Shown one piece after another: positions 1 to 64,000 of a stretch of DNA of 64,000 nt (the first letter of the stretch is position 1; the number at the start of each line of letters is the position of its first letter). Made by a program: the position numbers and the translations under genes. The notes under the pieces were generated by a model, which was given only the letters and a program-made list of their open reading frames with translations, was not told the DNA's origin and searched no databases. Source of the stretch: Limnohabitans sp. DM1 (GTDB lineage: Bacteria; Pseudomonadota; Gammaproteobacteria; Burkholderiales; Burkholderiaceae_C); the NCBI RefSeq assembly GCF_001269385.1, contig NZ_CXOO01000033.1, positions 1 through 64,000 on the forward strand, read 5' to 3'.

Positions 1-1090
1 GCGAGTCCTTGATGGCTGCAACCCTTGAACTCACCCCAGCGCTGCGCAGTGCTGCAGCATGCCGCGCCATGGGACTGTGGCGCGGTGCCCCGGCCAGGCA
101 CAAAGCGCACGCGCACCGAGCCGCCTTTGTGGGGCCACCCTCAGCGCCAAGGCCTGTGCGCCCACGTTCACCGCTGGCCTTGAGTGAGGTGGAACAGGCC
201 TTAGTGCTGCAAGCCCTGTGCAGTGAGCGATTTGCCGACACCGCGCCAGCGACAGTCCACGCCACATTGCTGGACGAAGGCACTTACCTGGGGTCGGTGC
301 GCACCATGTACCGCTTGCTGGCTGCCAACGCCAGCAGTGCCGAGCGTCGCCGCCAGCGTAGCCACCCGGTCTATGCCAAGCCTGAATTGCTGGCGACAGG
401 GCCCAACCAAGTCTGGTCGTGGGACATCACCAAACTCAAGGGTCCAGCCAAATGGACGTGCTTCCATCTCTACGTCATCCTGGACATCTTCAGTCGCTAC
501 GTCGTTGGATGGCTGATTGCGCCGCGTGAGAGCGCTGAGCTGGCCCAGCAACTGATTGCCGATACCGTGGCCCGCCACGACGTGATGCCCGGTGCGCTCA
601 CGCTGCACGCGGACCGGGGTACCTCTATGCGCTCCAAACCGGTGGCCAGTTTGTTGGTGGACCTGGACGTGGCCAAGAGCCACAGCCGTCCCTACACCTC
701 GGATGACAACCCCTACTCGGAATCCCAATTCAAGACCATGAAATACCGACCCGACTTCCCAGAGCGCTTTGGCAGCATTGAGGACGCCAGATTGCATTGC
801 CAGACATTCTTTGCCTGGTACAACGGGCAGCACTGCCACTCAGGAATTGGCCATATGACACCCCACAGCGTGCACTACGGGCTAGCGCAGGCAATGAGGG
901 AGATCAGGCAAGCAACGCTGAATGCGGCATTCGATGCCACACCCAACCGATTCAAGGGGGTCCGCCCTTGCCTAAAACCCATGCCCACAGCGGCCTGGAT
1001 CAACTCACCGCCAGCGCAAAGGAAGCCGTCTGAAACAGAACAACCCTGCACCGTAAATTTATGAAGCAAGGTGTAGCAAAGTCATTGACA
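1..1090 (+). mobile_element. IS3-family insertion sequence, right-hand part
   Basis: The window opens inside an IS3-type element. Its orfB is followed by a right end whose last bases read TCATTGACA. Read inward from that end the sequence begins TGTCA, the same five bases that begin the end of the neighbouring IS remnant at 1398. The left end and orfA lie before the window. Directly after 1090 the opposite strand is the middle of another IS orfA, so this copy appears to have inserted into an older IS. Confidence 0.75.
12..1064 (+). CDS. IS3-family transposase OrfB (DDE integrase)
   Basis: Catalytic subunit that would cut and join the IS ends; in this family it is normally made as an OrfAB frameshift fusion with the HTH protein OrfA. 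An N-terminal HTH-like region (about residues 60-110) precedes an rve integrase core. The acidic triad is visible: D in WSWDITKL, D in HADRG, and E in SESQFK, with 35 residues between the last two (DD35E). The 350-residue length is usual for OrfB. A TTG start at 9 is possible; the ATG at 12 was chosen. OrfA is not in the window, so whether the element can still move is unknown. Confidence 0.9.
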   Translation: MAATLELTPALRSAAACRAMGLWRGAPARHKAHAHRAAFVGPPSAPRPVRPRSPLALSEVEQALVLQALCSERFADTAPATVHATLLDEGTYLGSVRTMYRLLAANASSAERRRQRSHPVYAKPELLATGPNQVWSWDITKLKGPAKWTCFHLYVILDIFSRYVVGWLIAPRESAELAQQLIADTVARHDVMPGALTLHADRGTSMRSKPVASLLVDLDVAKSHSRPYTSDDNPYSESQFKTMKYRPDFPERFGSIEDARLHCQTFFAWYNGQHCHSGIGHMTPHSVHYGLAQAMREIRQATLNAAFDATPNRFKGVRPCLKPMPTAAWINSPPAQRKPSETEQPCTVNL

Positions 1091-1337
1091 CGTTCCGGCG
1101 GCACCAGGCGCTCTTAGCGGCCTCGTTCATCGCAGCTGTAGTGATCACGGCCTCAAGCCGGGCACCCGCAGACCAGGGCCGAGCTCGGGCAGGTCTGGTT
1201 TGTGCTTCTTCGCGCCAACGCTCCAGGGTTGCCTCGCTCACGCCCATCTCGCGCGAGACCACCTGCAGCGGTGCGCTCTCCGGTGGCAGCAACTTGGCTA
1301 CCGCTTTGTCTCTGAATGCTTGTCCATATCGAGCCAT
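1059..1337 (-). pseudogene. Truncated IS3-family OrfA (HTH transposase subunit)
   Basis: The first ~80 residues match an IS3 OrfA: MARYGQAFRDKAVAKLL, then an HTH with GVSEATLERWREEA, then a stretch ending in AAKSAWCRRN. After that the reading frame enters the end of the IS occupying 1-1090 and stops at a TAA supplied by it. The DNA-binding half remains, but the region leading into OrfB is gone. It runs opposite to the neighbouring OrfB, so it belongs to a different IS copy rather than being that element's own OrfA. Confidence 0.8.
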
Positions 1338-1398
1338 TTTGTTCTTTCATCGCCGCCCCCAGGTTCTAGGTTCTATCGAGGCGACAACTAGTCTGACA
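1091..1398 (-). mobile_element. Remnant of a second IS3-family element (left end plus part of orfA)
   Basis: On the minus strand the remnant starts near 1398 with TGTCAGACTAGTTGTC, about 60 bases before the orfA start, and runs to 1091 where the other IS interrupts it. Group II intron-like sequence begins immediately outside its end, so this IS probably inserted into, or truncated, the 5' part of the intron. The exact terminus and any target duplication cannot be confirmed because the other end lies outside the window. Confidence 0.65.
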
Positions 1399-1660
1399 CA
1401 GGGGGTACGGAACAGGGTAAGCCCGTAGCAGGGTCCAGCTACAATAGCCGGACAAACTTTATCGCAAGATAAAGCGAATCTGTTGCGGGTAAAAGATTGC
1501 AGAAAAAGCGAACGCTGCGTTGTAACGACGAAGATACGGGTGAAATCCCCTGACTCGAAAGAGTGCTGACTTCTGCAAGGTGGTCTATCGCAAGATAGAT
1601 TTGCTCCAACCACCCGAAGGGTATGCATCCCTTCGGGGATGCGCTCATCCTTCGGACTGA

Positions 1661-1734
1661 GCGGGCGTAGCTCAATGGCAGAGCTGAAGCTTCCCAAGCT
1701 TAAGACGAGGGTTCGATTCCCTTCGCCCGCTCCA
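1661..1734 (+). tRNA. tRNA-Gly (anticodon CCC)
   Basis: Complete 74-base cloverleaf with CCA encoded. The acceptor stem GCGGGCG pairs with CGCCCGC, the D stem is GCTC/GAGC, the anticodon loop is TTCCCAA (anticodon CCC) and the T arm is GAGGG-TTCGATT-CCCTT. The anticodon stem pairs at four positions with a G-A mismatch at its outer pair. It lies only 18 bases before the intron reverse transcriptase start, so it is inside the intron rather than flanking it. It could supply the glycine tRNA whose gene the intron interrupts. Confidence 0.9.
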
Positions 1735-1752
1735 TTCTCAACGGAGGTTGAT

Positions 1753-3384
1753 ATGGACGCAGTTCAATGCGATGTTGCCTCTGATACATGGACACACTGG
1801 CACGGCATCAGCTGGCCAGACGTGCATCGTGTAGTTGGAAGGCTGCAAATCCGCATTGCGAAAGCAACGAAAGCAGGTGAATGGCGACAAGTCAAACGCC
1901 TGCAACGACTACTCACACACAGTACCAGTGCGAAAGCCTTGGCGGTGCGTCGAGTAACTGAGAACAGGGGACACAAAACCCCCGGGGTAGACCAAGTTCT
2001 TTGGAACACCCCTGAAGCGAAATTCACAGCGATTGCGTCTCTTGGAAACAAGAAATACAAACCGCTGCCACTTCGCAGAATCCACATACCGAAAAAGAGT
2101 GGCGGGACACGGCCCCTGGGCATCCCCACCATGAAAGATCGGGCATCGCAAGCGCTACACCTGCTATCGCTTGATCCAGTAGCTGAAACAATTGGAGATA
2201 CAAACTCGTACGGCTTCCGCCGCGAAAGATCCACAGCAGATGCTATCGAACAGGTCAAAAATGACCTGTCACGAAAAGACTCTCCGCAATGGATACTCGA
2301 GGGCGACATCAAAGGTTGCTTTGACAACATCAGTCACAACTGGCTGCTCCAGCACGTTCCTATGAATAAGCAGGTGCTCCAAAAATGGCTGAAGGCTGGA
2401 TATTTTGAGGGTAATACCCTCTTCCCAACCAAGAGTGGCACACCTCAGGGCGGCATCATCTCACCGGTCTTATCGAACCTGGCATTGGATGGGCTGCAAG
2501 CAGCACTGAAAGGATTATTCCGCACAGTGCGCGAAGCAAGAGCCGCCAAAGTCAATTTCATCCGATACGCCGATGACTTCATCATCACCGGAAGCTCGAA
2601 AGAACTTTTGGAACAGCAGGTGAAGCCCCTGGTTAAGAATTTTCTTAGCCAACGGGGATTGGAGCTTTCCGAGACAAAAACCTTCATCACACATGTGACT
2701 GATGGTTTCGATTTTCTGGGATGGACTGTTCGCAAGCATGGAGACATGCTGGCCAGGAAACCTTCCAAGAAAAACGTGAAATCATTCCTGGACAAGATCA
2801 GAATCAAACTGAAAGAACTACGCACTGAACGACAAGCAGAAGTGATCTATCAACTCAACCCGATCATCCGGGGCTGGGCCAACTATCACCGAAGCCAAAT
2901 GTCCAGTAGAACGTTCGCCAAGTGCGATCATCACATTTGGGAAGCGCTCTGGCGATGGGCAAAGCGTCGGCACCCAAACAAGGGGGCACGATGGATAAAG
3001 AAACGTTACTTCAAGATCATCAATGGTCGAGAATGGCGATTCGTGGAAGGGCAAAACATGCTTCTGACTCTGAGTGGATTTACAAAGCAAGTCCACATCA
3101 AAATCAAGTCAGATGCAAACCCCTACGACCCTAACGATGAGGCCTATTTCGCAAAGCGTTTGGCTATGCGAATGAACTCCTCACTGGCGGGTCGCCGAAA
3201 ACTGATTTGGATCTGGAATTGGCAAGACGGAAGTTGTTCTCGGTGCGGTGAAAAGATCACCTGGGAAACCAAGTGGCACTTACATCACATCGTCCGGCGT
3301 GTAGACGGCGGCTCGAACAAACTGAGCAATCTTGAGTTGCTTCATCCTGACTGTCATGTACAGCACCATGTCAATAGTCGTTGA
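1753..3384 (+). CDS. ltrA: Group II intron reverse transcriptase/maturase with HNH endonuclease
   Basis: Intron-encoded protein (543 aa) that would help splicing, copy the intron RNA and nick target DNA during retrohoming. It shows RT blocks with GIPTMKDRASQ, the catalytic YADD in FIRYADDF near residue 271, and SGTPQGG. The maturase domain X is around PIIRGWANYHR near residue 375. A C-terminal HNH endonuclease spans about residues 495-540, with CSRCG, then HLHHI, then PDCHVQHH. The ATG at 1753 is preceded by a clear GGAGGT (1743-1748); in-frame codons further upstream run through the tRNA. The ORF looks intact. The closest class by memory is chloroplast-like, which is an inference. Confidence 0.93.
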   Translation: MDAVQCDVASDTWTHWHGISWPDVHRVVGRLQIRIAKATKAGEWRQVKRLQRLLTHSTSAKALAVRRVTENRGHKTPGVDQVLWNTPEAKFTAIASLGNKKYKPLPLRRIHIPKKSGGTRPLGIPTMKDRASQALHLLSLDPVAETIGDTNSYGFRRERSTADAIEQVKNDLSRKDSPQWILEGDIKGCFDNISHNWLLQHVPMNKQVLQKWLKAGYFEGNTLFPTKSGTPQGGIISPVLSNLALDGLQAALKGLFRTVREARAAKVNFIRYADDFIITGSSKELLEQQVKPLVKNFLSQRGLELSETKTFITHVTDGFDFLGWTVRKHGDMLARKPSKKNVKSFLDKIRIKLKELRTERQAEVIYQLNPIIRGWANYHRSQMSSRTFAKCDHHIWEALWRWAKRRHPNKGARWIKKRYFKIINGREWRFVEGQNMLLTLSGFTKQVHIKIKSDANPYDPNDEAYFAKRLAMRMNSSLAGRRKLIWIWNWQDGSCSRCGEKITWETKWHLHHIVRRVDGGSNKLSNLELLHPDCHVQHHVNSR

Positions 3385-3457
3385 CAGCAGAGTCTCTCGA
3401 CTCTGAGGTAATTCGAAACTGCTGCTCCATCAAACGATGGTACAGTCATGACTGCTT

Positions 3458-3532
3458 GAGCCGGATGCGGGGAAACTTGCAAGTCCGGTTCTGAGGGGAG
3501 GGACACACCGCGAGGTGTGTTCCTTACCCGAT
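3458..3532 (+). ncRNA. Group II intron domains V and VI, 3' end of intron
   Basis: Domain V is the 34-base hairpin 3458-3491. It opens GAGCCGG and closes CCGGTTC, with the usual GGGAAACTT-type segment. Domain VI follows as a hairpin with arms GGGACACACC and GGTGTGTTCC around a GCGA loop, and an unpaired A shortly before the 3' boundary. The boundary is placed after CCGAT at 3532, but it could be a few bases off because the 5' exon is not visible to test base pairing. Confidence 0.85.
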
Positions 3533-3567
3533 AAATAACGTGGGTTCGATTCCCATCACCCGCTCCA
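3533..3567 (+). pseudogene. 3' part of a tRNA-Gly gene split by the intron
   Basis: The bases after the intron form a tRNA 3' half: the end of an anticodon arm, a variable loop, a T arm GTGGG-TTCGATT-CCCAT, an acceptor strand CACCCGC and TCCA. The acceptor strand would pair with GCGGGTG, so this is not the 3' half of the intact tRNA at 1661. A terminator hairpin follows, as after a real tRNA gene. The 5' half is not seen and presumably lies upstream of the IS elements, outside the window. Confidence 0.8.
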
Positions 3568-3586
3568 GTCTCCTGATCATTCCATG

Positions 3587-3614
3587 AAGGCCCCGCAAGG
3601 GGCCTTCGGCTTTT
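3587..3614 (+). terminator. Rho-independent terminator after the split tRNA-Gly
   Basis: Perfect 8-bp stem AAGGCCCC with loop GCAA and GGGGCCTT, followed by CGGCTTTT. It shows that the split tRNA was the last part of a transcript. It also argues against the upstream ATG at 3584 as the start of the next gene. Confidence 0.8.
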
Positions 3615-3625
3615 GTATCCGCCCC

Positions 3626-4453
3626 ATGCACATCACCGTCAACGAAGAACTCAAAGCCTACATCGACCCACTCACGCCCGATGAGCACGCCTCGCTGGAG
3701 CGCAGCATCCTGGCCGAGGGCTGCCGCGATGCCTTGGTGTTGTGGGGCGATGTTCTGGTGGACGGACACAACCGCTACGGCATTTGCCAAAAGCATGGCC
3801 TGCCCTTTCAGACGGTGCAAAACACGAGATTCCAATCGATGGAGGACGTGCACCTGTGGATGATCGACCAGCACCTGGGGCGGCGCAGCGTGTCGGATTT
3901 TCAGCGCGGCGTGCTGGCCTTGCGCAAACGCGCGATTTTGGCCGAGCAGCGCACCCAGACCATCGCCGCCACGGCCAACAGGGACGCCACGCTGTCTGAA
4001 CACGCATCGCAAGAGACGCCTCAAGACATCGCGGCCAGCGGCCCCAACCCGCTCAAAAGCCGCGCCGATATTGCCAAAGTGGCCCGATTGAGCAACAGCC
4101 AGGTCGTGCAGATCGAGAAAATCCAGAAGCAAGCCGCACCAGAACTGGTGGCAGCAGTCAAAGCTGGGACGATCTCCATCAATGCCGCAGCTGCCGTGGC
4201 CAGCTTGCCCGCAGAAGAACAAAAAACAGCCGCATTGGGCGGCAAGGATGAACTCAAACAAGCGGCCAAACGCGTGCGTGAAGTGAACCGCAAAGCCCCC
4301 AAGGAAGACACCCTCACCGCCGAGAACGACACACCCGAGACGATCCAGACTTTGCGCCAACAGGTACAGGCCCTGACCGATGAAAACCAGCGCCTGCGCC
4401 AGCATGTGGCTGAACTTGAGGCCCGTTTGCAAGCCTCAAACGCCCCCCACTGA
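3626..4453 (+). CDS. ParB-like N-terminal-domain protein, orphan
   Basis: 275-residue protein with a ParB/Srx-type N-terminal domain: residues 9-60 include LTPDEHASLERSI, a glycine/aspartate segment and DGHNRYGIC. A helical middle part has an HTH-like KSRADIAKVARLSNSQVVQIEKI. The C-terminal ~40 residues are a Leu/Gln-rich coiled coil. Such proteins bind DNA, and some bind or hydrolyse nucleotide. There is no parA partner, and nothing shows whether it acts in partition, plasmid/phage maintenance or regulation. The start at 3626 was chosen because the earlier ATG lies in the tRNA terminator. It could be cargo associated with the tRNA locus. Confidence 0.7.
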   Translation: MHITVNEELKAYIDPLTPDEHASLERSILAEGCRDALVLWGDVLVDGHNRYGICQKHGLPFQTVQNTRFQSMEDVHLWMIDQHLGRRSVSDFQRGVLALRKRAILAEQRTQTIAATANRDATLSEHASQETPQDIAASGPNPLKSRADIAKVARLSNSQVVQIEKIQKQAAPELVAAVKAGTISINAAAAVASLPAEEQKTAALGGKDELKQAAKRVREVNRKAPKEDTLTAENDTPETIQTLRQQVQALTDENQRLRQHVAELEARLQASNAPH

Positions 4454-4589
4454 GCCCCAGACAAACTGGGCGACCCAAGCCCCATGGCAGGCAGGGCAGC
4501 GGCCCACAAATGACCGCTAACGCCCAAAGCAAGTCACCTGGGGGGCAGCACAAAGGTATGAGGGTGCCCGCAGGAAGACGCCCTGCAAC

Positions 4590-5585
4590 TTATTGAGGCT
4601 TGACCTCACGCAGCACGATGGCGCGTGTGGGCACCTCAGGCCAGCGCAAGCGCTCACCCTGGAAGTAAACCTGCGCCTGATCCGTGTGTTCAAAATACAC
4701 ACGCCAAGGGGGTGGCCCGTAAACACTTCGGCCCTCTTTGGCCTGCAAGGTGAGCACCGTGCTCTTGCCCGTGCCGTCCTTGGCGCACACCGAACCGGCC
4801 TTGAGCGGGACGATGTAAACCATGTCACCGGCCTTGCTGGGAATCTTGGAGGTCAGCAAGGTTCCCTGCTCCGTGCTTTGGCAAAGCGATTCGGGCAAGG
4901 CAAGCGCGACTGCAGGCGCGGCCACACTGACAGGCAAGGCAGGGGTGGAAGCTGAATTGACGGGCACCGCACTGGCAAGGGCAGCCATGTCCGCTGGAGT
5001 TGAAACGGATGCTTCAGGCACGGCAGCCTCGGCTGCCAACTGCGCGTCAGAGGCTTCGGTCAATACGGCAGGCGCAGGCAGTTGTGTTGCGGGCGCGGGC
5101 GCCAGGTAAGACTGCACACGCGCCCATTGTTCAGTCGCCCAATGGGTGATCGGCTCGGGCTGCAAATACAAGCCCGTCGCCAAGGCACCCAAAACGAGCA
5201 GGCCTGACCACCACAGAAACCAGCGGACAAATCGCCGAGCACCACCGGATGATTCCTGTTGGGCACTCTTGCGTTGTTCGGATAACTGGATCAAGTCGTC
5301 CAAAACCTGCACAGATATCATGGCCGGGTCAGCACTGACACCCTCGTTGGCGATGGTGCGGATCACGCTTTCGGGGTCTTGCCCTAAAGCCTTGGCGACT
5401 TTTCGGGCTGCACTGTACTTGATCGGTTCGGAATAGAACAAGGAGGAGCCACCCGACTCCAGTTGTTGAACCTGTGCAGCCGACAAATTCACGCGGCGTG
5501 CAAGATCGCTCAGCTCTATTTGCTGCGCAAGGCGCCATTCGCGCAACAGCTCACCGCGAACGCGGTCCGAATTGGGTGTTGACAT
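4590..5585 (-). CDS. RodZ-like HTH, single-pass membrane protein
   Basis: 331-residue protein. An N-terminal helix-turn-helix of the RodZ/Xre type (about residues 8-70, with LSDLARRVNLSAAQVQQLE) is followed by a basic segment and one membrane helix (about 120-143, rich in Trp and Leu). Then come a long Ala/Pro/Val linker and a C-terminal domain (about 230-331). This is the layout of RodZ, which links MreB to the cell-wall machinery, but the gene is not beside ispG or hisS where rodZ usually sits in this order. It may therefore be a second, specialised copy. The upstream region is AT-rich and probably holds its promoter. Confidence 0.65.
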   Translation of the reverse strand: MSTPNSDRVRGELLREWRLAQQIELSDLARRVNLSAAQVQQLESGGSSLFYSEPIKYSAARKVAKALGQDPESVIRTIANEGVSADPAMISVQVLDDLIQLSEQRKSAQQESSGGARRFVRWFLWWSGLLVLGALATGLYLQPEPITHWATEQWARVQSYLAPAPATQLPAPAVLTEASDAQLAAEAAVPEASVSTPADMAALASAVPVNSASTPALPVSVAAPAVALALPESLCQSTEQGTLLTSKIPSKAGDMVYIVPLKAGSVCAKDGTGKSTVLTLQAKEGRSVYGPPPWRVYFEHTDQAQVYFQGERLRWPEVPTRAIVLREVKPQ

Positions 5586-5703
5586 TCCAAAAACCGTCAA
5601 AAATCACTATTTTGTACCAAATTTAATCACTTGGGAATACACAGATTCAATTTTAAAATTCGGATTATTTTAATATTCAGTTAAATTTAGCAAAATTAAT
5701 GAA

Positions 5704-5728
5704 AAAAGCCACGAAATTCGTGGCTTTT
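5704..5728. terminator. Bidirectional terminator-like palindrome after scoB
   Basis: Near-perfect palindrome AAAAGCCACGAA-A-TTCGTGGCTTTT with A and T tracts on both sides. It lies 24 bases after the scoB stop codon and closes the scoAB transcript on the minus strand. Confidence 0.8.
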
Positions 5729-5751
5729 AAAAATAATCAAAACGTCCAGCT

Positions 5752-6393
<642 letters not shown>

Positions 6394-6426
6394 ATCAGGC
6401 TCCTGTTTTTTCTGTCACGGCGGGCT

Positions 6427-7134
6427 TCATACGCCCGCCTTTTCTGTAATGGTGCGTTTCTCGATGCGCTTTTCCGGCTTCGTGTTCAGCACGATGCGGT
6501 GTACATAAATGCCGGGCAAGTGAACGCTGTCCGGGTGCATGGCACCGGTTTCCACAATCTCTTCGACCTCGACCACACAAATCCTGCCGGCCATGGCCAC
6601 AGCCGGGTTGAAGTTGCGCGAGGTGTAGCGGAACTGCAGGTTGCCGGACTTGTCGGCGCGGTGCGCTTTAACCAGCGACACATCGGGCACAAGCGAACGC
6701 TCCATCACATAGGTCTCGCCATCGAACTCGCGCAGCTCTTTGCCCTCGGCCACCAAAGTGCCCACACCGGTCTTGGTGAAAAAAGCCGGGATGCCCGCGC
6801 CGCCCGCACGCAGCTTTTCGGCCAAGGTGCCTTGTGGCGTGAACTCCAAAGCCAACTCGCCCGCCAGGTACTGGCGTTCAAACTCTTTGTTCTCGCCCAC
6901 GTAAGACGAAATCATTTTCTTGATCTGGCGGGTTTGCAGCAACAAGCCCAAACCGAAATCGTCCACGCCCGCGTTGTTGGAAATGGCCGTCAGGTTTTGC
7001 ACGCCGCTGTCACGCAGCGCCGCAATCAAAGCCTCAGGAATACCGCACAGGCCAAAGCCGCCCACGCCAATGAGTTGCCCGTCAGCCACGATGCCCTTGA
7101 GGGCCTCGGCTGCGGAAGGAAAAATCTTGTTCAC
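6427..7134 (-). CDS. scoA: 3-oxoacid CoA-transferase subunit A
   Basis: Alpha subunit (235 aa) partner of ScoB. The N-terminal glycine-rich GVGGFGLCGIPEAL is the CoA-transferase family signature, followed by NNAGVDDFGLGLLL. The GTG at 7134 was chosen because a GGAG lies six bases before it and the protein then begins MNKIFPSAAEAL, as relatives do; an ATG four codons earlier has no ribosome site. The upstream region carries repeated CTACG palindromes and a divergent PAS-LuxR regulator, which may control this operon. Confidence 0.93.
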   Translation of the reverse strand: MNKIFPSAAEALKGIVADGQLIGVGGFGLCGIPEALIAALRDSGVQNLTAISNNAGVDDFGLGLLLQTRQIKKMISSYVGENKEFERQYLAGELALEFTPQGTLAEKLRAGGAGIPAFFTKTGVGTLVAEGKELREFDGETYVMERSLVPDVSLVKAHRADKSGNLQFRYTSRNFNPAVAMAGRICVVEVEEIVETGAMHPDSVHLPGIYVHRIVLNTKPEKRIEKRTITEKAGV

Positions 7135-7160
7135 GCCAAACTCCATTCAGGAAAGAGAAC

Positions 7161-7200
7161 GCTACGATACTACGTAATCAACTACGTAGTTTTTCGTAGA
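7161..7200. promoter_or_regulatory. CTACG-repeat palindromes upstream of scoAB, candidate operator
   Basis: A short AT-richer stretch holds three CTACG copies (7162, 7170, 7182) plus CGTAG on the other side. The 10-bp palindrome ACTACGTAGT lies at 7181-7190 and TACGTA at 7171-7176. It sits about 35 bases before the scoA start and faces the luxR-type gene. Repeated dyads in this position suit a regulator binding site. The regulator is not proven. Confidence 0.5.
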
Positions 7201-7240
7201 GGGCGGCCCTTAGAGAAACCCAGCCGGCATGGGGGGTTCT

Positions 7241-7315
7241 GTGGGAGCTTGCCTGCAAGCGATAACGCGCTCACCCCAATCCATGGCCAGCAGGCTGGCT
7301 CCTACAAAAAGCGTC
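7241..7315. repeat. REP-like hairpin repeat before the PAS-LuxR gene
   Basis: Arms GTGGGAGCTTGCCTGC and GCAGGCTGGCTCCTAC form an imperfect inverted repeat, a variant of the GTAGGAGC...GCTCCTAC hairpins found elsewhere in the window. It lies directly before the chosen start at 7319 and would form the gene's 5' leader. Confidence 0.6.
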
Positions 7316-7318
7316 CCC

Positions 7319-7879
7319 ATGACACAGGACATCGACTACCGCCTCGCCTTTGACCTCGCCCCCATCGGCATGGTGCTCTCGCGCAACCGCACCATGGTCG
7401 ACTGCAACCAGCGCATGTGCGAAATGTTTGGCGCCCCACGCGAACAACTGATCGGCCAGACCTTCCAGCTGCTCTACCCCAGCGCCGACGAATACGAACG
7501 CACCGGCCAGCGCATCGCGCCCATACTGAACGCCAAAGGCGTGTACGCCGACGACCGCGTGATGAAGCGCGTGGACGGCCGCTTTAAAGGCGAGACCTTT
7601 TGGTGCCATGTGACCGGCCGTGCGCTCAACCGCGATGCCCCACACGAAGCAGGCATCTGGACCTTTGAAGACCTGTCGGCCCGCAAACCCGTCAAGGCCG
7701 AACTCACCGCCCGCGAACGCGAAGTCGCCGCCCACCTGATGGACGGCCAAACCAGCAAGGAAATCGGCAAAGCCTTGGGCATCAGCCACCGCACGGTGGA
7801 GATTTACCGCGTCAAGCTCATGCGCAAATACCAGGCATCAGGGGCTGCGGATTTGATTCAGAAGTTAATGCGCGGGTAA
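7319..7879 (+). CDS. PAS domain, LuxR-type transcription regulator
   Basis: 186-residue one-component regulator. A PAS sensor domain (about residues 8-118, with LAPIGMVLSRNRTMVDCN and a GIWTFEDLS end) is joined to a C-terminal LuxR HTH (about 122-186, LTAREREVAAHLMDGQTSKEIG then SHRTVEIYRVKLM). The ligand is unknown. It is divergent from scoAB, whose upstream region has palindromes, so regulation of CoA-transferase expression is plausible. Earlier in-frame starts run through the REP-like repeat and were rejected. Confidence 0.85.
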   Translation: MTQDIDYRLAFDLAPIGMVLSRNRTMVDCNQRMCEMFGAPREQLIGQTFQLLYPSADEYERTGQRIAPILNAKGVYADDRVMKRVDGRFKGETFWCHVTGRALNRDAPHEAGIWTFEDLSARKPVKAELTAREREVAAHLMDGQTSKEIGKALGISHRTVEIYRVKLMRKYQASGAADLIQKLMRG

Positions 7880-7900
7880 GAAGACGCCAAACACCATCAC

Positions 7901-8190
7901 GTCGGACTCTTCGAGTGCCGACCTACAACGAACGCGATATCCGTAGGTCGGTGGTCGAAGACCCCGACGCTGTTGGGTTGAGCGTTCGTGCCGTGCCGAT
8001 GCATTCGATGCGGTTCATTGCTCAGACGTCGGACTCTTCGAGTACCGACCTACAACGAAGGCAATATCCGTAGGTCGGTGGTCGAAGACCCCGACGTTGT
8101 TGGGTTAAGCGTTCATGCCGACGCATTCGATGCGGTTCATTGCTCAGACGTCGGACTCTTCGAGTGCCGACCTTCGACATGCATGGGTCG
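7901..8190. repeat. Tandem hairpin repeat, about 125-bp unit, 2.3 copies
   Basis: Units begin GTCGGACTCTTCGAG at 7901, 8028 and 8150 (spacing 127 and 122). Each full unit contains two arms that largely pair: GTCGGACTCTTCGAGTGCC near the start and GGTCGAAGACCCCGAC about 50 bases later. The last copy is cut short after its first arm. The array fills the gap between the convergent luxR-type and acyl-CoA dehydrogenase genes and holds no ORF of note. It may act as a terminator; it is not a CRISPR because the units are long and self-complementary. Confidence 0.85.
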
Positions 8191-8220
8191 GTGACTTCGG
8201 CCTCTTGAGGCTTGAGGTCG

Positions 8221-10542
8221 TCAATCCACGCCAAACACCCGCCGCAGATGCAACGTCACCCCGCCAAACTGCTGCTCGATCACCGTCAGCCGCTTGAAGC
8301 CATGGCCCACGGCCAGCTCGTCGGTCATGCCCATGCCGCCGTGCAACTGCACCGCGCCCTGCCCCACCAAGCGCGCAGCACGCAGCACCGTCACATGGGC
8401 CGATGACACCCGCTCGGCGCGGCGCTCGGGGCTGTCACCCAGCACATCGGCACAAGCACCCACCGCCGCAGCGGCTTGCACCAGGGCCATGTACATGTCG
8501 GCCATGCGGTGTTGCAGGGCCTGAAAGGCCGCCAAGGGTTGACCGAACTGCTTGCGCTGGCTGGTGTAGTTGAGCGTGTCGCGCATCAGGGTCTGCATCA
8601 CGCCAACCGCTTCGGCACCTGCGGCCAGCGTGGCCGCATCCCATGCTTGCGAGAGCGCAGCCAGCGCATCGCCTTGGCCGATGATGGCTTGCACGGGCGT
8701 TTGGTCAAATGCCAGCTCAGCCGCCCAGGCACCGTCGATCAGTCGAACATCACGCTGCTGCACGCCAGTGGCTGAAGGGTCAATCAAGCAGATGCGCAGC
8801 TGGCCAGCCTCGTCTCGCGCGCTCACCAGCCAATGCGTGGCCCCGGTTGCGCCTCGCACCAGGGCTTTGCGCCCGCTGATGTGCAGCTGGCCGTTCGAGT
8901 TGTGCAAGCGGGTCTGCACCCGGCTCAGGTCGGTGCGCCCGGAGGGCTCCAAAGCCGCCACGGCCAAGCGCACTTGGCCATCGGCCAGGCCTTGGAGCAA
9001 AGCATCAGCCGCCGGGTCATTCAACGCTTGCAGCAAGGTCGCGCCCAAGACGGCCGAGCTGCTGTAAGGCTCGGCCACCAAAGCCGCCCCGAGGGCCTGG
9101 CAAATCAGCATCTGCTCGGGCAATCCACCGCCCATGCCCCCCAGGTGTTCAGGCAGCGCGGCACCCAAGAGGCCCAGCTCGTGCGCCAGGCCTTGCCACA
9201 GCGGCTCAATCGCTTGCGGCGTGGCGATCATCTGAGCGCGTTTGTCAAAGGGCAATTTGTCTTGCAGCCAGCCTTGCAGACTGGCCACGAGCATGGTCTG
9301 CGTCTCGTCCAGAGGCAGCACAGACTCCACCACCTCGGCCCCCAGAATGTGCCGCGCAATCAGGTTGCGCTGCACTTCATTGGTGCCGCCATAAATCGAG
9401 GCTGCGCGGTCATTCAAATACGCACGGGTGGCGAAAACCGACTCTTCGGGCACAGGCAGCGCGTGGGCAGATGCCTCCTCAATGGTCAGGCTGCTGGAAC
9501 CATAGGGGCCTGCAATGTCCAGACCCAGCTCGGTCAAGTGCTGCTTGAGCTCGGTCGCCAGCACCTTGCCCATGGACGGCGCAGCCGGCATCCAGCAAGG
9601 CTGCGTGCCGCCACCGATGCGAGCGGTCAGCACCTGCTGTTCCCAAGCGTGCAAGGCGTCGATGCGGCACTGCGCGTTGGCCAAGGTCAAGGCGATGTCT
9701 TCTTGCTCTTGGTCAGAAGGTCCTGATGAGGCAAACGCTTCGTTCAGGGACTCTTTCAACCGGGCCAACCGCCCCCGCAAGAACGGCGCAGACGAGCCGC
9801 CCCGCTCGTGTTCCAGCAAAAATTTGGCAATCGTCCAGCCCTGGTTTTCTTCGCCGATCAGCGCATCAGCGGGCACGCGGGCCTCGTCAAAAAAGACCTG
9901 GTTGAACTCATGGTCGCCCGAGATGCTGATGATCGGCCGGATCTGGATGCCCGGGTTGTTCAACTCGAACATCAAAAAGCTGATGCCTTGCTGCGGTTTA
10001 CCGCTGCTGTCGGTGCGCACCAGACAAAACATGTGCGTGGCGCGGTGGGCGTGGGTGGTCCAGATTTTGGAGCCGTTGATCACCCACTCGTTGCCTTCGC
10101 GGCGGGCGCGGCATTGCAGCGATGCCAGGTCGGAGCCCGAGCCCGGCTCGCTGTAGCCCTGACACCAGTAACTCACGCCATTGCGCAAATCGGGCAGCCA
10201 GCGCTCTTTTTGGGCCTGCGTGCCAAACGCCACCAGCACGGGCGCAGCCATCACCAGCCCCAGGGGCGAGACCTTGGGGGCATCAGCCGCTGCAATCTCG
10301 CTGGCAAAAATGTCATGCTGCTTTGGGGTCCAGGCGCAACCGCCCCACTCGACTGGCCAGTGCGGCGCCGCCCAGCCGCGCTTGGCCAAAATCCGCTGCC
10401 ACGGAATACCGACCTCGTAGTCCGCAAAAATGCCCGAGGTACGATGCCCGCCCAAGCGGATCTCATCGGTCAGCTCAGCGGCCAAAAAGGCGCGCACTTC
10501 ATCACGAAAAGCCAGTTCGTCGCTCGTCAATGAATCGGTCAT
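8221..10542 (-). CDS. Double (tandem-fused) acyl-CoA dehydrogenase
   Basis: 773-residue flavoprotein made of two acyl-CoA dehydrogenase units in a row. Unit 1 (about 1-390) has YSEPGSGSDLASL and GGTNEVQRNLIARHIL, both standard FAD/substrate motifs. Unit 2 (about 395-770) keeps LHGGMGMTDELAVGH but is more diverged. It would oxidise an acyl-CoA to the 2-enoyl-CoA, passing electrons to ETF. Tandem ACADs are known in actinobacterial and proteobacterial lipid, steroid and aromatic side-chain degradation, often with one catalytic and one degenerate half. The substrate cannot be told. It is a single gene between unrelated neighbours. Confidence 0.88.
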   Translation of the reverse strand: MTDSLTSDELAFRDEVRAFLAAELTDEIRLGGHRTSGIFADYEVGIPWQRILAKRGWAAPHWPVEWGGCAWTPKQHDIFASEIAAADAPKVSPLGLVMAAPVLVAFGTQAQKERWLPDLRNGVSYWCQGYSEPGSGSDLASLQCRARREGNEWVINGSKIWTTHAHRATHMFCLVRTDSSGKPQQGISFLMFELNNPGIQIRPIISISGDHEFNQVFFDEARVPADALIGEENQGWTIAKFLLEHERGGSSAPFLRGRLARLKESLNEAFASSGPSDQEQEDIALTLANAQCRIDALHAWEQQVLTARIGGGTQPCWMPAAPSMGKVLATELKQHLTELGLDIAGPYGSSSLTIEEASAHALPVPEESVFATRAYLNDRAASIYGGTNEVQRNLIARHILGAEVVESVLPLDETQTMLVASLQGWLQDKLPFDKRAQMIATPQAIEPLWQGLAHELGLLGAALPEHLGGMGGGLPEQMLICQALGAALVAEPYSSSAVLGATLLQALNDPAADALLQGLADGQVRLAVAALEPSGRTDLSRVQTRLHNSNGQLHISGRKALVRGATGATHWLVSARDEAGQLRICLIDPSATGVQQRDVRLIDGAWAAELAFDQTPVQAIIGQGDALAALSQAWDAATLAAGAEAVGVMQTLMRDTLNYTSQRKQFGQPLAAFQALQHRMADMYMALVQAAAAVGACADVLGDSPERRAERVSSAHVTVLRAARLVGQGAVQLHGGMGMTDELAVGHGFKRLTVIEQQFGGVTLHLRRVFGVD

Positions 10543-10607
10543 GGTGGTCTTCGCTCAAAAAGAAAAAATAATCACAAGGAAAGGCGTTTTGCGAGGCCAT
10601 GGTTTTT

Positions 10608-10680
10608 GCAGGAGCCAGCCCTGCTGGCTATGCGGCGCATGTGGACCGCTGGCTTTTCGCTTGCAGGGCAAACTCCTACA
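10608..10680. repeat. REP-like hairpin repeat
   Basis: Imperfect inverted repeat with arms GCAGGAGCCAGCCCTGC and GCAGGGCAAACTCCTAC around a segment with CTTTTCGCTTG, a string also present in the larger elements at 21091, 33021, 44897 and 61074. It lies between the acyl-CoA dehydrogenase start and the nitroreductase end. Confidence 0.55.
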
Positions 10681-10708
10681 GGGAAATGCGCCATGCCGGG
10701 CCGACCGG

Positions 10709-11380
10709 TCAAAAACCCACATAACGCACGAAATTGGCTTCATCCTCGCGCACCGACTTGACGCTGTTGGCCACAAAGTCTTCGTCCGGGTAGCCCAAGG
10801 CGATGCAGATCATGATGTTCTGGTCGTCGGGGATGCCCGCGTGTTCGCGCACCACGGCCGACTGCATGATGCCCTGCCCGTTGATCACGGTGCCCAGGCC
10901 CCGCTCCCAGGCGGCCAGCACGATGGCGTGCGACAAAGCCCCCAAATCAAACTGGCTGATGGCTGCAGGTTCGAGGTATTTGTCATAGGTCAGCACCAGC
11001 GACACCGGCGCATCAAACTGCCGAAAACCGCGCATCACCCAATCGGTGCGGCGCTCTTTGTCATCGCGGGCAATGCCCATGGCGTCGAACAGCTGAATGG
11101 CGATGTCCACCTGACGCTTGCGGTGGATGCCCTCGTAGGCCTCTTTCATCGGGAAGTCGCGCTTGGGTGGCACGCCCTTGACCATATTGTCGGTATTGCC
11201 CCGGCGAATGCGCTCCAGCGGCTCGCCCGTGACCACATGCACATGCCAGGGCTGTGTGTTCATGGACGAGGGCGACCATTTGGCCACTGAGAGGATCTCT
11301 TCGATCACTTCGCGTGGCACGGTTTTTTGCTGGTAACCGCGAATGCTTTTGCGGGCCTTGATGAGTTCTGAAAATTCCAT
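10709..11380 (-). CDS. Nitroreductase-family flavoprotein
   Basis: 223-residue FMN enzyme that would use NAD(P)H to reduce nitroaromatics, quinones or enones. It starts with the family pattern LIKARKSIRGY (phosphate-binding Arg/Ser) followed by WSPSSMNTQPWH for FMN, with an ALGYPDEDF end segment. A single domain of normal length. It is divergent from a flavin-reductase-like gene (11538), with about 155 bases between them, so both may share a promoter region. The natural substrate is unknown. Confidence 0.9.
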   Translation of the reverse strand: MEFSELIKARKSIRGYQQKTVPREVIEEILSVAKWSPSSMNTQPWHVHVVTGEPLERIRRGNTDNMVKGVPPKRDFPMKEAYEGIHRKRQVDIAIQLFDAMGIARDDKERRTDWVMRGFRQFDAPVSLVLTYDKYLEPAAISQFDLGALSHAIVLAAWERGLGTVINGQGIMQSAVVREHAGIPDDQNIMICIALGYPDEDFVANSVKSVREDEANFVRYVGF

Positions 11381-11537
11381 GGACTTGTCTCGATGCGTTT
11401 GAACAGGCGGCTCGCCTGAGGCTTTGATCTGAGCAACGAAGACTCAGACATGGCTGCATTAAAACGTTTTCAGCAAGACATGCTTGTCTTGCGCATGACT
11501 GTGCCTGCCAGCTGGGGCACTTTACAGTGTGGCCATG

Positions 11538-12170
11538 ATGCATTTTTATGAACCTCACCTCGGTCACGGCCTCAAGCATGACCCGTTCAACGCCATCGTG
11601 GGCCCTCGCCCCATAGGCTGGGTGTCCAGCCAAAGCCCCAGCGGTGTGCTCAATCTGGCCCCCTACAGCTTTTTCAACGCCTTCAACTACGTGCCACCCG
11701 TGATTGGGTTTTCAAGCATCGGGCGCAAGGATTCGCTCAACAACATCGAGGCGACGGGCGAGTTTGTCTGGAACCTGGTCACTCGCGATCTGGCCGAGGT
11801 GATGAACCAAACTTGCGAAGCCGTGCCGCCCGAGGTGAGCGAGTTTGATCTGGCAGGCCTGACACCCGAGGCATCGAAGGTGGTGGGTGTGCCGCGTGTG
11901 GCGCAAAGCCCGGTGAGCTTTGAATGTCGGTGCACGCAAATTTTGCAGTTGCAAGACCTGCAAGGCCAGAAAGTCGACACCTGGATGGTGTTTGGCCAAG
12001 TGGTGGGCATCCACATTGACCAGCGCTTGCTCAAAGACGGGGTGTACGACACCGCCAATGCCGGGCACATTTTGCGTGGCGGCGGCGCAGCGGATTACTT
12101 CAGCATCGGGCCGGAGCAGCTGTTCAAAATGCACCGCCCCGAAAGCGGTGCACGCGATCTGCCCAAGTGA
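11538..12170 (+). CDS. Flavin reductase-like (FMN-binding split barrel) protein
   Basis: 210-residue protein of the DIM6/NTAB flavin reductase family. It begins MHFYEP and continues DPFNAIVGPRPIGWVSS, then NLAPYSFFNAF, the typical FMN-binding pattern. It may supply reduced flavin to an oxygenase or itself act as a flavin oxidoreductase. ATGs at 11535 and 11538 are adjacent; the second gives the N-terminus seen in relatives, and no strong ribosome site separates them. Confidence 0.85.
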   Translation: MHFYEPHLGHGLKHDPFNAIVGPRPIGWVSSQSPSGVLNLAPYSFFNAFNYVPPVIGFSSIGRKDSLNNIEATGEFVWNLVTRDLAEVMNQTCEAVPPEVSEFDLAGLTPEASKVVGVPRVAQSPVSFECRCTQILQLQDLQGQKVDTWMVFGQVVGIHIDQRLLKDGVYDTANAGHILRGGGAADYFSIGPEQLFKMHRPESGARDLPK

Positions 12171-12321
12171 GGCCTTGCACCCTCCCGGCGCACGGGCAGC
12201 GCCAGCGGGTGTCACCTGAGGCGCAGGCCGTGCGGCAGCGGCTGCGTTAATCTGGCCACGGGCCTTTGCTTGCTGCCACTTGGCTGCTGTGGGCCCTCCA
12301 ACCCAAGCTCAGGACAAACAC

Positions 12322-13089
12322 ATGACCGCACCACTCAAAGGACAAGTTGCATGGATCACAGGCGGGGGCAGCGGCATCGGGCTGGCCGGCGCCATGGCCT
12401 TGGCCCAAGCCGGAGCGCATGTTGTGATTTCGGGCCGCAACGCGGCCACCAATGCCAGCGCTTTGGCTTCGCTGCAGGCCCTGGGCAGTGCCGAGGCCTT
12501 GCTGCTGGACGTGGCCGACAAGCACGCCGTCAAAGCAGCCGCCCAGCAAATTTTGGACAAACATGGGCGCATCGACATCCTGGTGACCAGCGCGGGCACC
12601 AATGCCACGCAGCGCAATTTAGACGTGGTCACGCCCGAGGCCTGGGACGATGTGGTGGCCATCAACCTGTCGGGCCTGTTTTATTGCGTGCACGCGGTCC
12701 TGCCCGCCATGCGTCAGCAACAAGGCGGCTTGATCATCAACGTGTCGTCTTGGGCGGGGCTTTACGCGTCCAAGCTCACCGGCCCTGCTTACAACGCCAC
12801 CAAACGCGCCGTGCTGGCCCTGACCGAGTCCATCAACATGGAAGAGTGCACACACGGCATCCGCGCCACCTCGCTCTTGCCCGGCGAAGTGGCCACGCCC
12901 ATTCTGGACAAGCGGCCCGTGCCGCCGTCTGCCGAGCAACGCGAATTGATGGTGCAGGCCGAGGACATGGGGCAAGCCATCCTGTTTGTGGCGCAGATGC
13001 CCGCTCGCACCTGCATCAACGAATTTGTCATCTCCCCCACCTTCAACCGCTTCTACACAGGCGGGCTGGAAACGCCGCCCAAACGCTGA
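12322..13089 (+). CDS. SDR-family oxidoreductase
   Basis: 255-residue classical short-chain dehydrogenase. It has the NAD(P) motif TGGGSGIG (residues 12-19), NVSSWAG with the catalytic Ser, and YNATK with the catalytic Tyr and Lys. It likely interconverts an alcohol and a ketone; the substrate is not evident. It is followed after 24 bases by an EamA transporter, probably cotranscribed, suggesting metabolism plus export or uptake of a small molecule. An upstream in-frame ATG at 12280 gives a non-conserved extension and was not used. Confidence 0.9.
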   Translation: MTAPLKGQVAWITGGGSGIGLAGAMALAQAGAHVVISGRNAATNASALASLQALGSAEALLLDVADKHAVKAAAQQILDKHGRIDILVTSAGTNATQRNLDVVTPEAWDDVVAINLSGLFYCVHAVLPAMRQQQGGLIINVSSWAGLYASKLTGPAYNATKRAVLALTESINMEECTHGIRATSLLPGEVATPILDKRPVPPSAEQRELMVQAEDMGQAILFVAQMPARTCINEFVISPTFNRFYTGGLETPPKR

Positions 13090-13113
13090 GCCCGGCGGCA
13101 TCTCACCCAGCCC

Positions 13114-14004
13114 ATGAGCCAACTTTTCAGCGACAGTGCCCGGCACCGCCGCATCGGCATTGCGCTGGTGACGGTCACCACCTTGATGTTTGCGGTGCTC
13201 GACGCCTCGGCCAAGTGGCTGGTCCTCACCCTGCCCGTGATGCAGGTGGTGTGGATGCGCTTTCTCACGCATTCGCTGTTTTCCATCGCGGTGTTTGCGC
13301 CCTCGGTCAAAGGCGATTTGCTGCGCTGGCGGCACCCGCGCTTGCAGCTGCTGCGCGGCTTGATGCTGGCGGCCATGACCGGCCTGAACTTCTGGGCTTT
13401 GCAGTATTTGCAGCTGGCCGAGACCGGAGCGATGCAGTTTTCCGTGCCGATTTTGATTGCGCTGCTGTCGGCCTGGTGGCTGGGCGAGCGGCTGGATGCC
13501 AAGCGTTGGCTGGCCATTGCAGTGGGCTTCGCGGGGGTGCTGGTCATCATCCGCCCTGGCAGCCAGGGCTTTCACCCGGCCATCTTGCTGTCAGCCCTCA
13601 ACGCCATTTTGTATGCGCTCTTCAACATGATGACGCGCTACCTGGCCAGCAGCGAAAACCCGGCCACCACGCAAATGACCTCGGCGGTGGTGGCCACTTT
13701 GGCGCTGACGCCCGTGGCGCTGTGGCAATGGCAACAACCGGCCACGCTGCTGGAGTGGTTCGTGATGGCCTTGGCCGGTTTGTGCGGTGGCATTGGCCAC
13801 TACTTTGTGGCCGTGGCGCACCGCTACGCTTCGGCGGCGGTGCTGGGTCCGTTTTTGTACCAGCAGATCCTTTACATGACGGTGCTCGGCTGGCTGGTCT
13901 TTGGCCAAGTGCCCGACCTGGCCGTGGTGCTGGGCGCCATGGTGGTGGTGGCCAGCGGCCTGTATTTGTTGTGGCGCGAGTTTCAGGGCGCAGGTCCCAA
14001 ATGA
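13114..14004 (+). CDS. EamA/DMT-family transporter
   Basis: 296-residue inner-membrane protein with ten predicted hydrophobic segments arranged as two EamA repeats (about 15-145 and 155-290). The second repeat ends GAMVVVASGLYLLWREF. DMT proteins export or import amino acids and other small metabolites. It sits right behind the SDR gene and ends just before an interspersed repeat element. Confidence 0.88.
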   Translation: MSQLFSDSARHRRIGIALVTVTTLMFAVLDASAKWLVLTLPVMQVVWMRFLTHSLFSIAVFAPSVKGDLLRWRHPRLQLLRGLMLAAMTGLNFWALQYLQLAETGAMQFSVPILIALLSAWWLGERLDAKRWLAIAVGFAGVLVIIRPGSQGFHPAILLSALNAILYALFNMMTRYLASSENPATTQMTSAVVATLALTPVALWQWQQPATLLEWFVMALAGLCGGIGHYFVAVAHRYASAAVLGPFLYQQILYMTVLGWLVFGQVPDLAVVLGAMVVVASGLYLLWREFQGAGPK

Positions 14005-14017
14005 GTACCTTAACTTA

Positions 14018-14218
14018 TTGATCCGGCCCCTTGGAGTCTTGAACCCTATGCAGGGGATAGCTTTTTTGTAGGAGCCCACCCCTGTGGGCGATGGGCGTGG
14101 AACACGCCCTTGACTTGGCCCTGCATGCCTTCGCCCACAGGGTGGGCTCCTACAAAGGCAAAAATATCCACATGAGCGACAAAACATGGGCCATTCAAAC
14201 CTCATCGGGCCGGATCAA
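14018..14218. repeat. Interspersed repeat, GATCCGGCC ends with a different core
   Basis: The ends are inverted copies: TTGATCCGGCCC at 14018 and GGGCCGGATCAA ending at 14218, matching the ends of the elements at 44897 and 61074. The interior instead holds a GTAGGAGCCCACCC...GGGTGGGCTCCTAC hairpin. This is a mosaic of the two repeat families in the window. The 349-base gap between the EamA and cyclase genes contains this and nothing else recognisable. Confidence 0.75.
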
Positions 14219-14353
14219 TAACGCTTAACGGGTGTGAGCCAACTGCTAAGCGCTTGGGCCCTCAGTCAGCTCGGTGACACACCAGCAGCCACCCAGCGCC
14301 CAAGATGGCATGCACCATTTTTGGCGCTAGGGCGCTCATCACAGGAGTTCTGC

Positions 14354-15415
14354 ATGTCTTCATCCCCCCGCTGGAAACACCGCCCGCCGGGCTCGAACTG
14401 GGGCGACTTTGGGCCCGATGACCAGTGCGGTCGCATGAACCTTTTGACGCCCGACAAAGTGCTGCAAGGCATGCAAGAGGTGCGCACGGGGCAAACCTTC
14501 AACCTGAGCCTGCCGCTGGATTTTCCAGGCGGCAACGTGCTCAACCCCCGCAGGCAGCCACCTGTGCTGCGCCCCACCTTGCGCGGCGACAAGCCCAACA
14601 TGAACTACCAGCTGTGGTGTGACGACCCGGTTTGCACCGATGTGGTGTGCGACGACCTGGTGATCATGCACTTGCAGTACAGCACCCAGTGGGACAGCCT
14701 GGCGCATGTGGGCTCGATGTTCGATGCCAATGGCGACGGTGTGCCCGAGCCGGTGTATTACAACGGCTTTCGCGCAGGCACCGATGTGGTGGGGCCCAGC
14801 AGTGGATCGGGGGCTGGCATTTTTGGTTTTCCGGAGATCGCCCGCGAATCGACCTCTTCTGCCAAAGCCTTGGGCATCGAGAAGATGTCCGAGCGCTGCG
14901 TGCAAGGCCGCGCAGTCATGATCGACCTGCATGCCCACCTGGGCCGTGAGCGGGTGCGGGTGGGTCACGACCTCCTGATGGACATCATGCGCAAGGACAG
15001 CGTGGTGGTGGAGCCCGGTGACATGGTGTGCTTGCACACCGGCTTTGCGCAGATGCTGCTGGAGATGAACAAACAGCCCGACCCGCATGTGGTGGAAAAC
15101 TCGTGTGCCGTGCTGGAAGGACGCGACGAGCGGCTGCTGCAGTGGATCACCGATTCAGGCCTGGTGGCGCTGATCGCCGACAACTACGCGGTCGAAGGCT
15201 TGCCCGCCACACCCCGCCCCGGCAGCTGCGCGGCTTTGCCCTTGCACGAACATTGCCTGTTCAAGCTGGGCGTGCACCTGGGCGAGATCTGGCACCTCAC
15301 GCCCTTGGCCAACTGGCTGCGCGAGCACGGCCGCCACCGCTTTTTGCTGACTGCGCCACCCCTGCGCCTGCCCGGAGCCATTGGCTCACCGGCCACGCCC
15401 ATTGCCACCGTGTGA
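14354..15415 (+). CDS. Cyclase-family metal hydrolase
   Basis: 353-residue member of the cyclase/kynurenine-formamidase-like family (PF04199), which hydrolyses amides or cyclic imides using a divalent metal. The metal motif WDSLAHVG (about residue 116) and a second site DLHAHLG are visible. AGGAG lies just before the ATG at 14354; earlier ATGs give unrelated sequence. It leads a run of three same-strand genes with an ornithine-cyclodeaminase-like and a DadA-like oxidase. This suggests a catabolic route for an amide or amino-acid-type compound. The substrate is not determinable. Confidence 0.88.
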   Translation: MSSSPRWKHRPPGSNWGDFGPDDQCGRMNLLTPDKVLQGMQEVRTGQTFNLSLPLDFPGGNVLNPRRQPPVLRPTLRGDKPNMNYQLWCDDPVCTDVVCDDLVIMHLQYSTQWDSLAHVGSMFDANGDGVPEPVYYNGFRAGTDVVGPSSGSGAGIFGFPEIARESTSSAKALGIEKMSERCVQGRAVMIDLHAHLGRERVRVGHDLLMDIMRKDSVVVEPGDMVCLHTGFAQMLLEMNKQPDPHVVENSCAVLEGRDERLLQWITDSGLVALIADNYAVEGLPATPRPGSCAALPLHEHCLFKLGVHLGEIWHLTPLANWLREHGRHRFLLTAPPLRLPGAIGSPATPIATV

Positions 15416-15552
15416 TCGCCCCCCGGCGTGAGGAGCCCTGGCCACTGACCGCCATCCATCTGGGTTTGCGCTAGTAAATCCTGCAGGTGACTGCCGTGAT
15501 CGGCTGGGCATGCTTGAATTGGCCTTGCACAAGCCATCCCTGGAGACAAGCC

Positions 15553-16476
15553 ATGGTTCACTATTTTGACGAAGCCCGCGTGCAGCAACTGCTGAGCGTA
15601 CCCGACCTGCTGCAAGGGGTGCGAGAAGCCTTGGTGGCCTTGACGCTGGGCCAGGTGGTACAGCCGCTGCGCATGGTCATGCCCATTGGCGAGGCCTCTC
15701 ACGATGGCCTGCTGTTTTTAAAACCCGCTCAGCTGGGCGATGCCTTGAGCACCAAGCTCATCACCCTGGTGCCGGGCAATGCGCAAAAGGGCTTGCCCAC
15801 ACTGCTGAGCACGATCGTGCTGATGGACCCGGCCACGGGCCAGACGCTGGCCGTGATGGAGGGCAACACCATCACCGCGATGCGCACAGCAGCGGCCTCT
15901 GCCGTGGCGGCCGATGCGCTGGTGCCACGCACACCGCAAGTGGTGGCCATGCTGGGCAGCGGCGTGCTGGCCCGCAGCCACGCGCAAATGCTGCGGGCCG
16001 TGCGCGAGGTGTCCGAAATTCGGGTGTGGAGCCCCAACGCTGCCAACGCGCAGCAGTGCGCACGAGACATTGGCGGTGTGGCCTGCGCGAGCGCCGAAGA
16101 GGCGGTGCGCGGCGCTGACATCGTGTGCACCGTGACCAATGCCAGCGAACCCGTGCTGCAAGGCGCCTGGCTCAAGCCCGGTGCCTTTGTGGCGGCGGTG
16201 GGTGCGCCCCGCCCCACTTGGCGCGAGCTGGACGATGCGGCCATGGCCCACTGGGTGGTGGCCGACCAGCGCGAAGCGGCCGAAAAAGAATCGGGCGATG
16301 TGATGCTCTCGGGCGCGCGGGTCGCGGCCGAAATTGGCGAAGTGTTGTGCGGTCGCGTGGCTGCGCCACCTTTAGGCACCACCATCATTTTCAAATCGCT
16401 GGGTCAGGCGGTGGAAGACACGGTGGCAGCACGCCTGGTATACCGCGCTGCTTTGGCCGAAGGCGCTCGCCCATGA
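15553..16476 (+). CDS. Ornithine cyclodeaminase / mu-crystallin family protein
   Basis: 307-residue NAD(P)-dependent protein of the OCD family, covering ornithine cyclodeaminases, alanine dehydrogenases and ketimine reductases. The Rossmann motif LGSGVLARSHAQML (about 135) and substrate-loop STIVLMDPATGQTLAVMEG are typical. The ATG at 15553 follows GGAGAC. Its stop overlaps the start of the next gene by ATGA, so the two are translationally coupled, consistent with joint action on an imino or amino acid. Confidence 0.88.
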   Translation: MVHYFDEARVQQLLSVPDLLQGVREALVALTLGQVVQPLRMVMPIGEASHDGLLFLKPAQLGDALSTKLITLVPGNAQKGLPTLLSTIVLMDPATGQTLAVMEGNTITAMRTAAASAVAADALVPRTPQVVAMLGSGVLARSHAQMLRAVREVSEIRVWSPNAANAQQCARDIGGVACASAEEAVRGADIVCTVTNASEPVLQGAWLKPGAFVAAVGAPRPTWRELDDAAMAHWVVADQREAAEKESGDVMLSGARVAAEIGEVLCGRVAAPPLGTTIIFKSLGQAVEDTVAARLVYRAALAEGARP

Positions 16477-17642
16477 GCCGCGCCGATGTGGTGATTGTGG
16501 GCAGCGGCGTGATGGGCGCGGCCACGGCCTATTGGTTGACCCGCTTGCAGCCGGGCCTGCGCGTGACGCTGGTCGAGTCGGACACGCGTTACGAAAAAGC
16601 CTCGTCATCGCTGTCGGCCAGCTCGATCCGCCAGCAGTTCACCTGCCCCGTCAACATCCGGCTGAGTCAATTCGGCATCGCGTTTTTGCGCGAAGTCGAG
16701 CAGCACCTGGGCCTGCCCGATCACCCCGTGGCGCTGGGCTTGCAGGAGCCCGGCTATTTGTACCTGGCCCAGCCCGAGCAAACTGCCGCCCTGCATACGG
16801 CGCACCAGATCCAAAAACAGGCTGGGGCCGATGTGGCCTTGCTGGACCCCGAGGCCCTGCGCCAGCGCTTTCCGTGGCTGAATGTGGACGATGTGGCGCT
16901 GGGCAGCTTGGGCCTGAGCGGTGAGGGTTGGTTTGACGGCCCAGCCCTACACCAAGCGTTTTTGAAAAAAGCCATGGCGCAAGGCGTGCAGCGCTTGCAC
17001 GACCGGGTGGTGGGCCTGGACCACACCGACACGCAATTGAGCGCTGTTCGGCTGGCCAGTGGCGACAGCTTGTCCTGCGGCCAAGTGGTCAATGCCGCAG
17101 GGCCTTGGGCCGGTGAGGTGGCAGCCATGGCGGGGGTACAGCTGCCCATCGAGGCGGCGCGGCGCACGGTGTTTGTGCTGTCCTGCCCCGACCCGCTGCC
17201 GCAATGCCCCTTGCTGATCGATCCGAGCGGCTGGTGGCTGCGGCCCGAGGGCCGGTTTTTGATCAGCGGCGCAGAGCCCATGCACACCGAACCTGGCCTG
17301 CCGCTGGAGCCCGATTGGGCCGAATGGAACGACGAACAATGGGCGTCACTCGCGCACCGCATTCCGGCGCTGGCGGCTTTGCGGGTGGAACGGGCCTGGG
17401 CGGGGTACTACGAGATGAACACCTTCGATCACAACGCCGTGATCGGCCCGCACCCCGATCTGCGCAACCTGTATTTCATCAACGGTTTTTCAGGCCACGG
17501 CATGCAACATGCGGCAGGCGCTGGTTTGGCGCTGGCCGAGTGGATGCTGCAGGGAAAGCCCATCACCATTGCCGTCGATGAACTGGGCTTTGAACGCCTG
17601 CGGCAAAACCGCCCGCTGCGCGAGTTGGCGGTGATCGGCTAA
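16473..17642 (+). CDS. FAD-dependent amino-acid oxidase-like oxidoreductase (DadA/SoxB type)
   Basis: 389-residue flavoprotein with N-terminal FAD motif IVGSGVMGAATAYWL and a C-terminal GFSGHGMQHAAGAGLALAE, as in glycine/sarcosine oxidase and D-amino-acid dehydrogenase relatives. It would oxidise an amine or N-methyl amino acid to an imine. ATGA overlap with the OCD gene shows tight coupling; the OCD-family partner could reduce or process the imine. The substrate is unknown. Confidence 0.88.
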   Translation: MSRADVVIVGSGVMGAATAYWLTRLQPGLRVTLVESDTRYEKASSSLSASSIRQQFTCPVNIRLSQFGIAFLREVEQHLGLPDHPVALGLQEPGYLYLAQPEQTAALHTAHQIQKQAGADVALLDPEALRQRFPWLNVDDVALGSLGLSGEGWFDGPALHQAFLKKAMAQGVQRLHDRVVGLDHTDTQLSAVRLASGDSLSCGQVVNAAGPWAGEVAAMAGVQLPIEAARRTVFVLSCPDPLPQCPLLIDPSGWWLRPEGRFLISGAEPMHTEPGLPLEPDWAEWNDEQWASLAHRIPALAALRVERAWAGYYEMNTFDHNAVIGPHPDLRNLYFINGFSGHGMQHAAGAGLALAEWMLQGKPITIAVDELGFERLRQNRPLRELAVIG

Positions 17643-17644
17643 GG

Positions 17645-17998
17645 CTAAAGGTCTTCGCGCGCTTCGATCTGCAAGCGCTGCACCACCGAGCCCCGAGTGC
17701 CCGCCACAGCGCGCACGCGCAGGGATGGACCGGCTTCGAGCACCACGCGGCAGTGGTAATCGAGGCTATCGGTCTGGCCCGGGCAGTTGCTGGCAATGCG
17801 GCGGTGCCATTGCTGCTTGCCGTCGATCTCCAGGGTCAATGCGTGCCAAGCCTCGGCAGGGTCTTCGGGCACGCGCACCAGCAGGCTGACATCGATGTCA
17901 AATGTGCGTGGCCGCTTCAATGCGCCGGGAATGTTCAGCACGGCCACCGCATCGGCCGTCTCGGTGCGCCACAACTCGGGTTTTGCGCTGGACGCCAT
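17645..17998 (-). CDS. Hypothetical protein, 117 aa
   Basis: Not recognised. A soluble 117-residue protein with no signal peptide or membrane segment and a likely beta-rich fold (alternating charged/hydrophobic strands such as RTFDIDVSLLVRVP). It is the only gene in the window seen to end in TAG. It lies two bases from the convergent oxidase gene and five bases downstream of the glutaredoxin-like gene, in a minus-strand unit with it and the membrane nuclease-like gene. Confidence 0.6.
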   Translation of the reverse strand: MASSAKPELWRTETADAVAVLNIPGALKRPRTFDIDVSLLVRVPEDPAEAWHALTLEIDGKQQWHRRIASNCPGQTDSLDYHCRVVLEAGPSLRVRAVAGTRGSVVQRLQIEAREDL

Positions 17999-18003
17999 GG
18001 CCT

Positions 18004-18372
18004 TCAGGCGTGCAGCAAGGTCTGGAGTTCGCCGCTGTCAATCAGGCGGCGCAGGTCATCGGCCCCACCGACCAAGGTGCCGCGCACAAAGACCATCGGA
18101 AAAGTGGGCCAGCCGGTCCACATCTTCAGCGCATTGCGCAAACGCCACTGCGAAAAATAACTGCCGAATTCGATGTACTCGTGCGCCACGCCTGCTGCGG
18201 CCAGCGCCTTGCGGGCTTTGCTCACAAAAGGGTTGCCCGACAAGCCCACCACCACCACTGCGTGCTGGGCCATGGCGGTTTGCACCCGCTGGATCACGGG
18301 CAGGTGGTGCTCGGCAATGCGTTGGCGGATGGCCGGATGGATGGCCGATTCATCGAGAAGAGGTCTGGTCAT
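18004..18372 (-). CDS. Glutaredoxin-like protein lacking cysteines
   Basis: 122-residue protein with a monothiol-glutaredoxin-like layout: VVVVGLSGNPFVSKARKALAAAG at the redox-site position, a WTGWPTFPMVFVRG strand (WPTFP is the glutathione-site cis-Pro motif) and GGADDLRRLIDSGEL. The active-site Cys of the usual CGFS or CPYC is replaced (SGNPFVSK), and the protein has no Cys at all. It cannot do thiol chemistry and may instead bind glutathione or a partner. The start at 18372 gives the compact domain. Confidence 0.75.
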   Translation of the reverse strand: MTRPLLDESAIHPAIRQRIAEHHLPVIQRVQTAMAQHAVVVVGLSGNPFVSKARKALAAAGVAHEYIEFGSYFSQWRLRNALKMWTGWPTFPMVFVRGTLVGGADDLRRLIDSGELQTLLHA

Positions 18373-18409
18373 GAAAATCCTTGGAGGCCGAAAAAGAGAT
18401 GCTGAGTTG

Positions 18410-18997
18410 TCAGGCCTTGAGGGCGTTGGCCCCGTCGTGCATGAGTTGCGCGATGTTGGACGCCCCCAACAACTGCATGGGGCTGTCGTTGGCCAAATCA
18501 ATGGCTGCCTGACTGAAGACACCCAGGCTCATGCAGGTGCAAGAAAAAGCATCACGGCTTTCGCGGACTGCCAGCAGTTCGCGCAAATGTTCGGCACCCA
18601 CGGTGGCCGCTTTCCAGCGTTTGGCACTGACCAAGGTAACGCGGCCGTTTTTTTCGATCTGGAAATCGGCCGGGCCCTCGTTCAATCGGTTCACCACGAA
18701 GCCCTGCTGCCTGAGCGCCTCTTCGATCAACACCGAAAAATCACGCCAGCCCATGCCTCGGGCCTGCTCAACCAGTTCTTCGATACGGCTGGCCGAGATG
18801 GCGTTTCTTTGTCGCCAAGCCGCCATGACACCGATCACAAAGAATGGAAAGGCCCCCAACATGCCCGCTGTTTTGTAAGCCTCAGGCAGCAAAGCCCCGG
18901 CCACCAAGGCCACACCGAACATCACCAAAAAGCTCACCCACCACGGGGCGCGTAGCAAAGTCGCAAACAGCGACTTTTCGGACATTTTGAATTTCAT
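18410..18997 (-). CDS. Membrane-anchored Mrr/restriction-endonuclease-like protein
   Basis: 195-residue protein with two N-terminal membrane helices (about residues 15-60) and a cytoplasmic C-terminal domain resembling the Mrr_cat/PD-(D/E)XK fold. ADFQIEKNG followed by VTLVSAKRWKA gives D, E/Q and K at the usual spacing. Proteins of this type are common in proteobacteria and their targets are unclear; restriction or DNA turnover at the membrane is only a guess. It is followed by the glutaredoxin-like and hypothetical genes on the same strand. Confidence 0.65.
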   Translation of the reverse strand: MKFKMSEKSLFATLLRAPWWVSFLVMFGVALVAGALLPEAYKTAGMLGAFPFFVIGVMAAWRQRNAISASRIEELVEQARGMGWRDFSVLIEEALRQQGFVVNRLNEGPADFQIEKNGRVTLVSAKRWKAATVGAEHLRELLAVRESRDAFSCTCMSLGVFSQAAIDLANDSPMQLLGASNIAQLMHDGANALKA

Positions 18998-19191
18998 GGG
19001 CAATCAGGGAAAAGAGGTGCGCCACAGACTTCTGTGGGCGTGTCAACAGGCCGCCATTGGCAGCGGCTCGCCAGTGTAGCGGCTCCCATGACCGGGCACG
19101 AGCCTCGGCGCCCCTTTCCCCTGAAATACCGCCGCGAATTTTCAGCGGGGCAGATGGGCGTGGCACTTGTCCTCTGTGAAACCAGAAATAC

Positions 19192-20019
19192 TCAAGCCGC
19201 AAAAAAGGCTTCACGCGCCTGCTGCGCTGTGCAGAGGCTGCGGCCCAGCACGCGGGCCGAGTCAGCCACCTGGCGCACCAGCGCCGCGTTGTCGGGAGCG
19301 ACCTGACCGTTGTTCAGCAAAAGGTTGTTTTCAAAACCCACGCGCACATGCCCGCCCAATGCAGCTGCGGTGGTCGCGCAGGCGTGTTCGCCCGCACCAA
19401 AGGCGCACATGGACCAGGGCTCCTTGCCGGTATGGGCCATGACAAAAGGCAGCAGGTCTTTGGGCTCGGAGGTTTGGCCCACCGAATAACGGCCGAGCAC
19501 AAACAAGAGCGACCAGGGCGCATCCGGGATCACGCCTTGCGCACGCAGGGCTTGCCAGCGCTGCAGGTCGGCCACGTCGTACACGATGACCTGGGTCATC
19601 ACGCGCTCTTTGGCCAGCCAGCCAAAGAACTGCGCCAACCCCGCGTCGCCGATTTTCGGCTGATCCACTTCGCGCAGGCCGACCGACACGGCTTCGGGTT
19701 TGAGCGCCGTGACCATGGCGATTTGCTCGGGCGCTTTGTACACGCGGGCGGCTTCGCTGGTGACCTGGATGATCATCGCGTCGCCTACTGCCGCCTTGAC
19801 CGCTTGCTGCGCGTCGCGGTAACCCTGCACGTCCAGGCTGTGGCGACCTTCGGCGTCGCGGATGTGCATGTGGATCATGGCCGCACCGGCATCGAGGCAG
19901 AGCTTGGCGGTCTGGCCCAACTCAGACGCATTGATGGGCAAAGCCGGGTGGTCGGGCCGCTGCTTGTAGGCGCCGTTGGGCGCAACGGTGATTAACAAGG
20001 GATGGGGAAAAACAGCCAT
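19192..20019 (-). CDS. BKACE-family (3-keto-5-aminohexanoate cleavage-like) enzyme
   Basis: 275-residue Zn-dependent beta-keto acid cleavage enzyme. The metal/substrate pattern MHIRDAEG (residues 50-57), GLREVDQP and FENNLLLNNG are family signatures. BKACEs condense a beta-keto acid with acetyl-CoA to give acetoacetate and a new CoA ester. The gene sits 32 bases downstream of a 3-hydroxyacyl-CoA-dehydrogenase-like gene. A dehydrogenase forming a beta-keto acid followed by BKACE is known from carnitine-type catabolism, so a related 3-hydroxy acid is a reasonable substrate. Confidence 0.88.
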   Translation of the reverse strand: MAVFPHPLLITVAPNGAYKQRPDHPALPINASELGQTAKLCLDAGAAMIHMHIRDAEGRHSLDVQGYRDAQQAVKAAVGDAMIIQVTSEAARVYKAPEQIAMVTALKPEAVSVGLREVDQPKIGDAGLAQFFGWLAKERVMTQVIVYDVADLQRWQALRAQGVIPDAPWSLLFVLGRYSVGQTSEPKDLLPFVMAHTGKEPWSMCAFGAGEHACATTAAALGGHVRVGFENNLLLNNGQVAPDNAALVRQVADSARVLGRSLCTAQQAREAFFAA

Positions 20020-20051
20020 GGGGTGCCTTTTGAAAATCAGTCGTGAAGGAA

Positions 20052-21005
20052 TCAATCGAGAGGATTGAGGGGCGGCAATTCAGACGCCAGCAAATCCAGC
20101 CCTTGGCGCAGCAAGCGGTCGTAGCGTTCGCGCTCAGCCTTTTGCGTTTCGGGTGTCCAGTTGAAAAAGCCCTGCCCGGTCTTCATGCCCAAGTCACCCC
20201 GGGCCACGCGCTCTTGCAGCACGCGTGCAGGCTCTGCGTTCACCGCCAGGCTCGGGTACATGCTGGCGGCGGCGGCGGTGTGCACCTCCAGGCCCGCATG
20301 GTCGCGCTGCATGACCGGGCCTGCGGCCAGAAAACGGAAACCAAAACCAAAGCGCACGGCCGCGTCCACGTCTTCGGGCGAGGCCACGCCTTCGTCGATC
20401 AGGGCAAAGGCCTCACGCGCCAAGGCGTGCTGCATGCGGTTGGCCAAAAAGCCGGGCTTGTACTTGCGCACCAGCACCGGCACACTGCCGCAGCCGCGCA
20501 TGAAGTCGCACAGCTGCTCGGCCTCTTGCACATTCGACTGAGGACCCAGCACCACCTCGACCAGCGGCACCAGATGCGCGGGCATGAAAAAGTGCAGGCC
20601 CAGCATGCGCTCTGCCATAGGCAGGCCTTGGGCGATGGCGCTGATCGGGAAGCTGGAGCTGTTGCTGCACAGCAAGGTGTCAGGGTCAGCCAGCTGTGCC
20701 AGTTGCGCAAACAAGGCCTGCTTGAGGGGCAATTTTTCCGGGATGCACTCGATCAACACGCTCACACCGGGCCAGGTCACATTGCTCAAGTCGGCTACGG
20801 CCTGCACGCGCTCGGTGCGGTGGGCCATGCCCAGCGGTTCGAGGTTGTGGCGCACATGGGCGGCGAGCGCCTGACGCTTGACGGCATCGGGCTCGACCAC
20901 GGTGACCTGACAGCCGCCGCGGGCCAGCACGATGGCCACGTCCATGCCCATGGTGCCGCCGCCCACCACCACGGTGCGCGCTTTTGAAGGATGTGAAGAA
21001 ATCAT
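20052..21005 (-). CDS. 3-hydroxyacyl-CoA dehydrogenase family, NAD-dependent
   Basis: 317-residue NAD enzyme. Rossmann motif GGGTMGMDVAIVLARGG (residues 15-31), NSSSFPISAIAQ and LHFFMPAHLVPLVEVV give the HCDH/carnitine-dehydrogenase fold, followed by the helical C-terminal domain. It would oxidise a 3-hydroxy acid or its CoA ester to the 3-keto form. It is in an operon with the BKACE enzyme, which would cleave the product. Confidence 0.88.
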   Translation of the reverse strand: MISSHPSKARTVVVGGGTMGMDVAIVLARGGCQVTVVEPDAVKRQALAAHVRHNLEPLGMAHRTERVQAVADLSNVTWPGVSVLIECIPEKLPLKQALFAQLAQLADPDTLLCSNSSSFPISAIAQGLPMAERMLGLHFFMPAHLVPLVEVVLGPQSNVQEAEQLCDFMRGCGSVPVLVRKYKPGFLANRMQHALAREAFALIDEGVASPEDVDAAVRFGFGFRFLAAGPVMQRDHAGLEVHTAAAASMYPSLAVNAEPARVLQERVARGDLGMKTGQGFFNWTPETQKAERERYDRLLRQGLDLLASELPPLNPLD

Positions 21006-21044
21006 GAATCGGGGTCGCTGTGAGTCAAGGTGCTCTGAGTCTAT

Positions 21045-21261
21045 TGATTCGGCACGCTGAAGTTTGAATTTTTTGCGCCGTCACTGCTTATAGATTCGGC
21101 CCGATGAAGTCTGAGTCGTGTGTTGCCCCTTGGGAAGATTTTGTGGGAGCTTCCAGCCAAGCGAAAAGCCTGTGGTCCACAAGCGTCTGATCGCCAGCAG
21201 GGCTAGCTCCCACAAGTTGCACGATTGAAGTCACCCTGCAAACTTCACAGGGCCGGATTTA
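21045..21261. repeat. Interspersed GGCCGGATC element, long variant (copy A)
   Basis: The core 21091-21261 runs TAGATTCGGCCCG...GGGCCGGATTTAT with inner hairpin arms GTGGGAGCTT...GCTAGCTCCCAC. A further 47 bases on the left, starting TTGATTCGGCACGC, are shared almost exactly with copy B at 32974. The 424-base gap between the dehydrogenase and the next gene holds this element and one more GATCCGGCC at 21308, and no gene. Confidence 0.8.
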
Positions 21262-21429
21262 TAGAAAGCGCCAAGGCTTTCGTCCAGCCGTATCTGTCAA
21301 CTGGGCTGATCCGGCCTAGGTCCATCATGCCTTGGTCACTGAACAAGCCCCCAAAGCACCTCAAGTGCAGGCACTTTCAGCAGCTCTGGCATGATCCAAC
21401 GCATCTGCCACTGCACAAGAAAGCACACC

Positions 21430-21792
21430 GTGAACTGGCTCCAGAGATTGCCGGGCTTTACCCGGTCTGCACCCGGCCTGGAATGGGCGCTGTGGAAAAA
21501 GCTGCCCTGGATCGCGCTGGCGGGCACTGCCTTGCCCTTGGCCTTGGTGGGCTTGGCTTATCTGACGGCTCCAGCCCCCCCCACGCCCGCCTCCGAGCGG
21601 GCGCTGACCCAATGGTTTTACATCGCCATCGGCGTGGTGGTGCTGCACTGGACGCTGGTGCTGACAGCGGCCATCGGTTGCGTGATCGTGATGCTGATGA
21701 AAGGCCCGGCCTTTGTGGCCGATGGCTTTGAGGTGCAGCACACCGACCAACCCGGCAGCCCGACACTGGACGACATGCGTGACAAAAACTGA
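21430..21792 (+). CDS. Small membrane protein, hypothetical
   Basis: Not recognised. 120 residues with a GTG start at 21430 and two strong membrane helices (about 25-48 and 65-92), with the C-terminus charged. The next gene starts inside its end in another frame, so they are coupled. It could also begin at the upstream ATG at 21391, with a poorer N-terminus. Confidence 0.6.
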   Translation: MNWLQRLPGFTRSAPGLEWALWKKLPWIALAGTALPLALVGLAYLTAPAPPTPASERALTQWFYIAIGVVVLHWTLVLTAAIGCVIVMLMKGPAFVADGFEVQHTDQPGSPTLDDMRDKN

Positions 21793-22129
21793 CCCGCACT
21801 CCGGCCTGGCCGCTTGTTTGTCAGAGGCTGACGTCTCGGGCATCATCGCCATGGGCTGGCAAGACGACACCCCATTTGAAGCGATTGCCTCGCAGTTTGG
21901 CTTGACCGAGTCCGACGTGATCGCCTTGATGCGGGGGCAGCTGAAAGCCCGCTCGTTCAAGGTCTGGCGCATGCGGGTGCGGGGCCGAGCGGGCAAGCAC
22001 CTGGCCTTGCAGCAAGGCCGTAAGCCGCGCCAAAGCAGCGCTGACGGTCCCGCAGAATCGGCTGCCACGCAGACGGCCGAAGACTTTCCTCTGCCGCCCT
22101 CACCCATCACGCGCGATTCCTTGCGCTGA
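21779..22129 (+). CDS. DUF2805/TIGR03643-family protein
   Basis: 116-residue protein of a conserved small family of unknown function. The signature runs from IIAMGWQDDTPFEAIASQFG through TESDVIALMRGQLK to SFKVWRMRVRGRAGKH. It is an HTH-like helical, basic protein that may bind nucleic acid, which is inference. The GTG start at 21779 overlaps the preceding membrane-protein gene by 14 bases, indicating coupling. Confidence 0.8.
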   Translation: MTKTDPHSGLAACLSEADVSGIIAMGWQDDTPFEAIASQFGLTESDVIALMRGQLKARSFKVWRMRVRGRAGKHLALQQGRKPRQSSADGPAESAATQTAEDFPLPPSPITRDSLR

Positions 22130-22135
22130 AGGCCT

Positions 22136-23254
22136 TCAGGCCCTTTGTTGAAGCCCTGCCGCGTTGGTGGGCTGCTGTGCGTCGTCCCGGCTGGCATGCG
22201 CCTGAAAGGTCGAGGGCTCGGAGGCTAAAGGCGAAGCGGAATGCGCCCCAGCAGCCGGGTTTTCAAAACCCGAAGGCGTCGGCAGGATCGACTGCAACAC
22301 CGCCAGCACATTCTGCAAACGCGGGTCATTGGTCTGCGCGTCGTCCGTCGTGTCGTTGATGCAGAAAAATTCGAGCGAACCGAACTCGGCCACCAGCGCT
22401 TGCAGCTGCGCGTGTTGATCCGCTTCGCCCGTCGAGACATATCGATGGCGATAAGTCCGGATGCTGGCCATGCCATGCGCCAAGGCCCAACGCAGCACAA
22501 AGTCCGACACGATGGTGGGCTTGTCCCAGCTGCGAAACACGGTGGACCGAACGGCGGCAAACAGCTCGGGGGCCGTGTCTTCGAGCTCCATCAAGATGGA
22601 CTTGAGCATGGGCCGGGGCGAATGCGCAAACGTGCGAAAGGTGCTTTGGTACAAAGGGTCTTGCTCGCGCAGCGCGGGCGTGCCCGATTGGGCTTTGTCG
22701 CGCAGCCACTGGATGGACAAGCGGCAGGCATTCTCCAGCGAGGTCGCATCCATGCGCATGGCCTCGTCGCTGACCTCGGGGTCATCCGACCAGGTCACAT
22801 GAAACCCATTGGGAAGAAACCATTCGTCCAGCCGCACGGGGGCGCCAAAGAACACGTCATCGTTGAAGTAAAAGTAGCGCTCGGACAGACCCGGAATGCG
22901 GTGAATCCAGGACTCGATGTGCCCTGAGTCAAAGGTGGGCAAAGAGGCTTCAGGCATCAAATCACGATGGTCCACCAGGGTCAGGCGGTCCGATGGGCAA
23001 AGCCAGTCGGGGGCCTGGGCATCGGTGACGATGTAAACGTGGCCATGGTCAGGAAAAAATTTCTCCAGCGCACGCAGGCTGTAACGCAACTCGTGGTTGT
23101 CCCGAAAACGCCCTTCCACATTGCTGTAGCGGGCCATGGCGGCACTGGAATCGGTGGGAAGTTGCTGCAAGGCCGCCTGGCGCTTGGCCCGCCAGTTCGA
23201 ATCGTTCCCGTCAACCCACAAATAGACAATATCAATGGGCGAATCTCTGGTCAT
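22136..23254 (-). CDS. Stealth-family capsular polysaccharide phosphotransferase
   Basis: 372-residue sugar-phosphate transferase of the Stealth family, which builds phosphodiester-linked surface polysaccharides. All conserved regions are visible: CR1 IDIVYLWVDGNDSNW at the N-terminus, CR2 with FRDNHELRYSLRALEKFFPD, CR3 around YFYFNDDVFFG, and CR4 around SFDKPT-like WDKPTIVSDFV. The chosen start at 23254 gives CR1 right after the start; the 29-residue upstream extension is not conserved. No other capsule or LPS genes are adjacent, so this is an orphan copy. Confidence 0.9.
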   Translation of the reverse strand: MTRDSPIDIVYLWVDGNDSNWRAKRQAALQQLPTDSSAAMARYSNVEGRFRDNHELRYSLRALEKFFPDHGHVYIVTDAQAPDWLCPSDRLTLVDHRDLMPEASLPTFDSGHIESWIHRIPGLSERYFYFNDDVFFGAPVRLDEWFLPNGFHVTWSDDPEVSDEAMRMDATSLENACRLSIQWLRDKAQSGTPALREQDPLYQSTFRTFAHSPRPMLKSILMELEDTAPELFAAVRSTVFRSWDKPTIVSDFVLRWALAHGMASIRTYRHRYVSTGEADQHAQLQALVAEFGSLEFFCINDTTDDAQTNDPRLQNVLAVLQSILPTPSGFENPAAGAHSASPLASEPSTFQAHASRDDAQQPTNAAGLQQRA

Positions 23255-23421
23255 TTTGGCGTTGGATTTTTTAAAAAAAGTGGCAAAGTCTAGCAGCGGC
23301 TTTGCAAACCTTGTCAAAACCCACCTTGGCCTGTGGGCCAATGCACAGACGATTCAGGGATTGTATGAATGCCCGCCCGCCTTGACTTTGTGCGGCGGGT
23401 GCCTGCGGCCTGCAGGAGCGT

Positions 23422-23828
23422 TAAGCATCCAGATGCACCGAGAGCAGGCCTGTCCAGTCGTTGGTGAAAGCGCTGGTCTTGTTCTCTTGCCGCATAGCCC
23501 ACAATTTGATCGCCCCCGGGGCCCCACACAGGCCAGCTTCAGGGTGCCGCGCCCATAACGCTGGTTCATGGCGTCCATGGCCAGCATCAGGCGCACGCGG
23601 TTTTCGGGCATGGTCTCGTCAAAGTCCAGTGTCAGTTGTTCGCGGGTGGCCGGTTGCAGGTCCATCAGCATCACGCCTGCTTTGGCGTATTTGTAGCCGG
23701 GCTTGTACAGGCGTTTGACGATGGCGTTGGCCGCCTGGGTGATGTGGGCGCTGTCGCTGGTGGGGCTGGGCAGGGGGATGCTTGCGCTGCGGCTGTATTG
23801 CGGGTCTTGTTGTCGGAAGTCTTCGAGC
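23422..23828 (-). pseudogene. umuC: C-terminal fragment of umuC (DNA polymerase V subunit), frameshifted
   Basis: Reading the minus strand gives a UmuC C-terminus: FRQQDPQYSRS, then SDSAHITQAANAIVKRLYKPG, YKYAKAGVMLMDL and MDAMNQRYGRGTLKLA. A one-base frame change in the G/C run near 23515-23530 follows, then LWAMRQENKTSAF and the normal end NDWTGLLSVHLDA. The polymerase catalytic half and umuD are absent. It is the stump of a SOS mutagenesis polymerase. Confidence 0.8.
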
Positions 23829-23919
23829 CGCCCGGGTTTGGGTCATGACCACTTGCACGTCTCCTTGAATGAAGACACAATGATCCTTATTTTTGAGGTC
23901 AACATACAAGGAATTAAGC

Positions 23920-24378
23920 ATGCAAACCATGAACCTGGAGCAGCTGCGTGCTGCCAGCCATGCCGGTGGTGTGTCAGGCGTGACCTTGAAGGGGCAAGGC
24001 GGGGCGTTCCTCATTCAGATCGACACCCGCAGCGGCTCCGGCGCCCTGCTGTCCAAGGCGCGCAGCAGCGAGCCACGTCGCTTTGGCAACCCTTTGGCGG
24101 CGTTCAATGTGTTGCGAGAGATTGGCATCACAGTAGGCCAGTTCGACGCGACCGACTATGACCCGGCCGACAAAGCGCCGGACGCGGGCAACCGAGGTCG
24201 GGCCAAGGCCATGCGCGGCGCGCACGAAGCCGCCGCCTACAACCAGTGGCTGGCCAGCGAAATTCAGGCTTCTTTGGACGACCCACGGCCGAACATGGCG
24301 CACGAAGAAGTCATGGCCGACATGGACGCGCACATCAGCGCCAACACAGCCGCCTTGGCTCAGTCCAAGCAGGTATGA
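23920..24378 (+). CDS. ParD/RelB-like antitoxin with N-terminal ParC-like domain
   Basis: 152-residue antitoxin partner of the toxin at 24375 (ATGA overlap). The N-terminal ~85 residues (with GALLSKARSSEPRRFGNPLAAFNVL) resemble a small plasmid-partition-associated (ParC-like) domain. The C-terminal ~65 (AYNQWLASEIQASLDDPRPNMAHEEVMADM) is the RelB/ParD-type toxin-binding tail. The same two-part layout occurs in the antitoxin at 30733. AAGGAA lies before the start. Confidence 0.8.
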   Translation: MQTMNLEQLRAASHAGGVSGVTLKGQGGAFLIQIDTRSGSGALLSKARSSEPRRFGNPLAAFNVLREIGITVGQFDATDYDPADKAPDAGNRGRAKAMRGAHEAAAYNQWLASEIQASLDDPRPNMAHEEVMADMDAHISANTAALAQSKQV

Positions 24379-24677
24379 CGGACCAGCCTTACCGCATTGA
24401 ATGGCGTCCTATGGCCCGCGAGGACTTGCGCGCCATCGTGCGCTACATCGGCCAGGACAACCCGACGCGGGCCAGGAGCTTCGGCCAAGAACTGCGCGAC
24501 AAAACCGCGCCGCTGGCACAGCACCCACAATTGGGTCGGCAGGGTCGGCCAGGCTTGCCTGAATGGCTACGAGAACTGGTCGTGCACTCGAACTACATCG
24601 TTTTTTACCGTGTATTGGCCGAGACCCGAACCGTCGAGATTTTGAGAGTCAAACACGCGGCGCAACAGATGCATTGA
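24375..24677 (+). CDS. RelE/ParE-family toxin
   Basis: 100-residue toxin, either an mRNA interferase or a gyrase poison. It has the family fold and motifs: ARED-LRAIVRYIGQDNPTRARSF, LGRQGRPGLPEWLRELVVHSNYIVFYRV and a C-terminal VEILRVKHAAQQ. The tail HAAQQ with the LVV-NYIVFY strand is ParE-like. It is translationally coupled to its antitoxin and appears intact. Confidence 0.88.
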   Translation: MTDQPYRIEWRPMAREDLRAIVRYIGQDNPTRARSFGQELRDKTAPLAQHPQLGRQGRPGLPEWLRELVVHSNYIVFYRVLAETRTVEILRVKHAAQQMH

Positions 24678-24888
24678 TGGGCAAACCCTGTGCGGTCGCT
24701 CATGTCGCCTTTCACCGCAATGTTCACTGACAACGCGACCCAGTCAGCGTCTTGCCCTGGACGCGGGCGAGGTCATGCGCATGGTCGGGGACTGAGTGGG
24801 TGCAAGGCCACCGCTGCGAACATCCAGCGGAACGGGGTGAATGTCTGAATTTGCTTTAATGGCGGCACACGCCACATGAAAGACCCCG

Positions 24889-25473
24889 ATGCGCTGGCTT
24901 TTTTCCATCTTGTCTCCCCTCTTGTTTCTTTTTTGCGAGGCTGCCATGGCCGTTGAAGAACCGCGTTACACCGTGCTCGTCTCAGACCCGCCATTTGAGG
25001 TGCGACGCTACGCCGCCTTCACCGTGGCCCAAACGCAAATCAGTGGCGACTTTGATGCCGCCAGCCGCAGCGGGTTTCGGCGCATTGCGTCCTACATCTT
25101 TGGTGACAACCTGCAAGCCGGGCTGGGTGCGCAGCGCAAAATTTCCATGACCGCGCCCGTCACCGTGGTGCCCGAGAACGAAGGCTGGCGCATGCATTTT
25201 GTGATGCCATCCGCCGAAAGCCTGCAGACCCTGCCCCTGCCCCTCAACCCGCAAATCCAGCTGCGCCCCGTGCCCGAGCACGAGACGGTGGCGGTGCGCT
25301 TTAGCGGCTTCACCACGCAAGCGAGCATCCAGGAGCAGACCGAGCGCCTGCGGGCTTGGGCGCAGACCCGCCAACTCAAGCTCAGCCCCACGGCCCAAAT
25401 CGCCCGCTACGACGACCCGTTCACCCTGCCGTGGAATCGGCGCAACGAGATCTTGATCGACTTGCTGCCTTGA
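24889..25473 (+). CDS. SOUL-family heme-binding protein, exported
   Basis: 194-residue protein with a signal peptide (residues 1-21, cleavage likely after AMA) and one SOUL/HBP domain: EEPRYTVLVSDPPFEVRRYAAF at the front, KISMTAPVTVVP, and the PWNRRNEILIDL end. SOUL proteins bind heme or related porphyrins; the periplasmic role is unknown. It is a single gene between a toxin-antitoxin module and a brnA remnant. Confidence 0.88.
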   Translation: MRWLFSILSPLLFLFCEAAMAVEEPRYTVLVSDPPFEVRRYAAFTVAQTQISGDFDAASRSGFRRIASYIFGDNLQAGLGAQRKISMTAPVTVVPENEGWRMHFVMPSAESLQTLPLPLNPQIQLRPVPEHETVAVRFSGFTTQASIQEQTERLRAWAQTRQLKLSPTAQIARYDDPFTLPWNRRNEILIDLLP

Positions 25474-25485
25474 GGCGCGAGGTGC

Positions 25486-25660
25486 AGGCCGCCCCGTCGG
25501 CAGCGTCAAGCCAGACCGCAAAGTGCCCACCACCATCCGTTTGTCGCCCGAGGTCTCGTCGGCTTTTCGTGCCACCGGTCATGGTTGGCAGACCCGCATC
25601 GATGCTGCGCTCAAAGATTGGCTGCGCACGCATTCCCCCTCGGCTGAAGCAGGGCATTGA
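25486..25660 (+). pseudogene. brnA-type antitoxin remnant (C-terminal part)
   Basis: In one frame: GRPVGSVKPDRKVPTTIRLSP, then EVSSAFRATGHGWQTRIDAAL and KDWLRTHSP to a TGA. This matches the DNA-binding ribbon-helix-helix end of BrnA antitoxins. The part upstream is lost and no brnT toxin is present, so it is a decayed module. It lies within 15 bases of the SOUL gene stop. Confidence 0.7.
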
Positions 25661-25710
25661 GCCAGCCCAAGCCCTGAGACAGGCAGCCCATCAGAGGCTG
25701 GCACAGCGCC

Positions 25711-26580
25711 CTACAGCGCCAAAATCTCCACGCTCCCCGTGAGCACCGGGCGGCACAAAATCTTGTAGCCGTCGGCATCAAAATGAGCGGCCACTTGGCT
25801 GGCTGTTTGGCTCAGTTGACGGGCCGCTTCGACGCTGGGGGCGCTGCCCAGATAGCACCAGTGCTTGACAACATGGATTTGCGTGAATTCCCCATCGCGC
25901 TCGACCAGGCCCACCGCCCCCGGGAAGGGCCAGCACTCCACACGCAGCGCCAGCAGGCTGCTGAACAAGCGCTCGCGGTGAGCGGTCGGGCTTTCGTCGC
26001 CCCGACACACGCCTGCGCATTGGCGGATCGCGGCCCTGAAACAGGCTTTACCGGGGAGCATTTTTTCCAGGCCCAGCGGGCCATAGCACAGCCGGTTCTG
26101 GTCAGCGATGGCCCGCAGCGCACCCAGTGCGGCGTGGCGGCTGGCGTACAGGCCATACAGCTCAGGCTGGCTGGCAAAGTCGATGTCGCGGGCGTAGACC
26201 ACTTGCGGCACATCGCCAGTCAGTTGCAGACTGCACAGCTGTTGGTTGCGGCGCAGTTTCTGGTTGAACAGCGGGTGCTGGGCCTTGATCATTTGCGCCT
26301 CCAGCAGCAACGCCCCGATCTCACCGGCCGTGCGGATGTGGCTGATGCGCTGGGTCTGGCGCAGCATGCGCGCTTCGTCGGGCGTGCGCAGGTGCGACAT
26401 CAGGCGGGCGCGGATGTTGATGCTTTTGCCGATGTACAGCGGCAAATCGCCCTCCTGGCCATGGAAGGTGTAGACGCCTGCCCCGGTGGGCGCGCCATCA
26501 ATGGCCTTGCGCAAATGCTGCGGGTATTCGTAGAGCCGGCTGTCTTCAAAGTCGTCGCGGCGGCGGCGTGGCAAGGGCAT
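25711..26580 (-). CDS. cho: Excinuclease Cho (UvrC-like GIY-YIG nuclease)
   Basis: 289-residue nuclease making the 3' incision in nucleotide excision repair, able to act on bulky lesions UvrC handles poorly. GIY-YIG domain at residues 30-110 (GVYTFHG...LYIGKSINIRARLMSH, later LLLEAQMIK). A Cys-containing segment CFRAAIRQCAGVCRG follows, as in UvrC/Cho. Length is close to E. coli Cho (295). A strict LexA box lies 175 bases upstream, fitting the known SOS control of cho. Confidence 0.9.
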   Translation of the reverse strand: MPLPRRRRDDFEDSRLYEYPQHLRKAIDGAPTGAGVYTFHGQEGDLPLYIGKSINIRARLMSHLRTPDEARMLRQTQRISHIRTAGEIGALLLEAQMIKAQHPLFNQKLRRNQQLCSLQLTGDVPQVVYARDIDFASQPELYGLYASRHAALGALRAIADQNRLCYGPLGLEKMLPGKACFRAAIRQCAGVCRGDESPTAHRERLFSSLLALRVECWPFPGAVGLVERDGEFTQIHVVKHWCYLGSAPSVEAARQLSQTASQVAAHFDADGYKILCRPVLTGSVEILAL

Positions 26581-26749
26581 GGCGTCAGGGTTCGGTGATG
26601 GGGATTAGCAGGGCGGCAAGGAGAAGGCAAAGTAGCTCTGGTGAGGCGGTGTTTTATGGGCTTGGGATGGCTGGAGGGCAGTGCGGTCGCGGGTGATGTA
26701 TGGGGTGCGCGATGGTCACAAATTCTCGCGGCTAAAGTCCAGAACGCCT

Positions 26750-26776
26750 TTGGACTGTTTTTATTTACAGTATACT
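26750..26776. promoter_or_regulatory. LexA (SOS) box inside a promoter
   Basis: CTGTTTTTATTTACAG (26755-26770) is a perfect CTGT-N8-ACAG LexA box. On the plus strand TTGGAC (26750-26755) and TATACT (26771-26776) flank it with 15 bases between them, so LexA would block that promoter directly. The box is symmetric and could equally control cho on the minus strand, whose start is 175 bases away. Confidence 0.8.
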
Positions 26777-26782
26777 GAACAG

Positions 26783-26856
26783 GTCTCGCTTCTAGCAGTT
26801 GCCTGACATTTTTGCTGATTTTCGCCCCTTGCCTTTCGGCTTGGGGCGTTTTTTTT
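26783..26856 (+). ncRNA. Predicted short SOS-controlled transcript (possible sRNA)
   Basis: Starting about seven bases after the plus-strand TATACT, a transcript of about 70 bases would end at a terminator: CGCCCC...GGGGCG stem (26823-26848) followed by eight T (26849-26856). No ORF with a ribosome site fits inside. The terminator cannot serve cho or the MBL gene, which run on the minus strand without a T tract there. Transcription is inferred only. Confidence 0.45.
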
Positions 26857-26875
26857 GGCCTGTTCCGCCCATGCC

Positions 26876-27769
26876 TTATGCCACCACATAGCGTCCATCG
26901 CCTTGACGGGCAATTTGCCCCTGCGCCAGCAGTTCATCCAGGTGCATGGCGATGGTGTTGCGCTCGGCGCAGGCCACAAAAGGCACGTCGTAGCCTGCGG
27001 GGTAAAGCAAGCGGCGGCTCACCAGTTCGTCCAGGCTGTGCGGGGCTTGTAAATAGCCCAGCAACTGCGCGCTGCGCTCGTCGATTTTGCTGGCAAAGCG
27101 GGCCAGGTCGGCCACAAATTGCGCCCGCTCGGTGATGACCGCTTTGTGGTGCGAGGTGGCCCAGATGCGGGCGTCCAGCTCGGCCACTTTTTTCAAGGTT
27201 TGCCGGAAGTCGCTCAGGCTGGAGGTGGCGTCGCCGTAATACGGACCAAAACTGCTCAGGTCAATGTCGCCAATGAAGGCCAGGCCTTCGCTTTCCACCA
27301 CCAGGGCACAGTGCCCTGCGGTGTGGCCCGGCAGGTGATGCGCCCGCACCCGCACGCCACCGCCCAGGTCCCAGACCGCGCCGTCGCTGTAGCCGGTGGC
27401 GTCGGGTCGGGGTTGGTAATGAAAATCCTTTTGCACGATGGCCAGCATCGCGTCCAGCACGTCTTGCGGGTAGCCGTAGTGACGGCACATGCCGTCCCAC
27501 GACTGGGCGGCGGCCAGGTCGGCCTCGTGCACCTGCACACGGGCATGCGGCAGGCGGTGCAGCCCGGCCATGTGGTCTTCGTGGACATGGCCCAGGATGA
27601 CCAGGTCCACCGTGTCCAGCTCGGGGCCGATGCGGTTGGCCACCTCGGGCGTGTCAAAGGCCACCCGCATGTCTGCCCCTTGCACGATGAGCTGGTTGCC
27701 GTCGGGGTATTTGCCGGACTTCTCGCCCAGGTGCATACGAACCGCTCCGAAATTCAACACCGATGCCAT
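26876..27769 (-). CDS. MBL-fold metallohydrolase
   Basis: 297-residue metallo-beta-lactamase-fold enzyme. Metal ligands: the HxHxDH motif in GHVHEDHMAG (about residue 60), GHTAGHCA, a bridging Asp in GDIDLSSFG, and a final His in TSHHK. The extra ~60 residues at the C-terminus form a winged-helix-like end (APHSLDELVSRRLLYP). Substrate unknown; relatives hydrolyse esters, thioesters or lactones. The start at 27769 was chosen over 27796 because relatives begin at this level. Confidence 0.85.
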   Translation of the reverse strand: MASVLNFGAVRMHLGEKSGKYPDGNQLIVQGADMRVAFDTPEVANRIGPELDTVDLVILGHVHEDHMAGLHRLPHARVQVHEADLAAAQSWDGMCRHYGYPQDVLDAMLAIVQKDFHYQPRPDATGYSDGAVWDLGGGVRVRAHHLPGHTAGHCALVVESEGLAFIGDIDLSSFGPYYGDATSSLSDFRQTLKKVAELDARIWATSHHKAVITERAQFVADLARFASKIDERSAQLLGYLQAPHSLDELVSRRLLYPAGYDVPFVACAERNTIAMHLDELLAQGQIARQGDGRYVVA

Positions 27770-27865
27770 GGGGGCCCTTCCTGAACAGCGCCCCATCCAG
27801 GGCGCGACAGGCCACTATAGCCAGCGTGACACCCCAATGCTGCCGCGCGCGCTACAGTGAACCGC

Positions 27866-28543
27866 ATGACCGACCTGCCCTCCCCCGCCACCCTGGCTGC
27901 CACAGCCCTGATCGACAGCGACCACCCGGACGTGATCGCCTTGGCCCGCGAACATGCGCAAGGCGCCACCGACCGCGAACGCGCCGTGGCGCTGTACCTG
28001 GCGGTGCGCGACCGCTTTCGCTATGACCCCTACCGCATCGACCTGTCGCCCCAAGGCATGCGGGCCAGCTCGGTGATTGCCCAAGGCTCGGGCTGGTGCG
28101 TGCCCAAAGCGGCCCTGATGGCCGCCGCCTGCCGGGCGGCGGGCTTGCACGCCCGGCTGGGCTATGCCGATGTGCGCAACCACCTGAGCACCGAGCGCTT
28201 GCGCCAGACCATGCAGACCGATGTCTTCATCTGGCACGGCTACGCCGACATCTGGCTGGACGGCCAATGGATCAAGGCCACACCGGCCTTCAACATCGAG
28301 CTGTGCGACAAATTCGGCCTGCTGCCGCTGGAGTTTGATGGGCGCAACGATTCGATCTACCACCCGTTTGACAAGGCAGGCAACCGGCACATGGAGTACG
28401 TGAACCAGCGCGGCACCTTTGACGACATGCCGCTGGCGCAGATCGTGGCCGACTTCAAAACCGTTTACCGAGGCTGGATGGCCGAGAACGACCCGCTGCA
28501 AAACGCGAGTTTTGCGCAAGACGTGGAGAAGGAAACGCGTTGA
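27866..28543 (+). CDS. Transglutaminase-like cysteine protease-fold protein
   Basis: 225-residue protein with the transglutaminase-core triad: Cys in GSGWCVPKA (about residue 76), His in WHGYADIW and Asp shortly after. No signal peptide, so cytoplasmic. Such proteins cleave or crosslink peptide bonds; substrates are mostly unknown. Start taken at ATG 27866; the GTG at 27857 is a near alternative. Its stop overlaps the start of the interrupted gene that follows (TGATG). Confidence 0.8.
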   Translation: MTDLPSPATLAATALIDSDHPDVIALAREHAQGATDRERAVALYLAVRDRFRYDPYRIDLSPQGMRASSVIAQGSGWCVPKAALMAAACRAAGLHARLGYADVRNHLSTERLRQTMQTDVFIWHGYADIWLDGQWIKATPAFNIELCDKFGLLPLEFDGRNDSIYHPFDKAGNRHMEYVNQRGTFDDMPLAQIVADFKTVYRGWMAENDPLQNASFAQDVEKETR

Positions 28544-28914
28544 TGCAGCGCACACTGGTTTTGTTGGATTCGATTGCGCTGGTCAACACCAGCCATGCCG
28601 GCTCGGTGATCGTGTCCGGCTCGCACGGGGGCTTGTCGGCCTAGCATTTCGTGACGGCACAAACCCACAAACCTTTTGCGGTGGCCTTCAACGATGCCGG
28701 TGGCGGCAAGGACGATGCAGGCCGCGTGGCGCTGCGCGAGTTACAGGCCGTGGGTGTGCTGGCCATTTTGTACGCGCACACTTCGGCCCGCATTGGCGAG
28801 GCACAAGACGGGCTGGACAACGGCGTGGTCAACGGCCTGAACGCTTTGGCGCAGGCGCAGGGGCTGCAGCTGGGGATGCGTGTGTCAGACGCCGTGCGGC
28901 ATTTGGGGGCCTGA
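28543..28914 (+). pseudogene. Conserved hypothetical gene interrupted by one amber codon
   Basis: One reading frame runs from ATG 28543 to TGA 28914 except for a TAG at 28642. Before it: VIVSGSHGGLSA. After it: AVAFNDAGGGKDDAG, ALRELQAVGVLAILYAHTSAR. The GSHGG...FNDAG pattern is a recognisable conserved family of unknown function, so the halves belong together. The gene is coupled to the transglutaminase-like gene by TGATG. A single nonsense mutation is simplest; the second half could restart at a GTG at 28651. Confidence 0.75.
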
Positions 28915-28920
28915 GACCGC

Positions 28921-29142
28921 AAACCATCGCCCACAGGGTGGGCTCCTACAAAAAACCAGCATCTGCCTGTACGCGTCACCCCTGCGGGCGATTTCACGCC
29001 AAGCACCTGCGCTGGCCATCGCCCATGAGGTGAGTTCCTGCAAAAAACCGGCGTCTCCCTGTAGGAGCTCACCCCTGTGGGCGATTTCACGTCGAGCACC
29101 TGCGCCGGGCATCGCCCACGGGGTGGGCTCCTACAAAACGAC
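28921..29142. repeat. Cluster of REP-like GTAGGAGC/GCTCCTAC hairpins
   Basis: Four alternating arms: ATCGCCCACAGGGTGGGCTCC (28925), GTACGCGTCACCCCTGCGGGCGAT, ATCGCCCATGAGGTGAGTTCC, TGTAGGAGCTCACCCCTGTGG and a last ATCGCCCACGGGGTGGGCTCC. Spaced about 75 bases, they pair head to head. They fill the gap between the interrupted gene and the convergent C45 gene and may limit transcript read-through. Confidence 0.75.
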
Positions 29143-29159
29143 TTTTCGGATTGCCTGTT

Positions 29160-30362
29160 TCAAAGCTGCGCTGGCTTGGCCAAAGGCACGGCCTCAAACG
29201 CCACACGGCTGGGCACATCGCAGGCCACCCACATGGCGGGTGGCTGGGTGTGCATGACGATGCCGGCCACGCTTTCGACACGGCTTTCGGGCGGCACGCT
29301 GGGGTCGGGGCTGCGGCAGATGGACAAAAAGCCGTCAGACTCGTCGCGCAAAAAACGTTCCAGTTCGGCTTGCCCGATGGGCGTTTGCAGCGCGTGTTGA
29401 TGGGCGGTGCCCAAGCGGCTTTGACTTGACAAGCCTGGGCCCATGGGGGCTTGCTCGGCCAGCAGCGATTCGCATACGAAATGGTTGGTGTGCACCACTA
29501 CGCCATCGGTGGGCGCAACCTCGGCCCAGCCAGCGGGCGAGACCTCAAAGCAGGCGGCCTGGCCCTGGGCGTCGGCGCAAGGCACGTTGGAGGCCGCCCC
29601 AAAGCCCAAGCCCAGATCAGTCTGCAAAGCCTGCAAACGCTCGCGGGCGTACGCCACCGAACGGCAGTCCAGCAAATGGCGCAGCAGCAAATGCACCGGC
29701 ACACCCAGGCGACTGCCGTCGCGCACCGAGCGCAAGATGTTCAGGCCCAGCGCAAAGCCCGATTGGTTGATGCCGATCTTGGCCAGCATGCCCGCTTCGG
29801 TCAGGGTGGTGATGCTTTGGCCGCTGGGGCCTTGGGTGTGCAGCACCACCAGGGCTTCGCGCTGGCGACCCATCCAGTCCCAGTTTTGCGCGAGCCAGGC
29901 TTGGCCCGTGCGGCTGGCAGCGGCGGTGACGCCCATGGCAGTGCATTCGCCGTGGCGCAAGGCACTGTCCCAAGCGGCTTGCTCCAGCCAGTCGGGCAGG
30001 CCTGCTGCGCGGTTGGCGGCCAGGGCCGCTTGGGCGGCGTCTTTCAGGTGCGGCGCATCCGCCAAAAACGTGGGCGGCAAAATTTCAGTGCGGCAGTTCA
30101 GCGCCATCAGGCTGCCCAAGCTCTGGCCGCTGCTTTGGGCCATGCCGCGCAGCTCGGCCATGAGGTCGGCGTCAACCTGTTCGATCACCGGCTCAAAGCG
30201 CATGGCCCGATCGCAAGCGCTGGCCCAGTCGATGCCACAGGCGGCAAACAAACGGGCGTAAGTGACCACGCTGTGCTGGATGCGGTCCTGGGCCTGGCGG
30301 CCATAAATGTGGCCGCGTTCATGGGCCGAGGCGGCACCCAGGGTGTCGATGCAAGGGAACAT
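29160..30362 (-). CDS. C45-family autoproteolytic acyltransferase/hydrolase
   Basis: 400-residue Ntn-hydrolase related to isopenicillin-N acyltransferase, acting on amides. The expected nucleophile Cys that becomes the N-terminus after self-cleavage is in HGECTAMGV (about residue 143), followed by QNWDWMG and GFALGLNILRS, as in the family. It would be made as a proenzyme and cut before that Cys. A strong AGGAG precedes the ATG at 30362. The substrate is not known. Confidence 0.85.
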   Translation of the reverse strand: MFPCIDTLGAASAHERGHIYGRQAQDRIQHSVVTYARLFAACGIDWASACDRAMRFEPVIEQVDADLMAELRGMAQSSGQSLGSLMALNCRTEILPPTFLADAPHLKDAAQAALAANRAAGLPDWLEQAAWDSALRHGECTAMGVTAAASRTGQAWLAQNWDWMGRQREALVVLHTQGPSGQSITTLTEAGMLAKIGINQSGFALGLNILRSVRDGSRLGVPVHLLLRHLLDCRSVAYARERLQALQTDLGLGFGAASNVPCADAQGQAACFEVSPAGWAEVAPTDGVVVHTNHFVCESLLAEQAPMGPGLSSQSRLGTAHQHALQTPIGQAELERFLRDESDGFLSICRSPDPSVPPESRVESVAGIVMHTQPPAMWVACDVPSRVAFEAVPLAKPAQL

Positions 30363-30412
30363 GGGAAGGTCTCCTGAAATTTTGAGAAAGTGCCTGAGGG
30401 TGTTCTCAGCGG

Positions 30413-30736
30413 TTACCCGCCAACGGAACCCGAAGCAATGGCCGGAAACTGCCTGGCCACATGCACCACCGCACGCACGGTGGCGGTACAACGGACAGGG
30501 TCCTGATCAAAGTACACGATGTAGTTTGGATGGGCCACCAATTCATGCGCGCCAGCGACACGCTGGCTGGCCCTGCGCGGGAAACTGGGATCACTGAGAC
30601 GATCGACTTGGGTGTCGATCAAAAGCCACAAATCAAGCGCTGCGAGGGGGTTGTCTTTGGCAACCCAGGCTTCTATCGCATCCAGATCCTCTTGGTATTC
30701 CGGGCGACGGATGATTTGCCAGTGGGCACAGCTCAT
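30413..30736 (-). CDS. RelE/ParE-family toxin, second module
   Basis: 107-residue toxin: YQEDLDAIEAWVAKDNPLAA, then HELVAHPNYIVYFDQD, and a C-terminal RAVVHVARQFPA. Same family as the toxin at 24375 (both share ...HxNYIVFY/YIVYF). Its start overlaps the antitoxin stop by ATGA. Confidence 0.85.
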   Translation of the reverse strand: MSCAHWQIIRRPEYQEDLDAIEAWVAKDNPLAALDLWLLIDTQVDRLSDPSFPRRASQRVAGAHELVAHPNYIVYFDQDPVRCTATVRAVVHVARQFPAIASGSVGG

Positions 30737-31173
30737 GGCTGGTGCAGGGCTTGCCGCTGGGCGAGCTTGGCGGCACGAAGGGCTTGCCATTCTTCGTGGC
30801 TCACGTCAGGGCGCGGGTCATCTCGGCTGGCCTCGACTTTGGCTGCCACCCAGCGGTCGTATTCGGCAGCACGGGTCAAGGCCTGAGCCCTGTCGGGCCG
30901 CGAGCGCTTTTGCAAAGCCGCTTGCTCGGGCTGCCATTCATCCAAATGGTCCAGCACGATGCGTTGTACACCCAGCTTGTGCAGCAACTTCAAAGCACTG
31001 TCAGTCGTGCCAAACAGGCGTGGCACCGCGCTGCGCGCCTGCACCAACAAGGCCTCGCCCGTGCGGGTCACCAACTTCACACAAAAACGGGGGCCTTGGG
31101 GCACCAGCTCTACCGACTTGATGGCACCGTGCGCCAATGCGGCTTGAAATTGGGTTTGGGTCAGGGTCAGCAT
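30733..31173 (-). CDS. ParD/RelB-like antitoxin with N-terminal ParC-like domain, second module
   Basis: 146-residue paralogue of the antitoxin at 23920: GEALLVQARSAVPRLFG in the N-terminal domain and AAEYDRWVAAKVEASRDDPRPD then VSHEEWQAL in the tail, both closely alike. The N-terminal domain probably binds operator DNA. A perfect palindrome lies about ten bases before its start, fitting autoregulation. Confidence 0.8.
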   Translation of the reverse strand: MLTLTQTQFQAALAHGAIKSVELVPQGPRFCVKLVTRTGEALLVQARSAVPRLFGTTDSALKLLHKLGVQRIVLDHLDEWQPEQAALQKRSRPDRAQALTRAAEYDRWVAAKVEASRDDPRPDVSHEEWQALRAAKLAQRQALHQP

Positions 31174-31183
31174 GATGGAACAG

Positions 31184-31193
31184 TTAACGTTAA
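31184..31193. promoter_or_regulatory. Palindrome before the antitoxin gene, candidate operator
   Basis: TTAACGTTAA is a perfect 10-bp palindrome ten bases upstream of the antitoxin ATG at 31173. Toxin-antitoxin operons are usually repressed by the antitoxin at such sites. The remaining ~200 bases to 31402 hold no gene I recognise. Confidence 0.45.
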
Positions 31194-31402
31194 TCCTGCG
31201 CATTCTATATGTTAAAAACACACCACATCGTCACACCCCCTGCCCCCACACGCGGCCGAACTGGCCATGTCTGCCTGAGTGGATGGACCGCTGCGGCGCA
31301 CAGGGCAAATGCTGATAGGCCACGCGCCTTGCACTGGCACTTCGGTGACTGTGCGCTGCCGGGTCTGCGGCCCATCATGACGCTTCAATAACTGGAGGCC
31401 CT

Positions 31403-32905
31403 ATGCGTTTGCTGATCGCAATGATGATGCACGAGACCAACACCTTCTCGCCGGTGCCCACCGACTTGGAGCGCTTTGCGCTCGGTCCGGGCGAAGCGCC
31501 GCCGCGTGGCGAGGCCGCGATTGCAGCGTTTCGCGGCACGGGCACGGCCACCGGGGCGTTCATCGACCTGGCCGAGCAAATAGGGGCCGAGTTCGAGCTG
31601 GCCCTGGGTGCGCACGCTGCGCCCAGCGGGCTGGTGTTGGATGCGGCCTACGAGGCCATGAGCGAGGCGATATTGCAGGCCGTGGCGCGCGGCGGCTTTG
31701 ACGGCATCTTGCTCGACCTGCACGGCGCCATGGTGAGCCAAAGCCACGAAGACGGCGAAGGCGAATTGCTGCGCCGCATCCGCGCCATCGACCCCCACAC
31801 CCCCATCGGCGTGGCCTACGACATGCACGCCAACGTGTACGCCGACATGGTCGAGCTGGCACAAACCGTGGCGGGCTACCAAACCTACCCGCATGTGGAC
31901 ATGTACGACACCGGGGTGCGGGCGGGCTCGGCCTTGCTCCAGATGATTCAGGGCCAGGCCAAGCCCACCACCGCTTGGGGGCGCTTGCCCATGATTCCGC
32001 ACATCATGCGGCAAAGCTCGCTGGACGAGCCCAACCGGTCCATCCAGGCCCGCGCCCGGCAAATGGAAAAAGAAGGTGCTTTGTGCGCCAGCGTGTTCAC
32101 CGGTTTCCCGCATGCCGACATCGAAAACGCGGGTCTGTCGGTGGTCGTGGTGACCGACAAGGACCCGGCGCTGGCGCAGCGCCTGCGCGACGAGCTGATG
32201 CAAATGGCGTGGAACAGCCGCGCCCAATGGGTGTACGAGCTGGAGCCGCTGGCCGCGTCGGTGGCCCGTGCCAAAACGCTGACCGAGTTTCCGGTCATGC
32301 TGCTCGACCATTACGACAACGCGGCATCGGGCGGCACCATGGACACCACCGTCGTGCTGGCCGAGGTGCTGCGCCAGGGCTTGCGCAACGTGGCCGTGTT
32401 TGCGATTTTTGACCCACAGGCGGTGCAAGAAGCCATGGCCGCAGGCATCGGGGCGCAGGTGCGCCTGCAAGTGGGCGGCAAGATGGCCATGCCGCTCATG
32501 CCGCACCGCAGCGAACCTGTTGAGTTGAACGGCGTGGTCAAGCTGATCTCGAACGGCAAATACCGCAACAAAGGCCCCATGAGCCAAGGTGCCCGGCAGA
32601 ACATGGGCCAGTCGGTGGTGATCGACACGGGCGATGTGGAGGTGGCTCTGATCTCGCGCCATGTCGAGCCCTTTGACGTGAACGCCCTGCTGTGCCTGGG
32701 CATCGACCCGACACAAAAGGATTTTGTGGTGCTCAAAAGCCGGGTGCACTGGCGCGCTGGCCTGGGCCACCTGGCCCGCGCCACCGTAGAGTGCGCAGGC
32801 GCGGGGGCCTGCACTTCGGACTACACCGAGTTGAAGTTCAAAAACCTGCGCCGCCCCATCTACCCATTGGACGCTGGCGTGAACTGGTCAGCGGCCAATC
32901 AGTAA
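31403..32905 (+). CDS. M81-family (MlrC/microcystinase C-like) metallopeptidase
   Basis: 500-residue peptidase. Metal-site motifs are visible: HETNTFSP (residue 10), ILLDLHGAM and AYDMHANV, typical of M81. A C-terminal MlrC domain follows (about 300-480). MlrC cleaves linearised microcystin in sphingomonads; the family is wide and most members act on other peptides or amides, so no toxin degradation is claimed. ATG at 31403 follows GGAGG. Single gene. Confidence 0.85.
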   Translation: MRLLIAMMMHETNTFSPVPTDLERFALGPGEAPPRGEAAIAAFRGTGTATGAFIDLAEQIGAEFELALGAHAAPSGLVLDAAYEAMSEAILQAVARGGFDGILLDLHGAMVSQSHEDGEGELLRRIRAIDPHTPIGVAYDMHANVYADMVELAQTVAGYQTYPHVDMYDTGVRAGSALLQMIQGQAKPTTAWGRLPMIPHIMRQSSLDEPNRSIQARARQMEKEGALCASVFTGFPHADIENAGLSVVVVTDKDPALAQRLRDELMQMAWNSRAQWVYELEPLAASVARAKTLTEFPVMLLDHYDNAASGGTMDTTVVLAEVLRQGLRNVAVFAIFDPQAVQEAMAAGIGAQVRLQVGGKMAMPLMPHRSEPVELNGVVKLISNGKYRNKGPMSQGARQNMGQSVVIDTGDVEVALISRHVEPFDVNALLCLGIDPTQKDFVVLKSRVHWRAGLGHLARATVECAGAGACTSDYTELKFKNLRRPIYPLDAGVNWSAANQ

Positions 32906-32973
32906 GCGCCAAGCTGATTCCCCCCTCTCCGATGGAGGGTCTGCGGGACCATCGCGCACGGGGTTCACGCTCA

Positions 32974-33192
32974 TTGATCCGGCACGCTGAAGTTTGAATT
33001 TTTTGCACCGTCACTGCTTATAGATTCGGCCCGAAGATGTCTGAGCCGTGTGTTGCCAGTTGGGAGGATTTTGTGGGAGCTTGCCAGCCAAGCGAAAAGC
33101 CAGTGCTCCACAAGCGTCTGATCGCCAGCAGGGCTAGCGCCCACAAGGTGCAAGGTTGAAGTCACCCTGCAAACTTCACAGGTCCGGATCAA
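32974..33192. repeat. Interspersed GGCCGGATC element, long variant (copy B)
   Basis: Nearly the same as copy A: TTGATCCGGCACGC at 32974, 47 shared bases, then the core TAGATTCGGCCCG (33021) to GGTCCGGATCAA (33192), with arms GTGGGAGCTTGCC / GGCTAGCGCCCAC. It is the main content of the 435-base gap between the M81 gene and psiF; nothing else is seen there except the psiF leader. Confidence 0.8.
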
Positions 33193-33303
33193 TCAAGCTA
33201 CCGACCTACAAAATCTTTGCCCATTGAATACTTGACAGGGCTGAATCCATGAAGGGCAATTTTTCCCCAAACGAAGAGAATTTGCCAATATAGTCTTGCA
33301 ATG

Positions 33304-33338
33304 TGATAATTTTTGCTTTTTAAACACGAAAATTATCA
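33304..33338 (+). promoter_or_regulatory. AT-rich hairpin against the psiF start codon
   Basis: TGATAATTTT (33304-33313) and AAAATTATCA (33329-33338) form a perfect 10-bp stem with a 15-base loop, ending two bases before the ATG at 33341. No clear ribosome site is visible between stem and start. The arm AAAATTATCAT recurs just after the start. It may be an operator or an RNA structure controlling translation. Confidence 0.5.
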
Positions 33339-33340
33339 TC

Positions 33341-33589
33341 ATGAAAAAATTATCATTTATTTTTATCGCTTTGCTCAGCACCTCGGTTTGGGCCCAAGAC
33401 GCCACATGCACCGCCGCCGTGGGCGAAAAGAAACTGGCAGGCGCAGCCAAGACGTCGTTCCTGAAAAAGTGTGAAGCCGACGCCACCGCCAAATGCGAAG
33501 CGGCAGCTGCCGAACGCAAGCTGGCAGGCGCTGCCAAAACCAGCAACATCAAAAAATGTGTCAAAGAGGCTGTGGGCGAAACCGCATAA
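33341..33589 (+). CDS. psiF: PsiF-repeat exported protein
   Basis: 82-residue secreted protein: a signal peptide (residues 1-18, cleavage after VWA) and two PsiF repeats, KKLAGAAKTSFLKKC and RKLAGAAKTSNIKKC, each with conserved Cys. PsiF is induced by phosphate starvation in E. coli; no pho box was recognised here and the function is unknown. A hairpin abuts the start. Confidence 0.9.
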   Translation: MKKLSFIFIALLSTSVWAQDATCTAAVGEKKLAGAAKTSFLKKCEADATAKCEAAAAERKLAGAAKTSNIKKCVKEAVGETA

Positions 33590-33610
33590 ACAGGCCTGAG
33601 TGCAGCCCCT

Positions 33611-34894
33611 TCAGCCGGGGCGCACCATCTTGCAGCTGGTGGGCATGCGGGCCTGTTCGGCCTTGATCTGGCGCACCACCTTGAAGCCGTAGCCCGAGCC
33701 TTCCACATCAAACGGCACGCCCTGCTCGCCCTGGCGAGCCATCACGCCCACGGCCAAGGGTTGCTGAAACTGGTGGTCTTCAGCGCGCATGCTGCCGGTT
33801 TGCCCGGCCAAGCTGACCTGGGCTTTTTCAAGTGCCAAGGCCAGAGCCACCGCTTCGGTGCTGCCCGCACGCTCTATCGCCTGCGCCAGAGCCTCGATCA
33901 TGAGTTGCATGCGCAGGTGCGCATAGTCTTCACTCGGTTTGGGAAAACGCTGACGGAAGGCCTGATAAAACTGCGCGCTGGTTTTGCCCGGCACATTGGG
34001 CAGCCAGTCGGCCACCGCAATCACCCGGCCAACGCCCGCCTCGCCGATGGCTGCGGGTGCGCCCAGTGCATTGCCGTAAAAGGTGTAGAACTTGCCTTCG
34101 TAGCCCGCCTCTCGCGCGGCCTTGACCAAGAGAGTGAGGTCGTTGCCCCAGTTGCCCGTGATGACGGCCTGTGCCCCGCTGGCCTTGATTTTGGCGGCGT
34201 AGGGCAAGAAGTCTTTCACCCGGCCCATGGGGTGCAACTCTTCCCCCACGATCTTCACATCGGGGCGCTGGTCGGCCAGTTGACGCTTGGCTTCGCGCAG
34301 CACGGCTTGACCAAAGCTGTAATCCTGCCCGATCAGGTAGGCCGATTTGACGGACTTGTCTTCACCCAGGACTTGCATCAAGGCGGTCATGCGCATGTCT
34401 GCATGGGCATCGAAGCGAAAGTGCCAGAAGCTGCATTTTTCGTTGGTCAGTGCCGGATCGACGGCGGCATAGTTCAAAAACAGCACGCGCTTGCCCGGTT
34501 CGCGCTCATTGTGTTTGTTGATGGCATCGATCAAGGCGGCGGCATTGGCGGATGAATTGCCTTGCATGACAACCAGTGCGCCGTCGTCAATGGCCGACTT
34601 GAGGGCCGACAGGGCTTCTTCACTTTGCCCTTTGCTGTCGTAGCGCTCCAGTGCCAGGGGTCGCAGACCTTGCGCAGTTTTGACACCCCCCCGCGCATTG
34701 ACCCGCTCAACGGCCCAGGCGATGTTGCGCACCACGGCTTCGCCGGTGTTGGCAAAGGGGCCGCTCAGGCCTTCAATGAGGGCCAGTTTGATGGGGGCAG
34801 GTGTTTGGGCTCCTGCGCTCAAGGCCAACAAGGACAAAGCTGTCGTCAGCAAACCACGGCGGGACAAAGCTTGGAATGGGGCCAATAAACGCAT
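33611..34894 (-). CDS. Branched-chain amino acid-type ABC transporter substrate-binding protein
   Basis: 427-residue periplasmic binding protein (Peripla_BP_6, LivJ-like). The signal peptide (residues 1-30) has an RRGLLTTA twin-arginine-like start and ends ALSAGA. The mature part has IKLALIEGLSGPFANTGEAV, then AHADMRMTALMQVL. No permease or ATPase genes are adjacent, so its transporter is elsewhere or shared. Ligands of this class include amino acids, aromatic acids and urea-like compounds. Confidence 0.88.
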   Translation of the reverse strand: MRLLAPFQALSRRGLLTTALSLLALSAGAQTPAPIKLALIEGLSGPFANTGEAVVRNIAWAVERVNARGGVKTAQGLRPLALERYDSKGQSEEALSALKSAIDDGALVVMQGNSSANAAALIDAINKHNEREPGKRVLFLNYAAVDPALTNEKCSFWHFRFDAHADMRMTALMQVLGEDKSVKSAYLIGQDYSFGQAVLREAKRQLADQRPDVKIVGEELHPMGRVKDFLPYAAKIKASGAQAVITGNWGNDLTLLVKAAREAGYEGKFYTFYGNALGAPAAIGEAGVGRVIAVADWLPNVPGKTSAQFYQAFRQRFPKPSEDYAHLRMQLMIEALAQAIERAGSTEAVALALALEKAQVSLAGQTGSMRAEDHQFQQPLAVGVMARQGEQGVPFDVEGSGYGFKVVRQIKAEQARMPTSCKMVRPG

Positions 34895-34949
34895 CAAACA
34901 AATTCCTTTCAGCGCCGCTGTATGGAGTTCATAGCGGTGCAATGGGTAG

Positions 34950-34974
34950 AAAAAAAGCCCGGACTAGCCGGGCT
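34950..34974 (-). terminator. Terminator after sodB
   Basis: On the minus strand AGCCCGG-loop-CCGGGCT is followed by seven T. It lies 24 bases beyond the sodB stop and separates it from the binding-protein gene. Confidence 0.85.
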
Positions 34975-34997
34975 TTGGGCTGAAGGGTGAACTTCAA

Positions 34998-35579
34998 TCA
35001 GGCGAAATTGGCTTCCGCAAAAGACCAGTTCACCAACTTGTCGAGGAAAGTCTCCACGAACTTGGGACGCAGGTTGCGGTAATCGATGTAGTAGGCGTGT
35101 TCCCACACGTCCACCGTCAGCAGGGCTTTGTCGGCAGTGGTCAGGGGGGTGCCAGCAGCGCCCATGTTGACGATGTCCACCGAGCCGTCGGCTTTCTTGA
35201 CCAGCCATGTCCAGCCGGAGCCGAAATTGCCCACGGCGCTCTTGACAAAGGCTTCCTTGAAAGCGGCGTAGCTGCCGAACTTGGCGTTGATGGCATCAGC
35301 CAGCGCGCCTGCAGGCTCGCCGCCGCCATTGGGCTTCATGCAGTTCCAGAAGAAGGTGTGGTTCCAGATTTGGGCCGAGTTGTTGTAGATGCCGCCGCTG
35401 GACTTCTTGATGATGTCTTCCAGAGGCATGCTCTCGAATTCGGTGCCTTTTTGCAGGTTGTTCAGGTTCACGACATAAGCGTTGTGGTGCTTGCCGTGGT
35501 GGAACTCCAGGGTTTCCTGGCTGTAGTGAGGGGCCAGCGCGTCAATCGCGTAAGGCAGTGCGGGCAAGGTGTGTTCCAT
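34998..35579 (-). CDS. sodB: Fe superoxide dismutase
   Basis: 193-residue cytoplasmic enzyme converting superoxide to oxygen and peroxide. Metal ligands: His in HHGKHHNAY (residues 27-28 area), His in NHTFFWNCM and D/H in [21 protein letters not shown] and AGTPL near the end favour iron over manganese, from family comparison. ATG at 35579 with GGACC-type leader; strong terminator downstream. Typical single-gene sodB. Confidence 0.95.
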
Positions 35580-35713
35580 GGTGGGTCCTCTTGTTGTTGC
35601 AGGTTGAAAGTTAACCCGTGCATTTTAGAGGCTGAGTGGCCCCCCTTCGCATTCAAGGTATTTGACCTCATGAGACTGCAAACACACTGTGAGTCAGCGC
35701 ACAGTTGTCGGAA

Positions 35714-37138
35714 TCACCGATGCGGCCGAACCGTGAGCGGCACGTCGCCATCGGCCAAGGTGGCCCGCACATTTTGACCTGGCTGAAACTGAGCCACCTG
35801 GGTCAGGGCCTGGCCGTTTTCATCGCTGAGCCAGGCATAGCCGCGCTCGAGCACGCGGTGAGGATCGACCGAAGACAGGCGAAGTGCGGCACGTTCAAGG
35901 CGCTGACTGCGCTGCGCCACTTGGCCCTGACTGAAGCCCAGGCGATCGTTCAGGCGATCGAGTTGGTGGCGGCTGTCACTCAGGCCGCTTTGCACTCCGG
36001 CTTGCAATCGGTGCGTCAGCCGGTCAAGCCACTGGCTGTGCTGCCCCAGCAGGGCTTGTGGGCGGCTCAGGCGGGCGGCGATGGTGCTCAGGCGCTGCGC
36101 TTGGCGCTCTTGCTGGCGTTGCAGGCCGACGCCCCAACGGGCAGCCACGCTGTCCAGACGCTGCGCATGCCGGTCTTGCTGACGTTGCAAGCCGTGCCCC
36201 AGACGCGAGGCGATGCCGTCGAGCCGCTGGGCCTGGCGGTCTTGCTGGCGCAGCAGGCCACGGCTGAGGCGGTGTTCGAGCACGGACAGACTCTCCAGCC
36301 CCACACCCCGGTCAGGCGCGGCCATTTCGGCGGCGGCAGTGGGTGTGGGCGCCCGCACATCGGCCACAAAGTCGGCGATGGTGAAGTCGGTTTCGTGCCC
36401 CACGCCGCAGATGAGCGGCACAGGACTTTGAGCCACCACGCGGGCCAGGGTTTCGTCGTTGAAGGCCCACAAGTCCTCCATGGACCCGCCGCCGCGCACC
36501 AGCAAGATCACGTCCACAGGCGCACTCATGGGGTTGTCCTCTGCCGTGAGGACATACATGTTTTGCAGGGCTTGCACCAGCGTGGCGGCGGCCCCGGCGC
36601 CTTGCACCAGGGCGGGGGCCATGAGCACCGGAATGTGCGGCACGCGCCGCTGCAAGGCGGTGACCACGTCGTGCCAAGCCGCTGCGCCCAGCGAGGTGAC
36701 CACACCAATGGCGCGGGGCTGAACGGGCAGCGCGCGTTTGTGGGCCGGATCGAACAGGCCTTCGGCTTCGAGCTTGGCTTTGAGGCGCAAAAACTGCTCG
36801 AACAAGGCCCCCTGCCCGGCCCGCTCCATAGATTCGACCACCAGTTGCAAATCGCCCCGGGCCTCGTACACGCTCAATCGACCCCGAACCTCGACGAGTT
36901 CACCGTCTCGGGGCGAAAAGTTCACCAGGCTGGCGGCCCGCCGGAACATGGCGCAGCGGATCTGACCTGTATCGTCCTTGATCGAGAAGTAACAATGCCC
37001 GCTTGCTGCGCGCGAGAAGCCCGAAATCTCTCCCCGCACCGTGACGGGATTGAATTGCGCATCCAGCGTGTCAGCCACAGCGCGGCACAGCGCCGAAACC
37101 GTCCACGCGCGGGGCGTCAAATCATCAAAATGAGCCAT
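35714..37138 (-). CDS. xseA: Exodeoxyribonuclease VII large subunit
   Basis: 474-residue catalytic subunit of ExoVII, which degrades single-stranded DNA in mismatch repair with XseB. N-terminal OB fold (about 10-110, GEISGFSRAASGHCYFSIKDD), catalytic core (about 120-300, VILLVRGGGSMEDLWAFNDE) and a long coiled-coil. The coiled coil contains three near-identical 22-residue units around LQRQQDRHAQRLDSVAARWG, unusual for length and regularity. xseB is not adjacent. The region before it is the divergent promoter with exbB. Confidence 0.93.
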   Translation of the reverse strand: MAHFDDLTPRAWTVSALCRAVADTLDAQFNPVTVRGEISGFSRAASGHCYFSIKDDTGQIRCAMFRRAASLVNFSPRDGELVEVRGRLSVYEARGDLQLVVESMERAGQGALFEQFLRLKAKLEAEGLFDPAHKRALPVQPRAIGVVTSLGAAAWHDVVTALQRRVPHIPVLMAPALVQGAGAAATLVQALQNMYVLTAEDNPMSAPVDVILLVRGGGSMEDLWAFNDETLARVVAQSPVPLICGVGHETDFTIADFVADVRAPTPTAAAEMAAPDRGVGLESLSVLEHRLSRGLLRQQDRQAQRLDGIASRLGHGLQRQQDRHAQRLDSVAARWGVGLQRQQERQAQRLSTIAARLSRPQALLGQHSQWLDRLTHRLQAGVQSGLSDSRHQLDRLNDRLGFSQGQVAQRSQRLERAALRLSSVDPHRVLERGYAWLSDENGQALTQVAQFQPGQNVRATLADGDVPLTVRPHR

Positions 37139-37382
37139 GGGACCTTATTTCTCAAGGGTTTCGAACCGATTTTCTGCGCAAAACCACATGCGACGTGTGT
37201 CAAGTACTCCACAGGCGCATGCGCTGTGACCTAAACCCCCAAGGCAAGGAAACAGGAAAATCAAAATCACTTTAAGTCCTTGATTTGACACAATTTTTTA
37301 ATTTAATGAATCGTAGGGTTTGGATCTGGATCGCGACAAACACAAGTACCCAAAAACCCGTATCTTCAAGTTCTTCACAAAG

Positions 37383-37391
37383 TTATCCACA
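37383..37391. promoter_or_regulatory. Single DnaA-box-like site
   Basis: TTATCCACA, a perfect DnaA 9-mer, in the AT-richer 336-base gap between xseA and exbB. A single box without clustered copies is not an origin; it may be chance or a DnaA-regulated promoter. Nothing else recognisable is in the gap beyond probable promoters. Confidence 0.4.
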
Positions 37392-37474
37392 GATAAACGC
37401 AGTCTGAGGTCGGCAAAGGCGAGGGGCAAATCACCATCAGCCTTCGTCCATAATCACAGCCGTTTGTGACCCTT

Positions 37475-38113
37475 ATGAAACTGGGAGAAATTGCTTTGTT
37501 ATCTATCATACAAGCCGCAGGATGGCCAATTTGGCCGCTGATTTTGTGCTCCATTTTGGCCTTGGCACTGATCGTTGAACGCCTTTTTCAGTTGCGAACA
37601 AGCAAAATTTTGCCGGCCAAATTGATGGAGCAAGCCCTGGACGCCACGCGCCGGGGCTTTCCCAGCGAAGACGTGATTGTCAAACTGGAAAACACCGGCC
37701 TGACGGGCACTGTGCTGGCCAGCGGCCTGCGCGCTTTGCAAATGAACCCCCAGGCCACCAACGAAGACGTGCATTCGAGCATGGAAATGGCCGGTCGCGT
37801 TGCAGCGCAAGAGCTCGAGCGCTATTTGCCCACCTTGGCCACCATCGCCTCGGCTGCGCCTTTGCTGGGCCTGTTGGGCACGGTGGTGGGCATGATCGAG
37901 ATTTTTGGCGCCCACACCGCTGGCAACAACCAGCCAGCGCAACTGGCACACGGCATCTCGGTGGCCCTGTACAACACGGCGCTGGGTTTGATTGTGGCCA
38001 TTCCGGCCTTGATGTTCTGGCGCTATTTCAGGGGGGTGGTCGATGGCCACCTGCTGGCCATGGAACAGGTCTCTGAGCGCTTTGCCCGCCACCTGGCCCA
38101 CCTGCGCGACTGA
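37475..38113 (+). CDS. exbB: ExbB/TolQ-family proton channel
   Basis: 212-residue inner-membrane protein with three membrane helices and the MotA/TolQ/ExbB core (APLLGLLGTVVGMIEIFGA, about residue 130). With ExbD it converts proton motive force to energise TonB receptors or similar. A start at GTG 37466 is a near alternative. exbD follows after 11 bases. Often the first gene of a lipid-A/KDO operon in beta-proteobacteria, as here. Confidence 0.9.
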   Translation: MKLGEIALLSIIQAAGWPIWPLILCSILALALIVERLFQLRTSKILPAKLMEQALDATRRGFPSEDVIVKLENTGLTGTVLASGLRALQMNPQATNEDVHSSMEMAGRVAAQELERYLPTLATIASAAPLLGLLGTVVGMIEIFGAHTAGNNQPAQLAHGISVALYNTALGLIVAIPALMFWRYFRGVVDGHLLAMEQVSERFARHLAHLRD

Positions 38114-38124
38114 GTGGGTGTGCT

Positions 38125-38547
38125 GTGAAGTTCAGAAAAACCCAAGGCTCTCCCGAGCCCGAAATCAACCTTGTCCCCTTCATTGATTTGCTGCTGGTGA
38201 TCCTGATTTTCCTGATGCTGACCACCACCTGGTCACGCCTGACGGAGATCAACCTCACCTTGCCGGTGGCCGACGCGCAAAAGCAGACCGAGCGCCCACG
38301 TCACATCATCCTGACGGTCACCTCTCAGGGGCAATACGCCGTCAACAAATCGCCTGTGGGCGGGACGTCGGTGAGCGCCCTGGCTGCAGTGCTGACCCCT
38401 ATGGCGGCCAAAGACGTGACCTTGATCATCAGCGCCGATGCCTCGGCCACGCACCAGGCGGTCGTCAACGCCATGGAAGCGGCGCGCCGCAGCGGCTTGT
38501 CGCAAATCACTTTCGCCACCCAGTCGGCCGAAGTGCCCGGATCCTGA
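38125..38547 (+). CDS. exbD: ExbD/TolR-family biopolymer transport protein
   Basis: 140-residue protein with a short cytoplasmic end, one membrane helix (PFIDLLLVILIFLMLTTTW) carrying the critical Asp of the proton path, and a periplasmic domain. GTG start at 38125. Works with ExbB upstream; lpxK begins seven bases later. Confidence 0.9.
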   Translation: MKFRKTQGSPEPEINLVPFIDLLLVILIFLMLTTTWSRLTEINLTLPVADAQKQTERPRHIILTVTSQGQYAVNKSPVGGTSVSALAAVLTPMAAKDVTLIISADASATHQAVVNAMEAARRSGLSQITFATQSAEVPGS

Positions 38548-38553
38548 GCGGCC

Positions 38554-39552
38554 ATGTCGCCCAGCGCCTTCCTCCACCAGCATTTGCCCCAAGTCTGGTT
38601 GCAGCGCGGTTTGGTCGCCAGGCTCTTGCTGCCAGTGGCCTGGGCCTATGGTGCTCTGGTGGCGCTGCGCAGCTGGGCCTATGGCGCGAGCCTCTTCAAA
38701 TCCGAGCGCGTACCAGCGCTGGTCATCGTGGTGGGCAATGTGGTGGCGGGCGGCGCAGGCAAAACCCCCACGACCATCGCCTTGGTCAAGCACCTGCAGT
38801 CGCAAGGCCTGGGGGTCGGGGTGATTTCTCGCGGCCATGGGCGAAAGAACCGTGACACCCGGCCTGTGGCGCTGAACAGCCTGCCCCAGGACGTGGGGGA
38901 CGAACCCCTGTTGATTCACCAAGCCACCGGCGTGCCCCTGTGGGTGGGGGCCGCGCGGGCCGATGCCGCCAAAGCGCTGCTGCAAGCCCACCCCGAGGTG
39001 CGCATCATCGTCTGCGACGATGGCCTGCAGCACCTGGCGCTGGCACGGGACATTGAAATTTGCGTGATGGACGAACGCGGCGTGGGCAATGGATGGCTGC
39101 TGCCTGCAGGCCCCCTGCGTGAGCCATGGCCGCGCACGGTGGATGTACTGCTGCACACTGGCGCATCGGGCGCGACGGGTGGGTTTCAGGCCCGCAGGCA
39201 GTTGGCCTCGCATGCCCGCACGGCCTATGGCCGCCTTGTGCCGCTGCAAGACTTGAAACACCAGGCCGTTGACGCCGTGGCGGGCCTGGCCCGGCCTCAG
39301 GCGTTTTTTGACATGCTCAGGCAGTCTGGCCTGACTTTGGCACAAACCACCGCCTTGCCCGATCACCATGACTATGCGCAGTGGCATCCATCCAACACAG
39401 ACAAGCCCCTGCTCTGCACCGAAAAAGATGCCGCCAAGCTGTGGCCGCACGCACCGCATGCACTGGCCGTGCCTCTGCAACTGACGCCCGAAGAGGGTTT
39501 CTGGCAGGCCCTGGACGCCCTCATCGCGCAAAAAATGCAGGCCCACGCCTGA
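38554..39552 (+). CDS. lpxK: Tetraacyldisaccharide 4'-kinase
   Basis: 332-residue lipid A biosynthesis kinase that phosphorylates disaccharide-1-P to lipid IVA at the inner membrane. N-terminal membrane-associated helix and P-loop [17 protein letters not shown] (about residue 64), then VISRGHGRK and [10 protein letters not shown], standard LpxK marks. In operon with exbBD upstream and trm112/kdsB downstream, which is usual in this order. Confidence 0.94.
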
Positions 39553-39604
39553 CTTGGGCTGGCGCAAGAGATGCCCCCCCGCCTGCGCCCGGTATCATCG
39601 GATC

Positions 39605-39811
39605 ATGGACACCAAATTGCTTGAACTGCTGGTTTGCCCGGTCACCAAGGGCCCCCTCAACTATGACCGCGAACGTCAGGAACTGCTCTCGCGCAGTGCC
39701 CGGCTGGCCTATCCCGTGCGCAACGGCATCCCGATCCTGCTGGAAAACGAAGCCCGCACCCTGAGCGATGAAGAAATCGACAAACTCGCCGCCCTGCGTC
39801 CTGCACTCTGA
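39605..39811 (+). CDS. Trm112-family protein
   Basis: 68-residue small protein: [14 protein letters not shown] and [16 protein letters not shown]. Trm112/YcaR proteins stabilise or activate methyltransferases in some organisms; the classical Zn-cysteines are reduced to one here, as common in bacteria. It sits between lpxK and kdsB, its conserved position. A longer ORF beginning at 39554 has a non-conserved front. Confidence 0.88.
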
Positions 39812-39820
39812 GCCCCGCCC

Positions 39821-40597
39821 ATGAGCACATCTGCTTCCAAGGGCTTCACGGTCCTGATTCCGGCGCGCATGGCTTCGAGCCGCCTGCCCAACAAACCCAT
39901 CGCCGACATTGCAGGCACCCCCATGGTGGTGCGCGTGGCGCAAAGAGCGCTGCAGTCGCAGGCCAGCCGTGTGGTGGTGGCCGCCGATGATGCACGCATC
40001 GTTCAGGCCTGCCAGGCGCACGGCATTGAAGCCCTGCTGACCCGCCAGGACCACGTCAGCGGCAGCGACCGCCTGGCCGAAGCTTGCCAACTGCTGGGTC
40101 TGCCCGATGACGCCGTGGTGGTCAATGTGCAGGGCGACGAGCCCGTGATTCCCCCGGCACTCATCAACGAGGTGGCCCGCCTGCTGAGCGAACGCCCTGA
40201 CGCCAGCATGAGCACAGCGGCCCACGCCATCAGCACGCTGCAGGAATTCACCAACCCCAATGTGGTCAAAGTGGTCATGGATGCGCGCCAGATGGCCCTG
40301 TATTTCAGCCGTGCCCCCATTCCCTGGTGGCGTGACGGACAGTCGGGCACGTCCTTCAGTGCCCTGCCCAGCCCCGCTCCGCTGCGCCACATCGGCATTT
40401 ACGGCTACCGTGCCGGGTTTCTGGCCCTGTTTCCGCAACTGCCGCCCGCCCCCATCGAAACCCTGGAGTCACTCGAACAATTGCGCGCCCTGTGGCACGG
40501 TCACCGCATCGCGGTGCATGTCACAAACGAAGCGCCCGGCCCTGGCGTAGACACCCCCGAAGACCTCCAACGCGTGCGCCAACTGCTGGCTCGCTGA
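39821..40597 (+). CDS. kdsB: 3-deoxy-manno-octulosonate cytidylyltransferase
   Basis: 258-residue CMP-KDO synthase, activating KDO for LPS inner core. [22 protein letters not shown] at the N-terminus is the nucleotide-binding motif; VVNVQGDEP and [12 protein letters not shown] follow. Ten bases after trm112. Normal length. Confidence 0.95.
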
Positions 40598-40701
40598 TCC
40601 TCCCAACGGGCAGACCAGGACCGTAAGCCTGCTTAGAGCCAAGCGTGATATTCTCAAATGAGCTGTCAGGCTTGCCTGAACGAAACGATTTCAAACGATA
40701 A

Positions 40702-41367
<666 letters not shown>

Positions 41368-41394
41368 TTTTTTTTCGGCGCCTCAGCCCAACCA

Positions 41395-41418
41395 AAAAGC
41401 CCCGCTGTGCGGGGCTTT
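41395..41418. terminator. Bidirectional terminator between adk and asparaginase
   Basis: AAAAGCCCCGC-TGT-GCGGGGCTTT, with A and T tracts on opposite sides, serving the two convergent genes. Confidence 0.88.
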
Positions 41419-41431
41419 GTGGTTTCTGGCC

Positions 41432-42397
41432 TCACTTCATCAAATCCAGCATCAGGCTGATCCGCGCCTTGTAAACATTGAGCCCCAAGGGCGCCGTCTG
41501 CAACGCTGCGGCTTGACCCACGATTTGGCCTTCTTCGCAGCGGGTGGTCAGGCGCAAGGCCACGCCTTGCGCTTGCGCTTGAGCCAGTGCGTTCAACAGA
41601 TCTTGGTGCACCGTGCCATTGCCCGTGCCCGCCACCACCAAGCCCTTCACACCAGCGGCCACCAAGGCATGCACCTGGCGCGCATCGGCGCCCGCGTGGC
41701 TGTGCAGCACCGCCACCCAGGGCCAGTCGGCGGGGGGCAGCGCCAGCGCCTGGCGGGCATGCACATGCACCACCGGCCAGCTGCCGGGGTCGGCCCAGCG
41801 CACACGGCCTTGTTCAATCCAGCCACGCGGACCGGCTTCACCCGAGTTGAAGGCATCGAGCCGGTAAGGGTGGATTTTTTCCACATCGCGGGCGCTGTGG
41901 ATGCGGCCGGCGCAGACAACCAGAACGTCCCGCGCCATCGGGTCAAGGACCACGGCCATGGCGTCCAGCAGGTTTTGCGGGCCGTCCGGCGCCAGGGCTG
42001 TGGCCGGGCGCATGGCGCAGGTCAGCACCACCGGCTTGGTACTGTGCAGCACCTGTTGCAAAAACCAGGCGGTTTCTTCGAGCGTGTCGGTGCCGTGGGT
42101 GATGACAAGGCCGCCCACATCAGGCTGGGCCAGCCAGTGGATGCAGCGCTGCGCCAGGGTTTGCCAGGTGGCGTGGTCCATGTCCTTGCTGTCGAGCTGG
42201 GCCACCTGTTCCCCCACCAGGGTGGCGCCTTGCAGCGTGTCATTCAGGCCAGGAACAGCATCCAGCAGGTGCTGCACACCCAGCTGTCCGGCGGTGTAGC
42301 CGGTGTGGTCACTGGCACTGGCTGCGGTTCCAGCAATGGTGCCGCCTGTTCCCAAAACCACAATTTTTCCGATTTTTTTTGCCTCAAACACTTGCAC
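41432..42397 (-). CDS. L-asparaginase
   Basis: 321-residue asparaginase hydrolysing asparagine to aspartate and ammonia. Active-site Thr in LGTGGTIAGT (T20) and the second catalytic motif ITHGTDTLEETAW. The N-terminus lacks a clear signal peptide (starts MQVFEAKKIGKIVVLGTGG), suggesting a cytoplasmic enzyme, though the family also has periplasmic forms. Divergent from lexA; the LexA boxes lie between them. Confidence 0.92.
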   Translation of the reverse strand: MQVFEAKKIGKIVVLGTGGTIAGTAASASDHTGYTAGQLGVQHLLDAVPGLNDTLQGATLVGEQVAQLDSKDMDHATWQTLAQRCIHWLAQPDVGGLVITHGTDTLEETAWFLQQVLHSTKPVVLTCAMRPATALAPDGPQNLLDAMAVVLDPMARDVLVVCAGRIHSARDVEKIHPYRLDAFNSGEAGPRGWIEQGRVRWADPGSWPVVHVHARQALALPPADWPWVAVLHSHAGADARQVHALVAAGVKGLVVAGTGNGTVHQDLLNALAQAQAQGVALRLTTRCEEGQIVGQAAALQTAPLGLNVYKARISLMLDLMK

Positions 42398-42408
42398 AGC
42401 CTTAAAAA

Positions 42409-42443
42409 CTGGTTAAAAATACAGTAACTGGATGAAAAAACAG
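42409..42443. promoter_or_regulatory. Two LexA boxes before lexA
   Basis: CTGGTTAAAAATACAG (42409-42424) and CTGGATGAAAAAACAG (42428-42443) each match CTG-N10-CAG, three bases apart, 28 bases before the lexA start. Paired boxes are the usual LexA autorepression arrangement. Confidence 0.8.
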
Positions 42444-42471
42444 CCATCCAATCCTTCACAAGGAGACCGCC

Positions 42472-43143
42472 ATGATCTACAGCCCCAAACTCACCGCCCG
42501 GCAGCAAGAAATTCTGGAACTGATCCAGAACACCATCGCCAACACCGGTGCGCCTCCCACACGTGCCGAAATCGCCAGTGTGCTGGGCTTCAAGTCGGCC
42601 AACGCGGCAGAAGAACACCTCAAGGCCCTGGCCCGCAAAGGCGCCATCGAACTGGTCAGCGGCACCTCACGCGGCATCCGCCTCAAAGGCAGCACACGCA
42701 GCAATTTGCGCGCCCCCTCCGATCTGTTCAGCCTGACCCTGCCCGGCCTTGGCCAGCTTAGTTTGCCACTGGTGGGACGTGTGGCAGCCGGTTCGCCCAT
42801 TCTGGCGCAAGAACATGTCGACCGAACCTACCAGGTCGAAAGCAGCCTGTTCACTGAGCAACCCGACTACCTGCTGCGTGTGCGCGGCATGTCCATGCGC
42901 GATGCAGGCATCATGGACGGCGACCTGCTGGCCGTCAAATCCACCAAAGACGTGCGCAACGGCCAGATTGTGGTGGCCCGCCTGGGTGATGAAGTTACCG
43001 TGAAGCGCCTGCGCAAAACCGCCACCGGCATCGAGTTGCTGCCCGAAAACCCAGACTACCAAACCATTGTGGTCAACCCCGAAGAGCCTTTCGACATCGA
43101 AGGCCTGGCCGTGGGCCTGATCCGCAACACCTTGCTCATGTAA
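42472..43143 (+). CDS. lexA: LexA repressor
   Basis: 223-residue SOS repressor. Winged HTH at residues 1-70 ([26 protein letters not shown] shape), cleavage Ala-Gly at 106-107 (RVAAGSP), catalytic Ser141 (MSMRDAG) and Lys178 (TVKRL). Self-cleaves when RecA is activated. The HTH is the E. coli-like type that reads CTGT-N8-ACAG, matching the boxes here and at 26755. GGAGACC before the ATG. Confidence 0.97.
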
Positions 43144-43149
43144 ATCCCC

Positions 43150-43209
43150 GCTTTTTGCACCAGGTGGCGGGCGCAGACAAATCACTTTGTCGGCCCTGGT
43201 GCAAAAAGC
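43150..43209. repeat. Large inverted repeat after lexA (terminator or small element)
   Basis: Perfect 15-bp arms GCTTTTTGCACCAGG (43150-43164) and CCTGGTGCAAAAAGC (43195-43209), with an inner GACAAA-TCAC-TTTGTC hairpin in the loop. It begins seven bases after the lexA stop. It may end the transcript, but there is no T tract of terminator type, and the size resembles a MITE-like end. Confidence 0.7.
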
Positions 43210-43260
43210 TTTCTTTGCAATCCTGCCTGTGTCCAACCTCCACTTTTTGAAAGGTTTCAC

Positions 43261-43611
43261 ATGGGAATCGCTCTGCTTGCTTTTTCGGGTCTTTTTCAAG
43301 GCGTTTCTGCTTTCCAACGACGCACATCGGTGGCCATCACAGGGCCGTTAAGCTCCACCCGCTTGCGCCCCACATGGCCCAGTCGCTACGCCAAATGCGC
43401 ACCTTCGACCAACGTGCCCATGTCGCGAACAGCTTTACCTGCTGCAGCACCGGCCATGCCTGCCGCTCGACCTTTGCGGGTGACGCGCTTGACTGAATCA
43501 GATCACCGAATTTCTGGTGCCGGGCGCATGGTCATTTCGGGTCGCATGGCCGATGTCTGCGCCGAATTAGATAGATTGGCAGCCATAGAAGCCATGTCAA
43601 CGCCCCACTGA
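43261..43611 (+). CDS. Doubtful small ORF, hypothetical
   Basis: 116-residue ORF of unusual composition (Arg/Ser/Pro-rich in the middle). Only the last 30 residues (MVISGRMADVCAELDRLAAIEAM) look protein-like. Not recognised. It could be a real small gene, a decayed one, or noise. It is the only ORF of any size in the 580-base gap between lexA and the dehydrogenase gene. Confidence 0.3.
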   Translation: MGIALLAFSGLFQGVSAFQRRTSVAITGPLSSTRLRPTWPSRYAKCAPSTNVPMSRTALPAAAPAMPAARPLRVTRLTESDHRISGAGRMVISGRMADVCAELDRLAAIEAMSTPH

Positions 43612-43725
43612 AATGGCTGTGCAGAGCACGGCCAGGCCTGTCTCTGGCCTCCCACTGGCATCACAAAGTATCGAAAATTCATTCACATCCACCTGATCTG
43701 CGCCTTGGCAAGGCACAATCAGGGA

Positions 43726-44733
43726 ATGAATATTGTGATCCTCGACGACTATCAGGATGCCGTGCGCAAACTCGACTGCGCCAGCAAGCTCGAGAGCTAT
43801 CCCGCCAAGGTCTACACCAACACCGTCAAGGGCATTGGGCAATTGTCCGTTCGACTCAGGGATGCAGACATCATTGTGCTCATCCGTGAACGCACCCAAC
43901 TGACCAAGGCCCTGATTGAAAAGCTCCCCCGTTTGAAGCTAATCTCTCAAACGGGTCGCGCGGGCAGTCACATTGATCTGGCCGCTTGCACAGAACGCGG
44001 CATTGCGGTGGCAGAAGGCGTGGGTTCTCCCGTCGCACCAGCCGAGCTGACTTGGGCCTTGATCATGGCCGCTTCGCGGCGACTGCCCCAATACATCAGC
44101 AGCCTCAAACACGGCGCTTGGCAGCAGTCCGGACTCAAATCAAGTTCCATGCCGCCCAATTTTTGCCTGGGTACTGTCCTCAAAGGCCGGACGTTGGGCA
44201 TCTGGGGTTATGGCCGCATTGGCCAGCTGGTTGCCGCTTACGGCAAAGCATTTGGCATGGAGGTGCACATCTGGGGCAGCGATGAATCACGAATACGCGC
44301 CGTGCGGGATGGTTATCAGGCCGCCACCAGTCGCGAATCATTTTTTGCAGAGGCTGATGTGCTGAGCATTCACTTGCGTCTGAACGAAGCCACTGAAGGC
44401 GTCGTGCGATCAGAAGACTTGGGGCGCATGAAACCCACGGCCCTGTTTGTGAACACCTCGCGTGCAGAGTTAGTCGAAGCCAATGCCCTCATTGGCGCCT
44501 TAAACCGAAGTCGCCCCGGCATGGCCGCCATTGACGTGTTTGAATCCGAGCCCATTTTGCAAGGCACGGCTTTACTGCGGCTGGAAAACTGCATTTGCAC
44601 ACCACACATTGGCTATGTTGAAAAAGACAGCTACGAGATGTATTTGGGCGCGGCCTTTGACAATGTGTTGAACTACATCAAAGGCACGCCGACCAACATC
44701 GTCAATCCCGGTGCCTTGCAAGTGCGGCGCTGA
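43726..44733 (+). CDS. D-2-hydroxyacid dehydrogenase family (phosphoglycerate dehydrogenase-like)
   Basis: 335-residue NAD enzyme. Substrate domain at the ends, NAD domain with GIWGYGRIGQLV (about residue 150), and the catalytic Arg (NTSRAEL), Glu (DVFESEP) and His (TPHIGY) triad in order. It would reduce or oxidise a 2-keto/2-hydroxy acid; the true substrate is unknown. The decayed MFS gene begins three bases downstream, perhaps formerly its transport partner. Confidence 0.9.
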   Translation: MNIVILDDYQDAVRKLDCASKLESYPAKVYTNTVKGIGQLSVRLRDADIIVLIRERTQLTKALIEKLPRLKLISQTGRAGSHIDLAACTERGIAVAEGVGSPVAPAELTWALIMAASRRLPQYISSLKHGAWQQSGLKSSSMPPNFCLGTVLKGRTLGIWGYGRIGQLVAAYGKAFGMEVHIWGSDESRIRAVRDGYQAATSRESFFAEADVLSIHLRLNEATEGVVRSEDLGRMKPTALFVNTSRAELVEANALIGALNRSRPGMAAIDVFESEPILQGTALLRLENCICTPHIGYVEKDSYEMYLGAAFDNVLNYIKGTPTNIVNPGALQVRR

Positions 44734-44735
44734 AG

Positions 44736-46100
44736 GTGAGGCCTGCCCCGGCATCTTCACCTAGCCAAGGTCTGCCATCGGTCTTGTGGCCCATGATGTT
44801 TGGCAATGTGTTCATTGGCATGATAATCGCCTCCGGCATATTGAACGACGTCATCGCCTCTTTGAACGTCTCGGTGGCCGAGGCCGGGTAACTTATTGAT
44901 CCGGCCCTTTGAAGTCTGAAGGGTGACTTCAATCTTGCACCTTGTGGGAGCTAGCCCTGCTGGCGATCAGACGCTTTTGGAGCACAGGCTTTTCGCTTGG
45001 CTGGCAAGCTCCCACAAAATCCTCACAACGGGCAACACACGGCTCAGGCTTCATCGGGCCGAATCTATATCTCCGTATGTGCCTTGGTCGTTTGCCTGGG
45101 CGCCCCATTTCTGGCGGCTTGGGTGGCCGGGTGGGACCGCAAAAAACTCCTCAGCTGGAGCCTGGTCTGGTACGGGCTGTGGCATGCCCTGGCGGCTTTG
45201 GCCCCCGGTTTTTCGAGTTTGCTGGCCTGTCGCGTGCTGGCCATGCTGGCAGCCGCCGTTTTTACACCCCAAGCGGCTTCGTGCATTGCCCTGCTGGTGC
45301 ATGAGCATCAGCGCGGCCGGGCCATCACTTTCGTGTTTTTGGGATGGTCGGTGACATCGGTGAACGGCAGCCCCCTCGGGGCCTGGATTGGCGGCGTCTG
45401 GGGTTGGCGCTGGTCCATGGCGCTCATTGCCGCATTGCCGCTGTTGGGCGCAGCTTGGCTGTGGCGCCACATGCCCGAGCGGGTGGTGCCGACCGCCCTG
45501 TCGGCCGCTGCCTGGCTGCAGACTTTGTCATCGCGCCCTTTGATGGTCACGCTCAGCGTGACGGTGATGTCTGGGGCGGGTCAAATCATTTTGTTCAGTT
45601 ACCTGGCGCCTTACGTGACCGAGAGATTTGCCACCAGCCCGGGGTAGCTCAGCGCCATGCTGCTGGGCTATGGGGCCATGGGATTTGTGGGCAATGCCTT
45701 GCTGTCGCGCCACATTGAGCGGGAGGGCGCCTCCCGCGCTGTATTCATGGCCCTGATGAGCATTGCCATCGGCATGTTGCTGACACCCTAGACCACCCAC
45801 TGGATCGCCATGGGCCTGGCCCTGCTGCCTTGGGGTTGGGGCGTCTTTGCGTCCAATTCGGCCCAACAGGCCCGTCTGGTCGTGCAAGCGCCTTGGTTGG
45901 CCTCGGCATCCGTCGCCTTGAACACCTCGGCCATCTACGCAGGGCAGGCGCTGGGAGCGACTGTTGGCGCTGCCGTGATCGTTCACCAAGATTTGACCGC
46001 GCTGCCACATTTCAGCCTGATCGGCATGATGCTGGCCCTGGGTCTGAGCGCACTGGCCACGCGTTACGCCCGGCTTCACCCGCTACCGCGCCCCGTCTGA
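44736..46100 (+). pseudogene. MFS transporter, decayed and split by a repeat element
   Basis: Membrane transporter remnants in order: LWPMMFGNVFIGMIIASGILND and SVAEAG (before 44890), a TAA codon, the 171-base element at 44897-45067, then ISVCALVVCLGAPFLAAWVAG and the remaining helices. In-frame TAG codons interrupt at 45645 and 45789; the rest continues in frame to 46100 (MGLALLPWGWGVFASNSAQQ...). Without the element the frame would read L-I-S-V across the join. Start at GTG 44736 or ATG 44794. Cannot make a full transporter. Confidence 0.85.
44897..45067. mobile_element. Interspersed GGCCGGATC element inserted in the MFS gene (copy C)
   Basis: 171 bases from TTGATCCGGCCC to GGGCCGAATCTA, with inner arms GTGGGAGCTAGCCC and GGCAAGCTCCCAC. 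The core is the reverse of those in copies A and B and the same way round as copy D. TAT occurs on both sides (44894-44896 and 45068-45070) and could be a target duplication. Copy C interrupts recognisable coding sequence, so this copy moved. No protein is encoded. Confidence 0.82.
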
Positions 46101-46218
46101 GGCCTGAATCTGAGGCGATAATGCCCTGTTACTTGCCGGTTACCGCCTTGGGCACCTGAAAGTAATCCCCGTGCTTTTCGCAACTGGTCTTTTGGACCAT
46201 GACTTTTCATTTTTCGAC

Positions 46219-47739
46219 ATGACCCTTGCATTTTCCAAAGTCGCCATCATCGGCGCCGGCGCCATGGGCCGAGGCATCGCCCAAATCGCCGCGCAAGCAG
46301 GCAGCCAGGTCTGGCTGTATGACACACAAGCCGAAGCCATTCAAAAAGCGCGCGATGCCGTGTTCCAGCAATGGGACAAGTTGCAGGAAAAAGGGCGCCT
46401 GACAGCAGAAGCCGTGGCGGGCCACAAAAGCCGCCTGCTGGGCGCCACCAGCCTGCAAGACCTGGCCGAATGCGAGCTGGTCGTCGAAGCCATTGTTGAA
46501 AAGCTCGAGATCAAGAAAAGCTTGTTCACCGAACTCGAAAAAGTGCTGACCCCCACGGCCGTGCTGGTAACCAACACCTCGTCATTGTCTGTGACCGCCA
46601 TTGCCGCCGCCTTGCAGCGCCCCGCCCAGTTTGCGGGCTACCACTTCTTCAACCCCGTGCCCCTCATGAAGGTGGTCGAGGTGATCGCGGGCCTCAAAAC
46701 CGATCCGGCTGTGTGTGAGCGGCTGACCGAGTTTGCCCGCCAGATGGGCCACACGCCCGTGCAAGCGCAGGACACGCCCGGCTTCATCGTCAACCACGCG
46801 GGCCGCGGCTATGGCACCGAAGCCCTGCGCATCGTGAGCGAAGGCGTGGCCGATTTCGCGACGATTGACCGCATCCTTCGCGACCAGGTCGGCTTCAAAC
46901 TCGGCCCCTTCGAGCTGTTTGACCTGACGGCTTTGGACGTGTCGCACCACGTTATCGAAGCGATTTACCACCAGTACTATGAAGAGCCGCGCTACCGGCC
47001 CAACGTCATCACCGCACAGCGTCTGGCCGGTGGCGTGGTGGGCAAAAAGGTCGGCGAAGGCTTCTACAAATACGTGGACGGCGCAGCGCAAGTGCCCGCC
47101 GAACCACCCGTGCCCGTGGTGGAAAACATCCCGCCCGTCTGGGTCTCGCCCCGCGCCACCCGCCGCATGGAGCTGCTGCAACTGCTCAAGGACCTGGGCG
47201 CGAAAATCGAAACCGGCGCATCGCCTTCACCCGAAGCACTGACCCTCGTGGCCCCGCTGGGTTTTGACATCACCACCGTGGCCGTGGTTGAGCGCCTGGA
47301 CCCGGCCCGCACCGTGGGCATTGACATGCTGTTTGTGGATGCGTCTACCAAACGCCGTGTGCTCGCCACCAACCCCGCCACGCGCGCCGACATGCGCGAT
47401 GCGGCCCATGCCCTGTTTGCCCGCGACGGCAAGGCGGTGTCGGTGATCCGGGACGGCGGCGGCTTTGTCACGCAGCGCGTGGTTGCAACAATAGTCAACA
47501 TCGCCTCCGACATTTGCCAGCAGCGCATCTGCAGCCCACAAGACCTGGAGACCGCCGTCACCTTGGGCCTGGCCTACCCCATGGGCCCACTGGCCATGGG
47601 CAACCGACTGGGACCGGACAGCATCCTGGAAGTCTTGTTCAACCTGCAAACCGTTTATGGTGACCCCCGTTATCGCCCCAGCCCCTGGTTGCGCCGCCGG
47701 GGTGCGATTGGCCTGTCCTTGATGCACACGGAAGAATAA
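46219..47739 (+). CDS. paaH: 3-hydroxyacyl-CoA dehydrogenase (PaaH-like)
   Basis: 506-residue enzyme oxidising 3-hydroxyacyl-CoA to 3-oxoacyl-CoA. NAD motif IIGAGAMGRGIAQIAAQAG (residues 8-26), NTSSLSVTAIA and FNPVPLMKVVEV, then two C-terminal HCDH domains (about 190-280 and 410-500). The two-domain tail and length match PaaH (3-hydroxyadipyl-CoA dehydrogenase) of phenylacetate catabolism. An enoyl-CoA hydratase of PaaG type follows. The rest of the paa set is not in the window, so PaaH is a best guess. Confidence 0.85.
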   Translation: MTLAFSKVAIIGAGAMGRGIAQIAAQAGSQVWLYDTQAEAIQKARDAVFQQWDKLQEKGRLTAEAVAGHKSRLLGATSLQDLAECELVVEAIVEKLEIKKSLFTELEKVLTPTAVLVTNTSSLSVTAIAAALQRPAQFAGYHFFNPVPLMKVVEVIAGLKTDPAVCERLTEFARQMGHTPVQAQDTPGFIVNHAGRGYGTEALRIVSEGVADFATIDRILRDQVGFKLGPFELFDLTALDVSHHVIEAIYHQYYEEPRYRPNVITAQRLAGGVVGKKVGEGFYKYVDGAAQVPAEPPVPVVENIPPVWVSPRATRRMELLQLLKDLGAKIETGASPSPEALTLVAPLGFDITTVAVVERLDPARTVGIDMLFVDASTKRRVLATNPATRADMRDAAHALFARDGKAVSVIRDGGGFVTQRVVATIVNIASDICQQRICSPQDLETAVTLGLAYPMGPLAMGNRLGPDSILEVLFNLQTVYGDPRYRPSPWLRRRGAIGLSLMHTEE

Positions 47740-47741
47740 TG

Positions 47742-47820
47742 ACTTTGCGGGACAGATCTTCGGCTCTGTCCCCATCTGAATGGCTTTGCGGGACAGATCT
47801 TTAGCTCTGTCCCCAACTGA
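47742..47820. repeat. Two tandem GGGACAGA hairpins between paaH- and paaG-like genes
   Basis: Period 41: GGGACAGATCTTCGGC then TCTGTCCC (47749-47772), and GGGACAGATCTTTAGC then TCTGTCCC (47790-47813), each an 8-bp stem. They separate the dehydrogenase and hydratase genes. The second ends 17 bases before the next ATG. Possibly attenuating or processing hairpins. Confidence 0.75.
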
Positions 47821-47829
47821 TTAAGAAAT

Positions 47830-48609
47830 ATGACCGCCCAACTGCTCAGCACCAGCGAAGGCCGGACCCTGGTCCTGACCCTCAGCAACCCGGAGTTTCG
47901 CAACGCCCTCGGCCCCGAGATGTACGCCGCAGGCGTTGAAGCCCTGAGCGTGGCCGAATCGAGCGCCGATGTGCGCAGCGTGGTGATCACCGGGGCGAAT
48001 GGCATCTTCAGCGCAGGCGGCAATTTGCAGCGCCTGCAAAACAACCGCCAGTTGCCGCCCAAGCACCAAGCGCAAAGCATCGAAGGCCTGCACAACTGGA
48101 TCGAAGCCATCCGCACCTTCCCCAAGCCCGTGATCGCGGCTGTGGAAGGCCCGGCGGCCGGTGCCGGTTTTTCGCTGGCCCTGGCCTGCGACATGATCGT
48201 GGCCGCGCGCAACAGCGTGTTTGTGATGGCCTACAGCTCGATTGCTTTGTCGCCCGATGGCGGCGGCAGCTGGAGCCTGTCGCGCACCGTGCCACGCCAG
48301 TTGGCCACCGAACTGCTGATGTGCGGCGAGCGCATCAGCGCCGAGCGCCTGCAGCAGCTGGGCGTGGTCAATCGCCTCGCGGATGCAGGCCAAGCCTTGC
48401 AGCAAGCTTTGGATCTGTGCGAACAACTCAACGCCCGCGCCCCCAACGCACTGGCCAGCATCAAGGAGCTGCTCAGCGACGCGGATGGCAGCAGCTTGAA
48501 CGCGCAACTGGCGCGTGAGCGCAATGAATTTGTCAAAAATCTGCACCACCCCAACGCAGGTATTGGCATTGGGGCGTTTTTGAACAAGCAAAAACCCGAG
48601 TACGAATAA
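47830..48609 (+). CDS. paaG: Enoyl-CoA hydratase/isomerase (PaaG-like)
   Basis: 259-residue crotonase-fold enzyme. Oxyanion-hole regions: FSAGGNLQRL and GPAAGAGFSLALACD. IALSPDGGGSW has Asp where classic hydratases have Glu, as in PaaG isomerase/ring-opening enzymes. It probably acts with the upstream PaaH-like dehydrogenase in degrading a CoA-activated aromatic or fatty acid. Confidence 0.82.
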   Translation: MTAQLLSTSEGRTLVLTLSNPEFRNALGPEMYAAGVEALSVAESSADVRSVVITGANGIFSAGGNLQRLQNNRQLPPKHQAQSIEGLHNWIEAIRTFPKPVIAAVEGPAAGAGFSLALACDMIVAARNSVFVMAYSSIALSPDGGGSWSLSRTVPRQLATELLMCGERISAERLQQLGVVNRLADAGQALQQALDLCEQLNARAPNALASIKELLSDADGSSLNAQLARERNEFVKNLHHPNAGIGIGAFLNKQKPEYE

Positions 48610-48666
48610 AGCGACTGGTCCCCCAGGCGACAAAAATCCGATCATCAGTCACTCAAAGGACAGAGC

Positions 48667-49386
48667 ATGGACGAACCGATTCTGACAATGGAGGAACGAG
48701 AGGCGATCAACAGTGGTCGCTGGTTCTCCAGTCTTTCACCTTCACTTCGACACGACATACTTCGATGCGCTTACGTCAAACGTCACAAGGACGGCGATAT
48801 GCTCGCTGCGCGGGGAGATCCGCCCGAGCAGTGGATCGCCTGCGCCAAGGGCGCGGTGCGTGTGAGCTCGACCTCGGTGTCGGGCAAGCAGATCACCTTG
48901 ACCTATGTGGAGCCGGGCATCTGGTTCGGCGACGTGTCGATCTTCGACGGGGATCGGCGCACGCACGACTGCTACGCACACGGCGAAACCACCACACTGA
49001 ACGTGGCCAAGGCCGACTTCAAGAAAATTCTCACGCAGCACGTCGAGTTTTACGACGCCATGCTGCGCCTGCATGCCAGGCGCATTCGCCAGCTCTACGG
49101 CTTGGTGGAAGACCTCAACACCCTGCCCTTGCGGGCCCGGCTGGCCAAACAGCTCAACCACTTGCTGCGCAGCTACGGCGTGCCCAGCTTGTCGGACGCC
49201 AAGGCGATTCGCATCAGCTTGCAGCTGGCCCAGGAAGAACTGGCCCAGCTGCTGGGTGCATCGCGCCAGCGGGTCAACCAGGAACTCAAGCAGATGGAGC
49301 GCGAGCAAATCATCCGCATCGAGCCCGGTGGCCTGGTGGTGCTGGACCGCGACGCGCTGCTGCTGATCGTGAACGCGGACCACTGA
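48667..49386 (+). CDS. Crp/Fnr-family transcription regulator
   Basis: 239-residue regulator. N-terminal cyclic-nucleotide-binding-type barrel (about 25-140: GDMLAARGDPPEQWIACAKG), then a dimer helix and a winged HTH (about 155-230: LSLQLAQEELAQLLGASRQRVNQEL). The FNR [4Fe-4S] cysteines are absent, so it does not sense O2 that way. Ligand unknown. AAAGGAC before the ATG. It may regulate the genes on either side. Confidence 0.9.
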   Translation: MDEPILTMEEREAINSGRWFSSLSPSLRHDILRCAYVKRHKDGDMLAARGDPPEQWIACAKGAVRVSSTSVSGKQITLTYVEPGIWFGDVSIFDGDRRTHDCYAHGETTTLNVAKADFKKILTQHVEFYDAMLRLHARRIRQLYGLVEDLNTLPLRARLAKQLNHLLRSYGVPSLSDAKAIRISLQLAQEELAQLLGASRQRVNQELKQMEREQIIRIEPGGLVVLDRDALLLIVNADH

Positions 49387-49450
49387 CACACCCCATTTCC
49401 ACCCTCTCGCCGCTGTCTGCGGCGGCCACTGATTTCCGACGGGTCCACCC

Positions 49451-50536
49451 ATGAGTGCTTTTGATCATTTTGTGGGGACCCGGCCTGTCACCGGCACCCA
49501 CGCCTTCGACATCCCTGCCCTGGAGGCCTGGCTCAGCGCCCGGCTGCCTGGTTTTGTGGGCCCCTTGAGCGTGGAAATGTTCAAGGGCGGGCAATCCAAC
49601 CCCACCTACAAGCTCATCACCCCCTCGCGCCAATACGTGATGCGGGCCAAGCCCGGCCCGGTGGCCAAGCTGCTGCCCTCGGCGCATGCCATTGAGCGCG
49701 AATTTGCCGTCATGCAAGGCCTGCACGGCACGGGCGTCCCCGTGGCCCAAATGCATGTGCTGTGCGACGACGAATCGGTGATCGGTCGTGCGTTTTACGT
49801 CATGGAATTCGTGCAAGGTCGTGTGCTCTGGGACCAGTCCCTGCCCGGCATGACCCCTGCCGAGCGCGGCGCGATTTACGACGAAATGAACCGGGTGCTG
49901 GCCGCGCTGCACAAGGTCGATGTGGCCAAGCAAGGCCTGTCCAGCTACGGCAAGCCGGGCAACTACATCGAGCGCCAAATCGGCCGCTGGAGCAAGCAGT
50001 ACGCGGCGTCCGTCACCCAGCCCATCCCCGAGATGGACCAGCTGATCGAGTGGCTGCCCCAAAACATCCCGGACAGCGCCAAGGACGAGTCGCTGGTCGG
50101 CATCGTGCACGGCGACTACCGCCTGGACAACCTGATGTTCCATCCCAACGAAGCGCGCGTGCTGGCGGTGCTGGACTGGGAGCTGTCCACCCTGGGCCAC
50201 CCGTTGGCCGACTTCAGCTACCACTGCATGGCCTGGCACATCAGCCCCGGCACATTCCGGGGCATTGGTGGGCTGGACCTGGCCGCTTTGGGCATCCCTT
50301 CTGAAGCCGAGTACATCCGCCGCTATTGCGAGCGCACCGGCTTCACCACGCCCGAGGCTTTGGCCAAAGACTGGAACTTTTACCTCGCCTACAACATGTT
50401 CCGCATCGCGGCCATTTTGCAAGGCATTGCCAAACGTGTCGAAGACGGCACCGCGTCCAGTGAACAAGCCAAAACATCGGGTGCGGGTGCCAAACCCATG
50501 GCCGAGTTGGCCTGGCGTTTTGCCTGCAAAGCCTGA
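49451..50536 (+). CDS. Phosphotransferase (APH/choline kinase-like) family protein
   Basis: 361-residue kinase-fold protein of the ACAD10/11-linked APH family. Catalytic loop [14 protein letters not shown] and metal Asp in [18 protein letters not shown]. In these families it phosphorylates a hydroxyl of a hydroxyacyl-CoA, which the neighbouring acyl-CoA dehydrogenase then processes. Here the acyl-CoA dehydrogenase begins 40 bases downstream, matching the known pairing for 4-hydroxy acid degradation. Confidence 0.87.
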
Positions 50537-50576
50537 ACTTTTTTACCCCCCGAACCACAACCCCAGGAGAGAGACC

Positions 50577-51836
50577 ATGGATTTTGAATACACCCCCAAG
50601 GTCAAAGACATGCAGGCCCGTTTGTTGGCCTTTATGGACGAGCACATTTACCCCAACGAGGCGCGGTTCTTTGAAGAGATCGCTGAAAACCGTGCCAAAG
50701 GCAATGCCTGGGTCCCCACCAAAATCGTCGAGGAACTCAAGCCCAAGGCCTTGGCCGCCGGATTGTGGAACCTGTTTTTGCCCAAGTCCACCCGCGCACC
50801 CCAAGGCCTGTCCAACCTCGAATACGCGCCGCTGTGCGAGATCATGGGACGCGTGCCCTTTGCCGCAGAAATCTTCAACTGCTCGGCACCCGACACCGGC
50901 AACATGGAAACCCTGGAGCGCTACGCCAGCGAAGAACTGAAAGACACATGGCTTGAGCCATTGCTGCGCGGCGAAATCCGCTCGGCCTTTTTGATGACCG
51001 AGCCCGATGTGGCCTCTTCAGACGCCACCAACATCGAGTGCGAGATCCGCCGCGACGGCAACGACTACGTCATCAACGGCCGCAAGTGGTGGTCGTCCGG
51101 CGCGGGTGACCCACGTTGCGCGGTTTACATCGTCATGGGCAAAACCAACCCTGACGCTGGCCGTCACGAGCAGCAGTCCATGATCGTGGTGCCCGCCAAC
51201 TCGCCCGGCATCACCGTGGTGCGCGCCCTGTCGGTGTTTGGTTACGACGATGCGCCACACGGCCACATGGAGGTGGTGCTCAAGAACGTGCGTGTGCCAG
51301 CCGAAAACATTTTGCTGGGCGAAGGCCGTGGCTTTGAAATCGCCCAAGGCCGCTTGGGCCCTGGCCGCATCCACCACTGCATGCGCACCATCGGCATTGC
51401 CGAGCGCGCCCTGGAGCTGATGTGCAAACGCCTGAACGAGCGCGTGGCCTTTGGCCGCGAAGTGGCCCGCCAGACCGTGTGGCAAGAGCGCATCGCCGAG
51501 TCGCGTTGCATGATCGAGCAGGCCCGCCTGCTCACGCTCAAAGCTGCGCACATGATGGACACCGTGGGCAACAAGGTCGCCAAGGCCGAGATCGCGATGA
51601 TCAAGATCGTGGCCCCCAACATGGCCTGCCAGATCATCGACTGGGCCATTCAGGCCCACGGCGGTGGTGGCGTGTCGCAAGACTTCCCGCTGGCCTATGC
51701 CTACGCCCACCAGCGCACCCTGCGCTTGGCCGACGGTCCGGACGAGGTGCACCGCAACTCGCTGGCCAAGCTGGAACTGGCCAAGCAACTGGCCATGCCG
51801 GGCGACGTCCGCATGCCCGTGACACGCGGCAGCTGA
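50577..51836 (+). CDS. Acyl-CoA dehydrogenase (ACAD10/11-like partner)
   Basis: 419-residue FAD enzyme. FAD/substrate motifs [15 protein letters not shown] and [11 protein letters not shown], and a C-terminal [21 protein letters not shown]. The WWS insert and the pairing with the APH-type kinase resemble ACAD11-like proteins that handle phosphorylated hydroxyacyl-CoA. Strong GGAGAGA before the ATG at 50577. A good terminator follows. Confidence 0.92.
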
Positions 51837-51857
51837 TCGCTGCACCGCCCACCCGAA

Positions 51858-51885
51858 ACGGCCTGCATATGCAGGCCGTTTTTTT
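51858..51885 (+). terminator. Terminator after the acyl-CoA dehydrogenase
   Basis: Perfect 10-bp palindrome ACGGCCTGCA/TGCAGGCCGT followed by seven T. Confidence 0.9.
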
Positions 51886-51922
51886 GCGATGATGTCTGTC
51901 TCTTGCCTTGATGGATTTGCCG

Positions 51923-52614
51923 ATGATCGACCTTTACAACTAGCCCACACCCAACGGCCACAAAATTCACATCATGCTGGAAGAATGTGGCTTGCCCTAT
52001 CGGGTACACGTCGTGAACATTGGTCAAGGCGACCAGTTCAAACCCGCCTTCCTCAAAATCAGCCCCAACAACAAAATTCCCCCCTTGGTGGATTCGCAGG
52101 GACCGGACGGAACGCCCATCTCCTTGTTCGAGTCGGGTGCCATTTTGTTGTATCTGTCCGCCAAGACGGGACGGTTTTTGCCAACATCCGACCGCGCCAA
52201 ATACGATGTGCTGCAATGGCTGATGTTCCAGATGGGGGGCTTGGACCCATGCTCGGGCAAGCCCACCACTTTCGCATCTACGCCCCTGAAAAAATCGACT
52301 ACGCCGTGCAGCGCTACACCAACGAGGCCAAGCGCCTGTATGGCGTGCTGGACAAACAGCTCAAGGGCAAGGACTGGATCGCGGGCGGCGAGTACTCCAT
52401 CGCCGACATGGCCATCTTTCCGTGGCTGCGCAGCTGGCAAAACCAGGGCCTCGACTGGGCAGACTATCCACGACTTAAAGCCTGGTTTGACCGCATCGCT
52501 GAGCGCCCTGCCGTGCAAAAAGCCGTGCTTGTGCTGGCCGATGCTCGCAAACCGCTGCTGGATGACAAGGCCAAACAAGCGCTGTTTGGTCCGGCACAGT
52601 ACAAAAAACGCTGA
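51923..52614 (+). pseudogene. Glutathione S-transferase (YfcG/YghU-like), decayed
   Basis: Reads MIDLYN, then TAG (51941) where relatives have Trp, then PTPNGHKIHIMLEECGLPY and NIGQGDQFKPAFLKISPNNKIPP (GST N-terminal, with NNKIPPLVD as the glutathione site). Near 52235-52245 a one-base deletion shifts the frame; the other frame continues GPMLGQAHHFRIYAPEKIDYA and KDWIAGGEYSIADMAIFPW to 52614. Two disabling changes show a recent pseudogene. Confidence 0.88.
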
Positions 52615-52679
52615 AAGATTTGCAGTTGTTTGTGCAGCGCGTCAAAAAACCAAGTTTTGCTGGTTAGAATACGTGCAGT

Positions 52680-52756
52680 CGGAGCGTAGCGCAGCCTGGT
52701 AGCGCATCTGCTTTGGGAGCAGAGGGTCGCGAGTTCGAATCCCGCCGCTCCGACCA
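52680..52756 (+). tRNA. tRNA-Pro (anticodon TGG)
   Basis: 77-base cloverleaf with encoded CCA: acceptor CGGAGCG/CGCTCCG, anticodon loop TTTGGGA (TGG), T arm GCGAG-TTCGAAT-CCCGC. Forms a pair with the tRNA-Arg 45 bases downstream. Confidence 0.95.
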
Positions 52757-52801
52757 TTCCAAAAAACATTGGCCCGCAAGGGCCTTTTGTTTTTGCAGCA
52801 T

Positions 52802-52878
52802 CTGTCCGTAGCTCAGTTGGATAGAGCAACAGCCTTCTAAGCTGTGGGTCCCTGGTTCGATCCCAGGCGGGCAGGCCA
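52802..52878 (+). tRNA. tRNA-Arg (anticodon TCT)
   Basis: 77-base cloverleaf: acceptor CTGTCCG/CGGGCAG, anticodon loop CTTCTAA (TCT), T arm CCTGG-TTCGATC-CCAGG and GCCA end. Next comes a 282-base gap with no recognised gene before the binding-protein gene, which is presumed to hold its promoter. Confidence 0.94.
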
Positions 52879-53160
52879 CCCACCTCAAGGGTGTCCGGCG
52901 ATCATCCCAAAATTGTCTTGTTTGAAAAGCAGCCACAGCTCCAGCCAAGCTGGCTCTCTCAAAGGCCACGCATCCTCAAACAACATGCTTTTTCATGCAT
53001 TCACCTGAATGTTTTCAGGGTATGCACTTAGAAAAAATCTGCCGCTCCAAGTCAAATTCCGCACTTAAAGTGCCATGATTATTCAGTATGCTTTGACCAG
53101 ATTCTTCTGGAAAGATCTTGGCATTCGACACTTCCAATTGCACCTCAGGAGCAAACCAAC

Positions 53161-54357
53161 ATGACCCATTCATTGACCTCCCGTCGCCAGATGCTGACCC
53201 AGGGCGCTGCTTTGATGAGCGCCAGTACCGCCAGCTTGCTGCTGCCTGAAACTGCTCTGGCCCAAAGCGGCAAGATCCGTGTGGGCTTTATGCTGCCCTA
53301 CACCGGCACCTTTGCCCAACTGGGCGTGGCCATTGAAAACGGGGTGCGCATGGCCATCAACGAACAAGGCGGCAAGCTCGGCGGCCGTGAGATCGAGTGG
53401 TTCAAAGTGGACGACGAGTCCGAGCCCTCCAAAGCCATCGAAAACGCGAACAAGCTGGTGCAACGCGACAAGGTCGATGTGCTGATCGGCACCGTGCACT
53501 CCGGCGTGCAAATGGGCATCCACCGCGTGGCCCGCGAAAGCGGCGTGATCAACCTGATCCCCAACGCCGGTGTGCACATCGCCACCCGCGCCCAGTGCGC
53601 CCCCAACGTGTTCCGCACCAGTTTCTCCAACAGCCAGCCCACCATGGCGCTGGGCGAGGCCATGGTCAAGCGCGGCCACAAAAAGGCGGTCTGGATCACC
53701 TGGAAATACGCCGCTGGCGACGAAGCCTTCGAGGGCTTCAAAGAAAGCTATACCAAAGCCGGTGGCACCATCATCAAGGAGTTGGGCCTGCCCTTCCCCA
53801 ACGTCGAGTTCCAGGCGCTGCTGACCGAAATCGCCGCGCTAAAGCCCGACGCTGTGGCTTGCTTCTTTGCAGGCGGCGGCGCGGCCAAGTTCTTGCGCGA
53901 CTACGCTGCTGCGGGCCTCAAGGGCAAGATTCCGCTGTATGGCTCGGGCTTTTTGACCGAGGGCGTGCTCGAAGCCGCAGGCCCCGCAGCCGATGGCGTG
54001 CTCACTGCCCTGCACTACGGCGACGGCATCGAGACCAAGCGCAACAAGGAATTCCGCCTCAACTACGCCAAGACCTTCAAGATGCAACCCGACGTGTACG
54101 CCGTGCAAGGCTACGACACGGGCTTGCTGCTGGTGCAAGGCGCCAACGCGGTCAAGGGCGATGTGAGCCAGAAGGCCAACATGATCAAGGCCATGGAAGT
54201 GGCCGTGATCGACAGCCCGCGCGGCAAATGGACCATGAGCAAGTCGCACAACCCGGTGCAAGACATTTACCTGCGCGAGGTTTCCAATAAGGAAAACAAG
54301 GTGATTGGGATCGCCGCCAAGGCCCTGGCCGACTCAGGCGCTGGCTGCCGCATGTGA
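53161..54357 (+). CDS. ABC transporter substrate-binding protein (branched-chain amino acid type)
   Basis: 398-residue periplasmic binding protein. The signal sequence has twin arginines (TSRRQMLTQ) and a hydrophobic core ending ALAQ. The mature protein has IRVGFMLPYTGTFAQLGVAIENG and RTSFSNSQPTMALG. It is separated from the livHMGF-type genes at 57680 only by the oxygenase locus, so it is the likely binding partner. Related systems import aromatic acids; this substrate is plausible but unproven. Confidence 0.9.
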   Translation: MTHSLTSRRQMLTQGAALMSASTASLLLPETALAQSGKIRVGFMLPYTGTFAQLGVAIENGVRMAINEQGGKLGGREIEWFKVDDESEPSKAIENANKLVQRDKVDVLIGTVHSGVQMGIHRVARESGVINLIPNAGVHIATRAQCAPNVFRTSFSNSQPTMALGEAMVKRGHKKAVWITWKYAAGDEAFEGFKESYTKAGGTIIKELGLPFPNVEFQALLTEIAALKPDAVACFFAGGGAAKFLRDYAAAGLKGKIPLYGSGFLTEGVLEAAGPAADGVLTALHYGDGIETKRNKEFRLNYAKTFKMQPDVYAVQGYDTGLLLVQGANAVKGDVSQKANMIKAMEVAVIDSPRGKWTMSKSHNPVQDIYLREVSNKENKVIGIAAKALADSGAGCRM

Positions 54358-54366
54358 TGCTGCCTC

Positions 54367-54385
54367 CCCCTGGGTCACCCAGGGG
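54367..54385 (+). terminator. Terminator-like hairpin after the binding-protein gene
   Basis: CCCCTGGGT-C-ACCCAGGGG, a 9-bp stem ten bases after the stop; no T tract follows, so efficiency is uncertain. The convergent LysR gene ends at 54455. Confidence 0.55.
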
Positions 54386-54454
54386 CGGCGGGGGGGTCAA
54401 AGCCCAACAAGCGCAACCCATTTGGCCGTGATCCTCCACAAGGCGGAACACTCG

Positions 54455-55390
54455 TCAAATGGGTTTTTCTTCGCCTGGCACCTGACCATCCCCAAAAAGA
54501 CCCCAGGTCAATTGCCGCAGCCATTGGTGACCCGGGTCACGGTGCAAGCGACTGTGCCAAAACTGGTGGATGGCGCTTTGCGCCAGGGGTATCGGTAAAT
54601 CGCGTTTGACGAGACCAAACGGTTCGAGGACGCGGTCCGCAAACCGTTCGGGCACGGTGGCAATCAGGTTCGAGTGGCGCAGCACATCACCCAGGGCCAC
54701 ATAGTGCGGCACGGTCAAACGAAACTGCCGACGCAATTTTTGATTTTCCAAAGCGACATCGACCCGGCCATGGCCTGTGCCGGCCGCCACGATGCGCACA
54801 TGCTCGGCGGCGGTGAATGCCGCCAGATGCAGCATGTCTTGTTCTGCCAGCGCATGCCCTTGGCGCATCAAACAAATGTATTTCTGCCGAAACAAGGCTT
54901 GCTGAAAAAACCCCGCCTGCAGCTGCGGCAACAAACCCATGGCCAGGTCAATGCGGCCGGTGGCCATGTCCTCTTTGAGCGAGGCCTGCGTCACGCTGAC
55001 CACCTGCAAAGTCACCCCGGGGGCTGAACGCGTCAAGGCATCCACCAGCACCGGCAAAAAATACATCTCGCCCACATCGGTCATGGCCAGGGTGAAGCTG
55101 CGCGTGCTCAGCGACGGGTCAAATGCCGCCCGCACATTCAAGGCTTGTTGCAAACCATCCAAAGCCAGGGCCACGGGTTCGGCCAATTGCAAGGCATAGG
55201 GCGTGGGCTCCATGCGCCCTTGCGTGCGCAAAAAAAGCTCATCGCCCAAAGTGCTGCGCAAACGCCCCAAGGCACTGCTGACGGCCGGCTGGCTCATGCC
55301 CAGCACCTCAGCCACCGTGGACACCCGCTTCTTCAATAGCAAGTGATGCAAGACCACCAACAGGTTCAGATCGATTTTGGAGATGTCCAT
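54455..55390 (-). CDS. LysR-family transcription regulator
   Basis: 311-residue LTTR: winged HTH at residues 1-65 (IDLNLLVVLHHLLLKKRVSTVAE, MSQPAVSSALGRLR) and a periplasmic-binding-like effector domain (about 90-300). It resembles NodD/NahR-type activators that sense aromatic inducers. Divergent from the oxygenase genes, with a T-N11-A site between them, so it is the likely regulator of the salicylate-type oxygenase. Confidence 0.92.
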   Translation of the reverse strand: MDISKIDLNLLVVLHHLLLKKRVSTVAEVLGMSQPAVSSALGRLRSTLGDELFLRTQGRMEPTPYALQLAEPVALALDGLQQALNVRAAFDPSLSTRSFTLAMTDVGEMYFLPVLVDALTRSAPGVTLQVVSVTQASLKEDMATGRIDLAMGLLPQLQAGFFQQALFRQKYICLMRQGHALAEQDMLHLAAFTAAEHVRIVAAGTGHGRVDVALENQKLRRQFRLTVPHYVALGDVLRHSNLIATVPERFADRVLEPFGLVKRDLPIPLAQSAIHQFWHSRLHRDPGHQWLRQLTWGLFGDGQVPGEEKPI

Positions 55391-55408
55391 GGGAAGACGC
55401 CCTTTGAT

Positions 55409-55423
55409 ATTTGATTTTCAAAT
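55409..55423. promoter_or_regulatory. T-N11-A LysR-type operator
   Basis: ATTTGA-TTT-TCAAAT, a perfect inverted repeat with a three-base centre fitting the T-N11-A LysR consensus, in the gap between the divergent LysR gene and the oxygenase gene (19 bases from the regulator start). Confidence 0.65.
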
Positions 55424-55501
55424 ACTGACTATACAAATAATCCGGTTTACTAATTTTTAGATTTTACGCATGATCCAGGTCAAGTTTCATCAGGAGTCTC
55501 C

Positions 55502-56767
55502 ATGCAGGAACACCCCATTCACTGGGAGACACAGGGCACGAGCCGTGTGCCCTTTGCCCTTTATGCCAACCAGGACAGCCACAAAAAAGAGCTGGACCGT
55601 TTTTTCTACAAAGCCCACTGGAGCTATGTGGGCCTGGAGGCCGAAGTCCCCAACCCGGGCGACTTCAAACGGACCGTGATCGGTGAGCGCTCTGTCATCC
55701 TGACCCGCAGCCAGGACGGTCAAATTCACGTCGTTGAAAACGTCTGCGCACACCGGGGTATGGCGTTTTGCCGTGAGCGCCATGGCAACAAAAAAGAACT
55801 GGTTTGCCCCTACCACCAGTGGAGCTATGCGCTCGATGGCCAGCTGCAAGGCGTGCCTTTCCGCCGTGGCGTGCGCCAGGATGGCAAGGTCAACGGCGGC
55901 ATGCCCGCCGACTTTGACCCCAAGGACCATGGACTGACCTCGCTGAAAGTGGCCACACGGGGTGGGGTGGTGTTCGCCTCGTTTGACCACGCGGTGGAAT
56001 CGCTCGAAGACTTCATGGGCCCCACCATCCTGCGGTACTTTGACCGCCTGTTCAACGGCCGCAAACTCACCATCCTGGGCTACAACCGACAGCACATCCC
56101 GGGCAACTGGAAGCTGATGCAGGAAAACATCAAAGACCCTTACCACCCCGGTCTGCTGCACACCTGGTTTGTGACCTTTGGCCTCTGGCGTGCTGACAAC
56201 AAATCCGAGCTGCGCATGGACGAACACCACCGACACGCGGCCATGATTTCCACGCGCGGCTCAGCGGGTCAGGCTGCGGGTGACAAAGCCCAGGTCACGC
56301 AAGTGAGCAGCTTCAAGGCCAGCATGCAGCTCCATGACCCGAGCTTTCTGGACATCGTGCCCGAGCCTTGGTGGCAATTGGGTGATCAGATGCCTACGGC
56401 CGTGATGATGACGCTGTTTCCCAGCGTGATTTTTCAGCAGCAGGTCAACAGCGTGTCCACCCGCCACATCCAGCCTGACGGCCATGGCGCATTCGACTTT
56501 GTCTGGACGCATTTTGGCTTTGAAGACGACACGCCCGAGATGACCGAGCGCCGCTTGCGCCAGTCCAACCTGTTTGGCCCGGCGGGCTTCGTGTCGGCCG
56601 ACGACGGCGAAGTGATCGAGTTTTCGCAGCAGGCCTTTGAAAGCAAACCCGAGCACCGCATGCTGGTGGAGCTGGGTGGACGCGATGTGGGCGAGACCGA
56701 CCACATGGTGACCGAAACCCTGATCCGGGGCATGTACGAATACTGGCGCAAAGTGATGGAGGATTGA
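55502..56767 (+). CDS. nagG: Salicylate 5-hydroxylase-like Rieske oxygenase, large subunit
   Basis: 421-residue alpha subunit of a ring-hydroxylating oxygenase. Rieske [2Fe-2S] ligands C82/H84 (CAHRG) and C102/H105 (CPYH). Mononuclear Fe ligands in [16 protein letters not shown]212, H215 and H220. From memory it is close to NagG, the salicylate 5-hydroxylase large subunit that yields gentisate; anthranilate-type oxygenases are the nearest alternative. AGGAG precedes the ATG. Followed by its small subunit and a Rieske ferredoxin. Confidence 0.85.
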
Positions 56768-56769
56768 TC

Positions 56770-57255
56770 ATGGCCAAACCCTTGATAGACCTGCAAACCT
56801 GGTTCGACATCCAGCAGCTTTATGCCGATTACGCCAGCGCCGTGGACAGCGGCCAATGGGACCTGTGGCCCGAATTTTTCACCGAGCAGTGCGTGTACAA
56901 ACTGCAACCGCGTGAAAACTTTGATCGGGGCTTTCCGCTGTGCACGCTGTCTTTCACCAGCAAGGGCATGCTCAAGGACCGCGCCTATGGCATCCAAGAG
57001 ACGCTTTACCACGACCCCTATTACCAGCGGCATGTGGTGGGCGCGCCCATGGTGCGTCGCGTTGAAGACGGTCGCATTCACGCCGAAGCCAACTACGCGG
57101 TATTTCGCACCAAGCTCGACAAGGAAAGCACCGTGTTCAATGTGGGCCGCTACATCGACACCATCGTGCCAACCCCCGAAGGCTTCAAGTTCGCTGAACG
57201 GCTTTGCGTGTACGACAGCGAGATGATTCCCAACTCCATCATTTACCCCATCTGA
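56770..57255 (+). CDS. nagH: Salicylate 5-hydroxylase-like small (beta) subunit
   Basis: 161-residue SnoaL/NTF2-fold subunit that supports the trimeric oxygenase: [19 protein letters not shown], then [21 protein letters not shown] overlaps the stop region of the large-subunit gene. Length and order match NagH. Confidence 0.85.
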
Positions 57256-57268
57256 TCGTGAACCCCCT

Positions 57269-57586
57269 ATGACCGTATGGACCGACGTGGCCGCCGAGGC
57301 CGATTTGTTTGAAGGCGCAGGCATCGCCGTCGCCCCCGATGGCCAGGACATTGCCGTCTTCAAACTCGAAGATGGCGGCGTTTTTGCCATCAACAACCTG
57401 TGCAGCCATGGCAACGCCAAACTCTGCGATGGCTTCGTCGAAGGCCACCATGTGGAGTGCCCCTTTCATCAGGCGCTGTTTGATGTGCGCGATGGCTCCG
57501 TAAGCTGCGGCCCGGCCACCGAGCCGGTCAAGACTTGGCCGGTCAAGATTGAGAATGGCCGAGTTCTGCTGAAGCTCGATCAGTGA
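57269..57586 (+). CDS. Rieske-type ferredoxin of the oxygenase
   Basis: 105-residue [2Fe-2S] ferredoxin that passes electrons to the oxygenase. Rieske ligands C45/H47 (NLCSHGNA) and C64/H67 (ECPFHQ). In nag clusters the equivalent is NagAb. The flavin reductase (NagAa-like) that would complete the chain is not in the window. Confidence 0.88.
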   Translation: MTVWTDVAAEADLFEGAGIAVAPDGQDIAVFKLEDGGVFAINNLCSHGNAKLCDGFVEGHHVECPFHQALFDVRDGSVSCGPATEPVKTWPVKIENGRVLLKLDQ

Positions 57587-57613
57587 CGGCAAAGCAACCG
57601 TTAAACTAGCCAG

Positions 57614-57637
57614 CGGCGGACTTGTTCCGCCGTTTTT
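57614..57637 (+). terminator. Terminator after the ferredoxin gene
   Basis: CGGCGGA-CTTGT-TCCGCCG stem followed by five T, dividing the oxygenase operon from the transporter genes. Confidence 0.82.
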
Positions 57638-57679
57638 ACAAGCGCTTTTGCTTGACTCTTTCCTTTGGACGCAGATCTG

Positions 57680-58543
57680 ATGGACTTCGTGAATTTTTTG
57701 ATCCAGCTGCTCAACAGCGTCCAGTACGGGCTGCTGTTGTTCATGCTGGCTGCGGGCCTGACGCTGATCTTCGGCATCATGGGCGTGGTGAATTTGGCGC
57801 ACGGCAGCTTTTACATGCTGGGGGCTTACCTGGCTTGGTCTTTGGCCGCGCAGCTGGGCAGCTTCACGCTGGCCATCATCGTGGGCACGGCTTTGTCCGT
57901 GGCTTTTGGTCTGCTCATTGAGCGCTTGCTGTTTCGCCACTTCTACCACCGTGACCACTTGGACCAAGTGCTGCTCACGTTTGGCCTGATTTACGTGTTT
58001 GAAGAGCTGCGCTCCATGATTTGGGGTGACGATGTCCACGGCCTGCCCGTGCCCGAGTTGCTGGCCGCGTCCATTCCCCTCACCGAAAACCTGTCTTATC
58101 CGGTGTACCGCCTGTTCATGTCGGGCGTGTGCCTGGTGCTGGCGCTGGGTCTGTATTTGCTGATCTCCAAAACCCGATTGGGCATGAAGATCCGTGCAGG
58201 AGCCTTCAACCGCGAGATGACCGAATCGCTGGGTGTGAACATCAAGCTGATCCACTCGGTGGTGTTCGCTCTGGGCATTGGCCTGGCCTCGATCGCGGGC
58301 ATGATCGCCGCGCCTGTATCGAGCGTCTACCCCAACATGGGCTCACAGGTCTTGATCATGTGCTTTGTGGTGGTGGTCATTGGCGGCATCGGCTCGGTGC
58401 GCGGCGCTTTGATCGCCGCCTTGCTGGTCGGCTTGGTCGACACCTTTGGCAAGGTGCTGCTGCCCCAAGCCTCGGGCATGCTGGTGTATGTGCTGATGGC
58501 AGCTGTGCTGCTGTACAAACCCGAAGGCCTGTTCAAGCAATGA
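57680..58543 (+). CDS. livH: Branched-chain-type ABC transporter permease LivH
   Basis: 287-residue inner-membrane permease: eight or so helices, with GLTLIFGIMGVVNLAHGSFYMLGAY near the N-terminus and VVVVIGGIGSVRGALIAALLVG, both standard for LivH. Start taken at ATG 57680. First gene of the HMGF set, 14 bases before livM. Likely imports the aromatic acid handled by the oxygenase. Confidence 0.92.
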   Translation: MDFVNFLIQLLNSVQYGLLLFMLAAGLTLIFGIMGVVNLAHGSFYMLGAYLAWSLAAQLGSFTLAIIVGTALSVAFGLLIERLLFRHFYHRDHLDQVLLTFGLIYVFEELRSMIWGDDVHGLPVPELLAASIPLTENLSYPVYRLFMSGVCLVLALGLYLLISKTRLGMKIRAGAFNREMTESLGVNIKLIHSVVFALGIGLASIAGMIAAPVSSVYPNMGSQVLIMCFVVVVIGGIGSVRGALIAALLVGLVDTFGKVLLPQASGMLVYVLMAAVLLYKPEGLFKQ

Positions 58544-58556
58544 AAATGACAACGAC

Positions 58557-59564
58557 ATGAGCACGCCCCAAATTCACCTTGAAACCCTGCCGCGCAGCAT
58601 CCAGCTGGTGATGGTGCTGGGCTTTTTGGCGCTCGCCGCCTTCCCCTTTGTCGGCTCCGACTTCTACACGGCCATGGTCGTGCGCATGATGATCCTGGCC
58701 ATCCTGGCCATGAGCCTGGATTTGCTGCAAGGCGTCACCGGCCTGGTGTCGCTGGGCCACGCCGCCTACTTTGGCCTGGCCGGTTATGTGCTGGCTTTTG
58801 TGACGCCGCAAAACGAGCCGATCAGTTTATACACCAGCTTGCCCTTAGCGGTGGGCGGCTCAGCATTGGCGGCTTTGGTCATTGGCTTTTTGGTGGTGCG
58901 CACGCACGGCATCTACTTCATCATGGTGACCATGGCCTTTGCGCAAATGATTTTCTTCATCTTCTTCGACAACAAGGCGCTGGGTGGCTCGGACGGTTTG
59001 TTCCTGAACTTCCGCCCCGATGCAGGCATCATCGACCTGGAAAACAAACGCGTGTTTTATTACTTCACGTTGGGCTGTTTGCTGGCGGTGTATGTGTTTT
59101 TGCGCCGCCTGCTCTGGAGCCCCTTTGGCCGAGCGCTGTCGGGCATCCGCGTGAACGAGCACCGCATGCGGGCGCTGGGCTTCAACACCTTCAGCCACAA
59201 GCTGGCGGCCTTCACACTGGCGGGTGCCTTGGCGGGTTTGGCGGGTTATTTGTTCGCGGCGCAAACCGGTTTTGTGAACCCCGAACTCATGGGCTTTCAC
59301 CTCAGTGCACACGCCATCATGATGGTGATTTTGGGCGGCATGGGCAATTTTGCAGGGGCCATTGTGGGCGCCTTCAGCTTTGAATATCTGCTGCACCTGT
59401 TCAAGGACCTGCCCAATGTGGGCAACTTCAAAACCGGCAAGCACTGGCAAATGTGGATGGGCTTGTTCATCGTGGCGCTGATCATCTTTGCGCCCAAAGG
59501 CATTTTGGGCCTGATCAACCGGGCTTTTGGCAGCAAAACAGCCAAGGGGGCGGGTCATGACTGA
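58557..59564 (+). CDS. livM: Branched-chain-type ABC transporter permease LivM
   Basis: 335-residue inner-membrane permease: DLLQGVTGLVSLGHAAYFGLAGY and VILGGMGNFAGAIVGAFSFEY are typical LivM signatures. Overlaps livG by eight bases. Confidence 0.92.
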   Translation: MSTPQIHLETLPRSIQLVMVLGFLALAAFPFVGSDFYTAMVVRMMILAILAMSLDLLQGVTGLVSLGHAAYFGLAGYVLAFVTPQNEPISLYTSLPLAVGGSALAALVIGFLVVRTHGIYFIMVTMAFAQMIFFIFFDNKALGGSDGLFLNFRPDAGIIDLENKRVFYYFTLGCLLAVYVFLRRLLWSPFGRALSGIRVNEHRMRALGFNTFSHKLAAFTLAGALAGLAGYLFAAQTGFVNPELMGFHLSAHAIMMVILGGMGNFAGAIVGAFSFEYLLHLFKDLPNVGNFKTGKHWQMWMGLFIVALIIFAPKGILGLINRAFGSKTAKGAGHD

Positions 59565-60324
59565 TCGCCAAGTCTTGTTGTCCGCCCGTGGCTTGACCAA
59601 ACGCTTTGGCGGCTTGGCGGCTGTGAATGAGGTTTCGCTGGATTTGTGGCTCGGCCAGATCCACGCGGTGATTGGCCCCAACGGCGCGGGCAAGTCCACG
59701 CTGACCAACCTGCTCTCGGGCGACCTGCCGCCCACCAGCGGCAGCATCACCCTCAATGGCCAAGACATCACCGGCTGGACCCCCGAAAAAATCTCGCGCC
59801 ACGGCTTGGGCCGCAGCTACCAAAAAACAAACATCTTCAGCACCTTCAGCGTGTGGGACAACGTGCGCCTGGCCGCCCAATCGCGTGTGCAGCCCTCGCC
59901 CTTCAACCCGCTGGGCTGGTTGAAGACAGCGGCCCGCATGCAGGCTGTGAACCAGCGGGCTGAACGCGCGATGGAACTGGCGGGGCTGCAAGACCGCCGC
60001 CACGCCCAAGCCGGGGCCACCAGCCACGGCGAGCAACGCCAGCTCGAAATCGCCATGACCTTGGCCACCGAACCCCGGGTGCTGTTGCTCGACGAGCCGC
60101 TGGCGGGCATGGGCCAGGCCGAGGCCGAGCGCATGGTGCAGCTGCTGCTGCGCCTCAAAAAAGAACACGCCATCTTGCTGGTGGAGCACGACATGGACGC
60201 CGTGTTCACGCTGGCCGACCACCTCACGGTGATGGTCAACGGGCAAGTGATTGCGAGCGACACGCCTGTGGCAGTGCGGGCCGATGCGGGTGTGCAGGCC
60301 GCTTACCTGGGCGAGGAACACTGA
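59557..60324 (+). CDS. livG: ABC transporter ATP-binding protein LivG
   Basis: 255-residue ATPase. Walker A GPNGAGKST, a signature region around SHGEQRQLEIAMTLA (LSGGQ replaced by SHGEQ, usual for LivG), Walker B VLLLDEPLAGMG and the H-switch VEHDMD. Overlaps livM and is one base from livF. Confidence 0.93.
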   Translation: MTDRQVLLSARGLTKRFGGLAAVNEVSLDLWLGQIHAVIGPNGAGKSTLTNLLSGDLPPTSGSITLNGQDITGWTPEKISRHGLGRSYQKTNIFSTFSVWDNVRLAAQSRVQPSPFNPLGWLKTAARMQAVNQRAERAMELAGLQDRRHAQAGATSHGEQRQLEIAMTLATEPRVLLLDEPLAGMGQAEAERMVQLLLRLKKEHAILLVEHDMDAVFTLADHLTVMVNGQVIASDTPVAVRADAGVQAAYLGEEH

Positions 60325-60325
60325 C

Positions 60326-61039
60326 ATGAGCGATTTGTTGATCCAGGCCCAAGACCTGAACACCTATTACGGCGCGAGCCACATCCTGCGTGGCGTGAAC
60401 TTTTCTGTGGGCCGTGGCGAGACGATTGGCCTCATGGGCCGCAACGGCATGGGCAAAAGCACCCTGCTCAAAACCCTCATGGGCATCGTGCCGCCACGCA
60501 CGGGCACGGTGGACATCAAGGGCCAACGCATGAACGGCCGCCCCACCTTTGAAGTGGCGCAACTGGGCATCGCCTATGTGCCTGAGGGCCGGGGTATTTT
60601 CGGCAACCTGAGTGTGGTGGAAAACCTGCAAATGGCCGCCCGGCCTGGCACCAACGGGCAACGCGACTGGACGTACGATCGCGTGCTCGAGACCTTCCCT
60701 CGCCTCAAAGAACGCCTGGGCCACGGCGGCCAGCAACTGTCGGGCGGCGAGCAGCAAATGCTCACCATCGGCCGGGCGCTCATGACCAACCCCGACGTGC
60801 TCATCCTGGACGAAGCCACCGAAGGCCTGGCCCCGCTGATCGCCCGCGACATCTGGCGCATCTGCAGCCTGATCAAGGAAAGTGGCATCAGCTCGATCAT
60901 CGTCGACAAGAACTGGAAACACGTCACCCAGATCACCGACCGCAACATCATCCTCGTCAAAGGCCAGGTGGTGTTCGAAGGCTCCTCGCAAATCCTGTTG
61001 AACGACCCGAGTGTGCTGGAGCAGCATTTGGGGGTTTGA
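60326..61039 (+). CDS. livF: ABC transporter ATP-binding protein LivF
   Basis: 237-residue ATPase. Walker A GRNGMGKST, signature LSGGEQQ, Walker B VLILDEATEGLAP and a VDKN at the H-loop position (Asn not His; atypical but seen in LivF relatives). Last gene of the HMGF set. It sits close to the repeat element at 61074. Confidence 0.92.
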   Translation: MSDLLIQAQDLNTYYGASHILRGVNFSVGRGETIGLMGRNGMGKSTLLKTLMGIVPPRTGTVDIKGQRMNGRPTFEVAQLGIAYVPEGRGIFGNLSVVENLQMAARPGTNGQRDWTYDRVLETFPRLKERLGHGGQQLSGGEQQMLTIGRALMTNPDVLILDEATEGLAPLIARDIWRICSLIKESGISSIIVDKNWKHVTQITDRNIILVKGQVVFEGSSQILLNDPSVLEQHLGV

Positions 61040-61073
61040 GCCACTGAGCTCAATCCAGCACCAATGCCAATGA

Positions 61074-61245
61074 TGGATCCGGCCCTTTGAAGTCTGCAGG
61101 TTGACTTCGATCTTGCACCTTGTGGGACCCAGCTCTGCTGGCGATCAGACGCTTGTGGACCACAGGCTTTTCGCTTGGCTGGCAAGCTCCCACAAAATCC
61201 TCACAACGGGCAACACACGGCTCAGACTTCATCGGGCCGAATCTA
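61074..61245. repeat. Interspersed GGCCGGATC element (copy D)
   Basis: From TGGATCCGGCCC to GGGCCGAATCTA (ending 61245), nearly identical to copy C over its length, in the same orientation. It follows livF. The rest of the 440-base gap holds a separate segment (about 61259-61365) with GATTGCCGCG, TCATTGCGAGCGCAGCGTGG and GGCAATCC, a known dispersed-repeat style, and no gene. Confidence 0.8.
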
Positions 61246-61481
61246 TTAATAAGCCCCAGCTGGATTGCCGCGTCCCGCCATGTCGCTTCGCTCCTCGCGG
61301 CTCAAGGCAGCTCCTCGCCATGACGAAATGCTGGTCATTGCGAGCGCAGCGTGGCAATCCATGACTTGGGGTCACGTCAGTACAGCGCCAGCATCACTTA
61401 TTTTGCAAGGGTCTTCACCAACGCACAATCGGCCTGAGCGATGCCAGAATCAATCCTTTCACTCAATGCTTCAGGGAGCTC

Positions 61482-62303
61482 ATGTTTCGCAATGCAGTCA
61501 TCACGGGCGCCTGTGGCGGGCTGGGTCAATCGCTGGCGCGGCAGCTGATCGCGCAAGGCACACACGTCGCTTTGGTCGGCATGAACCGCACCGCCCTGCA
61601 GGCGCTGGCCGATCTGGCCCCTGAGCGTTGCCGCATTTACACCCCCGACGTGTCCGATGCCCACGCCATGCAAACCATGGCCAGCGACTGGCTCACGCAG
61701 CACGGCGCGCCCGACCTGGTGGTGGCCAATGCGGGTGTGGCAGGCGGCTTTGACACCACAGAGGCGCAAGACCTGGCCGTGATGCGCCGCATGCTCGAGA
61801 TCAACCTGCTGGGCGTGGCCACCACCTTTCAGCCTTTTTTGGGCGCCATGCACAGCAGCGGCCAATCGGGTGCGCTGGTGGGCGTGGCCAGCATTGCGGG
61901 CTGGCGTGGCATGCCGGGCAACGGGGCCTATTGCGCCAGCAAGGCCGGGCTGATCGCCTATTTGCAAAGCCTGCGCGCCGAACTGCGCCGCAGCCCCATC
62001 ACCGTGCACACCATCAACCCGGGCTACTTGCGTACAGCGCTCACGGCGGGCAACACCTTTGCCATGCCCGGCCTGCTCGAACCCGACGATGCGGCCCGCG
62101 CCCTGCTGCAAGGCGTGGCCCGTGGCCGCGAACACATCGTGCTGCCGCGCCATGTGGGCTGGCTGTCACGCACGCTGTCGTTGCTGCCTGCACGCTGGCA
62201 CGACCACATCCTGCTGGGCCAACCCCGCAAACCACGCGCCGGACAAGCCGGTGCCACCGACATCCCCGGGCTGACAACGCCCCCCACACACCATGACCGC
62301 TGA
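61482..62303 (+). CDS. SDR-family oxidoreductase
   Basis: 273-residue short-chain dehydrogenase: TGACGGLGQSLARQL nucleotide motif, NAGVAGG, the catalytic Ser in VASIAGW and YCASKAG with Tyr and Lys. C-terminal basic segment with HVGWLSRTLSLLP, often membrane-associated in such proteins. Its end overlaps the next gene by 11 bases, so they are coupled. Confidence 0.88.
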   Translation: MFRNAVITGACGGLGQSLARQLIAQGTHVALVGMNRTALQALADLAPERCRIYTPDVSDAHAMQTMASDWLTQHGAPDLVVANAGVAGGFDTTEAQDLAVMRRMLEINLLGVATTFQPFLGAMHSSGQSGALVGVASIAGWRGMPGNGAYCASKAGLIAYLQSLRAELRRSPITVHTINPGYLRTALTAGNTFAMPGLLEPDDAARALLQGVARGREHIVLPRHVGWLSRTLSLLPARWHDHILLGQPRKPRAGQAGATDIPGLTTPPTHHDR

Positions 62304-63624
62304 AGCCTTGCCACCCCACCCCACCCATTCACAGATTGCCCTGATTGGCGCAGGACCCGCAGGCCTGGCCGGTGCCCGGGCACTCAGCCACCACGGCGTG
62401 GCTTTTCAGGGCTTTGAAGCCCACACCGATGTGGGCGGCCTGTGGAACGCGGGCAACCCCCGCTCCACGGTGTACGAATCGGCGCACCTGATCTCGAGCA
62501 AGCGCATGACCGAGTTCACCGAATTCCCGATGGACAAGGGCGTGGCCGATTACCCAAGCCACCGAGAGTTGTTGCCTTATTTCCAGGCCTATGCCCGGCA
62601 CTTTGACCTGCTTCGGCATTACCGCTTCGGGGTGCGCGTGGTGCAAGTGCAGCCCTTGAGCGACGCCCCGGACACCCTGTGGCGCGTGACCATTGACCCC
62701 GGCAACGGCCAGCTCGAAAGCGCTGACTACAAAGGCGTGGTGATCGCCAACGGCACCCTGGCCGAGCCCAATATGCCCGCCTTTGAAGGCCAGTTCAGCG
62801 GCGAGTTGCTGCACACCTCGGCTTACAAAAGCGCCCGGCAATTTGACGGCAAACGTGTGCTCATCGTGGGCGCAGGCAATTCGGGTTGCGACATCGCGGT
62901 CGACGCCGTGCACCACGCCCAAAGCGTGGACATTTCGGTGCGCCGAGGCTATTACTTCGTGCCCAAATACGTGTTTGGCAAACCGGCCGACACCGTGGGC
63001 GGCAAGATCACGCTGCCCATGCGCCTGAAGCAAGCCGTTGACAGCACCATCCTCAAATGGTTCACCGGCGACCCGGTGCGCTTTGGCTTTCCCAAACCCG
63101 CCTACAAGATGTACGAGTCGCACCCCGTGGTCAACTCGCTGATCCTGTACCACATTGGCCATGGTGACGTGAGGGTGCAGCCCGACATTGCGCGGCTGGA
63201 TGGCCAGACTGTGCACTTCAAGGATGGCAGCCACAAAGACTACGACATGGTCATGGCCGCCACCGGCTACAAGCTGCATTACCCCTTCATTGACCACGCC
63301 CTGCTCAACTGGCAAGGCATGGCGCCCCGGCTGTACCTGAACATGCTGTCGCCACAGTTCCGCCGCCTGGCGGTGCTGGGCATGGTCGAGGCCAGCGGTC
63401 TGGGCTGGCAAGGCCGCTACGAACAGGCCGATCTGGTGGCGCGTTACTTCAAAGGACTGGACAGCGGCCACCCCGCTGCGCAAGCGCTTGACCAGGCGCG
63501 TCAAGGCCCCTCGCCCGACGTGTCGGGCGGCTACCGCTACCTGCAACTGGAACGCATGGCGTACTACGTCAACAAAGACGCCTACCGCGCCGCCGTGCGC
63601 CAAGCCTCGGCCGCGCTGGCCTGA
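62293..63624 (+). CDS. Flavin-containing monooxygenase-like NAD(P)/FAD enzyme
   Basis: 443-residue FMO-type flavoprotein: FAD motif GAGPAGLAGARAL at the N-terminus, FMO fingerprint-like FSGELLHTSAY, and the second nucleotide site VGAGNSGCDIA. It could oxygenate N, S or ketones (Baeyer-Villiger) of a small compound. Coupled to the SDR and followed by a transporter, suggesting one small pathway. Confidence 0.9.
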   Translation: MTAEALPPHPTHSQIALIGAGPAGLAGARALSHHGVAFQGFEAHTDVGGLWNAGNPRSTVYESAHLISSKRMTEFTEFPMDKGVADYPSHRELLPYFQAYARHFDLLRHYRFGVRVVQVQPLSDAPDTLWRVTIDPGNGQLESADYKGVVIANGTLAEPNMPAFEGQFSGELLHTSAYKSARQFDGKRVLIVGAGNSGCDIAVDAVHHAQSVDISVRRGYYFVPKYVFGKPADTVGGKITLPMRLKQAVDSTILKWFTGDPVRFGFPKPAYKMYESHPVVNSLILYHIGHGDVRVQPDIARLDGQTVHFKDGSHKDYDMVMAATGYKLHYPFIDHALLNWQGMAPRLYLNMLSPQFRRLAVLGMVEASGLGWQGRYEQADLVARYFKGLDSGHPAAQALDQARQGPSPDVSGGYRYLQLERMAYYVNKDAYRAAVRQASAALA

Positions 63625-63651
63625 CCCACAAACGCCCCCAAGGAACAACCC

Positions 63652-64000
63652 ATGCTGCCTGTTGACGACATACGCCTGAACTTCAACCCCGCCTCACTGG
63701 CCCTGCTCAACGGCGTGCTGGCTTTTTTGATGTTCGGCATCGCGCTCGATACCCGCATTGACGACTTCCGCCGCCTGCTGCGCATGCCCATGGCCTTTGC
63801 AGTGGGTATCGCAGCGCAGTTCATCGCCCTGCCCGCCATCACCTTTGGCCTGACGCTGCTGCTGCAACCGCCCCCCAGCATCGCGCTGGGCATGATTTTG
63901 GTGGCCTGCTGCCCGCCAGGCAACGTGAGCAACATCCTCACGCACCGAGCAGGCGGCAACGTGGCGCTCAGCGTGTCGATGACGGCGGTGTCCAATGCCA
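63652..64000 (+). CDS. Bile acid:sodium symporter (BASS) family transporter, partial
   Basis: The window ends inside this gene. The first ~116 residues show BASS helices: ALLNGVLAFLMFGIAL, PMAFAVGIAAQFIALPAITFG and VACCPPGNVSNILTHRAGGN (the Cys-Pro-Pro-Gly segment typical of the family). Starts at ATG 63652 after AAGGAACA. Probably moves a carboxylate. The C-terminus lies outside the window. Confidence 0.88.
   Translation, partial: MLPVDDIRLNFNPASLALLNGVLAFLMFGIALDTRIDDFRRLLRMPMAFAVGIAAQFIALPAITFGLTLLLQPPPSIALGMILVACCPPGNVSNILTHRAGGNVALSVSMTAVSNA

What the first reader, a model, noticed from the sequence alone, without database searches (positions are those of the whole stretch)
1399..3567. 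Group II intron in a tRNA-Gly gene that carries an intact tRNA-Gly inside itself
The intron's domains V and VI end at about 3532, directly before the 3' half of a tRNA-Gly (3533-3567) with its own terminator. A complete tRNA-Gly(CCC) lies at 1661-1734, only 18 bases before the reverse transcriptase start and after ribozyme-like hairpins, so it sits within the intron, apparently in domain IV. A mobile intron that interrupts a tRNA while carrying a replacement of the same amino-acid type would be a self-rescuing arrangement. I know of integrative elements that restore tRNAs, but not of a bacterial group II intron that does so. The two tRNAs differ in the acceptor (CGCCCGC versus CACCCGC), so the carried copy is not a simple duplicate.
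Basis: partly seen in the sequence, partly recalled or inferred. Interest (0 to 1): 0.87.

Follow-up and report, generated by a model that had tools for sequence, protein, structure and literature searches.

The report
tRNA-breaking intron carries replacement tRNA
A family of bacterial mobile introns inserts itself into a glycine tRNA gene and brings along a complete, slightly altered copy of the same tRNA, so it seems to break a host gene and replace it in one move.

Summary
A group II intron (RT-maturase-HNH protein, domains V-VI ending at 3532) interrupts the host's own tRNA-Gly(CCC) gene. The 5' half and the first ~520 nt of the intron lie on another contig of the same genome; IS sequence splits the intron, so its 5' end is not at 1399. 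Genus relatives have the uninterrupted gene. The tRNA at 1661-1734 is the only intact tRNA-Gly(CCC) the pattern search found in this genome. I found 19 further loci with the same four-part layout in beta- and gammaproteobacteria. In one genome a second copy interrupts tRNA-Gly(TCC) and carries a tRNA-Gly(TCC). The carried tRNA is recoded, with stem pairing kept, at bases the intron uses to recognise its target: pair 29:41 in 17 of 20 loci, and in two loci that pair is the only difference from the host tRNA. EBS3 in the intron follows the host target. One decayed copy has lost the RT but kept the tRNA. Best reading: a natural "home-and-rescue" retroelement. Mobility, splicing and expression of the carried tRNA are inferred, not shown. 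My searches found no earlier report.

The parts
1..1404 (.). IS sequence that splits the intron in this genome; not part of the intron itself
   Evidence: rve/rve_3 transposase 3-1064(+) and HTH_Tnp_1 ORF 1059-1337(-); related IS sequence (97.7% over 482 nt) follows the 5' part of the intron on contig C32, from about 38957 on, after ~400 nt of other sequence, so one IS may be nested in another
1405..1660 (+). intron: end of domain I, domains II-III and start of domain IV (the first ~520 nt of the intron and the tRNA-Gly 5' half are on G000:C32:37989-38549)
   Evidence: alignment with 15 homologous introns; own-genome search and contig C32 sequence. Domain names assigned by comparison, not by a domain model
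1661..1734 (+). carried, intact tRNA-Gly(CCC), placed in domain IV
   Evidence: ARAGORN, Rfam RF00005 65.8 bits, folds as its own module in context
1743..1747 (+). ribosome-binding-site-like GGAGG of the RT gene, between carried tRNA and RT start
   Evidence: read from the sequence; a GGAGG before the RT start also in the carrier relatives shown
1753..3384 (+). intron-encoded reverse transcriptase / maturase / HNH endonuclease, 543 aa
   Evidence: Pfam, NCBIfam TIGR04416
3456..3532 (+). intron domains V and VI, intron 3' end ...TTACCCGAT|
   Evidence: Rfam RF00029 66 bits; profile from 16 rows including this one
3533..3567 (+). 3' half of the interrupted native tRNA-Gly(CCC) gene (3' exon; +1 is A3533 = tRNA position 41)
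   Evidence: identical to the native gene in 12 of 29 genus-relative loci
3585..3608 (+). terminator-like hairpin downstream of the interrupted tRNA gene
   Evidence: pattern scan; 5 such sites found against 3.9 expected in shuffles, so weak on its own

Best explanation
A lineage of group II introns homes into tRNA-Gly genes and carries a complete replacement tRNA-Gly of the same anticodon in domain IV, just upstream of its RT gene: a natural home-and-rescue retroelement. SHOWN by sequence: exact insertion after tRNA position 40 (...CCAAGC|); 5' and 3' halves flank the intron; the carried tRNA is complete and has the same anticodon as the interrupted gene; in 18 of 19 host genomes no other intact copy was found; EBS1 and EBS3 (and, by best fit, EBS2) complement the interrupted site; the carried copy pairs less well than the target through compensated swaps of anticodon-stem pairs (29:41, or 31:39, or 28:42). 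INFERRED: the RNP reverse-splices into an intact tRNA-Gly gene, breaking it; the carried tRNA is co-transcribed, cut out by RNase P and 3' processing, and covers the loss; the recoding keeps the intron from inserting into (or splicing at) its own cargo; because cargo and target differ, the cell comes to depend on the intron-borne tRNA, which then persists even if the intron decays. Splicing of the split tRNA may still add tRNA while the intron is intact.
For: Twenty loci with the full layout: 15 by ARAGORN among 80 fetched relatives, L025, the window, and L169, L170 and L187. The 17 that were in the RT tree form one clade (SH-aLRT 99) with hosts in six named families; 65 other relatives lie outside it and none has a tRNA inside the intron as far as the contigs reach; of 64 of them with a D5-D6 match, 63 have a readable 3' flank and none is a tRNA-Gly. 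Empty site: 23 of 29 genus-relative loci hold an intact tRNA-Gly(CCC); L093 matches both flanks, others one flank. Carried vs interrupted tRNA: positions 29 and 41 differ in 17 of 17 rows, next most 13 of 17; in L018 and L022 they are the only 2 differences in 74. The carried 29:41 state changes at least 6 times on the RT tree, the target once. The EBS3 column ranks first for complementarity to +1: 72 of 77, next 0.64, 0 of 10,000 shuffles as good. The window intron has EBS3 = T and EBS2 = AAGCAA, fitting its different host target (+1 = A, TTGCTT). By EBS1 and EBS3 alone the target beats the carried copy in 18 of 19, with a tie in L169; with EBS2 added, 18 of 18 plus L187. G342: intron in tRNA-Gly(TCC) carries TCC, intron in tRNA-Gly(CCC) carries CCC, no other TCC or CCC copy found. 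Two introns broken by IS sequence (window) or by ~89 kb (Solimonas fluminis) keep the carried tRNA intact. G559: RT gone, only its start region left behind a carried-type tRNA that is the only CCC copy found.
Against: No transcript, splicing or mobility data. The split halves could still form 4 or 5 of 5 anticodon-stem pairs in 20 of 20 loci, so splicing may still supply the tRNA and rescue may not be needed. The recoding is not always at 29:41: L169, L170 and L187 keep A29:T41 and still pair at EBS3; in L169 only one IBS2 pair is lost. The EBS2 6-mers were picked as the best fit to the target, which favours the target. The carried anticodon stem lacks the outermost pair 27:43 in 5 of 20 (L014, L015, L018, L020, window). 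One host (G099, a long-read MAG) also has an uninterrupted tRNA-Gly(CCC) with two 1-nt gaps. The EBS3 column was first noticed by eye, then ranked; its shuffles do not correct for relatedness. No promoter-like site was found in window 1-3700, so how the carried tRNA is expressed here is unexplained. Cutting out the tRNA would cut the intron RNA that mobility needs. tRNA-Gly(CCC) is dispensable in E. coli (recalled), so rescue pressure for the CCC cases may be modest. The TCC case is a single genome: 1 of 369 class genomes.
Confidence: 0.8

Rival explanations
1. The intron is harmless by splicing, as in other group II introns; the tRNA in domain IV is passenger cargo (a captured tRNA gene) with no rescue role.
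For: D5-D6 found in 16 of 16 carriers scanned; the split halves can still pair at 4-5 of 5 anticodon-stem positions in 20 of 20; L169's carried tRNA is identical 74 of 74 to the tRNA interrupted in G342 and 2 changes from its own host's tRNA-Gly(TCC), so it looks captured.
Against: A passenger would decay and could have any anticodon. The carried copy is complete in 20 of 20 loci and matches the isoacceptor, including TCC in TCC; it is kept when the intron is split or lost; its differences concentrate on target-pairing positions.
Confidence: 0.1
2. The carried tRNA is a working part of the element's own life cycle (RNase P cut that frees the RT mRNA or switches between tRNA and mobile lariat, or a structural or priming element), not chiefly a rescue.
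For: It sits at a constant place, next to the GGAGG of the RT gene; a cut there would free an RT message; most trans-splicing introns are broken in domain IV (PMC4424553, passages read).
Against: Does not explain the anticodon match, the recoding at the homing site or the copy kept in G559 after the RT was lost. It is compatible with rescue as a second role.
Confidence: 0.12
3. tRNA regeneration by an integrase-type island, or a tandem duplication of the tRNA gene by recombination, with the intron beside it by chance.
For: Islands that split a tRNA gene and restore it are common (PMC4383910, start of abstract in listing).
Against: The boundaries are those of the intron (GTGCGA... to ...ACCCGAC/T or ACCCTCC), in the anticodon stem; the carried copy is a whole tRNA with its own sequence, and EBS-IBS pairing fits the site. 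The element's protein is an RT, not an integrase.
Confidence: 0.02
4. Recoding of the carried tRNA is not selected immunity but shared descent from one odd captured tRNA.
For: The carriers in the tree are one clade.
Against: The carried stem has 9 states with at least 11 changes and the 29:41 pair at least 6 changes on the RT tree; L018 and L022 otherwise match their own hosts at every position; the window shows the reverse swap together with a changed EBS3 and EBS2.
Confidence: 0.12

Closest known systems
Bacterial mobile group II introns with RT-maturase-HNH proteins (probably IIB, chloroplast-like; class inferred)
   Same: RT, maturase and HNH domains, D5-D6, GTGCG start, EBS1/EBS2/EBS3 pairing with the target
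   Different: Target is a tRNA gene, and the intron carries an intact replacement of that gene; no such cargo was seen in the 65 non-carrier relatives, as far as their contigs reach
Genomic islands, phages and ICEs in tRNA genes (e.g. Islander database, PMC4383910, start of abstract seen in listing)
   Same: The mobile element splits a tRNA gene and restores it
   Different: They use tyrosine integrases and restore the gene at the island border, as I recall from a short identical 3' part; here a whole, non-identical tRNA lies inside an intron
Group I introns in bacterial tRNA genes (PMC3984707, start of abstract seen in listing) and the plastid group II intron of trnK with MatK (PMC4424553, passages read)
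   Same: A self-splicing intron in a tRNA gene
   Different: Those rely on splicing to restore the tRNA; no carried tRNA is described in what I saw
Engineered home-and-rescue gene drives (PMC7968924, start of abstract seen in listing)
   Same: Same logic: insert into and break an essential gene while supplying a rescue copy; recoding of that copy is recalled
   Different: Those are engineered Cas9 drives in insects; here a natural ribozyme-based element in bacteria, acting on a tRNA

Membership tests
Mobile group II intron | Domain V-VI ribozyme core | tested here: met
   RF00029 66 bits at 3456-3532
Mobile group II intron | RT-maturase protein encoded in domain IV | tested here: met
   RVT_1, GIIM, HNH, TIGR04416 362 bits; the domain IV position is by comparison with relatives
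Mobile group II intron | 5' GUGYG and 3' AY ends at the exon borders | tested here: met
   GTGCGACC at C32:38028...ACCCGAT| at 3532; in other carriers 5' GTGCGA and 3' ACCCGAC or ACCCTCC; L016-L018 end in CC rather than AY
Mobile group II intron | EBS-IBS pairing with both exons | tested here: met
   EBS3 72 of 77 over the family; EBS1 6 of 6 in 18 carriers, EBS2 5-6 of 6 by best fit
Mobile group II intron | Complete domains I-III in this copy | tested here: inconclusive
   All parts found but split by IS sequence across contigs C32 and C33; no domain I-III model was run
Mobile group II intron | Splicing and retrohoming activity | not testable with these tools
   Needs RNA and mobility assays
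Integrase-type island that regenerates its tRNA target | Tyrosine integrase and identical repeats at the two ends | tested here: not met
   The borders are the intron ends and the element's protein is an RT
Home-and-rescue element (working analogy) | Carries a functional copy of the gene it breaks | tested here: inconclusive
   Complete copy, same anticodon, 20 of 20 loci; function not assayed
Home-and-rescue element (working analogy) | Rescue copy is altered at the homing site | tested here: met
   By EBS1 and EBS3 alone the target pairs better in 18 of 19, tie in L169; with best-fit EBS2, 18 of 18 plus L187; L014 not scored because its domain I is incomplete

The most novel reading that the evidence does not exclude
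A natural gene-drive-like strategy: a ribozyme retroelement lineage that lives by breaking needed tRNA genes and replacing them with a recoded copy immune to itself, with EBS2/EBS3 and the cargo's anticodon stem co-evolving as it moves to new hosts and even to a second isoacceptor (TCC). Each transcript would have to choose between becoming a tRNA and becoming a mobile intron RNA, and splicing of the split tRNA would no longer be required.
Probability: 0.55. Interest if true: 0.93.

Novelty: new variant of a known kind. Interest (0 to 1): 0.9.

Why it matters
It would be a natural example of home-and-rescue, a strategy known from engineered gene drives, in a bacterial retroelement, and it would show how a mobile intron can occupy a small, highly structured and needed gene. 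It also gives a clean evolutionary record of target recognition: base-pair swaps in a tRNA stem set against EBS3 and EBS2 of the ribozyme. It makes direct tests possible of addiction to a mobile element, of competition between tRNA processing and intron mobility, and of group II intron retargeting.

Tried and rejected
Rejected: intron start at ~1399 (it is the IS junction). Rejected: 'the 3' half AAATAACG is degenerate' (my first thought; it is the native sequence of 12 of 29 genus-relative loci). Rejected: 'the own genome has another intact tRNA-Gly(CCC) at C32' (my note; it is the split 5' half). Weakened: '29:41 is always recoded' (17 of 17, but not in L169, L170 or L187). Weakened: 'L169's cargo was captured from a previous host' (my note): it matches the G342 gene exactly but is also only 2 changes from its own host's tRNA-Gly(TCC). 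Weakened: a mismatch in the Piscinibacter-group split tRNAs as decay; the uninterrupted copy in G099 fits the same bases apart from two 1-nt gaps.

Led nowhere: boundary pattern in viral contigs, 0 stretches; plasmid search gave 1432 records with related RTs, 13 at 60-80% identity and 1419 below 60%; only 20 were listed and I did not check any for carried tRNAs; inverted repeats at one IS end, none; promoter scan of window 1-3700, none; Pfam on four ORFs between RT and D5, none; TCC boundary in 369 class genomes, only G342, and in 20 carrier or relic genomes, only G342; CCC boundary in 57 genomes of G416's order, only G416; both boundaries in 11 of G342's order, only G342. L005 (partial RT, 59%, at a contig end in G019) was not analysed beyond the tRNA scan. 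L054 gave no D5-D6 match. Rows dropped: L005, L006 and L009 (short) from the tree; L014 from the intron alignments and EBS scores (its 5' part is on a separate contig); L014 and L025. The three carriers found last (L169, L170, L187) are not in the tree or.

Literature: six searches for a bacterial group II intron in a tRNA gene or carrying a tRNA showed none in their listings. Passages read: PMC8919778 and PMC4424553 (12 of 20 places; its one tRNA mention is plastid trnK) name no such case; [quoted passage not shown] Subscription papers are mostly not held, so an earlier report is possible.
Full report
What is in the window. RF00029 (group II D5-D6) matches 3456-3532 at 66 bits, and a complete tRNA-Gly(CCC) lies at 1661-1734. 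Between them is a 543-aa protein with RVT_N, RVT_1, GIIM and HNH domains, over the cut-off of the NCBI group II RT/maturase model. Directly after 3532 come the last 35 bases of a tRNA-Gly. Bases 1 to ~1404 are IS sequence, and the window begins at the end of a contig.

The missing half. A search of the own genome with the 5' part of a homologous intron (L012) found the 5' half of a tRNA-Gly(CCC) at C32:37989-38027, followed by GTGCGACC and the first ~520 bases of the intron up to C32:38549, where IS sequence begins. The window resumes the intron at ~1405; GTACG stands at both borders. That C32 and C33 adjoin is inferred from this continuity and from relatives: 23 of 29 genus-relative loci hold an intact tRNA-Gly(CCC); six match the C32 side over more than 350 bases and fifteen the window side, one of them (L093) both. 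The 35-base 3' half in the window is identical to the native gene in 12 of the 29. A short contig, C43, ends in nearly the same IS-intron junction (98.9% over 1028 bases), and C50 ends in 168 bases identical to C32, so assembly overlaps or further fragments cannot be excluded. The pattern search found no other intact tRNA-Gly(CCC) in this genome (its C32 hit is the split half), so the carried copy is the only one found, and the IS sequence makes normal splicing of the split gene unlikely.

A conserved four-part design. Of 80 relatives of the RT fetched from genome contigs (a capped list of the best), 15 have an intact tRNA-Gly(CCC) just upstream of the RT. All 15 have the tRNA-Gly 3' half after D6, and 14 show the 5' half directly before GTGCGA; the fifteenth, L014, is cut by a contig end and its 5' half lies on another contig of the same genome. 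L025 has the same design, broken by about 89 kb between carried tRNA and RT, with a short repeat of the tRNA 3' end on the RT side. A boundary pattern in 369 class genomes hit the own genome and two more, G416 and G342, both full carriers. In 399 order genomes it hit the own genome, G624 (sequence and place as in L017) and G559. With a second copy in G342 this makes 20 carrier loci. The 17 carriers that were in the RT tree form one clade (SH-aLRT 99; quick method) with named hosts in Sphaerotilaceae, Gallionellaceae, Oxalobacteraceae, Nevskiaceae, Rhodanobacteraceae and Oceanospirillaceae; the three later carriers were not in the tree. The 65 non-carriers lie outside. None has a tRNA inside the intron as far as its contig reaches (four contigs, L034, L049, L064 and L076, start less than 450 bases before the RT). 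D5-D6 was found in 64 of the 65; 63 of these have a readable 3' flank (L030's contig ends there) and none is a tRNA-Gly.

Isoacceptor match. In G342 one copy interrupts tRNA-Gly(CCC) and carries CCC; the other (L187) interrupts the tRNA-Gly(TCC) next to tRNA-Thr and carries an intact tRNA-Gly(TCC). The two introns are 75% identical. A T-arm/acceptor pattern with up to 3 mismatches found no other TCC or CCC tRNA-Gly in that genome. tRNA-Gly(UCC) is, as I recall, the only reader of GGA, so there the cell must depend on the carried copy, on splicing, or on both. This is one genome; the TCC boundary was in 1 of 369 class genomes.

Recoding at the homing site. A candidate EBS3 column was noticed by eye and then ranked: among the columns with letters in at least 40 of 78 aligned introns it is the best complement of the 3' exon's first base, 72 of 77, the next column 0.64, and 0 of 10,000 shuffles as good (shuffles do not correct for relatedness). 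EBS1 is GCTTGG in the carriers scored and pairs with CCAAGC; EBS2 was taken as the best-fitting 6-mer, which favours the target. Comparing carried with interrupted tRNA in 17 loci, positions 29 and 41 (41 is the +1 base) differ in 17 of 17 and no other position in more than 13. In L018 and L022 this pair is the only difference in 74 bases. The window is the telling case: its host target is T29:A41, its intron has EBS3 = T and an EBS2 candidate AAGCAA to match, and its carried tRNA has A29:T41, the state that the other introns attack. Counter-cases: L169, L170 and L187 keep A29:T41; L170 and L187 instead swap 31:39, which touches EBS1 and EBS2, and L169 only loses one EBS2 pair. By EBS1 and EBS3 alone the target beats the carried copy in 18 of 19, with a tie in L169; with EBS2 added, in 18 of 18 and in L187. 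On the RT tree the carried 29:41 pair changed at least 6 times and the whole stem at least 11 times, the target pair once, so one odd ancestor is not enough to explain it.

Signs that the carried tRNA works. In 20 of 20 loci the carried tRNA has all acceptor, D-stem and T-stem pairs (one G:T in most T stems) and the anticodon of the interrupted gene; the anticodon stem has 5 of 5 pairs in 15 and lacks the outermost pair in 5, the window among them. In 18 of 19 host genomes no other intact tRNA-Gly of the interrupted type was found within pattern limits; the exception is G099. Where the intron is broken (IS sequence in the window; ~89 kb in S. fluminis) the carried tRNA is still intact. In G559 only a relic of the 5' border remains at C7, while at C27 a carried-type tRNA-Gly(CCC), followed by the RT's start region and nothing more of the RT, is the only CCC copy found. 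L169's carried tRNA is identical to the tRNA interrupted in G342 and 2 changes from its own host's tRNA-Gly(TCC), and several carried tRNAs share T-arm sequence with their own host: the cargo seems to be renewed from hosts while its target site stays different. Against this, the interrupted halves could also still form 4 or 5 of 5 anticodon-stem pairs in 20 of 20, so a spliced tRNA remains possible where the intron is whole.

How it most likely works. Shown: place, borders, cargo, pairing, recoding, clade, fossil. Inferred: the RNP inserts into an intact tRNA-Gly gene; the gene's own promoter now reads the intron; RNase P and 3' processing release the carried tRNA and leave an RT message that starts next to its GGAGG; the recoded copy is spared by the intron. 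Cutting out the tRNA would sever the intron in domain IV, so each transcript may serve either translation or mobility; most trans-splicing introns are broken in domain IV (PMC4424553, passages). No promoter-like site was found in window 1-3700, so expression in this split copy is unexplained.

What is known. Islands restore tRNA genes through an integrase (PMC4383910, start of abstract in listing). Bacterial group I introns and the plastid trnK group II intron sit in tRNA genes (PMC3984707, start of abstract in listing; PMC4424553, passages). Home-and-rescue drives are engineered (PMC7968924, start of abstract in listing). Six searches showed no bacterial group II intron that interrupts a tRNA gene or carries one; PMC4390854 (passages) speaks of group I and II introns in Bacteria only in general terms. 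The held library lacks most subscription papers. The element is a group II intron by the tested features; its strategy is what appears new.

Noticed in passing
G104:C30 (Solimonas fluminis), loci L154 and L174/L025: About 89 kb lies between the carried tRNA and its RT, with TTCCCATCACCCGCTCCA at both sides, as if an integrative element had used the carried tRNA's 3' end as its attachment site. No integrase was looked for.
   Followed up: partly
L073, about 5715-5887 (Ramlibacter MAG): A non-carrier relative of the intron ends a few bases before an intact tRNA-Tyr gene.
   Followed up: no
L011 and L012 ~5640-5840; L023, L024, L025 ~5690-6160: Extra ORFs (63 and 66 aa, and about 130-156 aa) lie between the RT and D5; four tested had no Pfam match.
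   Followed up: partly
G000:C80:26327-26397 (L002): A second group II D5-D6 match in the same genome.
   Followed up: no
G000:C50:56320-56487 (L165) and G000:C43:~3357-3418 (L164): A 168-base piece of the same intron, identical to C32, at the end of contig C50 next to unrelated genes, and a near copy of the IS-intron junction at the end of C43; assembly overlap or further fragments.
   Followed up: partly
G000:C32:37989-38027: The interrupted 5' half has a D-loop T-to-A change against the genus norm, possibly relaxed selection.
   Followed up: no
G559:C27 (L189) upstream of the tRNA: A degenerate, inverted tRNA-Gly 3' half lies some 240 bases before the surviving carried-type tRNA.
   Followed up: partly
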